DNA of 64,000 bases from Xanthobacteraceae bacterium (GTDB taxonomy: Bacteria > Pseudomonadota > Alphaproteobacteria > Rhizobiales > Xanthobacteraceae), in NCBI GenBank assembly GCA_009694215.1, contig SHVN01000002.1, positions 25,111 through 89,110 on the forward strand. Direction: 5' to 3'. Position numbers and translations under genes: made by a program. Positions within the stretch are counted from its first letter, which is position 1. Each line of letters starts with the position of its first letter. This document shows, in pieces, positions 1 through 64,000 of this stretch. The notes beneath the pieces are model-generated. The model made no database searches. It saw nothing but the letters and a program-made list of their open reading frames with translations, and was not told the DNA's origin.

Positions 1-1084
1 CCATGATGAAGGCTGCGGCGCCCATCACCGGCGGCATGAGCTGGCCGCCGGTCGAGCCGACCGCCTCGATCGCGCCGGCGCGGTGCGGCGAGAATCCCGA
101 CTTGATCATGGCGGGAATGGTGACCTGGCCGACGGCGAGCACGTTCGAAACGGCGCTGCCGGAGATCATGCCGAACAGCGCCGAGCCGACCACCGCGATC
201 TTGGCTGCGCCGCCGCGGAACCTCCACATCGCCGACATGGCGAGGTCGGAGAAGAAATCCGCGCCGCCGGTGCGCGCCAGCACCTGGCCCAGGATGGTGT
301 AGGGGATGACGATCAGCACCGCGACCTGGAGGATGTTGCCGATCATGCCGTTCACGTCGAGGCCGACATAGGCGACCATGCGCTCGGGGCTGACCCAGCG
401 GGTCTGGAAATCGCCGCCCAGGAAAGGGCTCACATAGACGTAGGCGGCGATCGCCAGGATGATCGCGACGAAGCCCCAGCCGGAGATGCGCCGGCTCGCA
501 TCCAGCACCAGGAAGGTCAGGATCGCGCTTCCGACGACGCCCTCGACCGGCAGCATCGCCAGCTCATAGGTCAGCGCCTCGTAGCGGACCGTGATGTAGC
601 CCGTGAGCAGCAGCGAAACCGCGGCGCAGAGCCAGTCGAACCAGCGCGCATAGGCTGCCCGGCTGGCGGTGAAGGTCCACACCAGCGTGACGGCAAGGGC
701 GCCGACCACCGGCCATGCGATGTCGCCCCGCGCGGTGTAGCGATAGATGAGGTAGATGACGATGACGCCCGCCGCGGTCACGCCGCCCTGGTCGATGGCG
801 CTCGGTTGACGCGATGTCTCGGCGACGAAGGCGAGGGCGAGCGTGAGGCCCAGCGTTATCGCCAGGAGTTGCTCGGTGTAGAGCGATACGTTGAAGACTT
901 GCCGCGGAACGTCCAGCACCCAGAGCACAACGCAGGCCACCAGCAGCGCCTGGAGAACGTTGGCCGCCAGCACTGTCATCTTCGACGATTCGGAGGCGAA
1001 CTCCTCCGTGCTGGCAATGAATCGCTCCTCCGACGCGGCTGTAATGTGCGGTGTCGCGCCGGAGGGGGTGCGGTCGTCGTTCAC
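1..1084 (-). CDS. TRAP transporter permease, fused DctQM type (TAXI class), 3' end cut by window
   Basis: The frame is absent from the ORF track because it runs off the window, but it reads open from a GTG at 1084 for 361 codons to base 2. The translation is very hydrophobic. An N-terminal four-helix region (LQALLVACVVLWVLDVP onward) leads into the large DctM-like membrane domain, with the family-like stretch GSTGGQLMPPVMGAAAF at the left edge. TRAP permeases use an ion gradient to import organic anions handed over by a periplasmic receptor. It lies 15 nt downstream of the last of three TAXI receptor genes, so it is probably their shared permease. GGGAACAGG lies upstream of the GTG as a weak ribosome site. 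The C-terminal part lies outside the window. Confidence 0.88.
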   Translation of the reverse strand, partial: MNDDRTPSGATPHITAASEERFIASTEEFASESSKMTVLAANVLQALLVACVVLWVLDVPRQVFNVSLYTEQLLAITLGLTLALAFVAETSRQPSAIDQGGVTAAGVIVIYLIYRYTARGDIAWPVVGALAVTLVWTFTASRAAYARWFDWLCAAVSLLLTGYITVRYEALTYELAMLPVEGVVGSAILTFLVLDASRRISGWGFVAIILAIAAYVYVSPFLGGDFQTRWVSPERMVAYVGLDVNGMIGNILQVAVLIVIPYTILGQVLARTGGADFFSDLAMSAMWRFRGGAAKIAVVGSALFGMISGSAVSNVLAVGQVTIPAMIKSGFSPHRAGAIEAVGSTGGQLMPPVMGAAAFIM

Positions 1085-1099
1085 TCGAATGCCTGTTCC

Positions 1100-2065
1100 C
1101 TAGTAGGCCTTGGCTTCGATCTTCTTATCCTGGAAGTATTTCAGCGCACCAGGATGATAGGTCATGGTGTGCTTGCGATGCATTGTATCCAGCGAGAAGT
1201 CGTTCATCGCCGGCGCCGTCGCCACCATGTCCGGCTTGTTGTTGGCCATCGTGTCGATGATCTTGGCGACGGTCTCATCCTTCATCTTGGAGTTGGTGAA
1301 CAGGATGTAGTCCATGCTGTACACCTGCATCGCCTCGGAGACGCCGACGTAGGCCGGAATCGGCTTCACTTCGGTGAAGTAGCCGTAGGGAAAGATTTTG
1401 CGGCTCGCTTCGAGGTTGCCGCCGACCTTGACGGCGCGCACGCCGCCGACCGTGGCGTCGGCCTCGCGCACCTTCGGGCCGCCGAACGAGAACATGAACA
1501 TGTCGTTGGCGCCGGCCATGAAATCGTCGCCGCCGCGCAGCACGTTGGGCACCATGACGGGTTTCACGTCGTTGAGGGTAAGATCCGCGGTCGCCAGCAT
1601 CGCCAGCGTGTTCTTGTCGAGCGTCCGCATGGCGGAATAGCCAGCCGGCACGCGCTTGCCCTTGACGTCGGCCATGGTCACGATCCCGCTGTCCTTGCGG
1701 GTGAAGAAGCCGATGCGCAGCACGTAGATCGAGCCGATGATGCGCAGGTCGCTCTGCAGCTTGCCGGTCTCGATACCTTCGACCACCTCCAGCATGTTGG
1801 CCATGCCGAGATCGATCTCGCCCTTGGCGACCATGGGAATGAGCACCGACTCGCCGGCGGTGTTCTGTACGAGCGTGTTCAGCCCGCCCTTTTCCTTAAG
1901 TGTCTTGGCGATGGCAGACGCAACCGTATGCGCCAGCGTGCCCGGCTGCATGGTGGCGAGGCCGTAGGTCTGCGCCGACGCGGCTTTGCCGCCGAGAGTC
2001 ATCGCCAAAGCCATCAAGGCAGCGATCAAGCCGCTGCGGGCGATCTTTCTAAATCCGTTACTCAT
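1100..2065 (-). CDS. TAXI family TRAP transporter solute-binding protein (copy 1, next to permease)
   Basis: Periplasmic receptor of the TAXI (TRAP-associated extracytoplasmic immunogenic) family, about 321 residues. It has a cleavable signal peptide ending at about ASA-QTYG, then a mature start GLATMQPGTL shared with the two receptors upstream. The ORF track starts eight codons earlier. I chose the second Met (MSNGFRK) because AGGGGGAAA sits just before it and lies inside the longer frame. It is the third gene of a four-gene minus-strand operon and directly precedes the permease. The ligand cannot be inferred; characterised TAXI receptors often bind dicarboxylates or amino acids such as glutamate. 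Confidence 0.88.
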   Translation of the reverse strand: MSNGFRKIARSGLIAALMALAMTLGGKAASAQTYGLATMQPGTLAHTVASAIAKTLKEKGGLNTLVQNTAGESVLIPMVAKGEIDLGMANMLEVVEGIETGKLQSDLRIIGSIYVLRIGFFTRKDSGIVTMADVKGKRVPAGYSAMRTLDKNTLAMLATADLTLNDVKPVMVPNVLRGGDDFMAGANDMFMFSFGGPKVREADATVGGVRAVKVGGNLEASRKIFPYGYFTEVKPIPAYVGVSEAMQVYSMDYILFTNSKMKDETVAKIIDTMANNKPDMVATAPAMNDFSLDTMHRKHTMTYHPGALKYFQDKKIEAKAY

Positions 2066-2102
2066 GGAATTTCCCCCTGGTTCACTCATTCAATCCGTTC
2101 GA

Positions 2103-3059
2103 TCACTGGACCGCTCGTGGCGTGACGTTTTTCTCCTTGAAGTACTTCAGCGCGCCCGGATGGTATGGCACGCCGTACTGCTTGTATGCGAAGGCCGGCG
2201 TGTACTCGCGGAGCACCGGCTGCACGGCGATCAACTCGTCCTTGTTCTGCTCCATCAGGGTCAGAATCTTGTTGACGAAGTCCTCGGGCATCTTGGCGGA
2301 CACGATCAGCACGTTGTCGAAGCTGTAGACCTTCATTGGCTTCTCGACGCCGGTGAAGATCGGGCCTGGCCCGATATCTGTCAGATAGCCCCAAGGCATG
2401 ACCTTTTTCGCGGCCGGCATGCCCGTCTCGTCGATTTCGAGCGCGCGGATGCCGCCAACGGTGGCGTCGGCCTCCTTCACCTTCGGCCCGCCGAAGGCGA
2501 AGGAAAACATGTCGGCATTGCCGGCGATGAACTCGTCGGCGCTGCGCATCACGTTGGGCACCAGGACGGGCTTGATGTCGGCCGGGGTCAGGCCCGCGGT
2601 GGCAAGCTGGGCGACCATGGTCTTTTCGATGTTGCGCATGGCGGAGTAGCCCATGCTCACGCGCTTGCCTTTCATGTCGGCGATCTTGAACAGGCCCGAG
2701 TCCTTGCGCACGAAAAACGGCGTGCGAAGCGCATGGACCGCGGCGATGAGGCGCATGTCCTTGAATTGGCCGTCGAACGCGTCCTGCGCCTCCATGATGT
2801 TGGTGATGCCGATCTCGACCTCGCCGCGCCCGACCATCGGATTGATGACCTGATCGCCGGCGGTGGGCTGCACCAGCATGTTGATGCCGCCCTTCTCCTT
2901 CAGCACCTTGGAGACGGCGGCCGCGGTGGTGTGATTGAGCGTGCCCGGCGGCAGCGTGGCAAAGCCGTAGGTCTGGGCTGACGCAGGTCCGACGCTCAGG
3001 GCCAGTCCGAGGACGGCGGCTGCCAAAGATCCAGTGGCGGCACGAATGATCGCAGGCAT
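2103..3059 (-). CDS. TAXI family TRAP transporter solute-binding protein (copy 2)
   Basis: Second of three tandem TAXI receptors, about 318 residues, with a signal peptide ending near ASA-QTYG and the mature motif GFATLPPGTLNHTT. It aligns end to end by eye with copies 1 and 3: all share a DLKGK/DMKGKRV-like stretch, a PVLVPNV(M/I)R segment and a final YHPGALKYF block. The ORF track begins at a TTG two codons upstream. GGGGAGG lies eight bases before the ATG at 3059, so I prefer that ATG. The gaps to neighbours are 26 and 37 nt, consistent with one transcript. The copies differ clearly in sequence, so they are diverged paralogues, not a recent duplication. Confidence 0.87.
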   Translation of the reverse strand: MPAIIRAATGSLAAAVLGLALSVGPASAQTYGFATLPPGTLNHTTAAAVSKVLKEKGGINMLVQPTAGDQVINPMVGRGEVEIGITNIMEAQDAFDGQFKDMRLIAAVHALRTPFFVRKDSGLFKIADMKGKRVSMGYSAMRNIEKTMVAQLATAGLTPADIKPVLVPNVMRSADEFIAGNADMFSFAFGGPKVKEADATVGGIRALEIDETGMPAAKKVMPWGYLTDIGPGPIFTGVEKPMKVYSFDNVLIVSAKMPEDFVNKILTLMEQNKDELIAVQPVLREYTPAFAYKQYGVPYHPGALKYFKEKNVTPRAVQ

Positions 3060-3085
3060 TTGCAAGTCCTCCCCTCAGGTTCTCG

Positions 3086-4051
3086 CTATTGAGCTGCTTT
3101 GATTTCGATCTTGTTGTGGGCGAAATACTTCAGTGCGCCGGGATGATATGGCGTGCTGAATTTCTTAAACAGCCCCCCAGGCGTGAAGGCTCGCAGCGCC
3201 GGCTGGACGGCCACGAGGTCGTCTTTGTTCTTGGCCATTGCCTCGATCAGCTTGTACACGACGTCGTCCTTCACCGTGGCGTTGGTGAACAGCAGATTGT
3301 CCCAGGTGTAGACGCCCATCGGCTTGTCGACGCCGATATAGAACGGGCCCGGCGCCGCCGGCGCCAGATACCCTTCGGGATAGATCTTGCGGGCGGCAGG
3401 CATGCCGCTTTCCGAAATTTCGAGCGCGCGGATGCCGCCGACGGTCGCGTCCACCTCGCGCACCTTCGGCGCGCCGAAGGCGAAGTAGAACGTATCGGCC
3501 GCTCCCGACAGGAAGTCGTCGGCGCCGCGGATTACGTTGGGCACGAGCACCGGAGAAATGTCGGCCTCGGTCAGGCCGCCGGTGGCCAGGATCGCCCGGG
3601 ACAGGATGTCGAGCGTGCGTTGCGCCGAGAATCCGAACACCACCTTCTTGCCCTTGAGATCGGCGATGGTGCGCATGGTAGTGTCCTTGCGCACGAAGAA
3701 CGCCGTCGGCAGCGGATGGATCGCACCGATCAGCCGCAACTCCGGCAGCCGGTTGTTTTCCACGGCGACGGACACTTCGAGCGCATTGGCGATGCCGAAC
3801 TCGGCTTCGCCGCGGCCGACCAGCGGGATGATCACGGATTCGCCCGCGGTCGGCTGCACCAGCGCGTTCAGGCCGGCTTTTTCCTTGATGACCTTGGCGA
3901 TCGCGGTGCCGGTGGTGTGGTTCAGCGTGCCGGGCTGCATGGTGGCGAGCCCGAGCGCCTGGGCTGCGGCCGGAGCCGATTCCATGGCGAGCGCAGAGAG
4001 CGCGCCGGAAAGGCCGAGCGCTGCGATGCGAACGATCCGTGCGATGGACAT
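3086..4051 (-). CDS. TAXI family TRAP transporter solute-binding protein (copy 3, first in operon)
   Basis: First gene of the TAXI-TRAP operon, about 321 residues. A signal peptide (MSIARIVRIAALGLSGAL...) precedes the mature motif GLATMQPGTLNHTTG. A strong AGGAGG lies nine bases before the ATG at 4051, and the track's upstream TTG start lies within the leader, so the shorter start is used. The C-terminus carries the same YHPGALKYF block as the other copies. Three receptor genes ahead of one permease suggests the permease can accept several ligands, or that only one receptor is its true partner. That is inference. Confidence 0.87.
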   Translation of the reverse strand: MSIARIVRIAALGLSGALSALAMESAPAAAQALGLATMQPGTLNHTTGTAIAKVIKEKAGLNALVQPTAGESVIIPLVGRGEAEFGIANALEVSVAVENNRLPELRLIGAIHPLPTAFFVRKDTTMRTIADLKGKKVVFGFSAQRTLDILSRAILATGGLTEADISPVLVPNVIRGADDFLSGAADTFYFAFGAPKVREVDATVGGIRALEISESGMPAARKIYPEGYLAPAAPGPFYIGVDKPMGVYTWDNLLFTNATVKDDVVYKLIEAMAKNKDDLVAVQPALRAFTPGGLFKKFSTPYHPGALKYFAHNKIEIKAAQ

Positions 4052-4187
4052 TTTATTGTTCCTCCTAGGCGGCAATCATTGCATAGCGCCGGGAGCAAGG
4101 CTATGCGCCGCAGCCGCCCCAAAACAGGGTCAGCGCGGCTGGACGCCGCACCGGCCGCGGGTTGCCGGCATGGCTGCGGCTTCCCCG

Positions 4188-4694
4188 TCACTCGCGCCGG
4201 CGCGAGATCACGTAGGATTCGTCTTAGAACCACAGCGCGCCGTGCTTCTGCAGCACCTCGCTGGTTGCCGCGAGGTAGCTTCCGTCGGCGGCGGCTTCCG
4301 CGACCCGGTGGTCCTCGACCTGCGCGACGTAGATGGCGGCGTTCCAGGCGGCGAACAGCGTCGAGGTGCCGATCGAGGATTCCTGGGTGATCTCGCTCGG
4401 CAGCGTGTGCATGTCGTAGCGGAACAGCGAACGGTTGTCGGCGTAGGCGTTGAAGTTGAGATCGCGCCCGGCGGGCCCGAGCTCCTGCTTGACCGCCTTC
4501 ATGATCTGATGGCGGTCGTGCAGGAACGGGTTGTCCCCCGGCCAAACCTTCTGCACGATTTCGTGGCCCGGATCGTTGCCGTGCGAATGGATGGCGATCA
4601 GCCGTCCGCCCGGCCCGAGCGCTCGCGACAGCGGCGCGATCACGCGTTTGCCTTGAAGTCGAGCGAGGGGGATGCGCTGCCCACTTATGCCCAC
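4188..4694 (-). pseudogene. Truncated class I SAM-dependent methyltransferase remnant
   Basis: The open part (156 residues) has a typical post-motif-I methyltransferase stretch, RALGPGGRLIAIHSHGNDPG, then a long C-terminal region. The first ~18 residues (MGISGQRIPLARLQGKR) do not resemble a methyltransferase start, and the SAM-binding first half is missing, so the 5' end is lost. Immediately after ...KHGALWF comes TAA, followed in frame by DESYVISRRRE and a TGA at 4188. From memory of the family, full-length relatives read LWFYDESYVISR, so a Tyr codon appears to have become TAA. Both lesions indicate a decayed gene. The substrate is unknown. Confidence 0.65.
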
Positions 4695-4809
4695 TAAAGT
4701 CTACCGAAAAATCCAATGAATTTCAGAGGCCTATCGGCAGTGCCGGGTGCGGGTCCGGACGAAGTGCGGTAATGAACATCGAAGTCATTCCCGAACCGAA
4801 AGCGCCGCC

Positions 4810-5598
4810 ATGCCCCGCTTCGCCGCCAATCTCGCCTACCTCTTCACCGAACGGCCGCTGCTCGAGCGCTTTGGCGCGGCCGCGGCGGCTGGCTTCAAGG
4901 CGGTGGAACTGCAGGCGCCCTATGACCACGCGCCTTCGGCGCTCAAGGCCGAAATCGACAAGCATGGGCTCAAGCAGCTCGGCATCAACACCTTTGTAGG
5001 CTCCCGCCCGGGCGATTCCGGATTGGGCGCGGTGCCGGGCCGCGAGAACGACTGGGACGTGGTGTTCAAGCAGGCGCTCTACACCACAGTGGCGATCGGC
5101 GGCAGCGCGATCCATTGCATGGCGGGGACGGTGCCGCCGGAGCAGCGGCCGGCCGCGGAGCGCACCTTCATCGCCAACCTCGCGCGCGCCGCGGATCTGG
5201 CCAAGGAAAAGAACGTCACGCTGCTGATCGAGCCGATCAATCAGCGCGACCGGCCGAACTACTTTCTCACCCGCATCGAGCAGGCCGCCGACATCATCGT
5301 TAAGGCCGGCCGGCCCAACATCAAGATCCAGTTCGATTTCTATCATGTGCAGATCGTCAGCGGCGATCTCATCACGCGCTTCCAGAAACACCTGCCGCTG
5401 ATCGGTCATGTGCAGATCGCGGCGGCGCCCTCGCGCGCCGAGCCGGACGAGGGCGAGATCAACTATCCGGGTGTGTTCGAGGCGCTCGACAGGCTCGGCT
5501 GGTCGGGCTGGACGGCTTGCGAATACAAGCCCCGCGCGCGCACCGAGGACGGCCTCGGATGGGGCCGGGCGTATGGACTGGGCGGGCACGCGGCCTGA
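4810..5598 (+). CDS. hyi: Hydroxypyruvate isomerase family TIM-barrel protein
   Basis: 262-residue xylose-isomerase-like TIM barrel of the Hyi/OtnI family, which interconverts hydroxypyruvate with tartronate semialdehyde or 2-oxo-tetronate with 3-oxo-tetronate. The two expected acidic residues are visible: Glu141 in LLIEPINQRD and Glu238 in CEYKP. FDFYHVQI and HVQIAAAPSR supply the metal-binding His and Asp region. The track ORF starts 21 codons earlier; MPRFAANLAYLF is the usual family start, and a Met is present there. It stands alone between the broken methyltransferase and a membrane protein, so its pathway cannot be read from neighbours. Hydroxypyruvate versus oxo-tetronate specificity is not resolved. 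Confidence 0.85.
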   Translation: MPRFAANLAYLFTERPLLERFGAAAAAGFKAVELQAPYDHAPSALKAEIDKHGLKQLGINTFVGSRPGDSGLGAVPGRENDWDVVFKQALYTTVAIGGSAIHCMAGTVPPEQRPAAERTFIANLARAADLAKEKNVTLLIEPINQRDRPNYFLTRIEQAADIIVKAGRPNIKIQFDFYHVQIVSGDLITRFQKHLPLIGHVQIAAAPSRAEPDEGEINYPGVFEALDRLGWSGWTACEYKPRARTEDGLGWGRAYGLGGHAA

Positions 5599-5605
5599 CC
5601 GCAAG

Positions 5606-5625
5606 TTCCCCAAAAACACGGGGAA
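5606..5625 (+). terminator. Weak stem-loop after hyi
   Basis: TTCCCC and GGGGAA form a 6-bp stem around an 8-base loop, seven bases after the hyi stop codon, followed by AACAACAG and no clear U tract. It could be a weak terminator, but the stem is short. Confidence 0.25.
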
Positions 5626-5678
5626 AACAACAGCTTGTGTGGTTTACGGGGCCGGGCACTGGCTGCTAAATTGCAGTC

Positions 5679-6269
5679 ATGTGGGGTAGGAAGCGCAAGG
5701 CTGCCGATGAAATGGCCCCCGCGGATGCGCCGCCCGGGCATCTGAAGAAAGCCGTCCGGCAGACCCGCATCGAAATCGCGGAAAAATCGAGCGTGGTGGT
5801 CGACCTCCGCGACGCGGAGATGGCGCGGCTCGAACTGCTTGATGACGCGCTCGATCCGCTGTTCGACGAGACCCCGCCGGACATCGACCTGTTCGACCGC
5901 GGCATCAGCCGGGGCGACACGCCGCGGTTGTGGATCGACGCCATCGCGCATGTGGCAATGGCGCGCGACAAGCGGCGCTACCGTTTCGTGCAGGACACCC
6001 GCTACGGTCGCAAGTTGCTGGCGGAATCAAACGACATCGCCGAGATCGTCGAAGCGGTCACTCATTACGTTGCAGCCCGCATCATCGAGCGCGAGCGGGC
6101 GCTGGCCGAGGACGAAAGTCCGCTGCACGACCGGTTGTACCGAAGCCTGCAGGGCAGCCGGCGCCGCTGGCGGTGGCGCATGGCGGGCGTCTTCCTGTTC
6201 GGCCTGATCTTCGGCAGCTTTGCCCTGTTTGCGGTGCTCTGGATCGTCGCATCGCGGCTGCCGCGATAG
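5679..6269 (+). CDS. Hypothetical protein with C-terminal membrane anchor
   Basis: 196 residues. The first ~160 are soluble and charged, with a Lys-rich start (MWGRKRKAADEM). A single strongly hydrophobic helix follows near the C-terminus (MAGVFLFGLIFGSFALFAVLWIV), preceded by the basic run SRRRWRWR, so the bulk should face the cytoplasm. No catalytic motif is recognisable. The coding bias is like its neighbours and the frame is clean, so this is probably a real gene of a lineage-restricted family. It converges with the metallophosphoesterase, whose stop lies three bases away. Function unknown. Confidence 0.7.
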   Translation: MWGRKRKAADEMAPADAPPGHLKKAVRQTRIEIAEKSSVVVDLRDAEMARLELLDDALDPLFDETPPDIDLFDRGISRGDTPRLWIDAIAHVAMARDKRRYRFVQDTRYGRKLLAESNDIAEIVEAVTHYVAARIIERERALAEDESPLHDRLYRSLQGSRRRWRWRMAGVFLFGLIFGSFALFAVLWIVASRLPR

Positions 6270-6272
6270 CCA

Positions 6273-7145
6273 TCACACAAACAGCGCCTGCCGGCTCACC
6301 TCGGCAATGGCGCTGTCGCGCCATCCGCGCGCGATCATCGTGCAGCGCCAGGCGCCCCAGGCGCCTTCGATCTCATAGAGATTGTAGCCGGCCGGATCGT
6401 CGTGGTGGCCGGGTGCCCCCGATGCGGAGGGCACGCCGGCGACGGGGATGCGGGCCTGCGGCCCCGACAACCAGTGGAGCGACGCCTCGTGGTGATGGCC
6501 GTGCAGCACCAGTTCCGCGCCGTGCTCTTGCAGCACGTCGCGCAGCGCACCAGCATCGTCCAGGCGGCGGAAATAGTTTGCGCCCGCGAATGGCGGATGG
6601 TGGATCAGCACGACGCGGAACGCCTCGCGCCTGAGCCTGGCCAGCACCTCGCCGAGCCGGGCGATCTGGTCGCCGTGCAGCCGGCCGGTCGCGGCAAAGG
6701 GAAGCGTCGGCAGCGATGTCGACAGTCCGATCAGCGCCAGCGGCCCGCGCCGCCGCACGAAGGGGAAGCTCTCGCCGCCGTCGCCGCGCATGTAAGCATT
6801 CCATTCGCGCAGCGCCGATCCCACGGCAGCGCGCACATAGCAATCGTGGTTGCCCGGAACGACGGTCACGTCGCCGGGACCGCCGAGCTTCTGCAGCCAG
6901 GCTCGCGCCGGCTCGAATTCGCTGGCCAGCGACAGATTGACCAGGTCGCCGGTGACCGCGACGTGATCGGGAGCGCGGGTCTTGAGATCGGCGACCAGCG
7001 TCTCCAGCACATCGGCGCGATGGATCCCGCGGCGCTTGCGCAGCCAGTTGACGTAGCCCAGGCCGCGCTTGGACAAGAGCTCAAGCGGGCGCGGCCGGGG
7101 CAGCGGCGCCAGGTGCGGATCGGACAGGTGGGCGAGGACGAACAT
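6273..7145 (-). CDS. Calcineurin-like metallophosphoesterase
   Basis: 290-residue phosphoesterase with the full calcineurin-like metal-binding series in order: DPH in HLSDPHLAP at the N-terminus, GDLVN, GNHDC, HHPP and a final GHHH (VLHGHHHEAS). These ligands hold two divalent metals for phosphoester hydrolysis. There is no signal peptide, so it is cytoplasmic. The family includes cAMP phosphodiesterases and other phosphohydrolases; sequence alone does not decide the substrate. It is transcribed away from mbfA's stop with a 61-nt gap, so it could be co-transcribed with mbfA. Confidence 0.87.
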   Translation of the reverse strand: MFVLAHLSDPHLAPLPRPRPLELLSKRGLGYVNWLRKRRGIHRADVLETLVADLKTRAPDHVAVTGDLVNLSLASEFEPARAWLQKLGGPGDVTVVPGNHDCYVRAAVGSALREWNAYMRGDGGESFPFVRRRGPLALIGLSTSLPTLPFAATGRLHGDQIARLGEVLARLRREAFRVVLIHHPPFAGANYFRRLDDAGALRDVLQEHGAELVLHGHHHEASLHWLSGPQARIPVAGVPSASGAPGHHDDPAGYNLYEIEGAWGAWRCTMIARGWRDSAIAEVSRQALFV

Positions 7146-7206
7146 CGGCTGCGGCTCATGCTCTGACGAAGAAGCCGCACCGGTGATGACACAACGACGG
7201 TGAAGT

Positions 7207-8166
7207 TCAAGAGCTGCCGATCACGATCCCGGCGATGAACACGAGCGTGCCGCCGACAACGATCTGGAACGCCGCCGAAAGGAATGGCGTGTCCATGTAC
7301 CGGTAACGAATCCAGGAGATCGCCGCGAGCTCGACAGCCACCACGATAATGGCCAGGACCGTGGCCGCCCAGAAATCCGGAATGAGATAGGGCAGGGTGT
7401 GGCCGACGCCGCCGATCGTGGTCATCAGCCCACAGACCGTGCCGCGGATCCAGGGCGTGCCGCGCCCGGTGAGCGACCCGTCGTCGGACAGCGCCTCGGC
7501 GAAACCCATCGAGATGCCGGCGCCGACCGAAGCGGCCATCCCCACCAGGAACGTTTCCCAGGTGCTGTGGGTCGCGAAGGCCGCGGCGAACACCGGAGCG
7601 AGCGTAGAGACCGAGCCGTCCATCAGGCCGATCAATCCCGGCTGCACGTATTGCAGCAGGAACATGCGGCGCTGGGTCTCGTCCTCCTTGGCGCGCGCGT
7701 CCTTGGTCAGGATGCTCTGGCCGAGCTTGTGGGCCATGTTCTCGTGCTCGGCCTCGATTTCGGCGAGTTCGGTCAGGAGCTTGCGAACCGAGACGTCGCG
7801 CGTCGTTTCCGTCGCCTTGCGATAGAAACGCTCCGCCTCGAATTCCATGTTCTCGGCGAACTTTCGTACCTCGTCGAGGCCCAGCGGCCGCATCAGCCAG
7901 AGCGGTTTGCTGTGATGGATGAAGCCTTTGACGTCCTGGCGGCGAATCAGCGGCAGGTACTCGCCGAATTTCGAGCGGTACATGTCGAACAGCATGGACC
8001 GGTGCCGCACCTCCTCGTCGGCCATCTCGTCGAACACCTTGGCGGAGGCCGGGAAGGCCTCGCGCAGCCCTTCGGCGAAGCCCCGGTAGATGCGGCTGTC
8101 CTCGTCTTCGTTGGAGATGGCGAGAGCGAGGATTTCCTGCTCGGATAGGTCTGCAAAGCGCTTCAC
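7207..8166 (-). CDS. mbfA: Membrane-bound ferritin MbfA, iron exporter
   Basis: 319 residues in two parts. Residues ~1-165 are a ferritin-like/rubrerythrin domain with Glu-rich iron-site helices (ADEEVRHRSML, EFEAERFYRKA, IEAEHENMAH). Residues ~175-319 form a VIT1/CCC1-type membrane domain (PGLIGLMDGSVSTLAP, ASVGAGISMGFAEALSDDG). This fusion is the hallmark of MbfA, an inner-membrane Fe(II) exporter characterised in Bradyrhizobium and Agrobacterium, where it protects against iron and peroxide stress. The start is GTG at 8166. A perfect ICE-like palindrome lies 40 bases upstream, matching the known repression of mbfA by Irr under low iron. Confidence 0.94.
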   Translation of the reverse strand: MKRFADLSEQEILALAISNEDEDSRIYRGFAEGLREAFPASAKVFDEMADEEVRHRSMLFDMYRSKFGEYLPLIRRQDVKGFIHHSKPLWLMRPLGLDEVRKFAENMEFEAERFYRKATETTRDVSVRKLLTELAEIEAEHENMAHKLGQSILTKDARAKEDETQRRMFLLQYVQPGLIGLMDGSVSTLAPVFAAAFATHSTWETFLVGMAASVGAGISMGFAEALSDDGSLTGRGTPWIRGTVCGLMTTIGGVGHTLPYLIPDFWAATVLAIIVVAVELAAISWIRYRYMDTPFLSAAFQIVVGGTLVFIAGIVIGSS

Positions 8167-8205
8167 ATGGGTCTCTTGGGGTAACTTGGGACTATTTGAA
8201 GCTAT

Positions 8206-8222
8206 ATTAGAAATATTCTAAT
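8206..8222. promoter_or_regulatory. ICE (iron control element), predicted Irr operator of mbfA
   Basis: ATTAGAAATATTCTAAT is an uninterrupted inverted repeat (TTAGAA-N3-TTCTAA) 40 bases upstream of the mbfA start. In Rhizobiales this pattern is the Irr-binding iron control element, and mbfA is a known Irr target. The match in both motif and gene makes this a confident prediction. Confidence 0.88.
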
Positions 8223-8370
8223 CAAGGAAGAGGTTGGATGCGCCCTGTCAAGGGCCACACGTTTTTTATTGCTGATCAACGACTTAGACTCATTTTATGT
8301 ATGCCTCGTTTCGGCTATCGCAACACTGTCGCAACATTGGCGCCAAACTCGTTCGTCACGAAATTTAGCT

Positions 8371-8460
8371 ATGTCTGCTTTGCCTCCGACAACAGACGTT
8401 TCCGGAATCGCGAGCATGTCCGCTTTTGCCAATAGCGGCCTCTTGCACCGCAGCAATGCT
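8371..8460 (+). repeat. Remnant of a dispersed rhizobial MSALPP-type repeat
   Basis: ATGTCTGCTTTGCCTCCGAC followed by ...GCCAATAGCGG...CACCGCAGCAATGC resembles a degenerate dispersed repeat that I recall as short spurious MSALPPKAD-like proteins in Bradyrhizobium and Rhodopseudomonas genomes. This is recognition from memory. No second copy lies in this window. It sits in the 650-base gene-poor gap between mbfA and the alpha/beta hydrolase, which otherwise holds only the transposase scrap below. Confidence 0.35.
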
Positions 8461-8537
8461 CGTGCGTTTGTAGTGGATATCTCCTTCAACGCGACAAGGC
8501 GTCTGAAACAAAAGCCTGCCGAGCGAATTTTGCCATC

Positions 8538-8789
8538 ATGCACCCATTTCTCGCAGTTCTTGTCGCGCCCATTATGTTTCGCTTTCGTCGCCGCGCTTCG
8601 TTAAAGCTTGAGGTAATTGCTTTACGACATCAATTGGCGACGTTGCGCCGGTGGCGGAAGGAATTGTGTATTTCCTTGTCAGTCCGTAACTTGGGTGGTT
8701 TCAGAGGAAGCTTTCAGTGGCACAACGCGGGCTCAGACCACGCGCAGCAGTCCGCTATGTACGTTATCATCCCAAAGCGGTCGTACTAG
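8538..8789 (+). pseudogene. N-terminal scrap of an integrase-core transposase
   Basis: The reading frame contains FRFRRRASLKLEVIALRHQLATLRR, which matches the N-terminal helix of integrase-core transposases (typically FRSRASLEAEILVLRHQL...). The resemblance stops within about 45 residues, and no DDE catalytic domain follows, so only the first part of the element survives. No terminal inverted repeats or target duplication could be identified. The surrounding 8.2-8.9 kb is AT-richer than the neighbouring genes. Confidence 0.45.
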
Positions 8790-8868
8790 GGCAACACGAC
8801 CACGTCGCAGTTCGCCCTTGAGCCAGCATCGTTCGCATCCGAGGCAACTGCATTTCGGGCGTGCCGTC

Positions 8869-9888
8869 CTAGCGTTGCGGTAATGAATCCAAGAGCTCCA
8901 CGAGGTACTGCTTCCAAAGCTCCGGATAGCGCGAACCGAAATGGCCGTGGGACTTGTCGCTCGCCGGCACGATAACGGACCGTGCATTGGGGATTTTCGC
9001 GACCGCCCGCTCCACCAGTCCGAGCTCGAGTGTGTTGGCCATGTCGTCGGCGAAGTTAACCGTCAGCAGGCGCGCCTTGATCTTGTCGAGGTCGGGTTCA
9101 GGGTCGTAGTCCCATGACGCTTCGAATCCGTACAAATAGTCGTTGGCATCGATTTTACGGCCGCCCTCGACGATACTGTCATACAGCGCGATGCTTTTCT
9201 CCCGGGTCGGTGCCGCTTCATAGGTTCTGACGCGGCTTTCCACGATGATGTTCTGGACGGGCAGCGCATAGACCCAATGCGACGGCTGCTTGACGTAGTT
9301 GCCGCCGTTGTAGTCAGGATCGTGGCGGATGCATTCGGTGATGATCCGGCGATAGAAAAAATTGTGACCGCTGATCGGCGCGGGCATCGCTACCAGCGGC
9401 ATCAGCCCATCCATCATGTCCGGATATTTTCCGCCCCAGATCCAGGCCTGCATGGCGCCCATCGAAAGCCCGATGATCAGCTGCAGATGGTCGACGCCGA
9501 GACCTTCGACGAGCAGTTTCTGCGCGTCGACCATGTCTTTGTAGCCATAGCGCGGGAACTTGGCGCGCAAGCCATCGCTCGGCTTGCTCGAAGCGCCACA
9601 GCCGACACCATCGGGTACGATCAGATAATACCAGGCGCTGTCGAGCGGCTGCCCTCGGCCGAACAGTTGCGGACTGAGGAGATCGATAATGGTTTTTCCG
9701 CTGCCGTTTGTGCCGTGCAGTAGCAGCACCGCATTCGTGACACAGCCTGTGGAATCGCGCCGCGGCGTTCCAAAGGTGACGTAGTGCTGGCGAAGCTCCG
9801 GAAGCGTTTCGCCGGTCTGGAAACGAAAGTCGCGGACGATGAAATCGGCTTCTGTTCTATCGGTCGCTTGCGTGGTCGAAGGGTTCAT
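8869..9888 (-). CDS. Alpha/beta hydrolase, MetX (homoserine O-acetyltransferase)-like
   Basis: About 339 residues of the alpha/beta-hydrolase MetX-like family. Landmarks in order: LLLHGTNGSGKT near the oxyanion region, GVGCGASSKPSDG, the nucleophile elbow GLSMGAMQAW with the catalytic Ser, and a C-terminal DKSHGHFGSRYPELW that should carry the catalytic His. True MetX enzymes act in methionine synthesis. The neighbours here (an orphan Bug receptor and an amidohydrolase remnant, same strand) suggest a hydrolase in uptake or degradation of some organic acid. I prefer the ATG at 9888 to the track's TTG at 9900; neither has a good ribosome site. Confidence 0.8.
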   Translation of the reverse strand: MNPSTTQATDRTEADFIVRDFRFQTGETLPELRQHYVTFGTPRRDSTGCVTNAVLLLHGTNGSGKTIIDLLSPQLFGRGQPLDSAWYYLIVPDGVGCGASSKPSDGLRAKFPRYGYKDMVDAQKLLVEGLGVDHLQLIIGLSMGAMQAWIWGGKYPDMMDGLMPLVAMPAPISGHNFFYRRIITECIRHDPDYNGGNYVKQPSHWVYALPVQNIIVESRVRTYEAAPTREKSIALYDSIVEGGRKIDANDYLYGFEASWDYDPEPDLDKIKARLLTVNFADDMANTLELGLVERAVAKIPNARSVIVPASDKSHGHFGSRYPELWKQYLVELLDSLPQR

Positions 9889-9969
9889 TGCGTTGTCCAA
9901 CGTGTATGATGGTGGGTTGCTAGGAGGGCGCCCCCGATGGGGTGCCGCGCTTGGTCTCGCATGCGTTAG

Positions 9970-10947
9970 CTATTCCGGTTTGATGCCGGCAGACTTGATC
10001 ACAGTGCCCCACTTCTCGGTCTCATCGGCAAGAAGCTTGCCGAATTGGGCTGACGATTGCGGCGACGGGACTACGCCGAGGCCGGCCAGCTTGACCTTGA
10101 CCGCCGGGTCGGCGAGCACCGCGTTGGTTTCCCTGTTGAGCCGGCCGATAATCTCGGCAGGCGTATTTCTGGGCGCGCCAAGACCGAAGGTTATAGCCAC
10201 CTCATAGCCCGGCAGCGCATCGCCAATCGTCGGCAAATCGGGCAGCGCGTCATAGCGCGCGGTTGACGTGACGGCCAGACCGCGCAGCTTGCCAATCTTG
10301 ATATGCTCGATCACCGGCGGCATGGTGGAGAAGATCGCCTGCACTTGGCCGCCGAGCAGGTCCGTCACCGCGGGCGCCAGACCCCGATAGGGCACGTGGA
10401 CTAGATCGACGCCCGCCATCGCTTTGAACAGTTCGCCCGCCACATGGACCACAGTACCAATGCCGGCCGAGGCATAACTGACCTTGCCTGGATTGGCCTT
10501 GGCATACCCTATGAATTCCGGAACCGTCGTGGCCGCAAACGACGGGTTGACCACCAGCACCAGCGGCCCGCTGGCAAGTGCTGCGACCGGTACAATGTCG
10601 CGAATGAAATTGTAATTGAGCTTGTGATAAATGGCTGCGTTGACAGCGTCCGCCGAGCTGCAAGACACAAGGCTATAGCCGTCCGGCGCCGAACGTACGA
10701 CAGCATCGATTCCCAGAGTGCCGCCGGCACCCGGTCGATTCTCGATCACGACCGGCTGGCCGAGTCGGTCCGATAGGCTTTGTCCTACTAGACGAGTGAT
10801 GACATCGGCCGCATTGCCCGGGGCAAAGCCGACCACGACGCGCACCGGCTTGGCCGGATAAGCTTGCGCACTTGCCGTCCTTGGCAGGGTTGGCAGGCAG
10901 ACAGCTCCTGCCGCCAAGTGAAGGAAAGTTCGGCGGGGAAGTGTCAT
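9970..10947 (-). CDS. Bug/TctC family tripartite tricarboxylate receptor, orphan
   Basis: 325-residue periplasmic binding protein. The N-terminus MTLPRRTFLHLAAG is Tat-like (RRTFL), with cleavage near ASA-QAYP. The mature start YPAKPVRVVVGFAPGNAADV and the VIENRPGAGGTLG block are diagnostic of the Bug family. VPYRGLAPAVTDLLGGQVQA is the usual central segment. AGGAGG lies seven bases before the ATG. No TctA or TctB membrane genes lie nearby, which is common for Bug proteins. It is followed on the same strand by a hydrolase gene and preceded by a truncated amidohydrolase, probably the remains of one catabolic operon. The ligand is unknown. Confidence 0.9.
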   Translation of the reverse strand: MTLPRRTFLHLAAGAVCLPTLPRTASAQAYPAKPVRVVVGFAPGNAADVITRLVGQSLSDRLGQPVVIENRPGAGGTLGIDAVVRSAPDGYSLVSCSSADAVNAAIYHKLNYNFIRDIVPVAALASGPLVLVVNPSFAATTVPEFIGYAKANPGKVSYASAGIGTVVHVAGELFKAMAGVDLVHVPYRGLAPAVTDLLGGQVQAIFSTMPPVIEHIKIGKLRGLAVTSTARYDALPDLPTIGDALPGYEVAITFGLGAPRNTPAEIIGRLNRETNAVLADPAVKVKLAGLGVVPSPQSSAQFGKLLADETEKWGTVIKSAGIKPE

Positions 10948-11023
10948 GGCTCAACCTCCTGGTCTATTTCGATGATTTTAGCGGTCTCTCAACGGCTGCC
11001 CGCAGAAGCTACGCGGCCTAAAT

Positions 11024-11347
11024 CTAAAAGGCGACCGACAATTCTCCCAGCTTCGCAGACTTGGAGAACCCGAAGAATCGAGACGGATTGTCCCAGAGAA
11101 TTTTCTGGCGGACTTCCTCGCTGGGTACCCAACCACTGAACACGCTGGCCTCGCGACCATATTCAACCGGGGCGATTTTCATCGGGCGCTTCTCCGGCCC
11201 GACGTCGGGGTTCAAGAAGGACCAATCCGAACCCCATATGCACCGGTTCACTCCAAAAGCGTTCAGGAGCTCGACCGCATAGGGTTTGACATCCTCGTAA
11301 GACTGTTCCCTCGCGGAAATCCGGAAGCCGCCGGAAAGTTTGATGAC
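11024..11347 (-). pseudogene. C-terminal remnant of an amidohydrolase (COG3618-like)
   Basis: Reading the minus strand from about 11347 gives VIKLSGGFRISAREQSYEDV, then NRCIWGSDWSFLNPDVG and DNPSRFFGF before TAG at 11024. The WGSDW block and the terminal NP.R.FGF are typical of TIM-barrel metal-dependent hydrolases of the 2-pyrone-4,6-dicarboxylate lactonase group. About 100 of roughly 280 residues remain. Upstream the sequence becomes an unrelated Lys/Asp-rich stretch in another frame (MSTDKDKDKPEQ), so the 5' two thirds were lost at a junction near 11347. The ORF track splits it into fragments. Confidence 0.7.
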
Positions 11348-11444
11348 GGCGCTGCTCGGGTTTGTCCTTGTCTTTGTCCGTACTCATATGCGGATCTCAT
11401 CGTTAGCGCTGTTAAATATTTTGCGTGCGTAGGCCGCCGTTCGG

Positions 11445-11564
11445 CTAGCCGCTACACTCTCTCAGAGCGAGCAGGTTGTCGTTCCAGTAGCCGTCCGCGT
11501 GGGTGCGGAGGTATTCGCCGCTCGGGCCGTTCACGACGGCGACTTCGGCGCGCTTGCCATTGCA
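11445..11564 (-). pseudogene. C-terminal fragment of a DUF3892 protein
   Basis: About 39 codons on the minus strand ending in TAG at 11445 read NGKRAEVAVVNG, then YLRTHADGYWNDNLL, then ALREC. The YL.T.ADG..NDNLL.L.EC ending is characteristic of the small DUF3892 domain. The N-terminal half is missing and no start codon precedes it. It lies between the amidohydrolase remnant and the stem-loop at 11.6 kb, so the stretch 10.95-11.65 kb looks like a graveyard of recombined gene ends. Confidence 0.55.
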
Positions 11565-11592
11565 AGAAGCTGACGCAAGAAGATGCGCTCAG

Positions 11593-11638
11593 GCAAATAC
11601 GAAAGCCCCTGGAAATTGCCAGGGGCTTTCGTATTTGC
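11593..11638. terminator. Perfect 20-bp stem-loop downstream of the GST gene
   Basis: GCAAATACGAAAGCCCCTGG is followed, after the 6-base loop AAATTG, by its exact reverse complement. The stem begins 31 bases beyond the stop of the minus-strand GST gene, the position of a terminator. No T tract follows on either strand, so a bidirectional terminator or another structured element is possible. Confidence 0.6.
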
Positions 11639-11668
11639 GGGCCAACGACGGAGCGGTGGTAGCTGGAG

Positions 11669-12655
11669 CTAACTAACAAATCGGTCGCGGTCGTGCGGCG
11701 CGGTGAAGTCGAGCTCGGGGCCGAGCGGCATGATGCCGGTCGGGTTCACCTTGCGCTGGCTGCCGTAATAATGTCGCTTGATGTGGTCGATGCTGACGGT
11801 CTCATCGACGCCCGGCACCTGATAGAGATCGCGCAGGTAGTTCGACAGGTTCGCGTAGTCGCCGATGCGCCGCAGGTTACACTTGAAGTGGCTGTAGTAG
11901 ACCGCGTCGAAGCGGATCAGCGTGGGGAACAGCCGCCAGTCCGCCTCGGTCAGGCGCGGGCCCGCGACGTAACGCTGCCGGTACAGGCGCCGCTCCAGAT
12001 CGTCCAGCGCTCCGAACACGTTGCGGAATGCCTCCTCGTAGGCTGGCTGCGCGGTGGCGAAGCCCGCGCGATAGACGCCGTTGTTGACGTTAGGATAGAC
12101 CAGATCGTTGATGGCATCGATCTCGCTCCGCAGCTCCGGCGGATAATAGTCGGCGCTCTCGTTGGTCAGCGCGTCGAACGCTGAATTGAGCATCCGGATG
12201 ATCTCGGAGGATTCGTTGCTGACGATGGTCTTGCGCTGTTTGTCCCACAGCACGGGAACCGTCACCCGGCCGGTGTATTTGGCATCCGCCAGCAGATAGA
12301 TCTCCGAGACTTTTTGCGTCCCGTTCACCGGGTCGCCGCTCGATCCCTCGTCTTTGTCGAAGGTCCAGCCCTGCTCGCCCATATGCCAGGACGTGACCGA
12401 CATCGAGATGACGTTCTCCAGCCTTTTGAGATGCCGGAAGATGATGGTGCGGTGCGCCCAGGGGCAGGCGAGCGAGACATAGAGATGATAGCGGCCGGTC
12501 TCCGCGGCAAAGCCGCCTTCGCCGGAGGGGCCGGGGCTGCCGTCGGGAGTGATCCAGTTGCGGAATTTCGTGGTCGGCCGGTTGAAGCGGCCGTCCTGCA
12601 TCCGCGACTTGTCGAAGCTGTCGTCGCGCCAAACGCCGTCGACCAAAAGTCCCAT
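11669..12655 (-). CDS. yqjG: Glutathionyl-hydroquinone reductase / Ecm4-YqjG family GST
   Basis: 328 residues starting MGLLVDGVWRD. The omega/xi-class GST N-terminal thioredoxin fold carries the catalytic Cys in SLACPWAHRT, followed by VSNESSEIIRML for glutathione binding and the all-helical C-terminal domain with YPNVNNGVYRAGFA. Enzymes of this group reduce glutathionyl-hydroquinones with glutathione in the cytoplasm. The track ORF extends almost 1 kb further upstream across the opposite-strand GNAT gene; that extension is a shadow, and the Met at 12655, preceded by GGAGAGG, is the family start. It is divergent from the GNAT gene. Confidence 0.9.
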   Translation of the reverse strand: MGLLVDGVWRDDSFDKSRMQDGRFNRPTTKFRNWITPDGSPGPSGEGGFAAETGRYHLYVSLACPWAHRTIIFRHLKRLENVISMSVTSWHMGEQGWTFDKDEGSSGDPVNGTQKVSEIYLLADAKYTGRVTVPVLWDKQRKTIVSNESSEIIRMLNSAFDALTNESADYYPPELRSEIDAINDLVYPNVNNGVYRAGFATAQPAYEEAFRNVFGALDDLERRLYRQRYVAGPRLTEADWRLFPTLIRFDAVYYSHFKCNLRRIGDYANLSNYLRDLYQVPGVDETVSIDHIKRHYYGSQRKVNPTGIMPLGPELDFTAPHDRDRFVS

Positions 12656-12760
12656 CGGCCTCTCCAATGCTGTCGGGGGCAATGTAGGCGCTGGAAGCCC
12701 CAAGCGACAGAGATGGACCCGCTTCACCCCAGGTGCTATCCGCCATGATGGGCCAGCGCC

Positions 12761-13270
12761 ATGAACGACCTTTCCCTCACCATCCTGCCGGAATCGTCGG
12801 ACGACGCGCTGGCGATCGATCGCTTGAACGCGCGGACCTTCGGGCCGGGTCGGTTCGCCAAGACCGCCTACCGGATCCGCGAGGAAGTCACGCATATTCC
12901 GGAGCTTTCGTTCACGGCGCGGGTCGGTACGCTGCTGGTCGGCTCGGTGCGGCTCTCGCCGATTGCGATCGGGCAGGCGAAGGCCCTGCTGCTCGGCCCT
13001 CTGACCGTTGAGCCGCCGTTCCGCGACCGCGGCATCGGCCAGGCGCTCATGGCGCGGGCACTGGCGGAGGCTAAGGACAAGGGCCACCGGCTCGTGGTCC
13101 TGGTGGGCGACGAGCCCTACTACGGCAAGGCAGGCTTCAGGACCGTTCCCAAAGGCCAGGTGACCATGGACGGTCCGGTCGATCCGGCGCGGCTCCTGAT
13201 CGCGGAACTGATCCCCGGCGCCTTCGACGGCGTCGGCGGCACGATCCGGCCCGACTGGAACGGCCGATAA
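12761..13270 (+). CDS. GNAT family N-acetyltransferase (YhbS-like)
   Basis: 169 residues with a complete GNAT fold. LLGPLTVEPPFRDRGIGQAL contains the acetyl-CoA pyrophosphate loop (R-x-x-G-I-G). LVVLVGDEPYYGKAGFR is the usual strand-5 and Tyr region of the YhbS subgroup. The C-terminus continues past the core with LLIAELIPGAFDG. The acceptor substrate is not predictable. It is divergent from the GST gene, with about 105 bases between their starts that must hold both promoters. Confidence 0.88.
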   Translation: MNDLSLTILPESSDDALAIDRLNARTFGPGRFAKTAYRIREEVTHIPELSFTARVGTLLVGSVRLSPIAIGQAKALLLGPLTVEPPFRDRGIGQALMARALAEAKDKGHRLVVLVGDEPYYGKAGFRTVPKGQVTMDGPVDPARLLIAELIPGAFDGVGGTIRPDWNGR

Positions 13271-13360
13271 ATTGCCCTGTGAATTGTCTTGCCTGCGCAA
13301 CAGGCCGGCGCGAAGGTTCGGCGACGCGCAATTCCCGCGCACCCAAGCGAGTGCGATGCC

Positions 13361-13663
13361 ATGAAACGCTTGATGATGTTGACGATCGCCGCCGCGATCG
13401 GGGCAACGCTCCCCGCGCAGGCGCAGAAGTAGCAGTTCGATCTCTCCACCACGACCTGCAAGAGGTTCTTCGAGTACGACAAGGACAATCTGGCGATCAT
13501 GTTGATGTGGCTTGACGGCTATTACGCCGAGGATGACGCGCCGCCGATCGTCGATTTCGACAAGATGGCGGAGAACAGCAAGAAGCTTGGCGAATACTGC
13601 GGCAAGAACCCGGGCCACAGCGTGATCACCGCCGCCGACAAGGTCATGGGCGGCGACAAGTAG
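13361..13663 (+). pseudogene. HdeB-family periplasmic protein interrupted by an in-frame TAG
   Basis: The frame starts at ATG 13361 with a signal peptide (MKRLMMLTIAAAIGATLPAQAQK). TAG is codon 24 (13430-13432), and the frame then continues open to TAG at 13661. The rest is a normal HdeA/HdeB-like domain with two Cys (TCKRFFEYDKDN, MLMWLDGYYAEDDAPPIVDF, GEYCGKNPG). The next gene is an intact paralogue that reads through at this position. A single C-to-T change (CAG to TAG) explains the break. HdeB-type proteins are small periplasmic acid-stress chaperones. No downstream start would restore export. Confidence 0.8.
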
Positions 13664-13772
13664 CGGTGTCCGCGGCGGCGGTATGATGGGGCCGACCGCC
13701 CGGCCGGTTTCCTTGTTACCTGTTCATGCGTCCGGCGCGCGCGCTATCCCGCGCCGCGAACGGGTGCAATCC

Positions 13773-14066
13773 ATGAACAAGTCGCTGATGCTGACGATCG
13801 CCGTGGCGCTGCTGGCTGCGTCGCCGGGGCATGCCCAGCGGCTGGATCTCGCGGCCGTCAAATGCCGGGACCTTCTTGCCACCGCCAACAAGGACAATTT
13901 CGTGCCGATCCTGATGTGGCTGGGAGGCTACTACAGCGAGGAGAATGCCTCTCCGATCGTCGACTTCAACACGATGAGAGAACACGGCGGCAGGATCAGC
14001 GAGCACTGCGGCAGGAATCCGGGCGACAGCGTGATCGACGCGGCGGAAAAGGTGCTGGGCAAATAG
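13773..14066 (+). CDS. HdeB-family small periplasmic protein
   Basis: 97 residues with a signal peptide (MNKSLMLTIAVALLAASPGHAQ) and a short helical domain with two Cys that should form a disulfide (AAVKCRDLL and SEHCGRNPGD). The block LMWLGGYYSEENASPIVDFN is shared with the broken paralogue just upstream; the two are a tandem duplication about 410 bases apart. HdeB relatives bind unfolded periplasmic proteins under acid stress, though rhizobial members are not well characterised. The track start at 13683 adds 30 residues without a signal sequence; MNKSLML is the better start. It converges with the large membrane-protein operon. Confidence 0.82.
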   Translation: MNKSLMLTIAVALLAASPGHAQRLDLAAVKCRDLLATANKDNFVPILMWLGGYYSEENASPIVDFNTMREHGGRISEHCGRNPGDSVIDAAEKVLGK

Positions 14067-14075
14067 CAGGCGCGG

Positions 14076-16145
14076 TCAGCGGCCCTCTCTGGCCCAAGTT
14101 GCCGCGAGCGCCCCGACCAGCAGCAGCAGGCCGAGCAGGCCTGCGAACATCGGTAGCACGCCGATGCCGCGCACGACGCTGGCGTCGCGCATCTTCAATC
14201 CCAGCCAATCGTCGCCGCGATAGGTGTCGCTCGACCGCATGGCGACGATCCGCGGCAGCGCCACGGCGCCAGATGCATCCGCCAGCCGCCGCGCATCGCC
14301 GCCAGTCGCCGCCGCGAAAAGACCCAGCACCTCGGTGGTCGACGTCACCTCGGCGAACTCGCGCGGGTTGGGCGGGCCGACGTTGACCAGCGCGTTAAGC
14401 TTGCCGTCGGTGGCGCGCCACAGACCGAGCTCGGTCGCCCGGATCGAGCCGCGCCACAGGCCGGGATCGCCCGCCGCGAGCGTGACGGCGCGCGTCACGC
14501 CCGACGGCAGGGTCAGCGTCACCTCGCTCACGCTGTCGGCCATGGTCTGGCGCTCGATCAGGAGATCGCGGCCGCGCACGATCAGGCGCAGCGCCTCCTC
14601 TTCAAGATCGGGTTGCTTCATCAGCCAGTGCGACAGCCGTCGCATCAGGTCGAGGTGTGGCCCGCCGCCCTCGAAGCCGCGCGCCCAGAGCCAGATGTGG
14701 TCGGACAGCAGGAGGCCGACCCGGCCTTCGCCCTCGCGCGAGAGCACGAGCAGCGGCTTCTTGTCGGGACCGTCGATGATGGTGGTGCCGTTGGCGGCGC
14801 GGGTGTCGACGAGACGGAACCAGCGGCTCCAGTGCGGCGGGTTAGTGTCGGAGCCCGCAAGGCCCCGTGTCACTGGATGACGCTTGCCGGCCTCGCTCAA
14901 TTGTGCGTGGAACGGCATCTCGACGGTCCGCCCGTTCGGCTCCGCCGGCAGGATCTGTTCGAGCGGCGTGCGCCAGAGGCTGGTCTGGCTTGCGTAGTCG
15001 GGGCCGGCCGCGACCAGCACGGCGCCGCCCTCCTGCACGTAGCGGGCGATGTTGTCGAAATAGATGATCGGCAGCACGCCCTGGCGGGCGTAACGGTCGA
15101 AGATGATGAGGTGAAAATCCTTGATCTTCTGCTGGAACAGCTCGCGGGTCGGAAACGCGATCAGCGACAGTTCGTTGATCGGCGTGCCGTCCTGCTTCTC
15201 CGGCGGGCGCAGGATGGTGAAATGGACGAGATCGACGCTGGCGTCGGATTTCAGAAGATTGCGCCAGGTGCGCTCGCCGGCATGCGGCTCGCCCGAGACC
15301 AGCAGCACGCGGAGCTTGTCGCGCACGCCATCGATCGAGACCACGGCGCGGTTGTTCACCGGGGTAAGTTCCCCTTCGAGTGGCGAGGCCTCGATCTCGA
15401 CGATGTTCGGCCCCGCGTGCGGGATCGGAATCCGCGCGTTGACGGTGTTACCCGGCGTGACGTTGCGGCGCTCCAGCACCTCGCCGTCGCGGCGGATGGT
15501 GACCTCGGCGGGAGTTGGCCGCGCGCCCTGGTCCTCGACGCGATAGACGATGGTCTGCGACTGGCCGACAATGCCGAAGCGCGGCGTCGTCACCAGCACC
15601 ACGCGGCGGTCGCGCTCGTTGCGGGCGCCGGTGATCAGCGCGTGGACCGGCGCGTTGAAGCCCAGCGCCGCCACCTCCGCCGGCATGTCGTGGACGCGGC
15701 CGTCGGTCAGCATGATCGCGCCGGCGACGCGGTCGGGCGGTACGTCGGCCAGCTCCGCGCTGAGCGCGGAGAACAGCCGGGTGCCGTCGGTCTCGCCGTC
15801 GGCTTCGCCCGCCTCGACGAAACGCACGTCGAGGCCGGGGATGCGGCCGAGCCGCTCGGCCAGCATCGCGCGCGCGGTCTCGGTCTGCTTGATGCGGTCG
15901 CCGAAATTCTGGCTCGGGCTCTTGTCGATGACGACTGCCACCACCGACGACAGCGGCTCGCGGTCCTCGCGCGTGAATGACGGGTTCGCGAGCGCCAGCA
16001 CCATCATGGCGAGCGCCAGTGCGCGAACGGCCCAGCCGCGGCTCCGCACGAAGGCGAGCAGCGCCACCAGTATAACCGCAAGCGCCAGCGCCGCCCACAG
16101 AACGTAGGACGGGACCAGCGGCGCGAAGTTGATGCCGAAACCCAC
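14076..16145 (-). CDS. Membrane protein with VWA-like and glutamine amidotransferase-like domains
   Basis: 689 residues. Two N-terminal helices (YVLWAALALAVILVALLAF, RALALAMMVLALANP) precede a VWA-like region (VVAVVIDKSPSQNF, GAIMLTDGRVHD). A glutamine-amidotransferase-like fold follows (VLLVSGEPHAGERTWRNLL, HLIIFDRYARQGVLP, EGGAVLVAAGPDYAS). A final helix lies at the C-terminus. I see no Cys-His-Glu triad that would prove amidotransferase activity. The GTG start has AAGGA seven bases upstream. It is the last gene of the moxR operon, 10 nt after the DUF4159 gene, so it likely belongs to the same envelope-associated MoxR/VWA complex. Confidence 0.8.
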   Translation of the reverse strand: MGFGINFAPLVPSYVLWAALALAVILVALLAFVRSRGWAVRALALAMMVLALANPSFTREDREPLSSVVAVVIDKSPSQNFGDRIKQTETARAMLAERLGRIPGLDVRFVEAGEADGETDGTRLFSALSAELADVPPDRVAGAIMLTDGRVHDMPAEVAALGFNAPVHALITGARNERDRRVVLVTTPRFGIVGQSQTIVYRVEDQGARPTPAEVTIRRDGEVLERRNVTPGNTVNARIPIPHAGPNIVEIEASPLEGELTPVNNRAVVSIDGVRDKLRVLLVSGEPHAGERTWRNLLKSDASVDLVHFTILRPPEKQDGTPINELSLIAFPTRELFQQKIKDFHLIIFDRYARQGVLPIIYFDNIARYVQEGGAVLVAAGPDYASQTSLWRTPLEQILPAEPNGRTVEMPFHAQLSEAGKRHPVTRGLAGSDTNPPHWSRWFRLVDTRAANGTTIIDGPDKKPLLVLSREGEGRVGLLLSDHIWLWARGFEGGGPHLDLMRRLSHWLMKQPDLEEEALRLIVRGRDLLIERQTMADSVSEVTLTLPSGVTRAVTLAAGDPGLWRGSIRATELGLWRATDGKLNALVNVGPPNPREFAEVTSTTEVLGLFAAATGGDARRLADASGAVALPRIVAMRSSDTYRGDDWLGLKMRDASVVRGIGVLPMFAGLLGLLLLVGALAATWAREGR

Positions 16146-16155
16146 GATGCGTTCC

Positions 16156-19047
16156 TTACTGCCCCAACCGTTCCAGCAGCGCCGGGACGTGGACCTGATC
16201 GGCCTTGTAGTTGCCGGTTAGCGTGTACATCACGATGTTGACACCGGCGCGGAAGGCAAACTCGCGCTGGCGCGGCTCGCCCGGAACCAGCGGCAGCATC
16301 GCCTGGCCATCGGTGCGCGTGGCCCAGGCGCCCGCCATGTCGTTCGAGGTGATGATGATGGAGGAGACGCCGTCGCCGGCGCGCGCGGGGCGCTTGCTTT
16401 CGTCGGCCTGCTCGTCCGCGGTCGGCAGCGCCTCGACCCAGAGCTGGCCCGAGTTGAAGCGGCCGGGGAAGTCCTTCAGCAGGAAGAACGTCTTGGTCAG
16501 GACGTGATCGCGCGACACCGGCTCGAGCTCCGGGATGTCGAGTGAGGAAATGATGTTGCGCAGCGCCAGCATCCCGGGCGAGCGGTTGGCGCCGCCGGGG
16601 CCGGGTGGCGCCATGATGGCGTCGCGGGTGTCGAACAGCACGGTGCCGCCGTTCTTCATGTAGGCGTCGATCCGAGCGAGCGCCGCGGGCGATAGCCGCG
16701 CCGCGCCGGGCACGATCGGCCAGTAGATCAGCGGGAAGAACGAAAGCTCGTCGCGGGCGATGTCGAGGCCCACCGGCTCGCCGGCTTCGAGCGCGGTGCG
16801 CTGGGAGAGAAACAGGGTGAGGCCCTGCAGCCCGGACTTGCTGATGCCGTCCACCTCGGCGTCGCCGGTGACGACATAGGCAAGCCGCGTCTCGATCGTG
16901 GCCTTCATGGCGAAGTCGGCGTCTGCGGGCGCGCTCGGCGCGGGCGGTGCAATGCTCAGCGCAGGCGGATTGGGCCGCCGGGGCTGCTGCTGTGCGCTGT
17001 CCTGCGAGAATGCCTGCGAGCCGAACGTCAGCGCCGTGATCGCGACCGCGAGAAGGAGCGCCGCTGCCGCGCGCTGCGGCCGCTTGCGCGGGATCTGCCC
17101 AAGGCCGCCAGCAAGCAGGAGTACCACCAGCGCGTCAAGCGCGAGCAGACCCAGCGCCGCCAGCAGAACCGGGCCGCGCAGATCCTGCGGCTCGCCGACC
17201 TGATAGGCCTCAAGCCGTCCGCGCAGCGGCGCGTAGTCGATGCCGGCCAGCCGGTCGGCGGGTGCGAGCGTGTTGACCGCGAGCAGGCCCTCCGGGGGCC
17301 CATAGAAACCGGGCGGATGATCGGCGGTGGCACGCGCGACATAGCCCACCGGCACCGGCCGAGTGATCGCGGTCGGCGGGCCGAACGCGCCGAAGCCGTC
17401 GAGGATGCGGGTCGGCGGCACCACTTCGCGCTCGGGTTTTCCCTTGGCCGCGTCGTCGGTGGCTGTGGCGGTGCCGGCCATGCCGACCATGCGGCGGAGC
17501 ATCTCGACGAAGCTGCCGGACAGCGGCAGATCGGACCAGCGGGTGTCGGCGGTGACATGGAACAGCACGATCATTCCTTTGCCGCGCTTGGTGGCGGTGA
17601 CCAGCGGCGTGCCGTCGGCGAGCGTCGCCCAGGTGCGGTCGGCGAGGCCAGCTTCCGGTTCGGCCAGCACCTGGCGCGTGACGTTGACGTCCTTCGGGAC
17701 CGTCATGGTGGCGAACGGGCCTTCGCGCGAGAACGCGGCGAGCGGCTGGGGCTGGTCCCAGCTCAGGCTGCCGCCGAGCGTGCGGCCGCCGCGGCGAAGT
17801 TTCACGGGCACCAGATCGTCGTCGGAGCCGGCCAGGCGCGGTCCTGCAAAACGCACCAGCATGCCGCCGTCCTCGACCCAGGCGATCAGGCGGTCGCGGG
17901 CCTCGCCCGAGACGTTGCCGACATCCGCCAGCATGATCATCGGGACGTTCTGCTCGATAAAGCGGCGCACCATCTCGGCCGGAGCGGCAATGTCGGCAAG
18001 CCGCACATCGGCGAACGGGTTGAGCGCGCGAGAGAGATAATAGGTCGAAGCGAGCAGCGGCTGCGCGGTGTCGGAGGTCGAGCCGGACACGATGCCGACG
18101 GTGCGGCGGCGCCAGCGCTTGTCGAGCAATTGCACGGCGCCGGCCGAGCGCTCGTCGGAAATTTCCAGCCGCGCGATGTCGTTCCTGATCTCGACCGGCA
18201 GGTTGATCTCGGCGGCGGTCTCGCGCTCGTCTTCCTTGAAGGCGAAGCGCGTCTCGCCAAGCGGCAGGCCTTTTAGGTCGAGCGCGCGGATGACGCCGTC
18301 CTCGGTGCCGCCGGTGTTGGCGCGCAGCACCTTCACTGTCAGCCCACCCGCAGCGTTGTCGGCGGCGGCGAGCGCATGCGCGGTCGGTAGGCCGCCGGTG
18401 ACGATCGAAACGGTGCGGCCCTCGGTCGAGCGGGCGAGGCCCGCGATGAATTCCGAACCGCGGCCGAGATCGACGCCGTCGGAGAGCCAGATCACCTCCA
18501 TCTCGGGGCTGGCGGCGAGCAGGCGCGTGATGGTCGGCAGCGCGTCGGTACGCTCGATGGCGTGGGGCTTGGGCTTGATCTGCTGGAGCCGGACGCGGGC
18601 GGCGGCCGGGGGTTGCAGCAAGATGTCGCGGGTGGCTTCGCCGAGCGGGATCAGGGCGACGCCGCGGTTGTCGGCCTCCGCGCGCGCCATGATGTCGTCG
18701 GCGGTGCGAAGCCGCGCGTCCCAGCTTGCCGCGGCGCCGAAGCCGTCGTCGATCAGCAGCGCGATCGGCGTGGCTCCGGTCGTGGTCGCGACCGGCGGAT
18801 TCCACAAGGGGCCCGCCGCGGCGAGGATGACGAGCGTCGCCAGCGTCAACCGCAACAGCGTCAGCCACCAGGGCGTGCGTGCCGGGGTATCCTCCTTTGG
18901 CTTGATGTCGAACAGGAGCCGCGTCGGCGGAAACTCGATGCGCCGGGGCCGCGGCGGAATGAGCCGCAGGATCCACCACAGCACCGGCAGGCTGAGCAAG
19001 CCGAGAAGGACGAGCGGCGAGGCAAAGCCGAGCGGCAGTCCCATCAT
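16156..19047 (-). CDS. BatA/VWA membrane protein with C-terminal DUF4159 domain
   Basis: 963 residues. The N-terminal BatA-type membrane segment (LVLLGLLSLPVLWWILRLIPPRPRR, then a second helix LTLATLVILAAAGPLW) is followed by a VWA-like domain (IALLIDDGFGAAASW, MEVIWLSDGVDLG). A middle amidotransferase-like part and a helix near residue 640 precede the C-terminal DUF4159 region (ELSFFPLIYWPIVPGAARLS, NGGTVLFDTRD, DHVLTKTFFLLKDFPGR). GGGAGG precedes the ATG, which overlaps the DUF58 stop by four bases, so translation is coupled. These proteins are thought to act with MoxR ATPases as substrates or adaptors; the exact task here is unknown. Confidence 0.85.
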   Translation of the reverse strand: MMGLPLGFASPLVLLGLLSLPVLWWILRLIPPRPRRIEFPPTRLLFDIKPKEDTPARTPWWLTLLRLTLATLVILAAAGPLWNPPVATTTGATPIALLIDDGFGAAASWDARLRTADDIMARAEADNRGVALIPLGEATRDILLQPPAAARVRLQQIKPKPHAIERTDALPTITRLLAASPEMEVIWLSDGVDLGRGSEFIAGLARSTEGRTVSIVTGGLPTAHALAAADNAAGGLTVKVLRANTGGTEDGVIRALDLKGLPLGETRFAFKEDERETAAEINLPVEIRNDIARLEISDERSAGAVQLLDKRWRRRTVGIVSGSTSDTAQPLLASTYYLSRALNPFADVRLADIAAPAEMVRRFIEQNVPMIMLADVGNVSGEARDRLIAWVEDGGMLVRFAGPRLAGSDDDLVPVKLRRGGRTLGGSLSWDQPQPLAAFSREGPFATMTVPKDVNVTRQVLAEPEAGLADRTWATLADGTPLVTATKRGKGMIVLFHVTADTRWSDLPLSGSFVEMLRRMVGMAGTATATDDAAKGKPEREVVPPTRILDGFGAFGPPTAITRPVPVGYVARATADHPPGFYGPPEGLLAVNTLAPADRLAGIDYAPLRGRLEAYQVGEPQDLRGPVLLAALGLLALDALVVLLLAGGLGQIPRKRPQRAAAALLLAVAITALTFGSQAFSQDSAQQQPRRPNPPALSIAPPAPSAPADADFAMKATIETRLAYVVTGDAEVDGISKSGLQGLTLFLSQRTALEAGEPVGLDIARDELSFFPLIYWPIVPGAARLSPAALARIDAYMKNGGTVLFDTRDAIMAPPGPGGANRSPGMLALRNIISSLDIPELEPVSRDHVLTKTFFLLKDFPGRFNSGQLWVEALPTADEQADESKRPARAGDGVSSIIITSNDMAGAWATRTDGQAMLPLVPGEPRQREFAFRAGVNIVMYTLTGNYKADQVHVPALLERLGQ

Positions 19048-20000
19048 GCGGACCTCCCGAGCGCCATGCCATGCGGCCGGCGGTTGGAGGTGGCTGCGTC
19101 ATTGCCCTCGCCGATACGGGCGTGCAGCGCGAGCAGGAGCTCGTTCGCCGGCCGGTCGGTGCGGTGGATGGTGAAGCTCCAGCCCAGACGGTTGGTCTCG
19201 GCGCGGATTTCGTCGCGATGGCGTTGCAGCCGCGCGGTGTAGTCGGCGCGCCAGTTCTCGGCGCGGCCGGCGGTGATCTCGCCATAGCCCTCCGGCTCGG
19301 TGAACTCGATGCGCCCGGAATAGGGGAAGGTCTCTTCCGCCGGATCGACGATCTGGACGAGGTGGCCCTGCGAGCCGTTGCTGGAAAGCTGCGTCAGGAT
19401 CGCGCGGATATCTTCGATCGGGCTCCACAGGTCGGACAGCACCACGATCTCCGACAGCGATGCAGGGGCAAAGTCCACGGGCAGGCTCGCGCGCTCGGTC
19501 GGGTCGTGGATGAGTGCCTCGGCCATGCGGTCGATCACGGCGCGGCTGCCGGTCGGGCGCATCAGGCCAGGCAGGCCCACGCGCTCGCCGGCCTCGACCA
19601 GAATTTCTCCCAGTGCAAAGGCAATCGTCAGTGTGCGGTCGAGCTTGCTTTCGCGCGCGAGCCGCGACGAGAACGCCATCGACGGCGAACGGTCGGGCCA
19701 GAGCCAGATGGTGTGCGCGGCCTCCCACTCCCGCTCGCGCACATAGAGATTGTCGTCGCGTGCGGAGCGCCGCCAGTCGATACGGCGGGCTTCCTCGCCG
19801 GAGACGAAGCGGCGGAATTGCCAAAAATTCTCGCCGGAGCCGGAGCGCCTGCGGCCATGCAGTCCGTGGATGACGGTCGCGGCGATCTTGCGGGATTCCA
19901 GGATAAGACGCGGCAGCGAGGCGGCAAGCGTGCGGCCCGCGCCGCTTGCCCGCTGTGTTGCCTTCAGTTCGTCTCGACCCCCGGGTCCGTCAGCGGCCAT
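19044..20000 (-). CDS. DUF58 domain protein
   Basis: 318 residues with the DUF58 core motif (FVSGEEARRIDWRRSARDD, then LYVREREWEA) near residue 75, followed by a VWA-like fold (TIWLWPDRSPSMAFSS, LSEIVVLSDLWSP). There is no membrane segment. DUF58 proteins almost always lie next to moxR and are presumed to be partners of the MoxR AAA+ ATPase in assembling or activating envelope proteins. The start is three bases after the moxR stop, and its own stop overlaps the next gene by four bases. Confidence 0.9.
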   Translation of the reverse strand: MAADGPGGRDELKATQRASGAGRTLAASLPRLILESRKIAATVIHGLHGRRRSGSGENFWQFRRFVSGEEARRIDWRRSARDDNLYVREREWEAAHTIWLWPDRSPSMAFSSRLARESKLDRTLTIAFALGEILVEAGERVGLPGLMRPTGSRAVIDRMAEALIHDPTERASLPVDFAPASLSEIVVLSDLWSPIEDIRAILTQLSSNGSQGHLVQIVDPAEETFPYSGRIEFTEPEGYGEITAGRAENWRADYTARLQRHRDEIRAETNRLGWSFTIHRTDRPANELLLALHARIGEGNDAATSNRRPHGMALGRSA

Positions 20001-20003
20001 CGG

Positions 20004-21014
20004 TCAGCCGAGGCGCGACGTGAGCTTGCCGATGACGCCGCCGAGGGTTTTGCCGTCGGCGCGGGCGGCGAAGGTGAGCGCCATGCGGTGCTTGAGCACG
20101 GGCTCGGCCATCGCGATGACGTCGTCGATCGAGGGCGCCAGCCGCCCGTCGAGTAGCGCACGGGCGCGCGCGACCAGCATCAGCGCCTGCGAGGCGCGCG
20201 GACTCGGGCCCCAGGCGATCAGCTTGCCAAGGTCGCCGGCGTCGGGACCGGGACGCGCCGAGCGCACGAGCTTGAGGATCGCATCGACCACCGACTCGCC
20301 GACCGGCAAGCGGCGCACTAGGCGCTGCGCTGCGATCAACTCGTCGGAGGTCATCGCGGCCTTGGGCTTGGCCTCGTCGACGCCGGTGGTTTCGAACACG
20401 ATGCGGCGCTCGGCCGCGGCGTCGGGATAATCGACCTCGATTTGCATCAGGAAGCGGTCGAGCTGCGCCTCGGGGAGGGGATAGGTGCCCTCCTGTTCGA
20501 TCGGGTTCTGCGTCGCCAGCACATGGAAGGGCTTGGGCATGTCGTGGCGGGAGCCAGCGATGGTGACGTGCTGCTCCTGCATGGCCTGAAGCAGCGCCGA
20601 CTGGGTGCGCGGGCTGGCACGGTTGATCTCGTCGGCCATCAGCAACTGGCCGAAGATCGGGCCGGGGATGAAGCGGAAGCTCCGCTTGCCGCCCGCACCC
20701 TCTTCCAGCACTTCGCTGCCGAGGATGTCCGACGGCATCAGGTCGGGCGTGAACTGGATGCGGCGGGCGTCGAGGCCGAGCACGGTTCCGAGCGCCTCGA
20801 CGAGCTTGGTTTTGGCGAGGCCGGGAACACCGACGAGCATGCCGTGTCCGCCGCAGAGCACGGTGATAAGCGTGCGTTCAACCACCTGCTCCTGGCCGAA
20901 GATGACGTTTCCGATGGCGGCCTTGGCCGCGGCGACATGAGTGGAGGTCGTTTCCGCGGCCCGGACGATCATGTCCTCGAGCTTCTCCACTCCTTCTCCA
21001 CCTGCTACCGCCAT
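20004..21014 (-). CDS. moxR: MoxR family AAA+ ATPase
   Basis: About 336 residues of the MoxR AAA+ family. Visible motifs: Walker A GVPGLAKTKLV near residue 65, Walker B LLMADEINRA near 127, sensor 1 FHVLATQNPIEQEGTYPLPE, and the C-terminal lid with the sensor-2-like GPSPRASQALM. MoxR ATPases act as chaperones that insert cofactors or activate complexes together with VWA proteins. Two ATGs are adjacent; AGGAG lies six bases before the second (21014) and three before the first, so the second is chosen. It is first in a four-gene operon with DUF58, DUF4159/BatA and amidotransferase-like genes. Confidence 0.92.
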   Translation of the reverse strand: MAVAGGEGVEKLEDMIVRAAETTSTHVAAAKAAIGNVIFGQEQVVERTLITVLCGGHGMLVGVPGLAKTKLVEALGTVLGLDARRIQFTPDLMPSDILGSEVLEEGAGGKRSFRFIPGPIFGQLLMADEINRASPRTQSALLQAMQEQHVTIAGSRHDMPKPFHVLATQNPIEQEGTYPLPEAQLDRFLMQIEVDYPDAAAERRIVFETTGVDEAKPKAAMTSDELIAAQRLVRRLPVGESVVDAILKLVRSARPGPDAGDLGKLIAWGPSPRASQALMLVARARALLDGRLAPSIDDVIAMAEPVLKHRMALTFAARADGKTLGGVIGKLTSRLG

Positions 21015-21145
21015 CATGCACTCCTAGATTTTTATTGGTTCCGAAGCTGGTCTTTGAGGTGATCTTGGCTCATGCACAAACAATAATCATGCCACCCAGA
21101 ATACTATTCCGATTCCCCGAGCCGCGTTCTCACATTTCCGTCGAA

Positions 21146-21174
21146 ACACCGCTATTTTTCTGCATAAGCGGTGT
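21146..21174. promoter_or_regulatory. Inverted repeat in the divergent moxR / DUF1285 promoter region
   Basis: ACACCGCT and AGCGGTGT are exact reverse complements separated by 13 AT-rich bases, within the ~205-base gap between divergent moxR and the DUF1285 gene. Such a repeat could be an operator for either gene. It matches no site I can name. Confidence 0.25.
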
Positions 21175-21218
21175 GCGGTGAGGGATGTTTTGCGGGCTTG
21201 CTATACGTAAGGTCAACA

Positions 21219-21821
21219 ATGGCGAACGAAAGGCATGCGGGGGGACTGGAAGGGCTCGCCAGCAATGCACGCCAGGAAGGCGGCAAAGCGGGCAAGGGCC
21301 CGCCGCCGGTGCATCTATGGAACCCGCCGTTCTGCGGCGATCTCGACATGCGCATCGCGACCGACGGCACATGGTACTACCTCAAGACCCCGATCGGCCG
21401 GCCGGCCCTGGTCAAGCTGTTTGCTTCCGTGCTCAAGCGCGAGGGCGACAAGTATTTTCTGGTCACGCAGGTGGAGAAGTGCGGAATCACGGTCGATGAC
21501 GCCCCGTTCCTGGCGGTGGAGATGAAGGCCGAGGAGGGTGAAAAGGGCCGCGTGCTGAGCTTCCGCACCAATGTGGACGATTGGGTCACCTGCGGGCCGG
21601 AGCACACATTGCGGTTCGAGCCGGAACCGGATACCGGCGGGCTCAAGCCCTATCTGCACGTGCGGCGCGATCTGTGGGCCAAGGTGACGCGGGCGCTGTT
21701 CTACGATCTGGTCGAGCTTGGCGAGGAACGGGACATCGACGGGACTCGGATGTTCGGGATTGTTTCCGGCGGTGAGTTCTTCGCGATGGCGCCGGCCGAC
21801 AGCTTAAAGGAATTCGCCTGA
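21219..21821 (+). CDS. DUF1285 domain protein
   Basis: 200 residues of the DUF1285 family, recognised from PPPVHLWNPPFCGDLDMRI, GTWYYLKTPIGRPALVKLF and LHVRRDLWAKVTRALFYDLV. The family has a known two-domain fold but no assigned function. I use the Met at 21219, preceded by TAAGGT, not the track start 16 codons earlier. It opens a four-gene run whose starts and stops overlap by one or four bases (DUF1285-NUDIX-DUF6111-cca), so the proteins are likely made in fixed proportion. Confidence 0.88.
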   Translation: MANERHAGGLEGLASNARQEGGKAGKGPPPVHLWNPPFCGDLDMRIATDGTWYYLKTPIGRPALVKLFASVLKREGDKYFLVTQVEKCGITVDDAPFLAVEMKAEEGEKGRVLSFRTNVDDWVTCGPEHTLRFEPEPDTGGLKPYLHVRRDLWAKVTRALFYDLVELGEERDIDGTRMFGIVSGGEFFAMAPADSLKEFA

Positions 21822-22492
21822 TGCAGCCCGGCGTGCCGCTCGACGAGGTCAAGGCGCCGACGCACGAGTTCTTCGAGCGCGCGCGAGCGCGGCTCAGCCG
21901 CGAGGTGACACCGGCGTTAGCCGACCTTGATGCGGCCGTTCGCATCCGTGGCGATCTCGATCTCGATCCGGAGCTTTGGGTGAAGGCCGGCGTGAAGGCG
22001 ACCAAGCCCGCCGCCGTGCTGGTGCCGGTGGTGGCGCGGCCCGAGCCCGCCGTGTTGCTAACGCTCCGATCGCCCGATCTCAGGGGCCATTCCGGGCAGA
22101 TCGCTTTCCCCGGTGGCAAGATCGATCCAAGCGACAAGAGTCCTCAGGCGGCGGCGCTGCGGGAAGCGCAGGAGGAGATCGGGCTGGACGAAAAGTTCAT
22201 CGATCCGATCGGTTATCTCGATCTCTATCTGACCTTCTCCGGCTTCCGTATTCTGCCGTTGGTGGCGCGCGTCAATCCGGACTACCGGCTCACGATCAAC
22301 CCCGGCGAGGTCGCCGATGCCTTCGAAGTGCCGTTGGAATTCCTAATGCATCCCGGCAACCACCAGCGTCACAAGCGCGACTGGAAGGGCATCGAGCGCG
22401 AATACTACGCCATGCCGTTCAACGACCGTTACATCTGGGGGGTGACTGCGGGTATCCTGCGCAATCTCTATGAACGGATCTACGCCGGATGA
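21821..22492 (+). CDS. NUDIX hydrolase, probable CoA pyrophosphatase
   Basis: 223 residues. The Nudix box is GGKIDPSDKSPQAAALRE followed by AQEEIGL, preceded by GHSGQIAFP, which is the signature of the CoA-diphosphatase subgroup (NudL/YeaB-like). At the position of the first consensus Glu the box has Asp (IDPSD), a conservative change; the REAQEE metal-binding residues are intact. Members cleave CoA to phosphopantetheine and 3',5'-ADP. The ATG overlaps the DUF1285 stop by one base (TGATG), so translation is coupled. Confidence 0.88.
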   Translation: MQPGVPLDEVKAPTHEFFERARARLSREVTPALADLDAAVRIRGDLDLDPELWVKAGVKATKPAAVLVPVVARPEPAVLLTLRSPDLRGHSGQIAFPGGKIDPSDKSPQAAALREAQEEIGLDEKFIDPIGYLDLYLTFSGFRILPLVARVNPDYRLTINPGEVADAFEVPLEFLMHPGNHQRHKRDWKGIEREYYAMPFNDRYIWGVTAGILRNLYERIYAG

Positions 22493-22755
22493 TCCGCCCC
22501 ATATTCACAGAACTCGCGCTGTTCCTGGCGCCATTCGTGGTCTACGCCATCTATCTGGTGGCGACCAAGGCGGCGTTGCTGGAGCTTTCGTCCTGGCCGC
22601 CGAAGGTGCTCGCCTCGCTCGCCATCGTGGCACTGGTCCTGATGATCGGCAGTTTCATCGTTCTGGCGCACTTCTCCGGCGCGCCGGTGGACGCAACCTA
22701 TGAGCCCGCGCATGTCGACGAGCGCGGCAATTTCATTCCGGGACATGTGCGGTGA
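22489..22755 (+). CDS. DUF6111 small membrane protein
   Basis: 88 residues with two predicted transmembrane helices (LALFLAPFVVYAIYLVATKA and VLASLAIVALVLMIGSFIVLAHF), then a short soluble tail (TYEPAHVDERGNFIPG). The tail and topology match the DUF6111 family, which I recall as conserved beside cca in Rhizobiales. It overlaps the NUDIX gene and cca by four bases each. Function unknown. Confidence 0.8.
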   Translation: MIRPIFTELALFLAPFVVYAIYLVATKAALLELSSWPPKVLASLAIVALVLMIGSFIVLAHFSGAPVDATYEPAHVDERGNFIPGHVR

Positions 22756-24014
22756 GCGCGCCGCTTGCCTCGCTGAAAGACGCCGCATGGCTGCGCGAAG
22801 GCGCGTTGGCCAGGCTGCTTGCCGTGCTCAACAGCGCCGGCGAGGAGGCGCGCGTGGTCGGCGGCGCGGTGCGCAACGCGCTGCTCGGCGAGCCGATCGT
22901 CGAGTTCGATGTGGCAACCACCGCGTTGCCCGAGGAAGTGATCCGGCGCGCCGCGGCCGCGGGCTTTAAGCCGGTGCCGACCGGAATCGACCACGGCACC
23001 ATCACGGTGGTGATCGACAGCCGGCCGTTCGAGGTGACGACGCTGCGCCAGGACGTCGAGACCTTCGGCCGCCACGCCAGCGTGCGCTTCGGCCGCGACT
23101 GGCGGGCCGATGCCGAGCGGCGCGACTTCACCATGAATGCGCTGTCGGTCGGCGCCGATGGCGTGGTGCTCGACTATGTCGGCGGCATCGCCGACCTGCA
23201 GGCGCGCCGCGTGCGCTTCATCGGCGAGGCGAGGCAACGCATCGCCGAGGATTATCTCCGCATCCTGCGTTTCTTTCGCTTCCACGCCGCCTATGGCCGC
23301 GGGCTTCCCGACGCGGCAGGTCTTGCCGCCTGCATCGCCGGGCGCGCGGGGCTTTCGCAATTGTCGCGTGAGCGGGTGCGGATGGAACTGCTTAAGCTTC
23401 TGTTGGCGCCGCACGCCACTCCCGCGCTCGCGGCAATGGCGGAATCCGGCCTGCTGGTGCCGGTGCTGGGCGGCGTTCCCGATCTCGCTGGCTTCGAGAA
23501 CATGGCCAATGTTGAGGCTGCGGCCGGCATGCAGGCGGATGCCGTGCAACGGCTCGGCGCACTCGGCGCGCGCATTCCCGAGGACGCCGAACGGCTGTGG
23601 CAGCGGCTTCGCCTCTCCAACGCCGAGCATGAGCGGCTCAAATCCATGAGCGAAGCCTGGTGGCGGGTCACGCCAGCGAACGAGAAGGACGCCCGCGCGC
23701 TACTCTATCGCCTCGGCCCTGAGCGTTTCGTCGATCGCGTGCTGCTCGGGTGGTCGCGCTCCTGGTCGCGCACCTCCAGGGCCGTTCAGGACGAAGCCTG
23801 GCGGGCGTTGGCGAAGCTGCCGGAGCGCTGGGCCATCCCGGTGTTTCCGCTCAAGGCGGCCGATTTCATGACGCGCGGCGTGCCCCAAGGTCCGGCGCTG
23901 GGCGCCGCCATGCACGAAGCCGAGGCGGCCTGGATCGCTGCGGATTTCCCGGCCGGTCAGGAAGCCATCGCAGCCATTGCCGCCGCCGCGGCAGCCGAAG
24001 TCCGCCCCATGTAG
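22752..24014 (+). CDS. cca: CCA tRNA nucleotidyltransferase / poly(A) polymerase family
   Basis: 420 residues beginning with GTG. The class II nucleotidyltransferase head is clear: VVGGAVRNALLG, then EFDVATTALPEEV (this family keeps FDVAT where others have DLDIAT), the RRDFTMNALSVGADG motif and YLRILRFFRFHAAYG. These enzymes add or repair the 3'-terminal CCA of tRNAs in the cytoplasm. Alphaproteobacterial members of this length lack an HD domain, and none is evident here. The start overlaps the DUF6111 stop by four bases. No tRNA gene is visible nearby. Confidence 0.9.
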   Translation: MSAPLASLKDAAWLREGALARLLAVLNSAGEEARVVGGAVRNALLGEPIVEFDVATTALPEEVIRRAAAAGFKPVPTGIDHGTITVVIDSRPFEVTTLRQDVETFGRHASVRFGRDWRADAERRDFTMNALSVGADGVVLDYVGGIADLQARRVRFIGEARQRIAEDYLRILRFFRFHAAYGRGLPDAAGLAACIAGRAGLSQLSRERVRMELLKLLLAPHATPALAAMAESGLLVPVLGGVPDLAGFENMANVEAAAGMQADAVQRLGALGARIPEDAERLWQRLRLSNAEHERLKSMSEAWWRVTPANEKDARALLYRLGPERFVDRVLLGWSRSWSRTSRAVQDEAWRALAKLPERWAIPVFPLKAADFMTRGVPQGPALGAAMHEAEAAWIAADFPAGQEAIAAIAAAAAAEVRPM

Positions 24015-24063
24015 TGGCGGTAAAATCACCGGGCGTGTTAGAATGCCGGTGGAGTTCGAGAGT

Positions 24064-24315
24064 ATGTCGCGTTACGAACGCCCCAAGGATATCGCCCGCA
24101 GTTTCGCGCAGAACAGCGCACGCCGCAGACTTGCGCGCGGCGATTCCTACCGGCGCGAGACGTTCGCGCTGCCGCGCGAGGCCGCCCGCGAAAAGGCCCG
24201 CGAGATGTTCCGCCGCTTTCCCACGGCCGCCTACATGACCGCGATCGAGAGCTGGCGCGAATTGCCGGACGGCGGCATTGAGTTCACCATGCGCCGGCTG
24301 CCGAGCGCGGATTGA
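24064..24315 (+). CDS. Small conserved hypothetical protein
   Basis: 83 residues, strongly basic (SRYERPKDIARSFAQN, then RRRLARGDSYRRETFALP). It has no signal peptide, no membrane segment and no motif I can assign. I chose the ATG at 24064, since GGAG lies about ten bases upstream; an in-frame ATG at 24043 is an alternative. It sits between cca and a TSUP permease on the same strand. Function unknown; the charge suggests nucleic-acid or membrane binding, which is only a guess. Confidence 0.55.
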   Translation: MSRYERPKDIARSFAQNSARRRLARGDSYRRETFALPREAAREKAREMFRRFPTAAYMTAIESWRELPDGGIEFTMRRLPSAD

Positions 24316-24360
24316 TCTGGCGCCCTGTTCGCGCCTCGCGATCGCGTCTAGGTTGCCGCA

Positions 24361-25116
24361 GTGGTCACCGCATTCGCCGACGTCACCATCTACCAACTCC
24401 TGCTGGTCGCGGGCGTGGCGCTGTTTGCCTCCGTCCTCGGCGGCGCCGCGGGCTACGGGACCGGCGCGCTGATGCCGCTGATCCTGGTGCCGATGGTGGG
24501 CGCCGAGCAGGTGGTGCCGATCATCGCGCTGGCGGGGCTATTGACCAACTCCGGCAGGGTGCTGGCATTCCTGCGCTTTGTCGATTGGCAACGCGTTTGG
24601 CTGGTGGCGATCGGCGCCATCCCGCCCTGCCTCGTCACCGCTTATGGATATACGCTGCTGACCGGCAAGGGCGCCCAGCTTGTGATCGGGGCCATGTTGG
24701 TGCTGACCGTGCCGCTGCGTTACATGCTGCGCCGTCGCGCGGTGGTGTTGCACAACCGCGGTCTGGTGCTGGGCTCGGTGGGCTACGGCGCCGCGGTCGG
24801 CGGCACGGTCGGCGCCGGCGTCATCCTGCTGTCGCTCCTGATGGCATCGGGCCTTGCGGGCTCCGCCGTGATCGCGACCGACGCGGTGTTGTCGATTGCC
24901 ATCGGCGTATCGCGGCTCATGGTGTTCGGATTTGCCGGCGCGCTCACGCCCAAGGTGATCGCCTTCGCCCTGCTGATCGGCGTCGTGGCTTTTCCCGGCG
25001 CGTTCCTCGCCAAGGCCTTCGTGGCGCGGCTGCCGATCCATGTGCACACCGCGATCCTCGACGCTGTGGTGCTGCTCGGCGGCGCGGTGATGGTGATCGG
25101 CGCGCTGATTCAGTAA
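24361..25116 (+). CDS. TSUP family permease (TauE/SafE-like)
   Basis: 251 residues with about seven or eight hydrophobic helices in two half-repeats: VAGVALFASVLGGAAGYGTGALMP, and later GYGAAVGGTVGAGVILLSLLM. The Gly-rich GGAAGYGTG at the start of the first repeat is typical of the TauE/SafE/TSUP group, which moves sulfite, sulfonates or related anions across the inner membrane. GTG at 24361 is the only plausible start. The substrate cannot be inferred, and there is no sulfur gene nearby. It converges with hemF, one base apart. Confidence 0.88.
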   Translation: MVTAFADVTIYQLLLVAGVALFASVLGGAAGYGTGALMPLILVPMVGAEQVVPIIALAGLLTNSGRVLAFLRFVDWQRVWLVAIGAIPPCLVTAYGYTLLTGKGAQLVIGAMLVLTVPLRYMLRRRAVVLHNRGLVLGSVGYGAAVGGTVGAGVILLSLLMASGLAGSAVIATDAVLSIAIGVSRLMVFGFAGALTPKVIAFALLIGVVAFPGAFLAKAFVARLPIHVHTAILDAVVLLGGAVMVIGALIQ

Positions 25117-25117
25117 T

Positions 25118-26044
25118 TCACGGCCACTTCACCACCGGCGGCATGGATGACAGGATCGAATCGACGTTGCCGCCGGTGCGCAGGCCGAAGATCGTGCCGC
25201 GGTCGTAAAGCAGGTTGAATTCGACGTAGCGGCCGCGGCGCACCAGTTGTTCCTCGCGCTCCGCGTCGCTCCAGATCTTTGCGAAATTCGCGCGCACCAA
25301 TTCCGGATAGATCTTCAGGAAGGCGCGGCCGACGTCCTTGGTGAAGGCGAAGTCGGCGTCCCAGTCGCCGCTGTCGTGCCAGTCGTAGAAGATGCCGCCG
25401 ATGCCGCGCATCTCCTTGCGGTGCTTCAGGTAGAAATACTCATCGCACCATTTCTTGTATTTGTCGTAGGGCGCGATACCGGCATGCGCGTCGCAGGCCG
25501 CCTTCATCGCCGCATGAAAGGCCACCGAATCCGGATCGGTTTGCGTGCGGCGGCGGTCGAGCACCGGGGTGAGATCCGCGCCGCCGCCGAACCATGCCTT
25601 GCTGGTGACGACGAAGCGCGTGTTAATGTGCACCGCCGGGACATGCGGATTGTGCATGTGCGCGATCAGCGAGATGCCGGAAGCCCAGAACCGCGGGTCA
25701 GTCTCGGCGCCGGGGATTTCCTTGCGAAACTCCGGCGAGAACTCACCGTGCACCGTCGAGCAATGCACACCGACCTTTTCGAACACGCGGCCGTTCATCA
25801 TCGACATGACGCCGCCGCCACCCGGCTCGCCGCTGTGGTCGGCGCGCAGCCAGGGCGCGCGTTTGAAGCGGCCGGCCTCGCGGTTCGCGAGCGGCGCGCC
25901 TGCGGGCAGCGCATCTTCGACCGCCTCGAACGCAGCGCAGATGTCGTCGCGAAGCCGCTCGAACCAGATGCGGGCTTGGGTCTTGCGGGCGTCGAGCGTC
26001 CCGGCGTCGGGGAGGGGGGTGGCCATCGATACGATCTTATTCAT
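25118..26044 (-). CDS. hemF: Oxygen-dependent coproporphyrinogen III oxidase
   Basis: 308 residues, the normal HemF length. Landmarks: [20 protein letters not shown], the catalytic-site [40 protein letters not shown] and the C-terminal [16 protein letters not shown]. It performs oxidative decarboxylation of coproporphyrinogen III to protoporphyrinogen IX in haem and chlorophyll synthesis, in the cytoplasm, using O2. The ATG lies inside the end of trmL (8-base overlap), so the two are co-translated. An alternative start is the Met seven codons in (MATPLPD). Confidence 0.95.
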
Positions 26045-26498
26045 TGCGGAGCCCGTTCGTCTGCCTCATCGCTTCGCCCAATGCCATGGCGGCGACCATC
26101 GCCACATTGATCGAGCGCAAACCGGGCCGCATCGGGACCAGGAGCCGCACGTCGGCGGCCGCATGGACGGCATCGGGAACCCCGGCGGATTCGCGGCCGA
26201 ACATCAGAACATCGTCCGGCCGGTAGCCGTGATCGAGGTAGGACACGGCGGCGGAGGTGGTGAAAAGGATCAGGCGCAGGCCCTTCGGCCGCCGCCAGGC
26301 CTCGAACGCCTGCCAACTGGAGTGTCGCACGATCGACACCTGATCGAGATAATCCATGCCGGCGCGGCGGAAGGCGCGGTCCGAACTCGGAAAGCCCGTG
26401 GGCTCGACGATATGGGCTTTGACCCCGAGGCAGGCCGCGAGCCGCAGAATCGTGCCGGTGTTCTGCGGGATGTCGGGCTCGTAGAGGGCGATCCGCAT
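26037..26498 (-). CDS. trmL: tRNA (cytidine(34)-2'-O)-methyltransferase
   Basis: 153 residues, the usual length for the SPOUT-fold TrmL. N-terminal [20 protein letters not shown] and the SAM-knot motifs [12 protein letters not shown] and [20 protein letters not shown] are all present. The enzyme methylates the wobble ribose of leucine tRNAs. Its stop overlaps the hemF start by eight bases on the same strand. It is divergent from petA, with ~270 bases between that must include the bc1 operon promoter. Confidence 0.93.
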
Positions 26499-26771
26499 GG
26501 CCGTCGTTTCGGCCCTGAATCGATCCGCGTCAATGCGCGAATCGCGAGATAGTCAAAGGATTTGTGCGGCTCTTGGTCATTGCGGTGCGGGCGGGCTTGC
26601 GCTCTCTTTGTAAGGGTGCCAATAAACCCCGCCGGATTGCTGCCTTTCGTCCTTCCCCAGGACCGGGGGGCGGCCGGCCCAACCGCCACCGCGGGCTGCC
26701 AGTCCAATCTGGCAGATGCGTTTGCGGTTCTCCTCGCGGGTGGGCTGACTGGCCAAAGAGGGACCTGGACT

Positions 26772-27317
26772 GTGACAGCAACTTCGGTCGAGCCGACCCG
26801 CCGCGATTTCCTTTACATTGCAACCGGCACAGTAGGGGCCGTCGGCGCGGCAGCGGCGCTGGTGCCTTTGATCGCGCAGATGAATCCGGATGCCTCGACT
26901 ATCGCCGCCGGTGCCCCGGTCGAGGTCGATCTCACCCCGATCGCCGAAGGGCAGGTCATCAAGGTGTTCTGGCGCGGCGCGCCGATCTTCATCAACCACC
27001 GCACCAAGAAAGAGATCGAGGATGCTCGCAAGGTCAATGTTGCGAGCCTGCCCGATCCGCAATCCGACGAAAAGCGCGTCAAGTCTGGCAAGGACCAATG
27101 GCAGGTTCTGATCGGCATCTGCACCCACCTGGGCTGCATCCCGCTCGCGCATTCGGGCGAGTACAACGGCTATTTCTGCCCGTGCCACGGCTCGGTCTAC
27201 GACACGTCGGGCCGTATCCGGCAGGGTCCGGCTCCGAAGAACCTTCCGCTGCCCCCCTACAAGTTCCTTTTCGACTCCAAGATCCGGATCGGCGAAGAGG
27301 ACGCGGCCAAAGTTTAG
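26772..27317 (+). CDS. petA: Ubiquinol-cytochrome c reductase, Rieske iron-sulfur subunit
   Basis: 181 residues. An N-terminal Tat-type anchor ([20 protein letters not shown]) is retained as the membrane helix. The 2Fe-2S site is complete: CTHLGC and [13 protein letters not shown], each supplying Cys and His ligands. It transfers electrons from ubiquinol to cytochrome c1 in the bc1 complex. I start at GTG 26772 ([12 protein letters not shown]); the track ORF is 70 codons longer with no signal in the extension. GAGG lies about ten bases upstream. First gene of petABC. Confidence 0.95.
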
Positions 27318-27324
27318 GGTTTTG

Positions 27325-28596
27325 ATGATGAGCGGACATTCGACCTACCAGCCGCAAAGCGCATTCATGAAATGGATGGAGCGCCGCCTGCCGATCGCAG
27401 GGCTGGTGTATTCCTCCTTCGTGTCCTATCCGACGCCGCGCAACCTCAACTACTGGTGGACGTTCGGCGGTATCCTGATGTTTCTGCTCGGCGCGCAGCT
27501 CGTCACCGGCATCATCCTGGTGATGCACTACACGCCGCACGCCGACATGGCGTTCAATTCCGTCGAGCACATCATGCGCGACGTGAATTACGGCTGGCTC
27601 TTGCGCTATCTGCATTCCAACGGCGCCTCGATGTTCTTCGTCGCCGTCTACATCCATATGGCGCGCGGCATGTACTACGGCTCCTACAAGGAGCCGCGCG
27701 AGGTGCTATGGATCCTCGGCGTCATCCTCTACCTGCTGATGATGGCGACCGGCTTCCTCGGCTATACGCTGCCCTGGGGCCAGATGAGCTTCTGGGGCGC
27801 CACCGTCATCACCAACTTCTTCTCGGCGATCCCGCTGGTCGGGGAATCGGTGGTGACGTGGCTGTGGGGCGGCTATTCGATCGGAAATCCGACGCTGCAG
27901 CGATTCTTCTCGCTGCATTACCTGCTGCCGTTCGTGATCGTGGGCGTCGTGGTGCTGCACGTCTGGGCGCTGCACATGGTAGGCCAGAACAACCCGACCG
28001 GCGTCGAGCCGCAGTCCGAGAAGGACACCGTCGCGTTCACGCCCTACGCCACCATCAAGGACGGTTTCATGATGGTGTGCTTCTGCCTCGTGTACGCTTG
28101 GTTCGTGTTCTACGTGCCGAACTATCTCGGCCACGCCGACAACTACATCCCGGCCAATCCGTCGGTGACGCCGACGCATATCGTGCCGGAATGGTACTAC
28201 CTGCCGTTCTACGCGATCCTGCGCGCCATCCCGAACAAGCTTCTGGGCGTGATCGCGCTGTTCGGCTCGATCGGCATTCTGGCGTTCCTGCCCTGGCTCG
28301 ACACCTCGCGGGTGCGCTCGGCCAAATACCGGCCGCTGTTCAGGCAGTTCTTCTGGATCTTCATCCTGGTCACGGTCGGGCTGGGCTGGCTCGGCTCCAA
28401 GCCCGCCGAAGGCGGCTATGTCCTCGCCTCGCGCATCCTGACGTTCTACTACTTCGCGCACTTCATCATCATCCTGCCGGTGCTCGGCTGGGTCGAAAAG
28501 ACCAGGCCGCTGCCGAACTCGATTTCCGAGGCCATCCTGAACGAAGGATTGCCGCTCGGAGCGTCCGGCCCCGCGCCGACTGCAACCAAGAACTAG
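27325..28596 (+). CDS. petB: Cytochrome b subunit of the bc1 complex
   Basis: About 423 residues with eight or more transmembrane helices. Haem-ligand His residues lie in the RYLHSNGAS...YIHMARG helix and the FSLHYLLPF...[10 protein letters not shown] helix. The quinol-site motif is PEWY ([13 protein letters not shown]). It carries the high- and low-potential b haems. The track uses TTG 27322; AGGG lies five bases before ATG 27325, which I prefer (ATG 27328 is also possible). It ends with its own stop 10 nt before petC, so cytochrome b and c1 are separate proteins here, unlike the fused FbcH of Bradyrhizobium japonicum. Confidence 0.95.
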
Positions 28597-28606
28597 AGGC
28601 AGACCG

Positions 28607-29443
28607 ATGGCCCGCTCAGTTCTCGCCCTCGTTCTCGCCGGCTCGCTTTTGGGCCTTGTCGCCGCGGCGCCGCAGCCGTCCTTCGCTGCGGGCGAGCATG
28701 AAACCCCGGCGCCGCCGCGGCAGAAGTGGTCGTTCTCAGGCCCGTTCGGGAAGTTCGATCGCGCGCAGCTCCAGCGCGGCCTCAAGGTCTATCGCGAGGT
28801 CTGCGCGGTCTGTCACGGCCTGAAGTATGTGGCGTTCCGCAACCTCGCCGACCTCGGCTACTCCGAAGCGCAGGTCAAGGCGATCGCGGCCGAATACAAG
28901 ATCAAGGACGGCCCCAACGATCAGGGCGAAATGTTCGAGCGTCCCGGCCGCCCGGCCGACTATTTCCCGACGCCGTGGGCCAACGAGAACGCCGCGCGCG
29001 TGCAATACAACGGCGTGCCCCCCGACATGTCGGTTCTCGCCAAGGCGCGCGGCTATGAGCGCGGCTTTCCCTGGTTCATCTTCGACATGTTCACCCAGTT
29101 CCAGGAGCATGGCGTCGACTACATCCATGCGCTGATGGTCGGCTACAAGGAAAAGCCGCCGGCGGGTTTCACGCTGCCGCAGGGGGCGTCCTACAACGAG
29201 TACTTCCCCGGCCACGCCATCGCCATGCCGCCGCCCTTGTCCGACAAGCGGGTCGACTACACCGATGGCTCGCCGGCCACGACCGACCAATACGCCAAGG
29301 ACGTCTCGGCGTTCATGATGTGGGCGGCTGAGCCGCACATGGAGGCGAGGAAGCGCATCGGCTTCCAGGTGATGATCTTCCTGCTGGTGTTCGCCGGTCT
29401 GCTCTACTTCGCCACGAAGAAGGTTTGGGCGGACGCGCACTGA
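28607..29443 (+). CDS. petC: Cytochrome c1
   Basis: 278 residues: a signal peptide (MARSVLALVLAGSLLGLVAAA, cleavage near SFAA-GEH), the haem c site CAVCHG, the axial-Met region GHAIAMPPPL, and a C-terminal membrane anchor (IGFQVMIFLLVFAGLLYFA). The mature protein faces the periplasm and passes electrons from the Rieske centre to soluble or membrane cytochrome c. It is the third and last gene of petABC and is followed by a strong stem-loop terminator. Confidence 0.95.
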   Translation: MARSVLALVLAGSLLGLVAAAPQPSFAAGEHETPAPPRQKWSFSGPFGKFDRAQLQRGLKVYREVCAVCHGLKYVAFRNLADLGYSEAQVKAIAAEYKIKDGPNDQGEMFERPGRPADYFPTPWANENAARVQYNGVPPDMSVLAKARGYERGFPWFIFDMFTQFQEHGVDYIHALMVGYKEKPPAGFTLPQGASYNEYFPGHAIAMPPPLSDKRVDYTDGSPATTDQYAKDVSAFMMWAAEPHMEARKRIGFQVMIFLLVFAGLLYFATKKVWADAH

Positions 29444-29472
29444 GACAAAAATCATTCGACGATCTTGACGGA

Positions 29473-29504
29473 GGGCCCCATTGCTTAGTCAAAGCATGGG
29501 GCCC
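29473..29504 (+). terminator. Terminator of petABC
   Basis: GGGCCCCATTGCTT and AAGCATGGGGCCC form a long GC-rich stem with one bulged T and a small loop, about 30 bases after the petC stop, followed by TTCGCATTTC. This is a likely Rho-independent terminator separating the bc1 operon from mtnP. Confidence 0.7.
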
Positions 29505-29537
29505 TTCGCATTTCGGGGCCTCTAGGGAACAGGCAGC

Positions 29538-30413
29538 ATGACCAAGGCCGTGCTCGGCGTGATCGGCGGCTCCGGCATCTACGATCTGCCGGGGCTGGAG
29601 AAGGTGCGCGAGGAGCGTATCCCAAGTCCCTGGGGCGAGCCGTCGGGCGCAGTGCGGATCGGCGAGATCGCGGGCCTGCCGGTTGTGTTCCTACCCCGCC
29701 ACGACAAGGGCCACAGGCTGTCGCCCTCCGACATCAATTACCGCGCTAACATCGACGTGCTCAAGCGCGCCGGCGTCACTGATCTCGTGTCGCTGTCGGC
29801 CTGCGGCTCGTTCAAGGAGGAATTGCCGCCCGGCACCTTCGTGCTGATCGACCAGTTCGTCGACCGCACCAACAAGCGCGAGAGTTCGTTCTTCGGCAAG
29901 GGACTGGTGGCGCATGTGTCGATGGCGCATCCGGTGTCGCCGCGGCTGCGCATCCATCTCGCCGCGGCGGCGGCGGCGGAGAACATCGCGGTCGTGCGCG
30001 ATGGCACCTATGTCTGCATGGAAGGGCCGCAGTTCTCGACGCTCGCCGAAAGCCTCACCTACAAGAAGCTCGGATATTCTGTGATCGGCATGACCAATAT
30101 GCCGGAGGCCAAGCTCGCCCGCGAGGCCGAGCTTTGCTACGCGACCGTCGCCATGGTGACCGACTTTGACTGCTGGCACCCCGACCACGACGCGGTCACG
30201 GTGCAGGACATCATCAAGGTGTTGACCCTGAACGCCGAGAAGGCCAAGCGCCTGGTGGCCCGGCTCGCCCGCGATTTCCCGCGCGAGCACGAGAATTGCC
30301 CGATCGGGTCCGACCGCGCGCTCGATACGGCCCTGATCACGGCGCCCGAGGCGCGCGATCCCGAATTGATCAAGAAGCTCGACGCGGTGGCGGGGCGGGT
30401 GCTCGGCCGCTGA
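29538..30413 (+). CDS. mtnP: S-methyl-5'-thioadenosine phosphorylase
   Basis: 291 residues of the PNP/MTAP superfamily. Diagnostic segments: [14 protein letters not shown] at the N-terminus, [21 protein letters not shown] (phosphate and substrate site), [10 protein letters not shown] and [18 protein letters not shown]. It cleaves methylthioadenosine with phosphate to adenine and methylthioribose-1-phosphate. The next gene is apt, which reuses the adenine, so the pair forms a small salvage operon (gap about 64 nt). Confidence 0.95.
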
Positions 30414-30477
30414 GCGGTTGCGTCCCGTCCCATGCTTCGCCAGAGTGCGCCTGCCCGCAAGTCATACGAGAACGTCC

Positions 30478-31026
30478 ATGACCGCACCCACGCTGCAATT
30501 CGATCTGCGCGAGACCATCCGCACTATTCCAGACTATCCCAAGCCGGGGATCATGTTCCGCGACATCACCACGCTTTTGGGCAACGCGCGCGCCTTCCGC
30601 CGCGCGGTGGACGAACTGGTTCAGCCGTGGGCCGGCATGAAGATCGACAAGGTTGCCGGCATGGAGGCGCGGGGCTTCATCCTGGGCGGCGCAGTGGCGC
30701 ATCAGGTGTCGGCCGGCTTCATCCCGATCCGCAAGAAAGGCAAGCTGCCGCACAAGCGCGTGAGCATCGCCTATTCGCTGGAGTACGGCCTCGACGAGAT
30801 GGAGATGCACGAGGACGCGGTGGAGAAGGGCGAGAAGGTCATCCTGGTGGACGATCTGATTGCCACCGGCGGCACCGCCGAGGGCGCGGTCAAGCTGCTC
30901 AAGCAGCAGGGCGCGGACGTGCTCGCCGCCTGCTTCATCATCGATCTGCCGGAGTTGGGCGGCGCCGACAAGATCAGGAAGCTCGGCGTTGCGGTGCGCA
31001 CGCTGATCGCGTTCGAGGGGCACTAG
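30478..31026 (+). CDS. apt: Adenine phosphoribosyltransferase
   Basis: 182 residues with [13 protein letters not shown] at the N-terminus, [14 protein letters not shown], and the PRPP-binding motif [17 protein letters not shown]. It converts adenine and PRPP to AMP in the cytoplasm. The track start is 20 codons earlier; [20 protein letters not shown] is the usual N-terminus. Paired with mtnP, it recycles adenine released during methylthioadenosine salvage. The convergent hypothetical gene ends four bases away. Confidence 0.95.
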
Positions 31027-31029
31027 CCG

Positions 31030-31497
31030 TCAGGCGGAATGTTTCAACTGCGGCGCAACCTCGCCGAGCAGGAGTCGCACCTCGAGTTCGCGGAAGCCGA
31101 TGGAGACCTTGCGCATCCAGTCGAAAAGCTCCGACGTGGTGTCGGTCGTCTTGCTGGCATAGGCGACGAACGAGAAGTTCGATCGGTCCACCACCGAGCG
31201 GACTACCGGCGACAGCGCGGGAATTTTGAGCGCCTCGCCGCCGCGGCGCGTGGGCGGGAAATTGGCGTGATAGCGCGTGAACTGCGGAATATACTCGTTG
31301 AGCACCGGCACGAGCGGCAGGTCCGGAAATCGGTCCCTGAGCATGGCATAGCCCTGCTGTGCGCGCTCGTCGGGATCGGCGAGAAGCGGCACCATCGGCG
31401 CGACCGCCCGGCGCCTGGCCTCGGCCATGAAATCGATCTGCTGCATCACCGCGAAGAACCGGTCGAACGGCGCATTGCCGAGGTACCACTTCATCAT
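31030..31497 (-). CDS. Hypothetical protein, no recognised family
   Basis: 155 residues starting MMKWYLGNAPFDRFF. The composition is mixed, with many Arg and Pro, no signal peptide, no membrane helix and no Cys pair. I recognise no domain. The codon bias resembles neighbouring genes, which argues that it is or was coding. It sits right beside the AT-richer scar containing the Mrr and Bug remnants, so it could be the end of a longer, truncated gene; nothing upstream extends the frame. Function unknown. Confidence 0.5.
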   Translation of the reverse strand: MMKWYLGNAPFDRFFAVMQQIDFMAEARRRAVAPMVPLLADPDERAQQGYAMLRDRFPDLPLVPVLNEYIPQFTRYHANFPPTRRGGEALKIPALSPVVRSVVDRSNFSFVAYASKTTDTTSELFDWMRKVSIGFRELEVRLLLGEVAPQLKHSA

Positions 31498-31573
31498 TAC
31501 TGATCGGGGAAAAGAACTACTTCAGAAATATCCGAATCAGATTGATGTTGGTGTTCTGAATCAGTTTCCCTAA

Positions 31574-31828
31574 TTTATCGCTTTTCGAACCAAAAGAAAT
31601 GAGAGCGAAGCTAGTCCCGAAGCCAATGACTCTGCACCGATACATCTAGTTGCTTTAGCAACCCCCGATGAAGCAATTCAATCCGCCGAAGACGAAATTG
31701 CACAAAATCTCAAAAGCCAATTGCTGGAACGCATATACGAACTTTCACCAGCATTTTTCGAGCAGCTTGTTGTGGATTTGATTGTTGCAATGGGATACGG
31801 CGGATCAAAGGGTGCGGTTCGTGGTTAG
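31574..31828 (+). pseudogene. N-terminal remnant of an Mrr-like restriction endonuclease
   Basis: An 84-codon open frame with no good start reads TPDEAIQSAEDEIAQNLKSQ, then LLERIYELSPAFFEQLVVDL and IVAMGYGGSKG, then a stop. The ...SPAFFE.LVVDL.VAMGYGGS segment is the start of the Mrr catalytic domain of type IV restriction enzymes. The active-site part (normally GGIDG and QAKR further on) is missing: the frame ends three residues after GGSKG. The sequence is clearly AT-richer than the surrounding genes, a sign of foreign origin. The ORF track does not list this frame. Confidence 0.65.
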
Positions 31829-31899
31829 CCTTGCGAACCATACGCAGCCCCCCAAAAAACAGTTTTGGAAATACCGCAATACGAAAATGGGACTCCACA

Positions 31900-32145
31900 C
31901 TAGAAATGCGGCACTTCCATCGTGCCGCCGCCGCCCGGTCGGTTTTCCAGCACGAACGGCTGGCCGATCTGCTTGGACACCTAGTCGAGCACCACGCGCC
32001 CGACGAGGTCGCTGGCGTTGCCGGCGGTGAAGGGGCTGATGACGGAGATAGCCCGCGTTGGCCAGTTTTGCTCGGCGGCCCCGGATGCGCCGGCGACGAT
32101 CAGCGCGCCCACCAGACCGGCGTGCAGAATTCGTGGATTCATCAT
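31900..32145 (-). pseudogene. Truncated Bug/TctC receptor with internal TAG
   Basis: The minus strand from ATG 32145 reads MMNPRILHAGLVGALIVAGA (signal peptide), WPTRAISVISPFTAGNASDL, VGRVVLD, TAG, then VSKQIGQPFVLENRPGGGGT before a stop. This is the N-terminal third of a Bug receptor. Two lesions are visible: an in-frame TAG where the family usually has Gln (RVVLDQVSK in relatives, from memory), and loss of the C-terminal two thirds at about 31905. It abuts the Mrr remnant, so the deletion or insertion that truncated both may be the same event. Confidence 0.75.
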
Positions 32146-32266
32146 GGCATCCGTCCCTGGATCGTGCCGGGGTGGCCGCTTCTGAAGGGGGGCGCTTGCG
32201 CCGGATATGGCTCCGAGGATGCGCAGTTATGGCGCTGGCGGCAAGACGGTTTGCGCCGCCGCGACG

Positions 32267-35200
32267 CTACGCCGCCGTGTCCCTGATCTTCACCGCGGCC
32301 TCCAGATCGACCGAGACGAGCTGCGAGATGCCGCGCTCGGCCATGGTGACGCCGTAGAGCCGGTTCATGCGCGCCATGGTGATCGGGTTGTGGGTGATGA
32401 TGACGAAGCGGGTGTCGGTCGAGCGCCCCATCTCGTCGAGCAGGTCGCAGAAGCGCTCGACGTTGTGGTCGTCGAGCGGTGCGTCCACCTCGTCCAGCAC
32501 GCAGATCGGCGCCGGATTGGTGAGGAACACCGCGAAAATCAGAGCGAGCGCCGTGAGCGCCTGCTCGCCGCCGGAGAGCAGCGACAGCGTCGCGGGCTTC
32601 TTGCCGGGAGGCTTTGCGAAAATCTCAAGGCCTGCTTCCAGCGGGTCGTCGTTCTCGATCAGCCGCAGTTCCGCGGTGCCGCCGCCGAACAGCTCGGTGA
32701 ACAGCCGCTGGAAGTGCGTGTTGACCACGGCGAAGGAGGACAGGAGTCGCTCGCGCGCCTCCTTGTTCAGGCTGATGATGCCCTGGCGCAGCCGCGCGAT
32801 CGCATTGACGAGATCGTCGCGCTCGGCAGTGAGCGCGCCGTGCTGGGTCTCGATCTCGCCCAACTCCTCCTCGGCACGCAGGTTCACGGCGCCGAGCCGC
32901 TCGCGGTCGCGGCGGAGCCTCTCCAGCTCGGACTCGATGGTGGCGACGTCCGGCAGCGGGGCGTCCGGCACGATGCCGGCAAGGCCGCCGACCGCGTCGG
33001 GCTCGACCTCGATCATCTCGCGAATCTCGTGGGCGATGTCGGTCAGCCTCCGCTTGGCGCCTTCGACACGTTCTTCGGCGCGCGCGGCCTCCTCGCGGGC
33101 GGCGCCGAGCGCTTCAAGCGCTGCCCGCACTACACGGTCGCAGGCGCCAAGCGCGTTCTCGGCCCCGGCCAGGCGGTCGGCGGCGGCGCTGCGCGCGGCT
33201 TCCGCGGTCTGGATCTCCGCGATCAGCAGACGGCGCTTTTCCTCGAAGATCGCGGGCGCATCGGCGAGCGAGGCGCGTTCCTGACGGGCCTCGGCGCTGC
33301 GGGTGTCGAGGGTGGCGATCTGGGCGATGGCGCGCTCGCGACGGTCGCTCCAGGCCTGCCGGTCGGAACCGATGGCGTTCAGCCGGCGGTCGGCAAGCTC
33401 AGCCTCGCGCGCCAGCGCCTGCGCCTCGGCGCGGACCTCGGCGAGCTCGGCGCGCTTGCCTTCGATTTCGGTGCGGATGGCGGCGAGCTGGCCTTCCAGG
33501 TCCGCTGACGGCGGTAGCGCGTTGAGCGCGCCCTCGGCGACGCTCAAGGCCGCCTGTGCCTCGTCGCGGCCGGTGCTCAGCCGGGTCTTGGCCTCGGTGA
33601 GCGCGGAGATGCGCGCGGTGTTGCGGCCCATCTCGCGCTCGGCCATGGCATGTAGTTCGCGCGCGCCGTCGGCATCGCGTTGCGCGTTGCGCCAGTACTC
33701 GCGGGCGTTGGCCTCGGCGGCGCCTGCCGCGGTCAGGTGCGCTTGCGCGGCCTCGGCGTTCTTGCGCTTGTCATCGAGCGCAACGCGCGCGGTGACAAGT
33801 TCGCCGTCGATGTCGGACAGCCGGCTGCGCTGCGCAAGGCGGCGCGCGGCGCCGGTCGGGGCGTGCGCATCGGCGGCAAAGCCGTCCCAGCGCCAGAGAT
33901 CGCCGTCGCGCGAGACGAGGCGCTGGCCGGGCTTGAGCAGGCTCGCGAGGCGCGCGCCGTCGGCGCGTTCCACCACACCGATCTGGGCGAGGCGGCGGGC
34001 GAGTTCTGGCGGCGCCTGCACATACTGGGCCAGCAACTGCGCGCCGTCCGGCAGCGCCGGGTCGGACGGGTCGACCGGGGCGCCCATCCAGCGCATCGCA
34101 TGGCTCTGGTCGACCGGCGCGTCGAGATCGTCGCCGAGCGCCGCGCCAAGCGCGATTTCGTAACCCTTCTCGACGGTGATATTGTCGATCACCGGCGGCC
34201 ACATGCTCTGGGTCTCGACCGCCAGAAGCTTCATCAGCGTCTTGGCTTCGGTATCGAGCCGCTGCACCGCGCGCTCGGCCTCGGCGAGCGGAATGCGGGC
34301 GGAGTCGAGGTTCTTGCGCGCGACACTGTGGGCGGCCTCGGCCGCGACGGCAGTCTGCTCGCCTTGGGCAACGGCGGCCTGCGCGCTTTCGACGGAAGCG
34401 CCAAGCACGGCGAGGTCGGGCCGGCTTTCGCTGACGGCGGCAAGGCCCGCTTCGATGTTGGCGATCTCGGTTTCGATGCGCGCGACGCGCTCGGCCTGCT
34501 CGCGGGCGGTCTGGGTGAGCTGCTTGCGGCGCGCGGTGAGGTCGGCGAGCGCGCCGGTCAGTTCGCCGAAGGTCTTTTCCGCGGCGTTCACCACGGTGTC
34601 GGCCTCGGACGCGCGGATGTCGACACCGGAGCGGCGCTGCGCGCTCAGGCGAGTTTCGTTGCGGAGCGTCTGTTCTTCCTGGGCCAGCTGCGTCAGCGTC
34701 GCCTCCGCGTCGGCGACCAGCGTGCGCTCGCGCGCGACGTCCTCCTCGAACTGCGCCAGCCTGCGGTCGAGCTCGGCGAGACGCTCCCGGGCGCGAGTTT
34801 CTTCCGCGTCGAGCGTGTCGCGGGTAATGAGAAGGCGTTGCAGGGCGGCGGCGGCGCGCGCTTCGGCATCGCGGAGCGGCGGCACGGCTTCCGCCGCGCT
34901 CTCGCGGCCCCGGCCGGTCTCGGTCTGGGCGATGGTGGCTTCGGCGACCGCGCGAACGCTCAGATCCTTGGCGCGATCGGATTCCGCCACCTCGGCGTTG
35001 GCGCCGAGCCAGCGCAGGTAATAGAGCGTGGCCTCGACCTTGCGGACCTCCGCCGAGACGTTGCGGTAGCGGATCGCCTGCCGCGCCTGGCGCTTGAGGG
35101 CGTCGATCTGGCCGGCCATCTGATTGACCACGTCCTCGACGCGGAGAAGGTTGGTTTCGGCGGCCTTGAGCCGCAGCTCGGCTTCGTGGCGGCGTGCGTG

Positions 35201-35719
35201 CAGGCCGGAAATGCCGGCAGCCTCTTCAAGGACGCGGCGGCGCTGCTCGGGCTTGGCCTGGATGATCTCGCCGATGCGGCCCTGATGGACCAGCGCTGGC
35301 GAGCGCGAGCCGGTCGAGGCGTCGGCGAACAGGGTCATCACGTCGCGGGCGCGAACCTCGCGGCCGTTGATGCGGTAGAGCGAGCCCTTCTCGCGCTCGA
35401 TCCGGCGCGAGATGTCGAGTGTGTCGTGCTCGTTGAACTGGCCCGGCGCTTCGTGCTTCTGGTTGTCGATCTGGATCGCGACTTCGGCGGTGTTGCGCGG
35501 CGGCCGGTTGTTGTTGCCGGCGAAGATCACGTCGTCCATCTCGACCGCGCGCATCGATTTGTGCGAGGTCTCGCCCATCACCCAGCGCAGCGCTTCGACG
35601 AGGTTCGACTTGCCGCAACCGTTCGGCCCAACCACGCCGGTGAGGCCCGGCTCGATCAGGAAGTCGGTCGGCTCGACGAAGGACTTGAAGCCGATCAGCC
35701 GCAGACGGGTGAGTTTCAT
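32267..35719 (-). CDS. smc: Chromosome segregation protein SMC
   Basis: 1150 residues, the normal SMC length. The N-terminal head has MKLTRLRLIGFKSFVEPTDF and Walker A GPNGCGKSNLVEALRWVMGE (residues 31-50). Long Ala/Glu/Arg-rich coiled coils flank a hinge at about 520-630 (MWPPVIDNITVEKGYEIALG). The C-terminal head carries the signature LLSGGEQALTALAL and Walker B PICVLDEVDAPLDDHN. SMC forms an ATP-driven condensin that organises the chromosome. It lies in a minus-strand run with the DsbA-like and DUF721 genes. Several long antisense ORFs in the track here are high-GC shadows. Confidence 0.96.
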   Translation of the reverse strand: MKLTRLRLIGFKSFVEPTDFLIEPGLTGVVGPNGCGKSNLVEALRWVMGETSHKSMRAVEMDDVIFAGNNNRPPRNTAEVAIQIDNQKHEAPGQFNEHDTLDISRRIEREKGSLYRINGREVRARDVMTLFADASTGSRSPALVHQGRIGEIIQAKPEQRRRVLEEAAGISGLHARRHEAELRLKAAETNLLRVEDVVNQMAGQIDALKRQARQAIRYRNVSAEVRKVEATLYYLRWLGANAEVAESDRAKDLSVRAVAEATIAQTETGRGRESAAEAVPPLRDAEARAAAALQRLLITRDTLDAEETRARERLAELDRRLAQFEEDVARERTLVADAEATLTQLAQEEQTLRNETRLSAQRRSGVDIRASEADTVVNAAEKTFGELTGALADLTARRKQLTQTAREQAERVARIETEIANIEAGLAAVSESRPDLAVLGASVESAQAAVAQGEQTAVAAEAAHSVARKNLDSARIPLAEAERAVQRLDTEAKTLMKLLAVETQSMWPPVIDNITVEKGYEIALGAALGDDLDAPVDQSHAMRWMGAPVDPSDPALPDGAQLLAQYVQAPPELARRLAQIGVVERADGARLASLLKPGQRLVSRDGDLWRWDGFAADAHAPTGAARRLAQRSRLSDIDGELVTARVALDDKRKNAEAAQAHLTAAGAAEANAREYWRNAQRDADGARELHAMAEREMGRNTARISALTEAKTRLSTGRDEAQAALSVAEGALNALPPSADLEGQLAAIRTEIEGKRAELAEVRAEAQALAREAELADRRLNAIGSDRQAWSDRRERAIAQIATLDTRSAEARQERASLADAPAIFEEKRRLLIAEIQTAEAARSAAADRLAGAENALGACDRVVRAALEALGAAREEAARAEERVEGAKRRLTDIAHEIREMIEVEPDAVGGLAGIVPDAPLPDVATIESELERLRRDRERLGAVNLRAEEELGEIETQHGALTAERDDLVNAIARLRQGIISLNKEARERLLSSFAVVNTHFQRLFTELFGGGTAELRLIENDDPLEAGLEIFAKPPGKKPATLSLLSGGEQALTALALIFAVFLTNPAPICVLDEVDAPLDDHNVERFCDLLDEMGRSTDTRFVIITHNPITMARMNRLYGVTMAERGISQLVSVDLEAAVKIRDTAA

Positions 35720-35972
35720 TCCAGTTCAGGTCCTAATTGCGAGAACGAGGGGTAGCGCGTTGGCGCGGAGAATGAATCGGCGGCCATCAGACAGCAACAG
35801 AAAGCCGAGCCTTATCCCCGCCTGTGTCGTCCAAAGGGCGGAAAAACCTGTGAGAATCAACGGAATACGGCCAAATGACGACCCCCGGCGATTGCCAGGC
35901 GGCGCCTCGGGCGGAGAGGCGGGACGGGGCCGCGACAGCCCGGAAGCGGGGCCGTCTGCTGATTCGTGGCGG

Positions 35973-36614
35973 CTAGCTCTTCGGCAGAATCGGATCGATG
36001 ACGTTGGCCAGATCCTCGATCGACTGGCCGCCGATCTGCTTCTTGCCGTTGATAAAAAGTGTCGGCGTCGACGTGACCTGGAACTTGTCGGAGGCGCGCT
36101 TCTGCTCGGCCTGCATCGCATCCAGCATCTTCTGGTCGGACAGGCAGGCGTTGAACTTCTGCTCGCTCATCCCGGCCTGCTTGGCGATTGCCATCAGCTT
36201 GGGAATGGGCTTTTCCACCGCCCATTGGCGCTGCTGCTGGAACAGCGTCTCGATCAGCGGAAAAAACTGCTCCTTGTCGGCGCAGCGCGCCAGCATCGAG
36301 GCGCCGGCGGCCAGCTGGTCGAGCGGGAATTCGCGGAAGATGAAGCGCACCTTGCCGGTGTCGATGTAGCGCTTCTTCAGTTCAGGATAGGTGGTTTCGT
36401 GAAAGGCGGCGCAATGCGAGCAGGTCATAGAGGCGTATTCGACGATGGTGACCGGTGCGTCGTCCTTGCCCAGTACGCGGTCGCCGAGCGGCGGCGGGAC
36501 CAGAAGGTCGGACGCGCTCTGCGCTGCCGCCGGCCGCAACGCTTCGATACCGCCGATGGCAAGCACGATCGCAACGGTACTCGCGCCCCAGAGCAGCTTC
36601 CGACGTGTGATCAC
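35973..36614 (-). CDS. DsbA family thiol oxidoreductase
   Basis: 213 residues from GTG 36614 (VITRRKLLWGAS), chosen because CGGAG lies seven bases upstream; the track adds 27 residues. A signal sequence (LLWGASTVAIVLAIGGIEAL...) exports it to the periplasm. The thioredoxin-fold active site is CSHC in YASMTCSHCAAFH, and the cis-Pro loop is VTSTPTLFINGKKQIGG. It belongs to the BdbD/Com1-like DsbA subgroup that oxidises or handles disulfides. It lies between smc and DUF721, a neighbourhood I recall as common in Rhizobiales. The 253-base gap before smc shows no gene. Confidence 0.9.
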   Translation of the reverse strand: MITRRKLLWGASTVAIVLAIGGIEALRPAAAQSASDLLVPPPLGDRVLGKDDAPVTIVEYASMTCSHCAAFHETTYPELKKRYIDTGKVRFIFREFPLDQLAAGASMLARCADKEQFFPLIETLFQQQRQWAVEKPIPKLMAIAKQAGMSEQKFNACLSDQKMLDAMQAEQKRASDKFQVTSTPTLFINGKKQIGGQSIEDLANVIDPILPKS

Positions 36615-36740
36615 CTGAAAACTCCGTAAAGGTTCAATTCCTACGCAGCGTCGGGCAGCAATGTGGCATTGGCGGGCCGGTTCGCCAAGTGTCACAGGGA
36701 TCGTGCGGTCACGTTCGTTTGATCCGGAAACTGCCCCGAT

Positions 36741-37214
36741 TCAGCGGCCTTTGACGGCGGCGCCGAGACGCCCGAGCGCCGCCCGAAGCCCGTCGTTGGC
36801 GACGGCGGTGAGCGTGGCCTCGACGCGCGCTGCCTCGACGGGGTCGATCTTGGGCGGCACGGATTTGGCCTTGGGGCCCGACAGCGGCGCCTGGCGGAGC
36901 GCGATCCGCCCGACCGCCTGCCAGCCGAAAAAACGATTGATCCGCTCCAGGATCACGGCGGACTGGTGCTGGATCTCGATCGACACCGGTCCCTCGACCC
37001 GCAGCACCAGCGTGGCGGGCTCGGCCTGCTCGCCGTTGACCTCGCGCGGCCATTGCATCTTGATCGGCTCGGCGTGGGCGGCGATATCGTGCCCCACGAT
37101 ATCCTTCCAGCGCGTCACCAGTTCCGTTGCGGCGAATCCCTGCTTCCGGAACGCATCCGCCATGAACTCCGATGTGAGTTCGGCGAGCTTGCGGACGGGG
37201 CGGGGCTTGTTCAC
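36741..37214 (-). CDS. DUF721 / DciA-like protein
   Basis: 157 residues. RPVRKLAELTSEFMADAFRK and VTRWKDIVGHDIAAHAEPIK are typical of the DUF721 domain, followed by VLRVEGPVSIEIQHQSAVIL and a basic, disordered tail. DciA, a DUF721 protein, loads the replicative helicase in bacteria without DnaC or DciB, so a role in replication initiation is plausible but not shown here. It is divergent from mutY, with about 26 bases between the starts. Confidence 0.85.
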   Translation of the reverse strand: MNKPRPVRKLAELTSEFMADAFRKQGFAATELVTRWKDIVGHDIAAHAEPIKMQWPREVNGEQAEPATLVLRVEGPVSIEIQHQSAVILERINRFFGWQAVGRIALRQAPLSGPKAKSVPPKIDPVEAARVEATLTAVANDGLRAALGRLGAAVKGR

Positions 37215-37240
37215 GGCGTTGGGCCCGGTAAAAGCGATCT

Positions 37241-38350
37241 ATGAGGGTATCAGGGGCAGCGGTCCGAAAGAAGCGCGACACGGCGGCTGTGGACGAGATG
37301 CCCGATCCCGCGGTGCTGCTCGCCTGGTACGGCCGCCATCGCCGCCACCTGCCGTGGCGTTCCGCGCCCGGCGAGCGAGCCGATCCTTATCACGTCTGGC
37401 TGTCGGAGATCATGCTCCAGCAGACCACAGTCAAGGCGGTCGGACCCTATTACACAAAGTTCCTGGCACGATGGCCGGACGTGGGCGCGCTCGCGGCAAG
37501 CCCGCGCGATGACGTGCTCCGCGCCTGGGCCGGGCTTGGCTACTACGCCCGCGCCCGGAACCTTCACACCTGCGCGAAGACGGTCGCCGGGCAGCACGGC
37601 GGACATTTCCCCGACACCGAAAGCGGATTGCGAGCCTTGCCGGGCATCGGCGGATACACCGCGGCGGCGATCGCGGCGATTGCGTTCGGCCGCCGCGCGA
37701 TCGCGATCGACGGCAACATCGAGCGCGTGATCGCCCGGCTGTTTGCCGTCGAGACGCAATTGCCGGCGGCGAAGCCCGAGATTCGCGCGCGCGCGGAGAC
37801 CCTGGTGCCGCAGCGGCGCGCCGGCGACTTCACGCAGGCGATGATGGATCTCGGCGCCACGATCTGCACGCCGAAGAAACCGGCCTGCGGCATCTGCCCC
37901 TGGATGGCGGCTTGCGCCGCGCGTGCGCGCGGCGACGCCGAGACATTTCCACGCAAGGCGCCGAAGGTGGAGGGCAGGCTCCGGCATGGCGCGTCGTTCG
38001 TCGCCATCCGAGCCGACGGCCATGTGCTGGTCCGCACGCGGCCCACGAAAGGGCTGCTCGGCGGCATGACCGAGGTGCCTTCGACCGACTGGACGCACAG
38101 CTTCGACGAGGCGGTCGTGCTGGCGCAGGCGCCGCTAAAAGCGAAATGGCGCCGCCTGCCCGGCGTGGTCGAGCACGGCTTCACGCACTTTTCCTTACAG
38201 CAGGTGGTCTATGTGGCGCGGGCGCAGCCCCGGACCAAAGCGCCGCCGGGCATGCGCTGGGTGGCGCTTTCGGCTCTGCACGGCGAGGCGCTGCCCAACG
38301 TCATGCGCAAGGTGGTGGCGCACGCCGGCCTCGGCGCCCGTCCCAGGTAG
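37241..38350 (+). CDS. mutY: A/G-specific adenine glycosylase
   Basis: 369 residues. The HhH-GPD core is complete: VWLSEIMLQQTTVKAVGPYY with the catalytic Glu, the helix-hairpin-helix LPGIGGYTAAAIAAI, and the catalytic Asp region AIDGNIERVIARL. The 4Fe-4S cluster Cys pattern C-x6-C-x2-C-x5-C is exact (CTPKKPACGICPWMAAC). The C-terminal NUDIX-like domain for 8-oxoG recognition ends in RWVALSALHGEALP. It removes adenine mispaired with 8-oxoguanine. The true start could be the Met at residue 20 (MPDPAVLLAWY), which is the usual family N-terminus. Confidence 0.95.
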   Translation: MRVSGAAVRKKRDTAAVDEMPDPAVLLAWYGRHRRHLPWRSAPGERADPYHVWLSEIMLQQTTVKAVGPYYTKFLARWPDVGALAASPRDDVLRAWAGLGYYARARNLHTCAKTVAGQHGGHFPDTESGLRALPGIGGYTAAAIAAIAFGRRAIAIDGNIERVIARLFAVETQLPAAKPEIRARAETLVPQRRAGDFTQAMMDLGATICTPKKPACGICPWMAACAARARGDAETFPRKAPKVEGRLRHGASFVAIRADGHVLVRTRPTKGLLGGMTEVPSTDWTHSFDEAVVLAQAPLKAKWRRLPGVVEHGFTHFSLQQVVYVARAQPRTKAPPGMRWVALSALHGEALPNVMRKVVAHAGLGARPR

Positions 38351-38355
38351 TGTTG

Positions 38356-38817
38356 CTACGGTTGCTTCTTGGCGCGCGGCAGGAAGGCCCGCAACGGCCG
38401 CTTGATGGCGCGGGAACAGGCGCGTGTGAGTGTCTTGCCGCCATCGGTCCAGGTCTGCGTGCCCTTGAGCATGGCGCTGCGCCGCACGAAGGTGCCGCTG
38501 TATTTTGCCTGGTATTCGCGGCTGCCGCCCTTCCACGAACCTTCCAGGCTGATGGACTGGCCGTCGACCTTGCCGGCGCCCTTCTCGATCACTGTCTCAG
38601 GGAGCTCGCGTAACCGCACCACATGGGTGTAGCTCGCCGAGCCGCCGGCGATCGTGACGTCGATGGCTTCGCGCATCCTGTTTTCCGTGAACGGTAGCTT
38701 GTCGCACATCAGCGTGCCGCGATAGACGGCGTCGCGCACCTCGGCTGCCGCCGGAGCCGCCGCTGTCACGAGTATCGCCGCGGCAAACATGCCGATCGCA
38801 TTCCCCCTCCGCGCCAT
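38356..38817 (-). CDS. Hypothetical secreted protein
   Basis: 153 residues beginning MARRGNAIGMFAAAILVTAAAPAAAEV, a clear signal peptide. AGGGGAGG sits six bases before this Met at 38817; upstream in-frame Mets are part of or before that site. The mature part (RDAVYRGTLMCDKLPFTENR, YTHVVRLRELPE, SREYQAKYSGTFVRRSAMLK) looks like a small beta-rich periplasmic protein, but I cannot name the family. It converges with mutY and follows the amidohydrolase gene on the same strand. Confidence 0.6.
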   Translation of the reverse strand: MARRGNAIGMFAAAILVTAAAPAAAEVRDAVYRGTLMCDKLPFTENRMREAIDVTIAGGSASYTHVVRLRELPETVIEKGAGKVDGQSISLEGSWKGGSREYQAKYSGTFVRRSAMLKGTQTWTDGGKTLTRACSRAIKRPLRAFLPRAKKQP

Positions 38818-38864
38818 CGCCATCCTCCCCTCGGGTATTTTCATTGTTGCGGCCGTTGTGGCCT

Positions 38865-39728
38865 TCAGAATCCGTACAGCGTCTTGGCGTTCTGCGTCAG
38901 GATGCGGTTGCGCACCTTGCTGTCGGGCGCCCATTCGTTGAGCAGATCGAGCAGGTCGCCGTCGTTGGGCATCTCGCTGCCGTCGAGATTGACGTGCGGC
39001 CAGTCCGAGCCCCACACCATCCGCTCCGGCGCGTGCCTGGCGAAAAGCTGAGCCATCGGGGTCACCGACGGATAGGGAAAGTTCTCGTCGGTGCAGCGCA
39101 TCGGCCCCGAGAGTTTGAGCCAGACGCGGCCGCTGTCGAGCATCTTCAGCACGGCCTTCACCGCTGGCTGATCGACGCCGCCGGCCGCGGGGATGGCGGC
39201 GAAATGGTCGAGCACGATCTGGTTCGGCAGCGCGAGCAGCTTGTCGGCATAGTCGATGATGTCGGTGCCGTGCGGATAGAACTGGATGTGCCAGCCGTGC
39301 TTGTGCACGCGGGCCGCGATCTCTTTCGAATAGTTCGGCACGTGCTGGCCGCGTTTGTGGCTCATCATGCGCATGCCGCGCACGCCCAGCTTGGTGAGCC
39401 GCCCGATCTCGTATGAGGGCGTGTCATCCCGCAGGAGCGCGATACCGCGGAATCGCTCCGGATATTTCGTCAGTACGTCGGCGAGCAGCGAATAGTTGCG
39501 GCCGTAGCCGCCGGGGCTGACGATGACGGCGGTGGACATTCCGAGCTTGTCCTGCAAGCCGAAAAAGGTTTCCGGCAGCGCTTCATGCGAAATGTAGGGG
39601 CTGTCCGGCGCGAAGGGATACTTCGCCGCGGGCCCGAACAGGTGGATGTGGCTGTCGCATGCCCCGGGTGGCGCCTTGAGCTTCGGCTTCTTCGGATGGG
39701 GATCAGGGCCTTGGGTCAGCTTCGGCAT
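38865..39728 (-). CDS. Amidohydrolase family protein (2-pyrone-4,6-dicarboxylate lactonase-like)
   Basis: 287-residue TIM-barrel metal-dependent hydrolase. Key motifs: the metal-binding CDSHIHLFGP near residue 25, MRMMSHKRGQ, the active-site strand IVLDHFAAIPAAGG, WLKLSGPMRCT, MVWGSDWPHVN and the final NAKTLYGF. These match the COG3618/LigI-like group that opens lactone or imide rings in aromatic degradation. The pair of an amidohydrolase with a Bug receptor (next gene upstream in the operon, 39 nt away) recurs at 10-11 kb, though there the hydrolase is a remnant. The substrate is unknown. Confidence 0.87.
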   Translation of the reverse strand: MPKLTQGPDPHPKKPKLKAPPGACDSHIHLFGPAAKYPFAPDSPYISHEALPETFFGLQDKLGMSTAVIVSPGGYGRNYSLLADVLTKYPERFRGIALLRDDTPSYEIGRLTKLGVRGMRMMSHKRGQHVPNYSKEIAARVHKHGWHIQFYPHGTDIIDYADKLLALPNQIVLDHFAAIPAAGGVDQPAVKAVLKMLDSGRVWLKLSGPMRCTDENFPYPSVTPMAQLFARHAPERMVWGSDWPHVNLDGSEMPNDGDLLDLLNEWAPDSKVRNRILTQNAKTLYGF

Positions 39729-39767
39729 GCAGGGGGCGTCCTGTCCGGGGGAAAGTCCAGGCGGGAA

Positions 39768-40736
39768 TTACTGCAGCTTGATATTGGCCGCTTTGGCAAG
39801 TTCGCGCCACTGTGGCAGTTCGCGGGCGATCAAGGTTGCCAGTTCCGACGGCGTGCCACCGACCGGCTCGACACCGTCGCGCTGCAGGCGTTTGACGATA
39901 TCGGGCGCGCGCGCAGCCTTGGCGCTTGCTGCGGCAAGCTTGTCGATGATGGCCTGCGGCGTGCCGGCCGGCGCCAGGATCGCGATCCAAAGGATGCCCT
40001 CGTAGCCGGGTAGGCCCATCTCGGCGATGGTCGGGGTGTTGGGCATGAGCTTGGAGCGATGGCGGCTGGCGATGCCGAGCATGTGGAGCTTGCCGGCGGC
40101 GACATGCGGATTGGATGTCGTGTAGGTGTCAAGCTTGAGCTGCACGACGCCGGCGAGCAGGTCGGTCATCGCGGGCGCGGCGCCACGATAGGGAATGTGC
40201 GCAACCTCGATGCCCATGCGCCGCAGCAGCAGTTCCATGGTGACGTGCGGCAAGGTGCCGGTGCCGGCCGAGGCGTAGTTGAGCAGGCCCGGGCTCTTCT
40301 TTGCATGGGCGACGAATCCGGCGAAGGTCGAAAATGGCGCGCTGGGATGGCTCACCAGCACCTCCGGCACTTCGGCGATGACCGAGACCGGGACGAGGTC
40401 TTTCTCGGTGTCGTAGGGCAGCGACGGCTGCAGCGCCGGGATGATGGTGTGGTTCGGCGTGGTCAGCAATAGCGTGTAGCCGTCGGGCGGCGCCTTCGCC
40501 ACCGTGTCGGTCGCGATGATGCCGCCTGCGCCCGCCTTGTTCTCGATCACGATCGGCTTGCCGAGGTCGTCCGCCATTTTCGCCGCGAACATGCGCGCGA
40601 CGATGTCCACCGCGCCGCCCGCCGGGAACGGCAGCACCAGGCGGATCGGTTTGTCGGGATAGTCGGCGCGGGCATGACCCTGGCTTGCCAGAACGAGGCC
40701 GAGCACGGCGGTCAGCACGCTCATCGTTCTGCGCAC
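39768..40736 (-). CDS. Bug/TctC family receptor, orphan
   Basis: 322-residue periplasmic binding protein with a signal peptide (MRRTMSVLTAVLGLVLASQG, cleavage near HARA-DYP). It has the diagnostic YPDKPIRLVLPFPAGGAVDI, IVIENKAGAGGIIATD, LLLTTPNHTIIPALQPSLPY and HIPYRGAAPAMTDLLAGVVQ segments. No TctAB membrane genes are nearby. It is first of a probable two-gene operon with the amidohydrolase, which suggests it binds the hydrolase's substrate or a related acid; this is inference. Confidence 0.9.
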   Translation of the reverse strand: MRRTMSVLTAVLGLVLASQGHARADYPDKPIRLVLPFPAGGAVDIVARMFAAKMADDLGKPIVIENKAGAGGIIATDTVAKAPPDGYTLLLTTPNHTIIPALQPSLPYDTEKDLVPVSVIAEVPEVLVSHPSAPFSTFAGFVAHAKKSPGLLNYASAGTGTLPHVTMELLLRRMGIEVAHIPYRGAAPAMTDLLAGVVQLKLDTYTTSNPHVAAGKLHMLGIASRHRSKLMPNTPTIAEMGLPGYEGILWIAILAPAGTPQAIIDKLAAASAKAARAPDIVKRLQRDGVEPVGGTPSELATLIARELPQWRELAKAANIKLQ

Positions 40737-40892
40737 GACACACTCTCCTTGAAGACTTGTTCCCTAGTGGCTTGCCCCTTGAATTTCCCGCGCCATTCGT
40801 CCCGTATGGGGCCGGACCATGGCTTACATCCTACCCCGCGCCGAGGGCGCCGCAACGAAAGACGGCCCCGGGCAAACCCCAAGGAGATTGCG

Positions 40893-41243
40893 ATGACCAT
40901 CCAGCGCTTCGAGAACGGCCCACGCATGTCCCGCGTGGTGGTGCACAACGACACGGTCTATCTCGCCGGGCTGACCGCCGAAGCCACGGTGGGCCAGAGC
41001 GTTGCCGAGCAAACGAAGGAAATCCTGGGCAGGATCGACGGGCTGCTCAAGCAGGGCGGCACCGACAAGTCGAAGCTCCTGCAGGCGACGATCTGGCTGC
41101 AGGACATCCGCGTGGTCGATGAATTTAACAAGGTGTGGGACGCCTGGGTGGTGGCCGGACAGACGCCGGCGCGCGCCTGCATCGAGGCGCGGCTGCAGTC
41201 GCCGGCGAAGATGATTGAGATTCAGGTGACCGCGGCGCGCTAG
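40893..41243 (+). CDS. RidA family protein
   Basis: 116 residues of the YjgF/YER057c/UK114 fold. SRVVVHNDTVYLAGLTAEAT, KLLQATIWLQDIRVVDEFN and ARACIEARL are characteristic; the Arg in the last motif (PARACIEARL) is the residue that RidA deaminases use to bind substrates. AAGGAG lies seven bases before ATG 40893; the track start is 73 codons too early. Canonical RidA hydrolyses reactive enamine/imine intermediates, and this more diverged copy may serve a catabolic pathway. It is divergent from the Bug receptor and precedes another. Confidence 0.88.
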   Translation: MTIQRFENGPRMSRVVVHNDTVYLAGLTAEATVGQSVAEQTKEILGRIDGLLKQGGTDKSKLLQATIWLQDIRVVDEFNKVWDAWVVAGQTPARACIEARLQSPAKMIEIQVTAAR

Positions 41244-41323
41244 GCACATCGGTTTCCCGGTCGCGTCGGAACGATTGAGGTCTATGCGGAATCTGCCCTT
41301 GCGAAGCAATCAGGAGCGTTGCC

Positions 41324-42352
41324 ATGACGAGGCTACGGATTTCATTTCAATCCGGTTCGTGTGTTGAGGCTTCTGCGCCGCTGGGCATGCTCGACCGGCG
41401 CGCCGCCCTGTCGATGCTGCTGGCGCTGCCGTTGACGGCGCCGGCGTTGGCCCAGTCCTATCCGGCGCGCCCGATCAGAACGCTGCTGCCGTTCGCGCCC
41501 GGTGGTGTTACCGATGTCTCGGCGCGATACGTGGCTCAGCTTATGGCGGTGTCGCTTGGGCAAAATCTCATCATCGAGAACCGCTCCGGCGGGGGTGGAG
41601 CGATCGGCGCTACTGCCGCAGCGCGCGCCGAGCCCGATGGCTATACGATCCTGGTCGCGAGCTCGGCGACGCACTCCATCCTGCCGGCAATGTCAGAAAA
41701 GCTCGAATACGATCCGATCAAAAGCTTCGCGCCGATCTCCGGCATGTCGAACGCGCCTTACCTGCTCGTTGTCAATGCCGATGTGCCGGTGAAGAACGTC
41801 AAAGAGCTCGCCGAATACGCCAAGGCCAATGCCGGCACGTTCAATTTCGCAGCAGCGACCGGAACCCCGCCGCATATCCTGGCGTATGTCTTTCGGGCGC
41901 TGACTGGAACGGACTTTCCTGTCGCGTTGTACCGGGGAGGAGGGCCGGCGATGGCCGACCTGTTCGCAAATCAGGTGCATGCGATCTTTCAGCCGACCAC
42001 CATCGTCATTCCGCTCTTGGACGATAAGCGCATCAGAATTCTGGGCATCGCCACAGAGGAACGATCGAGTCTGCTTCCGGACGTGCCGACACTGGCCGAA
42101 CAGGGGTTCCCGCAAATCGTCGCCAACTCCTGGAACGGACTCGTTGCGCCCGCCGGCACGCCCGCGCCGATCGTCGGCCGGCTCAATCAGGCTGCCAACG
42201 AGGCGCTGAATTCGCCTGAGCTGAAAGCCAGGTTCGGAGGTCTCGGAATCACGATCATCGCGGGAAGTACGGACCGGTTCGGCGCATTCATGAGGGATGA
42301 GGCGATCCGCTGGGACGCTCTCGTCAAGGCGGCGAAAATGCCGAAATCGTAG
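41324..42352 (+). CDS. Bug/TctC family receptor, orphan
   Basis: 342 residues. CAGGAG lies seven bases before ATG 41324, but the signal peptide proper begins at MLDRRAALSMLLALPLTAPA (residue 22), with cleavage near ALA-QSYP, so either start is possible. The mature protein has YPARPIRTLLPFAPGGVTDV, LIIENRSGGGGAIGATAAAR and the usual VAPAGTPAPIVGRLNQAANE C-terminal block. It lies on the opposite strand from the Bug receptor 590 bases away and differs from it in sequence, so the pair is not a recent duplication. The RidA gene upstream may be in the same transcript. Confidence 0.9.
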   Translation: MTRLRISFQSGSCVEASAPLGMLDRRAALSMLLALPLTAPALAQSYPARPIRTLLPFAPGGVTDVSARYVAQLMAVSLGQNLIIENRSGGGGAIGATAAARAEPDGYTILVASSATHSILPAMSEKLEYDPIKSFAPISGMSNAPYLLVVNADVPVKNVKELAEYAKANAGTFNFAAATGTPPHILAYVFRALTGTDFPVALYRGGGPAMADLFANQVHAIFQPTTIVIPLLDDKRIRILGIATEERSSLLPDVPTLAEQGFPQIVANSWNGLVAPAGTPAPIVGRLNQAANEALNSPELKARFGGLGITIIAGSTDRFGAFMRDEAIRWDALVKAAKMPKS

Positions 42353-42368
42353 CTTTGTCGCGGCACCG

Positions 42369-42398
42369 TATGGACTCCCGGATCAAGCCTGGGGGCGA
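42369..42398. repeat. Copy of a dispersed alphaproteobacterial palindromic repeat (partial)
   Basis: TATGGACTCCCGGATCAAGC followed by CTGGGGG resembles the very common short repeat TGGATTCCCGGGTCAAGCCCGGGAATGAC of alphaproteobacterial intergenic DNA (spurious translation MDSRIKPGGD). Here the palindrome is imperfect. It lies between two convergent genes, a usual place. Recognition is from memory; no second copy is seen in this window. Confidence 0.5.
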
Positions 42399-42444
42399 TA
42401 GTTTGCTTGTGGTGCCGGCCTGGTCGACAGCAGTCCGACCACAA

Positions 42445-43368
42445 CTACTGCTGCATCTGCCGCCGCATCTGCTGATCGTCGTAGTGCAGCGGCTCCATCG
42501 CCCACGACACCTGATCGTAGCCGTTGGCGTAGTTGCGCGCGGTCTGCGTCGGATTGCGATTGACCAGCGGGCGCAGGCACATCGGATGTGTCAGGCTTCT
42601 GATCTCGTGCTCGATGGTGAACAGATGCTTGCCGGTGTCGAGATCGGTGATGTCGCGGAAACGATACTGGTATTGATTGTCCTCGCGGTTGACGAGGCAG
42701 CGCTCGCCCAGCCGCTTGTGCGGGCCGGAGAAGTTGACGACGTAGATCTGCACGTGGTGCTCGTCGTAGTCCGGCAGCGGCTTGTCGGTCTCGCGGAACA
42801 GCAGGTGCTGGTTCTTGCCGACGGTGACTTTCGCCGTGGTGCCGTTGCCGTTCACCACCTCTGCCGGCACGTCGATCATCTCACGATAGAACTTCGCGAT
42901 GCCCTTGGCGGTGTCCGCCGGCACGTCGAACTCGACATAGGGAATTCCGAGATTGATGCGGCCGAAGCGCGCGGCGTCCGGCTCGTGCAGGCGGATGGTG
43001 TTGCCCCAGGGGCAGGTCGCCTGGACGTAGTCGTTATGCTCGGCGAAATCGAACTTGGTGTCGGTGAGCTTGGGCTTCACCGTGGCGAGCCGCCGGAGCA
43101 GCGCCTCGCGGTCCTCGATGACGATGCCGGTCTTTCCGCGCAGCACCTGCGGCTTGCCGGTCGGCAGGTGGAACTGGCTCCGGCCGACGTTCATCCACAT
43201 GTTGTCGTCCATCACCATCAAGTATGGATCGCGGGTAAGGCCGAGCCCCGCGCCGTAGAACAGCGAAGCGATGCGCTGGTCGGGGATCGTGACGTTGACG
43301 TGTTCGAGGTGGATGGCGTTGCCGAGATCCTCGGCGGCGCGGTCGAAGGTCTTCTGCATGGGGGTCAT
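42445..43368 (-). CDS. VOC (glyoxalase/dioxygenase-fold) family protein
   Basis: 307 residues with two vicinal-oxygen-chelate-like modules. The first begins AIHLEHVNVTIPDQRIASLF and includes WMNVGRSQFHLPTG and ATCPWGNTIRLHEP. The second begins GIPYVEFDVPADTAKGIAKF and includes LLFRETDKPLPDYDEHHVQI. The spaced His and Glu residues could form a metal site, but which ones cannot be fixed by eye. Its place in a block of hydrolases and receptors suggests a ring-cleavage or lyase function; that is inference. The track's longer overlapping ORF (43034..44476) is antisense to the SMP-30 gene. Confidence 0.72.
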   Translation of the reverse strand: MTPMQKTFDRAAEDLGNAIHLEHVNVTIPDQRIASLFYGAGLGLTRDPYLMVMDDNMWMNVGRSQFHLPTGKPQVLRGKTGIVIEDREALLRRLATVKPKLTDTKFDFAEHNDYVQATCPWGNTIRLHEPDAARFGRINLGIPYVEFDVPADTAKGIAKFYREMIDVPAEVVNGNGTTAKVTVGKNQHLLFRETDKPLPDYDEHHVQIYVVNFSGPHKRLGERCLVNREDNQYQYRFRDITDLDTGKHLFTIEHEIRSLTHPMCLRPLVNRNPTQTARNYANGYDQVSWAMEPLHYDDQQMRRQMQQ

Positions 43369-43489
43369 GGGGCGCGATCCCGAAAAGGTTTGATGTGCGG
43401 ATTATAGCACAACGCGGAGCGGACGCAGGAGGGGCAACAGCTGCGAGCAGCCCTGCTATGCTCCAGGAAGAAGAAACTCGGGAGGACCC

Positions 43490-44452
43490 ATGTACCCGAC
43501 CACCACGCCGCCTTTGGTGCTGAACGAGCGCCTGCCCGACCCGGCGGTGAAAATCCTCGATCCGAGCTTCGAGAAGTACCGCCTGCCGCTGGCGAGCGTG
43601 GAGCGGTTGACCCAGGGCTATAGCTGGGCCGAGGGGCCGGTCTATTTCGGCGACGCGCGGTGCCTGTTGTGGAGCGACATTCCCAACAGCCGCATCATGC
43701 GCTGGGACGAGGAAACCGGGGCGACCAGCGTCTATCGCAAGCCCTCGAACTACGCCAACGGCAACACCCGCGACCGCCAGGGCCGCCTCGTCACTGCCGA
43801 GCACGGCCGGCGCGTCACCCGCACCGAATACGACGGCCGCATCACCGTGCTGATGGACCGGTTCGAGGGCAGGCGGCTGAGCTCGCCGAACGACATCGTG
43901 GTGAAGTCCGACGATTCGATCTGGTTCACCGACATGACCGCTGGCCTCGTCGGCAACTGGAACGGCGAGGTTGCGGAGCAGGAACTGCCGCAGCGGGTCT
44001 ATCGGCTCGACGGCAGGACCGGGCAGGCGACGGTCGTCGTTGAGGGGCTGGTGCAGCGGCCGAACGGGCTTGCGTTCTCGCCCGACGAAAAGAAGCTCTA
44101 TGTGATCGAGAGCGAGCCGGGGAGGCGGGCTATCTATGTGTTTGACGTGGCCGGCGACGGGATCAAGCTCGCCAACGGCCGCATCCTGATCACCTGCACC
44201 AAGGAGGAAACGCCCGACGGCTTCCGTGTCGATGCGGACGGAAACCTCTGGTGCGGTTGGGGCATGGGCCGGGCAGAACTCGACGGCGTGCGAATTTTCA
44301 ATCCGCAAGGCGCCCCGATCGGCCATATCGAACTGCCGGAGCGCGCCGCCAACGTCTGCTTCGGCGGGCCGAAGCGCAATCGCCTGTTCATGGCGGCGAG
44401 CCATTCGATCTACGCGCTGTACGTGAATACCCAGGGAGCGTTGGGCGGATGA
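43490..44452 (+). CDS. SMP-30/gluconolactonase family protein
   Basis: 320-residue six-bladed beta-propeller lactonase. Family motifs: LTQGYSWAEGPVYFGDARCL (with the metal-binding Glu), LLWSDIPNSRIMRWDEETG, YANGNTRDRQGRLVTAEHG, LSSPNDIVVKSDDSIWFTD (catalytic Asn-Asp region) and PNGLAFSPDEKKLYVIES. Such enzymes hydrolyse sugar lactones or related esters using Ca2+ or Zn2+. There is no signal peptide. Its stop overlaps the start of the next gene by four bases (ATGA), so the two are co-translated. Confidence 0.9.
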   Translation: MYPTTTPPLVLNERLPDPAVKILDPSFEKYRLPLASVERLTQGYSWAEGPVYFGDARCLLWSDIPNSRIMRWDEETGATSVYRKPSNYANGNTRDRQGRLVTAEHGRRVTRTEYDGRITVLMDRFEGRRLSSPNDIVVKSDDSIWFTDMTAGLVGNWNGEVAEQELPQRVYRLDGRTGQATVVVEGLVQRPNGLAFSPDEKKLYVIESEPGRRAIYVFDVAGDGIKLANGRILITCTKEETPDGFRVDADGNLWCGWGMGRAELDGVRIFNPQGAPIGHIELPERAANVCFGGPKRNRLFMAASHSIYALYVNTQGALGG

Positions 44453-45084
44453 GCGAGCGACCCGGAATTCTGGCAATCTGGAACGATTGCGCGCCCGGCC
44501 GCGAGGCCGAGTTCGAGGAGTGGTATCAGCACGAGCATTTCCATGAGCGGATTGCTGTGCCCGGCTTCCTGCTCGGCCGGCGCTATGAGGTGGTGTCGGG
44601 CAGCCCGCGCTATTTCTGCTTTTACCTCACGCAATCGCCGGACGTCCTGAAGTCCGCCGCCTATCTCGAACGGCTCGACAATCCGACGCCGATGACCCAC
44701 CGGATCATGTCGGACGCTTTCCGCGACATGAGCCGCACGGTTTGCCATCGCACCTTGCGGTTCGGCGCAATGCGCGGGGCGGCCTCCATCACGGTGCGTT
44801 TTGGTGAAAGCCCAGAGCAGGGCGCGCTCAAGACCATCTTGGACGCAATGGTACGAGACAAGGCCGTTGCCTGTGGTGAAATCTGGACAGCCGCGGATGC
44901 CGGCACAATTCCAGTGTCCGAGGAGGAGCGCCTGCGCGGCGGCGACCGCAAGATCGCGGCGTGCCTGTACGTCGAGACGCTGCGCGTGGCGGAGGCTGAG
45001 AAGGTTGCTTCGGAATTGTCGAGCAGGTATCCGGCCGCGGTGGTCGGTGTGTATCGCCTGCTCTGCGAAATCAGACCGGCCTGA
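44449..45084 (+). CDS. Hypothetical dimeric alpha/beta-barrel protein (EthD-like)
   Basis: 211 residues beginning MSERPGILAIWNDCAPG. The first half (EAEFEEWYQHEHFHERIAVP, then GFLLGRRYE) resembles the EEWY..EH..ER pattern of EthD-like or related dimeric alpha/beta-barrel proteins, which often act as small isomerases or monooxygenase helpers in catabolic operons. The second half may be a diverged repeat of the same fold. Coupling to the SMP-30 gene suggests the same pathway. The function is not known. It converges with ccrM three bases away. Confidence 0.65.
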   Translation: MSERPGILAIWNDCAPGREAEFEEWYQHEHFHERIAVPGFLLGRRYEVVSGSPRYFCFYLTQSPDVLKSAAYLERLDNPTPMTHRIMSDAFRDMSRTVCHRTLRFGAMRGAASITVRFGESPEQGALKTILDAMVRDKAVACGEIWTAADAGTIPVSEEERLRGGDRKIAACLYVETLRVAEAEKVASELSSRYPAAVVGVYRLLCEIRPA

Positions 45085-45087
45085 GCG

Positions 45088-46248
<1,161 letters not shown>

Positions 46249-46477
46249 TGGGCGACGCAGTCGGCGACGCGGGACCTACAAACCGACGACCTTTAGAATG
46301 CCGCCTCAAGGTAAAAATTGCGTTTACAGCAATTAGGGGTCTTCCGTTCAAATCGCTGCGGAACCATATCGATTTGGATCGAATTGGGGCGCGAATGCGA
46401 TCGCGAGAGCGATCCGTGATTGGACTTACATCTGGCACCCGGCAACAATTGCCCAGTTTGGGCGACGGAGATTCGCA

Positions 46478-47404
46478 ATGCGCTTGGACGACATGCCCGA
46501 AAGCAGCAACGTCGAGGATCGCCGCGGTGACGGCGGCGGTTTCGGTGGCGGCGGAGTAGGTGGCATCGGCGGCGGCGGTCTTGGCATCGGCGGCATGGTG
46601 GTGCTCGGCCTGGTCGGCTGGGCGCTCGGCATCGATCCCTGGATGCTGATCCAGGGCGCCAATGTCGTGATGGGCGATCGTGGGGGATACGAGCAGCAGC
46701 AGCGCGTGCCGCACCAGCAGGAAGCGCGCCGCACCGGACCGCCGGCCGACGAGACCGGAAGATCCGTCGCCCGCGTCCTCGGCTCGACCGAAGTGGTGTG
46801 GAAGGACATCTTCGCCAAGGAAGGCCAGACTTATCGCGCGCCCAAGCTCGTCATGTTCGCGGGCCAGACGCGCTCGGCCTGCGGCCAGGCGCAGAGCGCG
46901 ATGGGCCCGTTCTATTGCCCGAACGACCGGGAGGTCTATCTCGACACGTCGTTCTTCAACGATCTGGAACGGCGCTTCCGCGGATGCAGCGGCAAGGCCT
47001 GCCAGTTCGCGCAAGCCTATGTGATCGCGCACGAGGTCGGCCATCACGTGCAGAACCTGCTCGGCATCCTGCGGAATGTGCAGCAAGCGCAGCGCGCTTC
47101 CGGCGACCGCGCGCAATCCAATCGCCTGCAGGTGCAGGTCGAACTTCAGGCCGACTGCTTCGCCGGCGCCTGGGCGAAGAACGCCGAGGCGAAATACAAG
47201 TTCATCGAGCCGGGCGACATCGACGCGGCCCTGCAGACGGCGTCCGCGATCGGCGACGACACGCTGCAGCGGAAAACGCAAGGCACCGTCGTGCCGGAGA
47301 GCTTCACCCACGGCAGCGCCGAGCAACGCAAGCGCTGGTTCATGACCGGCTTCAAGGAAGGCACCGTAAAAGCCTGCAACACTTTCGCGGCAGCCCGGCT
47401 ATAA
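46478..47404 (+). CDS. Neutral zinc metallopeptidase, YpfJ family
   Basis: 308 residues. The N-terminus is Gly-rich (RRGDGGGFGGGGVGGIGGGG), followed by one membrane helix (GGMVVLGLVGWALGI) and a conserved C-terminal domain with the zinc motif HEVGHH (QAYVIAHEVGHHVQNLLG), plus FYCPNDREVYLDTSFFNDLE and QVELQADCFAGAWA supplying the third ligand region. This is the YpfJ/DUF2342-like neutral zinc metallopeptidase pattern; no substrate is established. GGAG lies seven bases before the ATG. It is divergent from ccrM across 247 bases with no other gene. Confidence 0.9.
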   Translation: MRLDDMPESSNVEDRRGDGGGFGGGGVGGIGGGGLGIGGMVVLGLVGWALGIDPWMLIQGANVVMGDRGGYEQQQRVPHQQEARRTGPPADETGRSVARVLGSTEVVWKDIFAKEGQTYRAPKLVMFAGQTRSACGQAQSAMGPFYCPNDREVYLDTSFFNDLERRFRGCSGKACQFAQAYVIAHEVGHHVQNLLGILRNVQQAQRASGDRAQSNRLQVQVELQADCFAGAWAKNAEAKYKFIEPGDIDAALQTASAIGDDTLQRKTQGTVVPESFTHGSAEQRKRWFMTGFKEGTVKACNTFAAARL

Positions 47405-47414
47405 TCCCACCACC

Positions 47415-47978
47415 ATGGCCGGCATCGACGACAAACGCCCCTTTGTCCCGCTCAAGATCGCGGTGCTGACGGTGTCCGACACCCGCGAGCTTGCCGACGA
47501 CAAGTCCGGCGGCACGCTGGCCGAACGGATCGAGAAGGCCGGCCATGTGGTGGCGGGCCGCGCCATCGTCACCGACGACGTGGAGAAAATCCGCGCGCAG
47601 ATGCGGACCTGGATCGCCGACAAGGCGATCGACGTGATCATCTCCACCGGCGGCACCGGCTTTACCGGCCGCGACGTGACCCCCGAGGCGGTCGAGCCGC
47701 TGTTCGAGAAACGCATGGACGGCTTCTCCACGGTGTTCCACATGGTGAGCCATCCCAAGATCGGCCCGTCCACGATCCAGTCGCGCGCGACCGCGGGGGT
47801 GGCCGGCGCGACATTCATCTTCTGCCTGCCGGGCTCGCCGGGCGCCTGCCGCGATGCCTGGGACGAAATTCTCGTGCATCAACTCGACTACCGCTACCGG
47901 CCCTGCAATTTCGTCGAACTGATGCCGCGGCTCGACGAGACCATGCGCCGGCCCAAGGCCCAGGGCTCAACGGCTTAA
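47415..47978 (+). CDS. moaB: Molybdenum cofactor biosynthesis protein B
   Basis: 187 residues of the MogA/MoaB fold: KIAVLTVSDTRELADDKSGG, then VIISTGGTGFTGRDVTPEAV (the nucleotide-binding GGTG motif) and FCLPGSPGACRDAWDEILVH. It adenylylates or handles molybdopterin during molybdenum cofactor assembly in the cytoplasm. It starts 10 nt after the metallopeptidase stop, so the two may share a transcript. No other moa genes lie in the window. Confidence 0.92.
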   Translation: MAGIDDKRPFVPLKIAVLTVSDTRELADDKSGGTLAERIEKAGHVVAGRAIVTDDVEKIRAQMRTWIADKAIDVIISTGGTGFTGRDVTPEAVEPLFEKRMDGFSTVFHMVSHPKIGPSTIQSRATAGVAGATFIFCLPGSPGACRDAWDEILVHQLDYRYRPCNFVELMPRLDETMRRPKAQGSTA

Positions 47979-47994
47979 GTCGCGACTGCCTGAA

Positions 47995-48432
47995 TCATAA
48001 CCTCAAATCCCAGTGCTCGCTGACCACGTTCTTGCCGAAGCTTTTGCGCTTTTCGCTTGAGGTCAGGCGGAAGCCCGCGCGCTCATAGGTGTGGCGCGCG
48101 ACGGTGAGCACCTTGTGGGTACAGAGCGTGATGCTGCGATAGCCGCACTGCCGGGCGAACCGGATGCATTCGTCCGTGAGGCGGGTGCCGAGGCCGCGTC
48201 CGCGCGCCGCCGGATCGACCAGAAGCAGGCGCAGGCGGGCCACCTTCTCGGAGTCTTTCACCAGGAACACCGATCCGACGTTCCGGCCGTCCATTTCCGC
48301 GATCCAGCAGCGCTCGCGCTTGGGGTCGTATTTGCTGGCGAAGTCGGCGACGATCTGCGCGCACAGGCCCTCGAAGTTTTCCGCCCAGCCGTATTCCCGG
48401 AGGTAAAGCTCGGCATGCCGGGCGACGATCGG
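47995..48432 (-). pseudogene. GNAT domain truncated from a MarR-GNAT fusion regulator
   Basis: The minus strand reads VARHAELYLREYGWAENFEG, RCWIAEMDGRNVGSVFLVKD, LLLVDPAARGRGLGTRLTDE and a normal end, HWDLRL. This is the C-terminal acetyltransferase half seen in MarR-GNAT fusion proteins, where it follows a winged-helix domain. No MarR domain and no suitable start precede it; beyond 48432 the frame runs in a shadow frame through the DUF3551 gene. The break coincides with the stop of that gene. It could still be expressed from an upstream Met in the overlapping frame, but that is unlikely. Confidence 0.6.
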
Positions 48433-48436
48433 TGGC

Positions 48437-48724
48437 CTAGGACCGGAGCTTTTTCTTGCGGGAAATCCTGCGGCGCGGCTCCCGATCGGAGCCATGCCCT
48501 TGCCAGTAGGGGAGAAAGCGCGGATTCTGGACGCAGAAGGCGGCGCTGCCCCACAAGCCGCGTTCGTTGCTGCACGCTTCAAACGTCCGAAAGCGACAGC
48601 GCTCCGTCACGGTGCCGCGACCGATGCTGGCCTTCATGCACCACGGCCCGTCATAGGCCTGCGCGGCTGCAGCCGGCATCAGCGCGGCCGTGGCCAGAAC
48701 TCCGCACATCAGCAGCTTTCGCAT
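48437..48724 (-). CDS. DUF3551 small secreted protein
   Basis: 95 residues with a signal peptide (MRKLLMCGVLATAALMPAAA, cleavage near AQA-YDG) and a short mature domain with four Cys (YDGPWCMKASIG, TERCRFRTFEACSNERG, AAFCVQNPRF) that likely form disulfides in the periplasm. The pattern matches DUF3551, an abundant, uncharacterised family in Bradyrhizobium and relatives. The C-terminus is very basic (REPRRRISRKKKLRS). It is divergent from the radical SAM gene. Confidence 0.82.
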   Translation of the reverse strand: MRKLLMCGVLATAALMPAAAAQAYDGPWCMKASIGRGTVTERCRFRTFEACSNERGLWGSAAFCVQNPRFLPYWQGHGSDREPRRRISRKKKLRS

Positions 48725-48826
48725 GGGTGTCGTCTCCCGCCCGCCACGACCGGTTCTTATGGAACAAACCCTGAATCTCGACGTTGTTTCAACACGTCAG
48801 GAATTTTCAGTGCGGCGTCGGTATTT

Positions 48827-48841
48827 GTTCTTGTTTTGTTC
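48827..48841. promoter_or_regulatory. Predicted LexA (SOS) box, GTTC-N7-GTTC
   Basis: GTTCTTGTTTTGTTC is an exact match to the alphaproteobacterial LexA direct repeat GTTC-N7-GTTC. It ends 24 bases before the ATG of the radical SAM gene, a position expected to overlap its promoter. The same site is about 100 bases from the divergent DUF3551 gene. Confidence 0.65.
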
Positions 48842-48865
48842 TCAAGGATGGATTAGATAGCGGCA

Positions 48866-50029
48866 ATGTCACATTCATTGGCACGTTCATCAGCAGTTCT
48901 CCGCAGCCCGCCGGCGTTGGTGCCCTCTGCGCCGGCGGGCTACTCGCCGCCCGACATCGGTATCGCCCGAGACCGGCGCCGCGGCCGCGGCACGCTTTCC
49001 AACGTATCCGGCCGCTACGAGCCGATCGCGCGGATAGCCTTCGACGACGGCTGGCAGAGCCTGGAGGAATTGCCGGCCTTCGCCACCACGGTGTTGGTCG
49101 ATTCCACGCGCAAGATCATCACCCGCAACGAATCGCCGGATATCTCGTTCGACCGCTCGATCAATCCCTATCGCGGTTGCGAGCACGGCTGCGTCTATTG
49201 CTTCGCGCGGCCGACGCACGCCTATCTCGGGCTGTCTCCGGGGATCGACTTCGAGTCCAGGCTGTTCGTGAAGCCCGACGCGCCGGCGCTGCTGGAGAAG
49301 GAACTGTCCGCGCCCAATTATGAGCCGCGTACCATCGCGATCGGCGCCAACACCGATCCGTACCAGCCGATCGAGCGCAAGTACCAGGTGATGCGCGGCA
49401 TTCTCGAAGTGCTGGAGCGCGCTGGTCATCCGGTCGGTATCGTCACCAAGTCGGCGCTGATCCTGCGCGACCTCGACATCCTCACGCGGCTTGCCGAGCG
49501 CAACCTGGTCAAGGTGGCGCTGTCGGTGACGACGCTCGACGCCAAGCTCGCCCGCACCATGGAGCCGCGAGCGGCGACCCCGGGCCGCCGTCTCGAGGCG
49601 CTGCGGCAATTGTCGGCGGCCGGCATTCCGACCTCGGTGATGGTGGCCCCCGTCATCCCGGCCATCAACGACGCCGACATCGAGCGTATTCTCGACGCGG
49701 CGGCTATGGCGGGCGTCAAGGGCGCGGGCTATGTGCTGCTCCGCCTGCCGCTCGAAGTGCGCGACCTGTTCGTGGAGTGGCTCAGGGCCAACTATCCCGA
49801 TCGCGCCGACCATGTGATGAAGCTCATTCGCGACATGCGCGGCGGCAAGGACTACGACGCGACCTTCGGCGTGCGCATGAAGGGCACCGGGCCCTATGCC
49901 TGGATAATCGGCCGACGGTTCGAGAAAGCCTGCGCGAAGCTCGGCCTTAACAGGGAGAGGGCGGTGCAGACCACCGAGCATTTCCATTCGCCCAGGCCGC
50001 GCGCCGAGCAGCTCAGCCTGTTCGGCTGA
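48866..50029 (+). CDS. PA0069-family radical SAM protein (spore photoproduct lyase-like)
   Basis: 387 residues. The radical SAM cluster motif C-x3-C-x2-C is in [20 protein letters not shown], preceded by the family-specific [11 protein letters not shown]. Later segments, [38 protein letters not shown] and [20 protein letters not shown], match the PA0069/Rv2578c group related to spore photoproduct lyases. No reaction is established for this group. A perfect SOS box just upstream implies induction by DNA damage, consistent with a repair role. The ATG at 48866 has only a distant AGGA, so the start is not certain. Confidence 0.88.
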
Positions 50030-50130
50030 GACCGTCGACCGTCGCAGCATCGCCATATTTCGTCTCCGGCTTTCACGGCGGCACGGCTGCGTCATTGACT
50101 TGGACGGGCCGGCGCGCAGGATCGCCCGGC

Positions 50131-50853
50131 ATGAGTCGGACCGCCGCCGCCAAACCCGCGCGAAACGTCGAGCGCCTGCCGCTGGTCGAGGAAATCCTCC
50201 GCCCGACGTTCCGTCGCGAGCGCCGCGCGCTGGCGAAGGGCGTCTGGCCTGTCGCGGGATGCGACGAGGCCGGGCGCGGCCCGCTCGCGGGCCCGGTGGT
50301 GGCGGCCGCGGTCATCCTCGATCCCGACCGCATTCCGCGCGGCCTCAACGATTCCAAGAAGCTCACGCACGAGGAGCGCGAAAAGCTCTACGCGAAAATC
50401 TGCGCCACGGCGGAAGTCGCGGTCGCCTTCGGCTCAACCGACCGCATCGACCGCGACAACATCCTGCGCGCTTCGCTCTGGGCGCTGGCTCGCGCCGTGA
50501 GGGCGCTGCCAGTACGGCCCAAGCTCGTGTTCGTCGATGGCCGCGATCGGATCGACTGCGGCTGCGACTGCGAGGCGGTGATTTCCGGCGACGCGCTGGT
50601 GACCTCGATCGCCGCGGCCTCGATCGTCGCCAAGGTCACGCGCGACCGGCTGATGATGCGGATGGGTCTCGCCCATCCGGGCTACGGCTTCGAGCGCCAC
50701 ATGGGCTACAGCGTGCCGGAACACTTCAAGGCGCTGAACCGGCTCGGCCCCACCATCCACCACCGCCGTTCGTTCGCGCCGGTCGCGGCCTTCTACAACG
50801 AGGCCGTGGTCGAGGTGACCGTGACGGAAGCAGCGCTGCCGCTGGAGCCGTAG
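50131..50853 (+). CDS. rnhB: Ribonuclease HII
   Basis: 240 residues. The catalytic motif [19 protein letters not shown] (Asp-Glu pair) and [15 protein letters not shown] are diagnostic, with the further acidic site [11 protein letters not shown] and [17 protein letters not shown] completing the active site. It nicks RNA-DNA junctions and removes misincorporated ribonucleotides. I use [12 protein letters not shown] at 50131; the track start adds 12 residues. It follows the radical SAM gene on the same strand after about 100 bases. Confidence 0.94.
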
Positions 50854-50939
50854 CTGGACCTTGTCCGGCGGTTGGGTTCACGGGGCCGCCGTTTTTGTAT
50901 ATTGCAGGCTTGGTATTGTCTGGGCAGCCCGGCGGCGTA

Positions 50940-52640
50940 ATGGTTTCCATCTCCTTGTTCGTCGAGCTGTTGCGCACGCGGCCGCGCCTGCTGTTGTGGA
51001 CGATGGCGGCGCTGCAGGCCGTGCTGTGGACGCTGATGCCGGTGCTGTTCTATGCGGCGCCGCCCGGGCAACTCCCGCTGGTGCTGGCGATCGGCCACGA
51101 ATTCCATTTCGGCACCGAGTTCGGCCCGCCGCTCGCCTTCTGGATCGCGGAGATCGCGTACCGCTCTGCCGGCATGTTCGGCGTGTATCTGCTTTCGCAG
51201 ATATGCGTCGCCGTCACCTTCTGGGCGGTGTTCGCGCTCGGCCGGGCCATCGTCGGCGCGCCGCATGCGACGATGGCGGTGTTGCTGATGGCCGGCATCG
51301 CGGTGTTCTCGGTGCCGACCCCGGAGTTCGGTCCGGCCATTCTCGCCACGCCTCTGTGGGCGCTGATGTTGCTGAACTACTGGCTTGGCGCGCAGCGGGG
51401 AGGCTGGGTGCATTGGGTCGCCCTTGGCGTGGCGGCGGGCCTGCTCCTGCTCACCACCTATGCCGGCCTGATCCTGATCGGGCTGCTTGCACTCTACATG
51501 GTGGCGGCCGCCTATGGCCGCGCCCAGCTTGAAACCGTCGGCCCCTGGATTGCCGGCGTGGCGCTGACCGCGGTGCTGTTTCCATATCTGATCTGGCTCG
51601 ATCTCAGCGCCGGCATCCGGTTCCTGGACCTGTCGGCCATCGAAGGCAATCTGCGCACCTGGGGCTGGCTTGTCGTGGCGCTGCTGCTGAGCCACGCAGG
51701 CATGGTCATCCTGATCGCGCTCGCACGCGGCTTGGTGGTCGCCTCGCGAGACACGCCGCTGGTCATCGAGCGGCTGCCCGCGCATCCGGCGGCGCGCGGC
51801 TTCGTCTATTTCTTCGCGCTCACGCCGATCGTGGCGATGGGCCTGTTCGCGCTGTTCAGCCACCGCCCGGAGAACTTCATGGCCGCGCCGTTGGTCGTGC
51901 TGTCGGGGCTGGCGGTCGTCGTCGCGGCCGGCGAGCGGATCAAGATCGAGTATCAGTACCTGATCGGCTATGCGTGGATCGCGCTGCTGGTGCTGCCGCC
52001 GGTGCTGATGGCGCTGGTGATTGTGGTTCAGCCATGGGTTCTCGCGGCCGATCTGCGGATCGGGCGGCCGGCGGAGGAGATGGGTCAGTTCTTCGGCGAC
52101 AGCTTTGCGCGCCGCACCGGTCAGCCGCTCGCGGTCGTCGCGGGGGACCAGGCGCTCGCCGTGTTGGTGGCGCTGGCGGCGCCGAGCCGTCCCAGTCTTT
52201 ATCTTGAATCCGCGGCCGATAACCGCTCGCACGTCACCCGGCAGGACATCGCGGAAAAGGGCGCGGTGGTCGTCTGGCCGACGACCGATCCGCAAGGCCG
52301 CCCGCCGCGCGAAATCCAGCAGCAGTTCCCCGATCTGGTGACGGAGGTACCACGCGCTTTCGCCCGGCAATATCAGGGCCGGATGCCATTGATGCGTGTC
52401 GGCTGGGGCATGGTTCGTCCGCGCGCGCAGGGCAATGTATCCGCGCCCGTGCCGCCGCCGCGGCAGACCCGTCCGGAGCCGCCACCTGCGTTGCAGCCTG
52501 TGCCGGAGCCGCAACCGGCGCTGCCACCTCCGGCGCCTCCGCCTCCGCAGCTTCAGGAGCCTGCGCCTCTTCCTCCGCCGCAGCCCCAGCCGCAACGGCG
52601 CCCTCTGCCGCAGAGTCCGCAACTGCACGGGCCTCAATGA
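50940..52640 (+). CDS. GT-C fold glycosyltransferase-like membrane protein with Pro-rich tail
   Basis: 566 residues. About ten hydrophobic helices fill residues 1-400. After the first helix comes the periplasmic loop HEFHFGTEFGPPLAFWIAEI, which resembles the acidic-motif loop of GT39/ArnT-like glycosyltransferases. A soluble domain follows (QPLAVVAGDQALAVLVALAA, PSRPSLYLESAADN). The last ~70 residues are almost only Pro, Gln and Leu (PPALQPVPEPQPALPPPAPP). Such enzymes transfer sugars from polyprenyl donors in the periplasm; acceptor and donor are unknown. The track frame runs 280 codons further upstream through rnhB as a shadow. The ATG at 50940 lacks a strong ribosome site. Confidence 0.78.
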   Translation: MVSISLFVELLRTRPRLLLWTMAALQAVLWTLMPVLFYAAPPGQLPLVLAIGHEFHFGTEFGPPLAFWIAEIAYRSAGMFGVYLLSQICVAVTFWAVFALGRAIVGAPHATMAVLLMAGIAVFSVPTPEFGPAILATPLWALMLLNYWLGAQRGGWVHWVALGVAAGLLLLTTYAGLILIGLLALYMVAAAYGRAQLETVGPWIAGVALTAVLFPYLIWLDLSAGIRFLDLSAIEGNLRTWGWLVVALLLSHAGMVILIALARGLVVASRDTPLVIERLPAHPAARGFVYFFALTPIVAMGLFALFSHRPENFMAAPLVVLSGLAVVVAAGERIKIEYQYLIGYAWIALLVLPPVLMALVIVVQPWVLAADLRIGRPAEEMGQFFGDSFARRTGQPLAVVAGDQALAVLVALAAPSRPSLYLESAADNRSHVTRQDIAEKGAVVVWPTTDPQGRPPREIQQQFPDLVTEVPRAFARQYQGRMPLMRVGWGMVRPRAQGNVSAPVPPPRQTRPEPPPALQPVPEPQPALPPPAPPPPQLQEPAPLPPPQPQPQRRPLPQSPQLHGPQ

Positions 52641-53641
52641 TAGCTTTGGCCCGGCCCGATCTTGCCGCGGAACAGCCAATAGACATAGACGGTGTAGGCT
52701 AGGGTCAGCGGCAGCAGCACCACGGTTCCGATCAGCATGAAAGTCTGGCTCGATGGCGCCGCGGCGGTCTGCCAGATGGTAAGTGACGGCGGCACCAGAT
52801 ACGGGAACGATGAAATCACGAGGCCGGCAAATCTCAGCAGGAAAAGTCCGATCGTCGCGATGAAGGACACGGCCTCGCCGCCCCGGCGCAATGAGCGCCA
52901 GGCCGCGCGCGCGGCGAACGCAGTCAGCAGCGGCACCGGCCAGAGATAAAACAAATTCGGCAGCGAGAACCAGCGCTCCCTGATCCGCGGGAGCGCAAGC
53001 GGCGTCCACAAGCTCACCGCCGCCATGAAAGCCAGCACCGCGAACAGGAGCCACGTCGCCTGCGCCCGCGCGCGATCGGCCAGCGGGCCCGTGGTCTTCA
53101 TCGTGAGCCAGGTCGCGCCGAGCAGCGCATAGCCGAACGAAACTCCGAACCCGCAGAGGAACGCGAACGGCGTCGCCCAGTCGAAGGTCCCGCCGGCGTA
53201 GGCGCCGTCCTTCACGGCGATGCCCTGGATCATGCCGCCGAGAACAATGCCCTGAGCGAAACCGGCGATCGTCGAGCCGCCGGCGAAGGCCAGGTTCCAC
53301 AGCGCCTTGTTCGCGCCGATCTCGCGGAATTCGAACGCGACGCCGCGGAAGACGAGGGCGAGCAGCATCACGATCACCGGAAGATAGAGCGCCGGCATGA
53401 CGATGGCGTAGGCCATCGGGAAGGCGACGAGAAGACCGACGCCGCCCATCACCAGTCAGGTTTCGTTGCCGTCCCAGAACGGCGCGATCGACGCCATCAT
53501 CTGATCGCGCTCCTTGTCGTCCTTGGCGAAGGGAAACAGCATGCCGATGCCGAGATCGAAGCCGTCAAGGATGACATAGAGCAGGACCGCGCTGCCGATA
53601 ATGCCGGCCCATATCAGCGGGAGATACCATTCCACGATCAT
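52634..53641 (-). pseudogene. cydB: cydB, cytochrome bd oxidase subunit II, with in-frame TGA at a conserved Trp
   Basis: The 335-codon frame starts at ATG 53641 (AGGGAGC upstream) with MIVEWYLPLIWAGIIGSAVL, YVILDGFDLGIGMLFPF and SIAPFWDGNET. Codon 62 is TGA (53456-53458), and the frame then continues LVMGGVGLLVAFPMAYAIVM to a normal end. Every CydB I know reads DGNETWLV here, so TGG became TGA. The ORF track splits it in two. CydB with CydA forms a quinol oxidase of high oxygen affinity. Downstream helices are intact. Its start overlaps the cydA stop by four bases. Confidence 0.85.
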
Positions 53642-55020
53642 GCTCCCTTTGTGGTTTTGCCGGCGGCGGCCAGCGTGCCGCCGAGCAAGATCGCCGGCTC
53701 GTCGGCCGCCGCGGCGTCGAGGCCCTTCACGATCAGGCGGTTGATGAAATAGATGCCCGCGGAAAACACAATGCTGTAGACCACGACGAACAGCGCGAAG
53801 ATTACGGCGATGGCGGGACCGATCACCGGCGAGGTGGCGTCTGCGGTGCGGAGAATTCCCTGCACCAGCCAGGGCTGGCGGCCGCTCTCCGTCACCACCC
53901 AGCCGGCGATCACCGCGATGAAACCCATCCACCAAGTCTGCGCCATTACCAGGAGATACCAGCGCGTTTCAAAGAGCTTCCCACGCCACCACAGGAATGC
54001 GCCGAACACGGCGGCGGCGGCCATGAAGAAGCCGATGGCGATCATGATGCGGAAGGCGAAGAACACGGTAACCAGCGGCGGCCGGTCGTTCGGCGGCACA
54101 TCCTTCAGCCCGGGAATGAGTCCATTCCATTGATGCGTGAGGATCAGCGACAAGCCGTGCGGGATGGAAATCTCAAAGTGGTTCTTCTCGGCCTTGGCGT
54201 CCGGCCAGGCGAAGATGTGGAAGTCGTCGGGCTTGGAGCTGTCCCAGTGCGCCTCCATGGCGGCGACCTTCGTCGGCTGATGCTTGAGCGTGTTGAGGCC
54301 ATGCAGGTCGCCGATCAGGATCTGCAGCGGCGCCAGCACCACGAGCAGGCCGATCGCCATGTGCAACATGATGCGCGCCTCTTCGACGTGATCGCCCTTC
54401 AGCAGATAACGGCAGCTCACCGCCAGCACGACGAAGCCCGCGGTGCGATACGAGGCGTTGAGCATGTGGGCGATGCGATAGGGGAAGCTCGGATTGAACA
54501 CGATCGCCCACCAGTCCACCGGGAAGGCAACGCCGTCGCGCATCTCATGGCCCGCCGGCGTGTGCATCCAGCTATTCGCCGAGAGAATCCAGAACGCCGA
54601 CATCGCGGTGCCGATCGCAACCACCACCGCCGAGAGCACGTGCAGCCAGCGCGGAACCCGCTTGGCGCCGAACAGGAGGATGGCGAGGAAACTCGCCTCC
54701 AGGAAAAAGGCGCTGAGTACCTCATAGCCGGCGAGCGGGCCAATGATGTTGCCGGCAACGCGCGAGAACCGGTTCCAGTTGGCGCCAAGTTCCTAGGACA
54801 GCACGACGCCGGAAACCACGCCCATGCCGAACGACACCGCGAATATCTTGGTCCAGAACCTAGCGATCCGCAGAAAGCGGTCCTGCCCGGTCAGCCATGC
54901 CGTCACATGCAGCGTGGCGATATAGGCCGACAGCCCGATGGTAAAGCTCGGGAAAATAATGTGAAAGGCGATGGTGAAGGCGAACTGCAGCCGTGCCAGC
55001 AGGACGGGATCGAAATCCAT
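53638..55020 (-). pseudogene. cydA: cydA, cytochrome bd oxidase subunit I (CIO type), with in-frame TAG
   Basis: 460 codons from ATG 55020: MDFDPVLLARLQFAFTIAFH, HIIFPSFTIGLSAYIATLHV (haem-ligand His), then GMGVVSGVVLS, TAG as codon 76 (54793-54795), and on in frame with ELGANWNRFSRVAGNIIGPL, AGYEVLSAFFLEASFLAILL and a normal end. The interrupted position is Tyr or Phe in relatives (VLSYQFGTNW-like). The short Q-loop suggests the CIO subtype. With the TGA in cydB, both oxidase subunits are broken. The rest of both frames shows no further lesion, so inactivation looks recent, or the stops are sequence errors. Confidence 0.85.
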
Positions 55021-55178
55021 GGGTTCAGTCCCCGCAGGAATCCGGGACGTCCAATCGCAACGCCCCGATAACATGTCGGCCTGCCTGTTGAATTCCGCAA
55101 GAGGGCGGCTGTTCCCGCGTCCCGTCGCCGCTATGCTTGGAGGCGCTGGGCTGTGCGGACTTCAATCGGGGGGTGACC

Positions 55179-56501
55179 ATGAGCGATACGACATCGGCGT
55201 CCGGGGGCTTTCTCGAGCGCCAGTTCCGTCTCAAGGAAAACGGCACCGACGTCCGCACCGAGTTCATCGCCGGCGCCACCACCTTCCTCACGATGGTCTA
55301 CATCGTGTTCGTCAATCCGCAGATTCTCGGCAAGGCCGGCATGGACCCGGGCGCGGTGTTCGTCGCGACTTGCGTCGCCGCCGCGGTGTCCACGCTGGTA
55401 ATGGCGTTCTATGCCAATTACCCGATCGCGCTGGCGCCCGGCATGGGGCTGAATGCCTTCTTCGCTTTCACGGTGGTGCTCGGCTACAAGTACACTTGGC
55501 AGCAGGCGCTCGCGGCGGTGTTCTGCTCGGGCGTGCTGTTCTTTCTGATCTCAATCTTCCGCCTTCGCGAATACGTCATCAACTCGATTCCGAAGAACCT
55601 CAAGCTCGCGATCTCCGCGGGCGTCGGCCTGTTCCTCCTCATCATCGCGCTGGAGGAGGCCAAGATCGTGGTCGCGCATCCGGCAACTCTCGTTACGCTC
55701 GGCGACCTCAAGCAATGGCCGGCGATCCTGTGCCTGCTCGGCTTCGTGCTGATCGTGGCCTTGAACTATCGCAAGATCGTCGGCGGGACGGTGATCGGAA
55801 TTCTCGCCGTCGCGGTAATCGGCATTCCGCTGGGGCTTGCGCAATATGGCGGCATCGTCGCGGCGCCGCCGTCGCTTGCGCCGACGCTGCTCAAGCTCGA
55901 TTTCTCGCGCCTGTTCGAACAGACCTTCATCATCGTGGTGTTCAGCTTCCTGCTGGTCGACATTTTCGACAACGCCGGCACCTTGATCGGCGTCTCCCAC
56001 CGCGCCGGCCTGCTCGACAAGGACGGCAACCTGCCGCGCATGCGGCAGGCGTTGCTTGCCGACAGCTTTGCCGCCATGTTCGGCTCGCTGATCGGCACCT
56101 CGACGACCACGAGCTACATCGAAAGCGCGGCGGGGGTGTCGGCCGGAGGGCGGACGGGACTTACGGCGGCGTTCGTCGCGATGTTCTTCCTCCTGGCGCT
56201 CTTTTTCTCGCCGTTGGCCGGCATGGTGCCAGCCTATGCGACGGCTGCGGCGCTGCTCTATGTTGCCTGCGTGATGGCGCAGGGGCTCGCTGAGATCCAA
56301 TGGGACGATCTCACCGAATACGCGCCCGCGGTGGTGACGGCGGTGACGATGCCGCTGACCTATTCGATCGCGACCGGGATTGGGCTCGGCTTCATCACCT
56401 ATGTGCTGTGCAAGGTCATCGCCGGGAAATTCGCCGAGGCCAAGCCCGCGGTGGTGGTGCTGGCGATACTGTTTGGCATCAAGTTCGCGATTACGGGATG
56501 A
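55179..56501 (+). CDS. NCS2 family purine permease (AzgA-like)
   Basis: 440 residues with about 12 to 14 helices. The N-terminus LERQFRLKENGTDVRTEFIA and GATTFLTMVYIVFVNPQIL, then APGMGLNAFFAFTVVLGYKY and the loop LIGTSTTTSYIESAAGVSAG are hallmarks of the AzgA/PbuG/GhxP branch of nucleobase:cation symporters, which import adenine, guanine or hypoxanthine across the inner membrane. ATG 55179 follows GGGGGGTGACC. It is divergent from cydA with about 160 bases between. Confidence 0.9.
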   Translation: MSDTTSASGGFLERQFRLKENGTDVRTEFIAGATTFLTMVYIVFVNPQILGKAGMDPGAVFVATCVAAAVSTLVMAFYANYPIALAPGMGLNAFFAFTVVLGYKYTWQQALAAVFCSGVLFFLISIFRLREYVINSIPKNLKLAISAGVGLFLLIIALEEAKIVVAHPATLVTLGDLKQWPAILCLLGFVLIVALNYRKIVGGTVIGILAVAVIGIPLGLAQYGGIVAAPPSLAPTLLKLDFSRLFEQTFIIVVFSFLLVDIFDNAGTLIGVSHRAGLLDKDGNLPRMRQALLADSFAAMFGSLIGTSTTTSYIESAAGVSAGGRTGLTAAFVAMFFLLALFFSPLAGMVPAYATAAALLYVACVMAQGLAEIQWDDLTEYAPAVVTAVTMPLTYSIATGIGLGFITYVLCKVIAGKFAEAKPAVVVLAILFGIKFAITG

Positions 56502-56523
56502 GACGCCGCCGGATCGGCCAGCG

Positions 56524-57563
56524 CTACGGGCGCAGGCCGTAGCGCGCGAATTCCTCGGCGATGTCCGGCTTGATCGCCTTGGCCGCGGCGAAGTCAACGT
56601 TGCCGCCGTTGCGGTCGCCCTTGCGGGTCTTGGCGATGCCGCGACCGTAGAGCGAGCCTGCAAGCTTCGGGTCGAGTTTCAAGGCCGCGTCGTAATCCTT
56701 GATGGCGTTGTCGGTCTGGCCGAGCTTGAGATAGACGAGGCCGCGGGTGTCGATCACGTCGGCCGCGTTGGCCTTGATCTTGAGCGCCGCATTGCAGTCC
56801 GCCAGCGCCTGCTGCGTCTGGCCGGGGCTGATCGCGCGCACCCAGCAGCGCGCGCTCCAGGCGTCCATGTTGTTCGGTTGCAGCCGCGTTACCTCGCCGT
56901 AGTCGGCGGCGGCGCGGGCGAAGTCGCCCTTCCGCTGATAGGCCGAGCCGCGATTGTTGTAGGCGTAGATGGAATTGGGATTGGTCTTGATCGCCTGGCT
57001 GTAGTCGGCCAGCGCGCGGTCAAAATCCTTCTTGGCCTCGTAGGCCGCCGCGCGGCTGTTGAGATATTCGGGGTCTTCCGGATCGAGGCGCAGCGCCTGG
57101 CCATAGTCGCCGATCGCGCCGTCGAAATCGCTTTTGCCGAACTTGGCGTTGGCCCGGAAATAGTAGGCGTTGGCGAGATTTTTGAGCGTCTCGCCGATCA
57201 CGGCGTCGCAGCTCTTGACCGCGTCATCGGCCGAAGCCGACTTTCGTTCGTTCATGCAGGATGCGGCGGCCTGTGCCGACGCCGCGCTCGATCCGAGCGT
57301 CTGAGGCCGGCGCTGCGGGTCGGTCGGCGAGGGCTGCGCCGCCATCGACGACGGCGCGGATTGCGATGAAGGAGAAGGCTGCGTGATGGTGGTCGTCGTG
57401 CCCCGGTTCTGGGCTGGCTGCAGGCTCGAACCTGAGCGATAGCTCGGCGACTGCTGATAGCTCGGTGACTGCTGATAGTTCAGGCGCTGCTGGAACGGCG
57501 ACTGCGCGTTCGCGGCGCTGCCGGCGACGAGCCCAAGCGCGATCGCCGAATGGTTAATCTCAA
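56524..57563 (-). pseudogene. TPR-repeat exported protein, apparent frameshift in signal peptide
   Basis: The track ORF (274 residues from Met 57345) holds five or more TPR units, e.g. YYFRANAKFGKSDFDGAIGD, NSRAAAYEAKKDFDRALADY and YNNRGSAYQRKGDFARAAAD. The same frame is open further upstream and reads SAIALGLVAGSAANAQSPFQ, a signal-peptide core and cleavage site, then a Gln/Ser-rich linker with a twice-repeated YQQSPSY. It lacks a start: the n-region MRLTI (TTG 57563, AGAAGG upstream) is one base out of frame at ATTCGG near 57548. Inserting one T would join them. Either a real frameshift or a sequence error. An ATG at 57611 shares the n-region frame. Confidence 0.6.
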
Positions 57564-57644
57564 TGCGGCCTTCTCGCCGCGCAATGCTGGTGGCGTATTG
57601 GTCCCGATCATGCGAGCATCATCGCGCGAGAGCGGCGAAACGCA

Positions 57645-57923
57645 ATGAAACCCGTTTTCTTTCTGTTGCTCAGGTTAATTTGCTATCCGACGCTCGCGAT
57701 TGTGCTTGCCGCGGGTGCAGCCCTCATCGTCGTCAAAGTTAATGGCCAATGCCCGCCCCTGACCGAGATCGGGGTGACCTGTGTCACGAAATTCTTGCAA
57801 CGAATCGCGGACTTCGGCCTCGCGGTCGGGGTGTTCACGCTCGACACCGGTGTGCCGATCGTTCTTGCGGTCGGCGGGTTGATCTTCCTGCTCCGCGACC
57901 TGCGCCGCCGCCGCCTTAGCTGA
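57645..57923 (+). CDS. Small hypothetical membrane protein
   Basis: 92 residues with two hydrophobic segments (FFLLLRLICYPTLAIVLAAG and LDTGVPIVLAVGGLIFLL), a loop with two Cys (GQCPPLTEIGVTCVTKFL), and a basic C-terminus (RDLRRRRLS) that should face the cytoplasm. No family is recognised. Its stop overlaps the convergent uracil-DNA glycosylase gene by eight bases. The clean frame and typical topology favour a real gene. Function unknown. Confidence 0.55.
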   Translation: MKPVFFLLLRLICYPTLAIVLAAGAALIVVKVNGQCPPLTEIGVTCVTKFLQRIADFGLAVGVFTLDTGVPIVLAVGGLIFLLRDLRRRRLS

Positions 57924-58743
57924 GCGCCTTCTTGATCGCCAGCAAGTCGCGCCATGCGAGCCGCTTGCCGATCGGCGAGTGTAGGAGATACGCCGGATGC
58001 AGCATCGGCATGGCGCGGATTTCGCGGGTGCCGGTCTGGTAGGGAAACCAGCGGCCGCGGTTCTTCATGATGCCCTGGATGCCGAGCAGCGCGCCGGTTG
58101 AGGGCTGGCCGACGGTGACCAGGATTTCCGGGTTGCACAGCTCGATCTGGCGCTGGATGAACGGTAGGCAGATCTGCGTCTCGACCGGCGTCGGTGTGCG
58201 GTTGCCCGGTGGCCGCCACGGCACGATGTTGGCGATGTAGACCTTGGTGCGGTCGAGGCCGATCGCCGCCAGCATGCGGTCGAGCAACTGTCCCGAGCGT
58301 CCGACGAACGGCAGCCCCTGCTTGTCCTCCTCCGCGCCCGGCGCCTCGCCGACGAACATCAGCCGCGATCCGGGCGTGCCGTCGGCGAACACGAGGCGGC
58401 TCGCCCCGCCCTTCAGGCTGCAGCCATCAAAGCGGTCCAGGATGGCGTGCAAGTCGTCGAGGCTCGCGGCGCTGCGCGCCGCTTCGCGCGCCGCCATGAC
58501 GGCGGCGTCGGGCGTGGGGGGAGGCGGGACCGCAGGGGCTTTCGCCGGAGCGTTGCCGGTCCGGACGGCGGGCGCGGGAGCCGAGTCTCCGCCGCCGACG
58601 CGTGGCGCCGAAGTAGGCGGCCTGGTGGCGGTGGGCTCATCGCCCGACAACCAGTCCTTGGCGTCCTCGCCGGTGGCCGTGTCGACGCCGGCTTCGGCGT
58701 AGAAGGCAAGGAGGTCGCGGGCGGTCTTGCTGCTGGGGGTCAT
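57916..58743 (-). CDS. Uracil-DNA glycosylase, iron-sulfur UdgA-like
   Basis: 275 residues. A Pro/Ala-rich linker (to about residue 85) precedes the catalytic domain: [20 protein letters not shown] with the uracil-binding GEAPGAxE loop, [40 protein letters not shown] and the C-terminal [11 protein letters not shown]. Cys in GCSLKGG and CLPF are candidate cluster ligands. The enzyme removes uracil from DNA. The N-terminal extension is common in Rhizobiales homologues, as far as I recall. It is divergent from ETF-QO, with 193 bases between. Confidence 0.9.
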
Positions 58744-58936
58744 GTGCGATCGTTAGGTGCCGGTCGGAAACGCCCAAAAATTGGGTCGCCGCTATAACAT
58801 TAGGCCAAGCGGTCCTTTTCCAAATGGTGGCCTTTCGCCATAGGATTGCCTCTCGTGCTTCCGCACAGGGTATCATGTTATCCGCCGATAGCTCTGCTGG
58901 CCCAGTCTAGCTGTAATAAGGGATTGCAAGAACGCC

Positions 58937-60586
58937 ATGGCCGACGACACGCCCGCCCGGGAATCCATGGAGTTCGACGTCGTCATCGTGGGCGCCGGGC
59001 CGGCCGGGCTCGCCGCCGCGATCCGGCTCAAGCAGCTGTCGCCGGAACTCGGCGTGGTGGTGGTCGAGAAGGGCTCCGAGGTGGGGGCACATATCCTCTC
59101 AGGCGCGGTGATCGACCCCATCGGCCTCGACCGGTTGCTGCCGGAGTGGCGGTCCGAGGACACCCCGATCAAGACCGCGGTCAGCGACGACCGCTTCTAC
59201 TGGCTCGGACAGTCGGCGGCGCTGCGGCTGCCGAATTTCTTGATGCCGCCGCTGATGTCGAACCACGGCAACTTCATTGTCTCGCTCGGCAACGTCTGCC
59301 GTTGGCTCGCGACCAAGGCCGAGGCGCTCGGCGTTGAGATCTATCCGGGCTTCGCCGCCACCGAAGTGCTGACCGAGAGCGGCGCGGTCATGGGCATCGC
59401 CACCGGCGACATGGGCATCGGCAAGGACGGCAAGCCGAATGCGAGCTTCACCCGCGGCATGGAACTGCGCGCTAAGTACACGCTGTTCGCCGAAGGCGCG
59501 CGCGGCAGTCTGTCGAAGACGCTGATCGCAAAGTACGGGCTCGACCAGGGCCGACAGCCGCAGAAGTTCGGTCTCGGGTTGAAAGAGCTCTGGCAGGTCG
59601 CGCCGGACAAGCACAAGCCGGGCCTGGTGCAGCACTCGTGCGGCTGGCCGCTCGACAATTCCACCGGCGGCGGCTCCTTCCTCTACCACTTCGACGACAA
59701 TCTGGTGTCGGTCGGCTTTGTGGTTCACCTCAACTACTCAAATCCCTACATCTCGCCGTTCGAGGAATTCCAGCGTTTCAAGACGCATCCGCACATCCGC
59801 GGCACGTTCGAGGGCGGCAAGCGGCTGTCCTACGGCGCGCGCGCCATCACCGAGGGCGGCTATCAGTCGGTGCCGAAGCTGTCGTTTCCAGGCGGCGCGC
59901 TGATCGGCTGTGCGGCGGGCTTCGTCAACGTGCCGCGCATCAAGGGCAGCCACAACGCCATCCTGTCTGGAATGCTCGCGGCCGAACACGCCGCCGAAGC
60001 GCTGTCCGAAGGGCGCGCCAACGACGAACTCGCGAGCTACGACGATGCCTGGCGAGACGGCGACATCGGCCAGGACCTTTGGCGGGTCCGCAACGCCAAG
60101 CCGCTGTGGTCGAAGCTCGGCACATTCCTGGGCATCGCCGCGGGCGGCATCGACATGTGGAGCAATACGTTGGGCTTTTCGCTCCTCGGAACGCTTGACC
60201 ACGGCAAGTCCGACGCGGAAACCCTCAGGCCCGCCAGCGAGTGCCGCCCGATCGCGTATCCGAAGCCCGACGGCAAGCTCACCTTCGACCGGCTGTCGTC
60301 GGTGTTCCTCTCCAGCACCAATCACGAGGAAGACCAGCCATCGCATCTGCGCGTCGCCGACATGGCGCTCCAGCAGGCGTCCGAGCATTTCGTCTATGCC
60401 GGGCCCTCGGCGCGCTATTGCCCGGCCGGCGTGTACGAGTGGGTTGAAGAGGGCGGCAAGCCGCGTTTTGTCATCAACGCGCAGAACTGCGTCCATTGCA
60501 AAACCTGCGACATCAAGGACCCCAACCGCAACATCACCTGGGTGCCGCCGGAAGGGGGCGGGGGGCCGAAATACTCCAATATGTGA
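58937..60586 (+). CDS. Electron transfer flavoprotein-ubiquinone oxidoreductase
   Basis: 549 residues. The FAD dinucleotide fold is at the N-terminus (DVVIVGAGPAGLAAAIRLKQ), with GAHILSGAVIDPIGLDRL and the quinone-binding middle (GGSFLYHFDDNLVSVGFVVH). The C-terminal 4Fe-4S module is CPAGVYEWVEEGGKPRFVIN, then CVHCKTCDIKDP. It passes electrons from ETF, and so from fatty-acid and amino-acid dehydrogenases, to ubiquinone at the inner membrane. No ETF genes are in the window. It is followed on the same strand by the TPR gene and ispE. Confidence 0.96.
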   Translation: MADDTPARESMEFDVVIVGAGPAGLAAAIRLKQLSPELGVVVVEKGSEVGAHILSGAVIDPIGLDRLLPEWRSEDTPIKTAVSDDRFYWLGQSAALRLPNFLMPPLMSNHGNFIVSLGNVCRWLATKAEALGVEIYPGFAATEVLTESGAVMGIATGDMGIGKDGKPNASFTRGMELRAKYTLFAEGARGSLSKTLIAKYGLDQGRQPQKFGLGLKELWQVAPDKHKPGLVQHSCGWPLDNSTGGGSFLYHFDDNLVSVGFVVHLNYSNPYISPFEEFQRFKTHPHIRGTFEGGKRLSYGARAITEGGYQSVPKLSFPGGALIGCAAGFVNVPRIKGSHNAILSGMLAAEHAAEALSEGRANDELASYDDAWRDGDIGQDLWRVRNAKPLWSKLGTFLGIAAGGIDMWSNTLGFSLLGTLDHGKSDAETLRPASECRPIAYPKPDGKLTFDRLSSVFLSSTNHEEDQPSHLRVADMALQQASEHFVYAGPSARYCPAGVYEWVEEGGKPRFVINAQNCVHCKTCDIKDPNRNITWVPPEGGGGPKYSNM

Positions 60587-60745
60587 CCGGGGTTCCCCGC
60601 GCGGTCACGATACCGCCACACCGCGATTCGCATGATGTGCCGCGCGGTGGCGTGGCATTCCTCTCCTTGCGGGCGGAGTGCAAAAAGGCCATTCTGAGCC
60701 CAACTCGGAGGGCTGGCGCACCGCCGCCCATGGAGGCAGCCACTC

Positions 60746-62524
60746 GTGATTGTTCCGACTTCGATCCGATGCTTGGCGGGCGTCGTTCTAGGCGCCGCAA
60801 CGCTGCTTCTTCCGGCCGGGCTTTTCGCCCAAGGGGCTGCGCCGGACGCTCAAATCTCGACCCACACGCCCACGGTGCAAGAGTTGTCGCGGCTCTCGGC
60901 CTCGGGGAGCTATCTCGCCGCGCGCCACGCCGGCACCCAGCGCGACGCCGGTGCTGCGGCCGCCTATTACCGTGCGGCGCTCCGTGGCGACCCGAAGAAC
61001 AGCGAATTGCTGGAGCGCGCCTTCCTGTCGGTGCTGGCGGAAGGCGACGTCGAGGAGGCGGTTCGCCTTGCCGACAAGGTCATCCGTCTCGACAAGAATC
61101 ACCGCATCGCCCGGCTGGTGATCGGAGTCCACGCGCTCAAGCAGAAGCAATACGTCGTCGCCAAGACCAACCTGTCGCAGTCCATTCGCGGCCCCATCAC
61201 CGATCTCGCCGCCACGCTGCTCGGCGGCTGGGCGAGCTACGGCGCGGGCGATGCCAAGGGCGCCATCGAATCGATCGACAAGCTGCAGGGCGCCGAATGG
61301 TACGCGCTGTTCAAGGATCTGCACGCCGGCTTGATCCTCGACCTGTCCGGCAACAAGAAGGAAGCCGGCAAGCGCTTCGACCGCGCCCAGAAGCTCGATG
61401 CCACCGCGCTCCGGCTCGTCGAGGCGCACGGCTCCTGGCTCTCGCGCAACGGCCAGAAGGATGCGGCGCTGAAGCTGCTCAAGGCATTCGACGCTCAATT
61501 GCCGCGCCATCCGCTGATCGTCAAGGACATCGAGAGCCTCAACAGCGGCAAGCAACTGCCGCCCCTGGTGGTCGATGCGCTGACCGGCGCGGCCGAACTG
61601 CTCTATGGGCTCGGCGCGGCGCTGGGCCGCCGCGGCGGCGAGGATCTCGGGCTCGTCTATCTGCAGCTCGCTCTCTATCTCTCGCCCAACCAGCCGCTGG
61701 CGCTCCTCTCGCTCGCCGATCTCTACGAGCAGGTGAAGAACCCCCAGCTCGCCATAAAGATCTACGAGCGCGTGCCGCAAAGCTCGCCGTTGCGGCGCAA
61801 CGCCGACATCCAGCTCGCCGTCAATCTCGACACCATCGAGAAGACCGACGAAGCCAAGCAGCGTCTGCAGAAGCTTCTCGCCGAGCGTCCCGACGACATC
61901 GACGCGATCATGGCGCTCGGCAGCATCCTGCGCGGCCGCAAGGCATTCGACGAATGCGCCCAAGTCTACAGCAAGGGCGTGGCCACCATCGCCAATCCCG
62001 AGCGGCCGAACTGGCTGATCTTCTATTTCCGCGGCATCTGCAACGAGCGCGCCAAGAAATGGGACGCGGCTGAGTCGGATTTGAAGCAGGCCCTCAAGCT
62101 CTATCCCGACCAGCCACATGTGCTGAACTATCTCGGCTATTCGTGGATCGATCAGGGCATCAATCTCGACGAGGGCATGCGGATGATCCGCCGCGCCGTC
62201 GAGCAGAGGCCGGATGACGGCTATATCGTCGACTCGCTGGGCTGGGCCCACTACCGGGTCGGCAACTACGACGAGGCGGTGAAGAATCTGGAGCGCGCGG
62301 TCGAGCTCAAGCCCGACGATCCGACCATCAACGACCATCTCGGCGACGCCTATTGGAAGACGGGCCGCTTGGTCGAGGCGGAATTCCAGTGGTCGCACGC
62401 CCGCGACCTCAAGCCGGAGCCCGAGGAACTCGTCAAGATCAAGCAGAAGCTGGCGGCCGGGCTCCCCGAGGAGACGTCGTCGGCGTCCAATGCACAAAAG
62501 AAAAAGCCCGGCGACGGCGGTTGA
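60746..62524 (+). CDS. Exported tetratricopeptide-repeat protein
   Basis: 592 residues starting at GTG 60746, with GGAGG nine bases upstream. A signal peptide (MIVPTSIRCLAGVVLGAATL, cleavage near LFA-QGA) sends it to the periplasm. At least ten TPR-like helix pairs follow, e.g. AAAYYRAALRGDPKNSELLE, LVYLQLALYLSPNQPLALLS, AESDLKQALKLYPDQPHVLN and AVKNLERAVELKPDDPTIND, including the strongly conserved YLGYSWIDQG and VDSLGWAHYR. TPR proteins are scaffolds; the partner is unknown. The order ETF-QO, TPR, ispE is one I recall from other Rhizobiales. Confidence 0.88.
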   Translation: MIVPTSIRCLAGVVLGAATLLLPAGLFAQGAAPDAQISTHTPTVQELSRLSASGSYLAARHAGTQRDAGAAAAYYRAALRGDPKNSELLERAFLSVLAEGDVEEAVRLADKVIRLDKNHRIARLVIGVHALKQKQYVVAKTNLSQSIRGPITDLAATLLGGWASYGAGDAKGAIESIDKLQGAEWYALFKDLHAGLILDLSGNKKEAGKRFDRAQKLDATALRLVEAHGSWLSRNGQKDAALKLLKAFDAQLPRHPLIVKDIESLNSGKQLPPLVVDALTGAAELLYGLGAALGRRGGEDLGLVYLQLALYLSPNQPLALLSLADLYEQVKNPQLAIKIYERVPQSSPLRRNADIQLAVNLDTIEKTDEAKQRLQKLLAERPDDIDAIMALGSILRGRKAFDECAQVYSKGVATIANPERPNWLIFYFRGICNERAKKWDAAESDLKQALKLYPDQPHVLNYLGYSWIDQGINLDEGMRMIRRAVEQRPDDGYIVDSLGWAHYRVGNYDEAVKNLERAVELKPDDPTINDHLGDAYWKTGRLVEAEFQWSHARDLKPEPEELVKIKQKLAAGLPEETSSASNAQKKKPGDGG

Positions 62525-62553
62525 GTGCGGCCAGGCTGCATGCTGAATTTGCA

Positions 62554-62577
62554 ATGCCCGGCCGGTTTGCCGGGCAT
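62554..62577 (+). terminator. Stem-loop after the TPR gene
   Basis: ATGCCCGGC, loop CGGTTT, GCCGGGCAT: a 9-bp perfect GC-rich stem 30 bases after the TPR stop, followed by CGGCATTTTGGGG with a short T run. It is a probable terminator before ispE. Confidence 0.55.
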
Positions 62578-62643
62578 CGGCATTTTGGGGAGCCGCGCAT
62601 GGCAGGTGGCGACAAGGGCGGCCGGGATGGATAAACGTGTCGC

Positions 62644-63513
62644 ATGGCTGCCCTCGTCGAACACGCCCCGGCCAAGGTCAATCTCACGCTCGCGGTGCTC
62701 GGCCGGCGCGCCGACGGCTATCATCTGCTCGACAGCCTGGTGACGTTCGCCGGAGCAGGCGACCGGCTGGCACTGGTTCCCGGCGGCACGCTTTCGCTCC
62801 ATGTGCGCGGATTGACCGCGGCCGAGGCGGGCCCGCTCGACGGCAATCTCGTGCTCAAGGCCGCGAGGGCGCTGGCGACGGAAATTCCCAATCTCAAGGT
62901 CGGGCGTTTCATGCTCGACAAACGGCTGCCGGTGGCGGCGGGTCTCGGCGGCGGATCGTCCGACGCCGGCGCAACTCTCCGGCTGCTGGCTCGAGCCAAC
63001 CGTCTGCCGCTCGACGACGCGCGGCTTCGCAAGGTGGCGCGGCGGACCGGCGCCGACGTGCCGGTCTGCGTCGATCCGCGCCCGCGGCGGATGCGCGGCA
63101 TCGGCGAAATACTCTCGGGGCCCCTCTCGATCCCGAAACTTGCCGCGGTGCTGGTCAACCCCGGCGTCGCGGTGCCGACCAGGGACGTGTTCGCGATCCT
63201 GGGCTTCAACCCCGGCGAAGCGGCCGCGAGCGCCGGGCGGGCTCGCGCGTTGCCGCGCGACCGTGGCGGCTTCGTCGCCTATCTCGCAGGCGAGCGCAAC
63301 GACCTCGAGCCTGCCGCCATCACGCTTCAGCCGGTGATCGCGCGGGTGCTCATGGCTCTGCGTGGAGAGCCGGGCTGCGATCTCGCCCGCATGTCGGGCT
63401 CCGGCGCGACCTGCTTTGGGTTGTTTGCGTCGTCGCGCGCGGCGGCGGCTGCGGCCCGCAGCATTTCGGCGGCGCATCCGCGCTGGTGGGTGAAGGCGAC
63501 GGCGTTCGGTTAG
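62644..63513 (+). CDS. ispE: 4-diphosphocytidyl-2-C-methyl-D-erythritol kinase
   Basis: 289-residue GHMP kinase. EHAPAKVNLTLAVLGRRADG with the catalytic Lys, YHLLDSLVTF, the ATP-binding Gly-rich loop LPVAAGLGGGSSDAGATLRL, and the C-terminal MSGSGATCFGLF are all present. It phosphorylates CDP-methylerythritol in the non-mevalonate isoprenoid pathway. The convergent polyprenyl synthetase, a consumer of its products, begins beyond the right edge of the window, so two isoprenoid genes are neighbours. Confidence 0.95.
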   Translation: MAALVEHAPAKVNLTLAVLGRRADGYHLLDSLVTFAGAGDRLALVPGGTLSLHVRGLTAAEAGPLDGNLVLKAARALATEIPNLKVGRFMLDKRLPVAAGLGGGSSDAGATLRLLARANRLPLDDARLRKVARRTGADVPVCVDPRPRRMRGIGEILSGPLSIPKLAAVLVNPGVAVPTRDVFAILGFNPGEAAASAGRARALPRDRGGFVAYLAGERNDLEPAAITLQPVIARVLMALRGEPGCDLARMSGSGATCFGLFASSRAAAAAARSISAAHPRWWVKATAFG

Positions 63514-63689
63514 CCAAGTCGCAAGAAAGCCACGCGGTCGTAGATTTGGTATGAACCTACCACGAACCTGAATTCATTTTCGTTAGTGTGCAATTTGAAA
63601 CCGTCCACACAGCCCGTGGTGCACATCGAGCACAAATCCGGCGATCGGCCTTCGCGCCCGGCGAGTGTGAATTCTTGAGAGGCGACGCG

Positions 63690-63797
63690 ATGGAGACTTG
63701 GCAAGCATTCCTGTTGGGCGTGATGGCTGCCTGCACGCCGGGCCTCGTCATCTTTGCAGTCATGCTCTATTTCGCACCGACCGGAACGGAGAGGTAA
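63690..63797 (+). CDS. Small membrane protein, 35 residues
   Basis: The frame METWQAFLLGVMAACTPGLV continues IFAVMLYFAPTGTER. It is a single hydrophobic helix flanked by charged ends, preceded by GAGAGG at a good distance from the ATG. The track lists a longer version without a start signal. Size, ribosome site and amphipathic ends favour a real small protein. The function is unknown, and chance cannot be excluded. Confidence 0.4.
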   Translation: METWQAFLLGVMAACTPGLVIFAVMLYFAPTGTER

Positions 63798-63883
63798 GCT
63801 CGGTTCTGTACCGCGGCGCTGTGTCAGCGAATGCGCTTCCCAGCCGATGCCGGCGGGTGCGTTGTCCGCGGATTCTGCTCTCT

Positions 63884-64000
63884 CTAGTGCGTCCGGGCGG
63901 TGCAGAATCCCACCGCCTCCTCGATCGCCTGCTTCATCTCCGAGGCCGGAAAAAGCGCCAGCGCGTCTCGCGCGATCGCGCCGTAGTGCTGGGCGCGCCC
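63884..64000 (-). CDS. Polyprenyl synthetase, C-terminal end (cut by window)
   Basis: The minus strand from the right edge reads HYGAIARDALALFPASEMKQ, AIEEAVGFCTARTH and TAG at 63884. The A..AL..FP.S..K.A......F...R ending is that of trans-prenyl diphosphate synthases (octaprenyl/farnesyl type), which build the quinone side chain or other prenyl chains. Only 38 codons are visible, so chain length and the aspartate-rich catalytic motifs cannot be judged. Its neighbour ispE supplies the same pathway. Confidence 0.72.
   Translation of the reverse strand, partial: GRAQHYGAIARDALALFPASEMKQAIEEAVGFCTARTH

Follow-up and report, generated by a model that had tools for sequence, protein, structure and literature searches.

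A probable LexA operator conserved upstream of PA0069-family radical SAM genes in Alphaproteobacteria

The locus considered here raises the question of whether a GTTC-N7-GTTC box located immediately before a radical SAM gene of a Xanthobacteraceae bacterium is a genuine LexA operator and, if so, what the enzyme placed under its control might do. The original prediction held that this box fits the alphaproteobacterial SOS pattern exactly and precedes the gene start by 24 bases. Both readings agree with the sequence of the window (the whole stretch of 64,000 nucleotides that was analysed), in which GTTCTTGTTTTGTTC is found at 48827-48841 on the plus strand, in the promoter region and 24 nt before an ATG at 48866-48868. 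The features relevant to the argument are the following.

48827 to 48841, plus strand: probable LexA operator (SOS box), GTTCTTGTTTTGTTC
48831 to 48836, plus strand: inferred −35 hexamer TTGTTT, located inside the operator
48854 to 48859, plus strand: inferred −10 hexamer TAGATA
48866 to 50029, plus strand: gene for a PA0069-family radical SAM protein of 387 amino acids with the cluster motif CEHGCVYC (Cys105, Cys109 and Cys112), assigned by NF033668, Radical_SAM (PF04055) and a structure model
50131 to 50853, plus strand: rnhB, ribonuclease HII (PF01351), with its ATG at 50131

Occurrence of the box in the genome and in orthologues

The bare pattern GTTCN7GTTC matches the window three times where 1.68 matches are expected, and 77 exact matches in the 3.5-Mb genome have to be compared with 67 for the reversed control. 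A 'perfect' match taken alone is therefore weak evidence, and the genome counts of the bare pattern were dropped from the argument. The refined form GTTCTTGWWWTGTTC, which includes an AT-rich spacer, is more selective: with up to two mismatches it detects a single site across the window, where 0.13 would be expected, and its only exact matches in the genome are the site in the window and one other. A second match to the bare pattern, inside the open reading frame at 48885-48899, was not seen in relatives and is probably due to chance. The same probably applies to an exact match at 63553-63567 on the minus strand, just past the 3′ end of ispE (62644-63513).

The original prediction had named the lack of the box in orthologues among the observations that would speak against it. 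PA0069-family genes were therefore gathered from relatives, from the class and from the phylum, and the 600 nt that precede the CX3CX2C motif were scanned for the box and for five control motifs (the reversed motif, the opposite strand and three permutations). The exact box was found before 112 of the 121 alphaproteobacterial orthologues, compared to 0 to 4 for the controls. In a second, partly overlapping set of 79 usable named loci it was present in 78, the sole exception having a site with one mismatch, and in a further, partly overlapping set it was present in 25 of 25. The position is conserved as well, since 124 of 209 distinct upstream contexts with a box have their first in-frame ATG 23-25 nt after it, and 78/80 plus-strand matches at 80 loci with flanks of up to 3 kb lie within one 300-nt bin before the gene. 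Nine of the 121 orthologues lack the exact box, though a lexA match was found there, and in four of these nine a site with one mismatch lies close to the normal position. Of 241 alphaproteobacterial genomes sampled, 138, and thus more than half, contain a family member that scores over the cut-off.

Outside the Alphaproteobacteria the alpha-type box was absent from all 39 orthologues from other Pseudomonadota. However, 25 of these 39 are preceded by CTGT-N8-ACAG (controls 0, 0 and 1), the sequence that LexA classically recognises in beta- and gammaproteobacteria, and two non-alpha orthologues from one family have TTAG-N6-TACTAA sites, either TTAGTAATAATACTAA or TTAGCAATAATACTAA, which we take to match the Xanthomonas-type LexA box. 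Because the operator type differs by group and yet sits at the same gene, it appears that the gene keeps its LexA control while the kind of operator changes with the LexA of the group. That the box at our locus matches a short degenerate pattern merely by chance, as would befit a genome in which 77 exact sites against 67 for the reversed control mark most such sites as noise, can be practically dismissed in view of the near-universal conservation at one position in orthologues and of the different LexA operator types that take its place in other Pseudomonadota. We put the probability that 48827-48841 is a genuine LexA operator at about 0.93, the decisive evidence being that both its sequence and its position are conserved in orthologues.

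Loss of LexA was rejected as the cause of missing boxes, because each of the 58 genomes checked had a lexA match. However, the five genomes in which the best LexA match falls below the family cut-off (G287, G322, G384, G547 and G555) are all among the 23 box-negative genomes. This suggests that these five have LexA specificities outside the patterns used here. Upstream of one box-negative orthologue (L230), in the region 150-420 nt ahead of its cluster motif, there is a long near-palindrome, GATCAATATAGTACGATCGTTCTATATTGATC, which might serve a divergent LexA or another repressor as operator.

Promoter region, SOS circuitry and reach of the operator

Alignment of the orthologue upstream regions showed that box positions 5-7 read TTG at 92, 91 and 87%, and that TA is over-represented 12-13 nt past the box. 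In the window the order is TTGTTT, a 17-nt spacer, TAGATA, GCGGCA and ATG, which places the TTG of the box 17 nt from the conserved TA and the presumed −10 hexamer 12-17 nt after the box. A strict consensus scan called no sigma-70 promoter at the locus. The conserved TTG within the box spacer fits a −35 hexamer, which suggests to us that the −35 element lies within the operator and that LexA would probably block RNA polymerase there. With this arrangement transcription would begin at the ATG or directly beside it, in which case the mRNA may be leaderless.

The source genome encodes both LexA and RecA. The lexA gene lies on contig C33 with GAACACACATAGAAC upstream and recA on contig C81 with GAACATATTGCGAAC upstream, and both uvrA and ssb are preceded by boxes, which means that LexA and RecA are accompanied by boxes at core SOS genes. 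Other AT-rich boxes are located beside dnaE/lolD (G000:C185:18705-18719), rmuC/def (C115:25956-25970) and a glyoxalase-radA pair (C174:12123-12137), and the genes next to these three sites are further candidates for SOS control in this genome. As long as the cell is undamaged, a LexA dimer bound to GTTC-N7-GTTC would cover the −35 region and keep the radical SAM gene off. Upon DNA damage, activated RecA would trigger LexA self-cleavage, and the gene would then be expressed together with uvrA, recA, ssb and other SOS genes. LexA binding and damage induction of the radical SAM gene are thus what the conserved box leads us to expect.

A gene for a CcrM-type adenine DNA methyltransferase is also located in the window, at 45088-46230 on the minus strand and about 3 kb from the SOS gene, its match to NF050803 being 604.7 bits and thus below the cut-off of 830. 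A ccrM match was present in the flanks of 12 of 60 and 8 of 80 orthologue loci, and in those 12 it lies downstream of the radical SAM gene.

As the original prediction had noted, rnhB follows just downstream; it lies on the same strand after a gap of 101 nt. It is doubtful, though conceivable, that the radical SAM gene and rnhB form a single SOS operon under this operator, which would make RNase HII damage-inducible as well. The arrangement is common, with rnhB downstream on the same strand in 71 of 80 and 41 of 60 loci, and in the window neither a box before rnhB nor a terminator-like site between the two genes was found. However, the two genes are 101 nt apart here, and in the two sets of loci the gap has a median of 175 or 289 nt, which makes an own rnhB promoter likely, and the conserved adjacency may simply reflect syntenic inertia. 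The reading we prefer is that the operator serves the radical SAM gene.

Relationship of the protein to spore photoproduct lyase

The protein is an ordinary member of the PA0069 family, matching NF033668 (rSAM_PA0069) over model positions 1-348, that is in full length and with no difference, at 555.4 bits against a cut-off of 360. No useful match was obtained in a sequence search of the PDB, by which no relative with a solved structure was detectable, and PADLOC gave no match. An AlphaFold2 model based on a 60-member alignment (pLDDT 89, pTM 0.86) was compared with the PDB, and its six best matches were all spore photoproduct lyase (SPL), with E-values from 3.8e-9 to 8.7e-8 and a TM-score of about 0.5, the next family following at 1.1e-6. 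With the SPL of Bacillus and Geobacillus (PDB 4FHC-4FHG, 4K9R and 4RH0) the protein shares the radical SAM fold over 306 aligned columns, the CX3CX2C cluster motif and an invariant Tyr before the last cluster Cys; Cys105, Cys109 and Cys112 are invariant in the 60-member alignment. The identity is only about 17%, and the window's PA0069 gene differs further by its putative LexA control.

In SPL, the thymine radical receives its hydrogen atom from Cys141 (B. subtilis numbering), and the pathway is completed by Tyr99 and Tyr97 (PMC5368176). The protein from the window has just four cysteines, Cys105, Cys109, Cys112 and Cys356, and no fourth conserved cysteine exists among the 60 family members, in which Cys140/141 of SPL are not conserved. 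When residues were placed by spacing, not by structural superposition, the site near Cys141 was occupied by Pro in 36 of the 60 members and by Cys in 17, with Pro154 in the window protein, so that by this correspondence the latter lacks the SPL hydrogen donor. Placed likewise, the Tyr99 position was Phe in 39 of 60 members, and Tyr111, at the Tyr97 position, was invariant. A subset of the family with the full SPL radical pathway (Tyr113 plus Cys154) was considered and rejected, as the two residues did not covary (p = 0.56). Further invariant residues are H118, T163-D164, Q167-P168, E233 and R235, which are candidates for serving the family's own chemistry.

The original description of the gene as related to spore photoproduct lyases consequently stands at the level of the fold, but does not extend to the SPL catalytic cysteine. 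We consider it unlikely that the enzyme works as a genuine spore photoproduct lyase or photolyase and thereby reverses a thymine photoproduct caused by UV. In favour of such a function are SPL as the closest PDB entry by fold, the naming of COG1533 members as SplB photolyases in the literature and the retained tyrosine at the Tyr97 position. Against this stand the lack of a conserved cysteine outside the cluster, the predominance of Pro and Phe at the two sites discussed above and their failure to covary, the absence of an SPL-named family from the NCBIfam matches, and hosts that are not known spore-formers. Since an SPL-like fold is combined with no conserved non-cluster cysteine, PA0069-family proteins should not be called SPL or 'photolyase'. 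In our preferred reading the product would be a [4Fe-4S]/S-adenosylmethionine enzyme with the SPL fold that most likely acts directly on damaged DNA or nucleotides, by a chemistry without the SPL cysteine as hydrogen donor.

Previous predictions and implications

LexA control of splB (COG1533) in alpha- and betaproteobacteria has been predicted before, on the argument of two divergent LexA motifs (Sanchez-Alberola et al. 2012, PMC3323433), and was restated as established in 2021 (PMC8565304). The original prediction that the box ties the PA0069 family to DNA damage is thus supported by the orthologue survey, but it is not a first, and the LexA-radical SAM link reported here is a new instance of a published one. 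It should be noted that these papers name splB or COG1533 and not PA0069, the two being equated here by description. The published gene shares with ours the radical SAM assignment, alpha-type LexA sites in Alphaproteobacteria and a different type in Betaproteobacteria, and a 'splB homologue with alpha and beta LexA sites' fits the PA0069 family. Compared to the published prediction, the present data add a larger survey, a third operator type (Xanthomonas-type), the typical spacing of 23-25 nt, the embedded −35 element and, as judged by spacing, the absence of the SPL cysteine in the PA0069 family. A study on the Caulobacter SOS regulon gives the same operator consensus, GTTCN7GTTC, with the boxes of ccna_01391 and ccna_02355 reading GTTCttgttatGTTC (PMC12700426). 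The literature text searches that we made gave no match for PA0069 or Rv2578c together with LexA. Both genes may be included in SOS gene lists that have been published for Pseudomonas aeruginosa and Mycobacterium tuberculosis.

The conserved LexA switch is strong evidence, at the level of sequence, that the enzyme helps bacteria to handle DNA damage. A direct role in DNA repair is probable, though less firmly so than the operator itself, and would imply DNA as the substrate. We see about an even chance for the broadest reading, in which PA0069-family proteins belong to the core DNA-damage enzymes of Pseudomonadota that LexA controls, have stayed under SOS control through three or more LexA operator types and are engaged in radical SAM repair other than spore photoproduct reversal, the latter because the SPL hydrogen-donor cysteine is missing. 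The operator is one of few regulatory clues to a widespread and uncharacterised enzyme family and, being near-universal, it indicates under what conditions the gene is expressed and what kind of damage assay would suit it. If the enzyme does repair DNA by radical chemistry, the SOS response would contain a widespread, as yet uncharacterised repair reaction.
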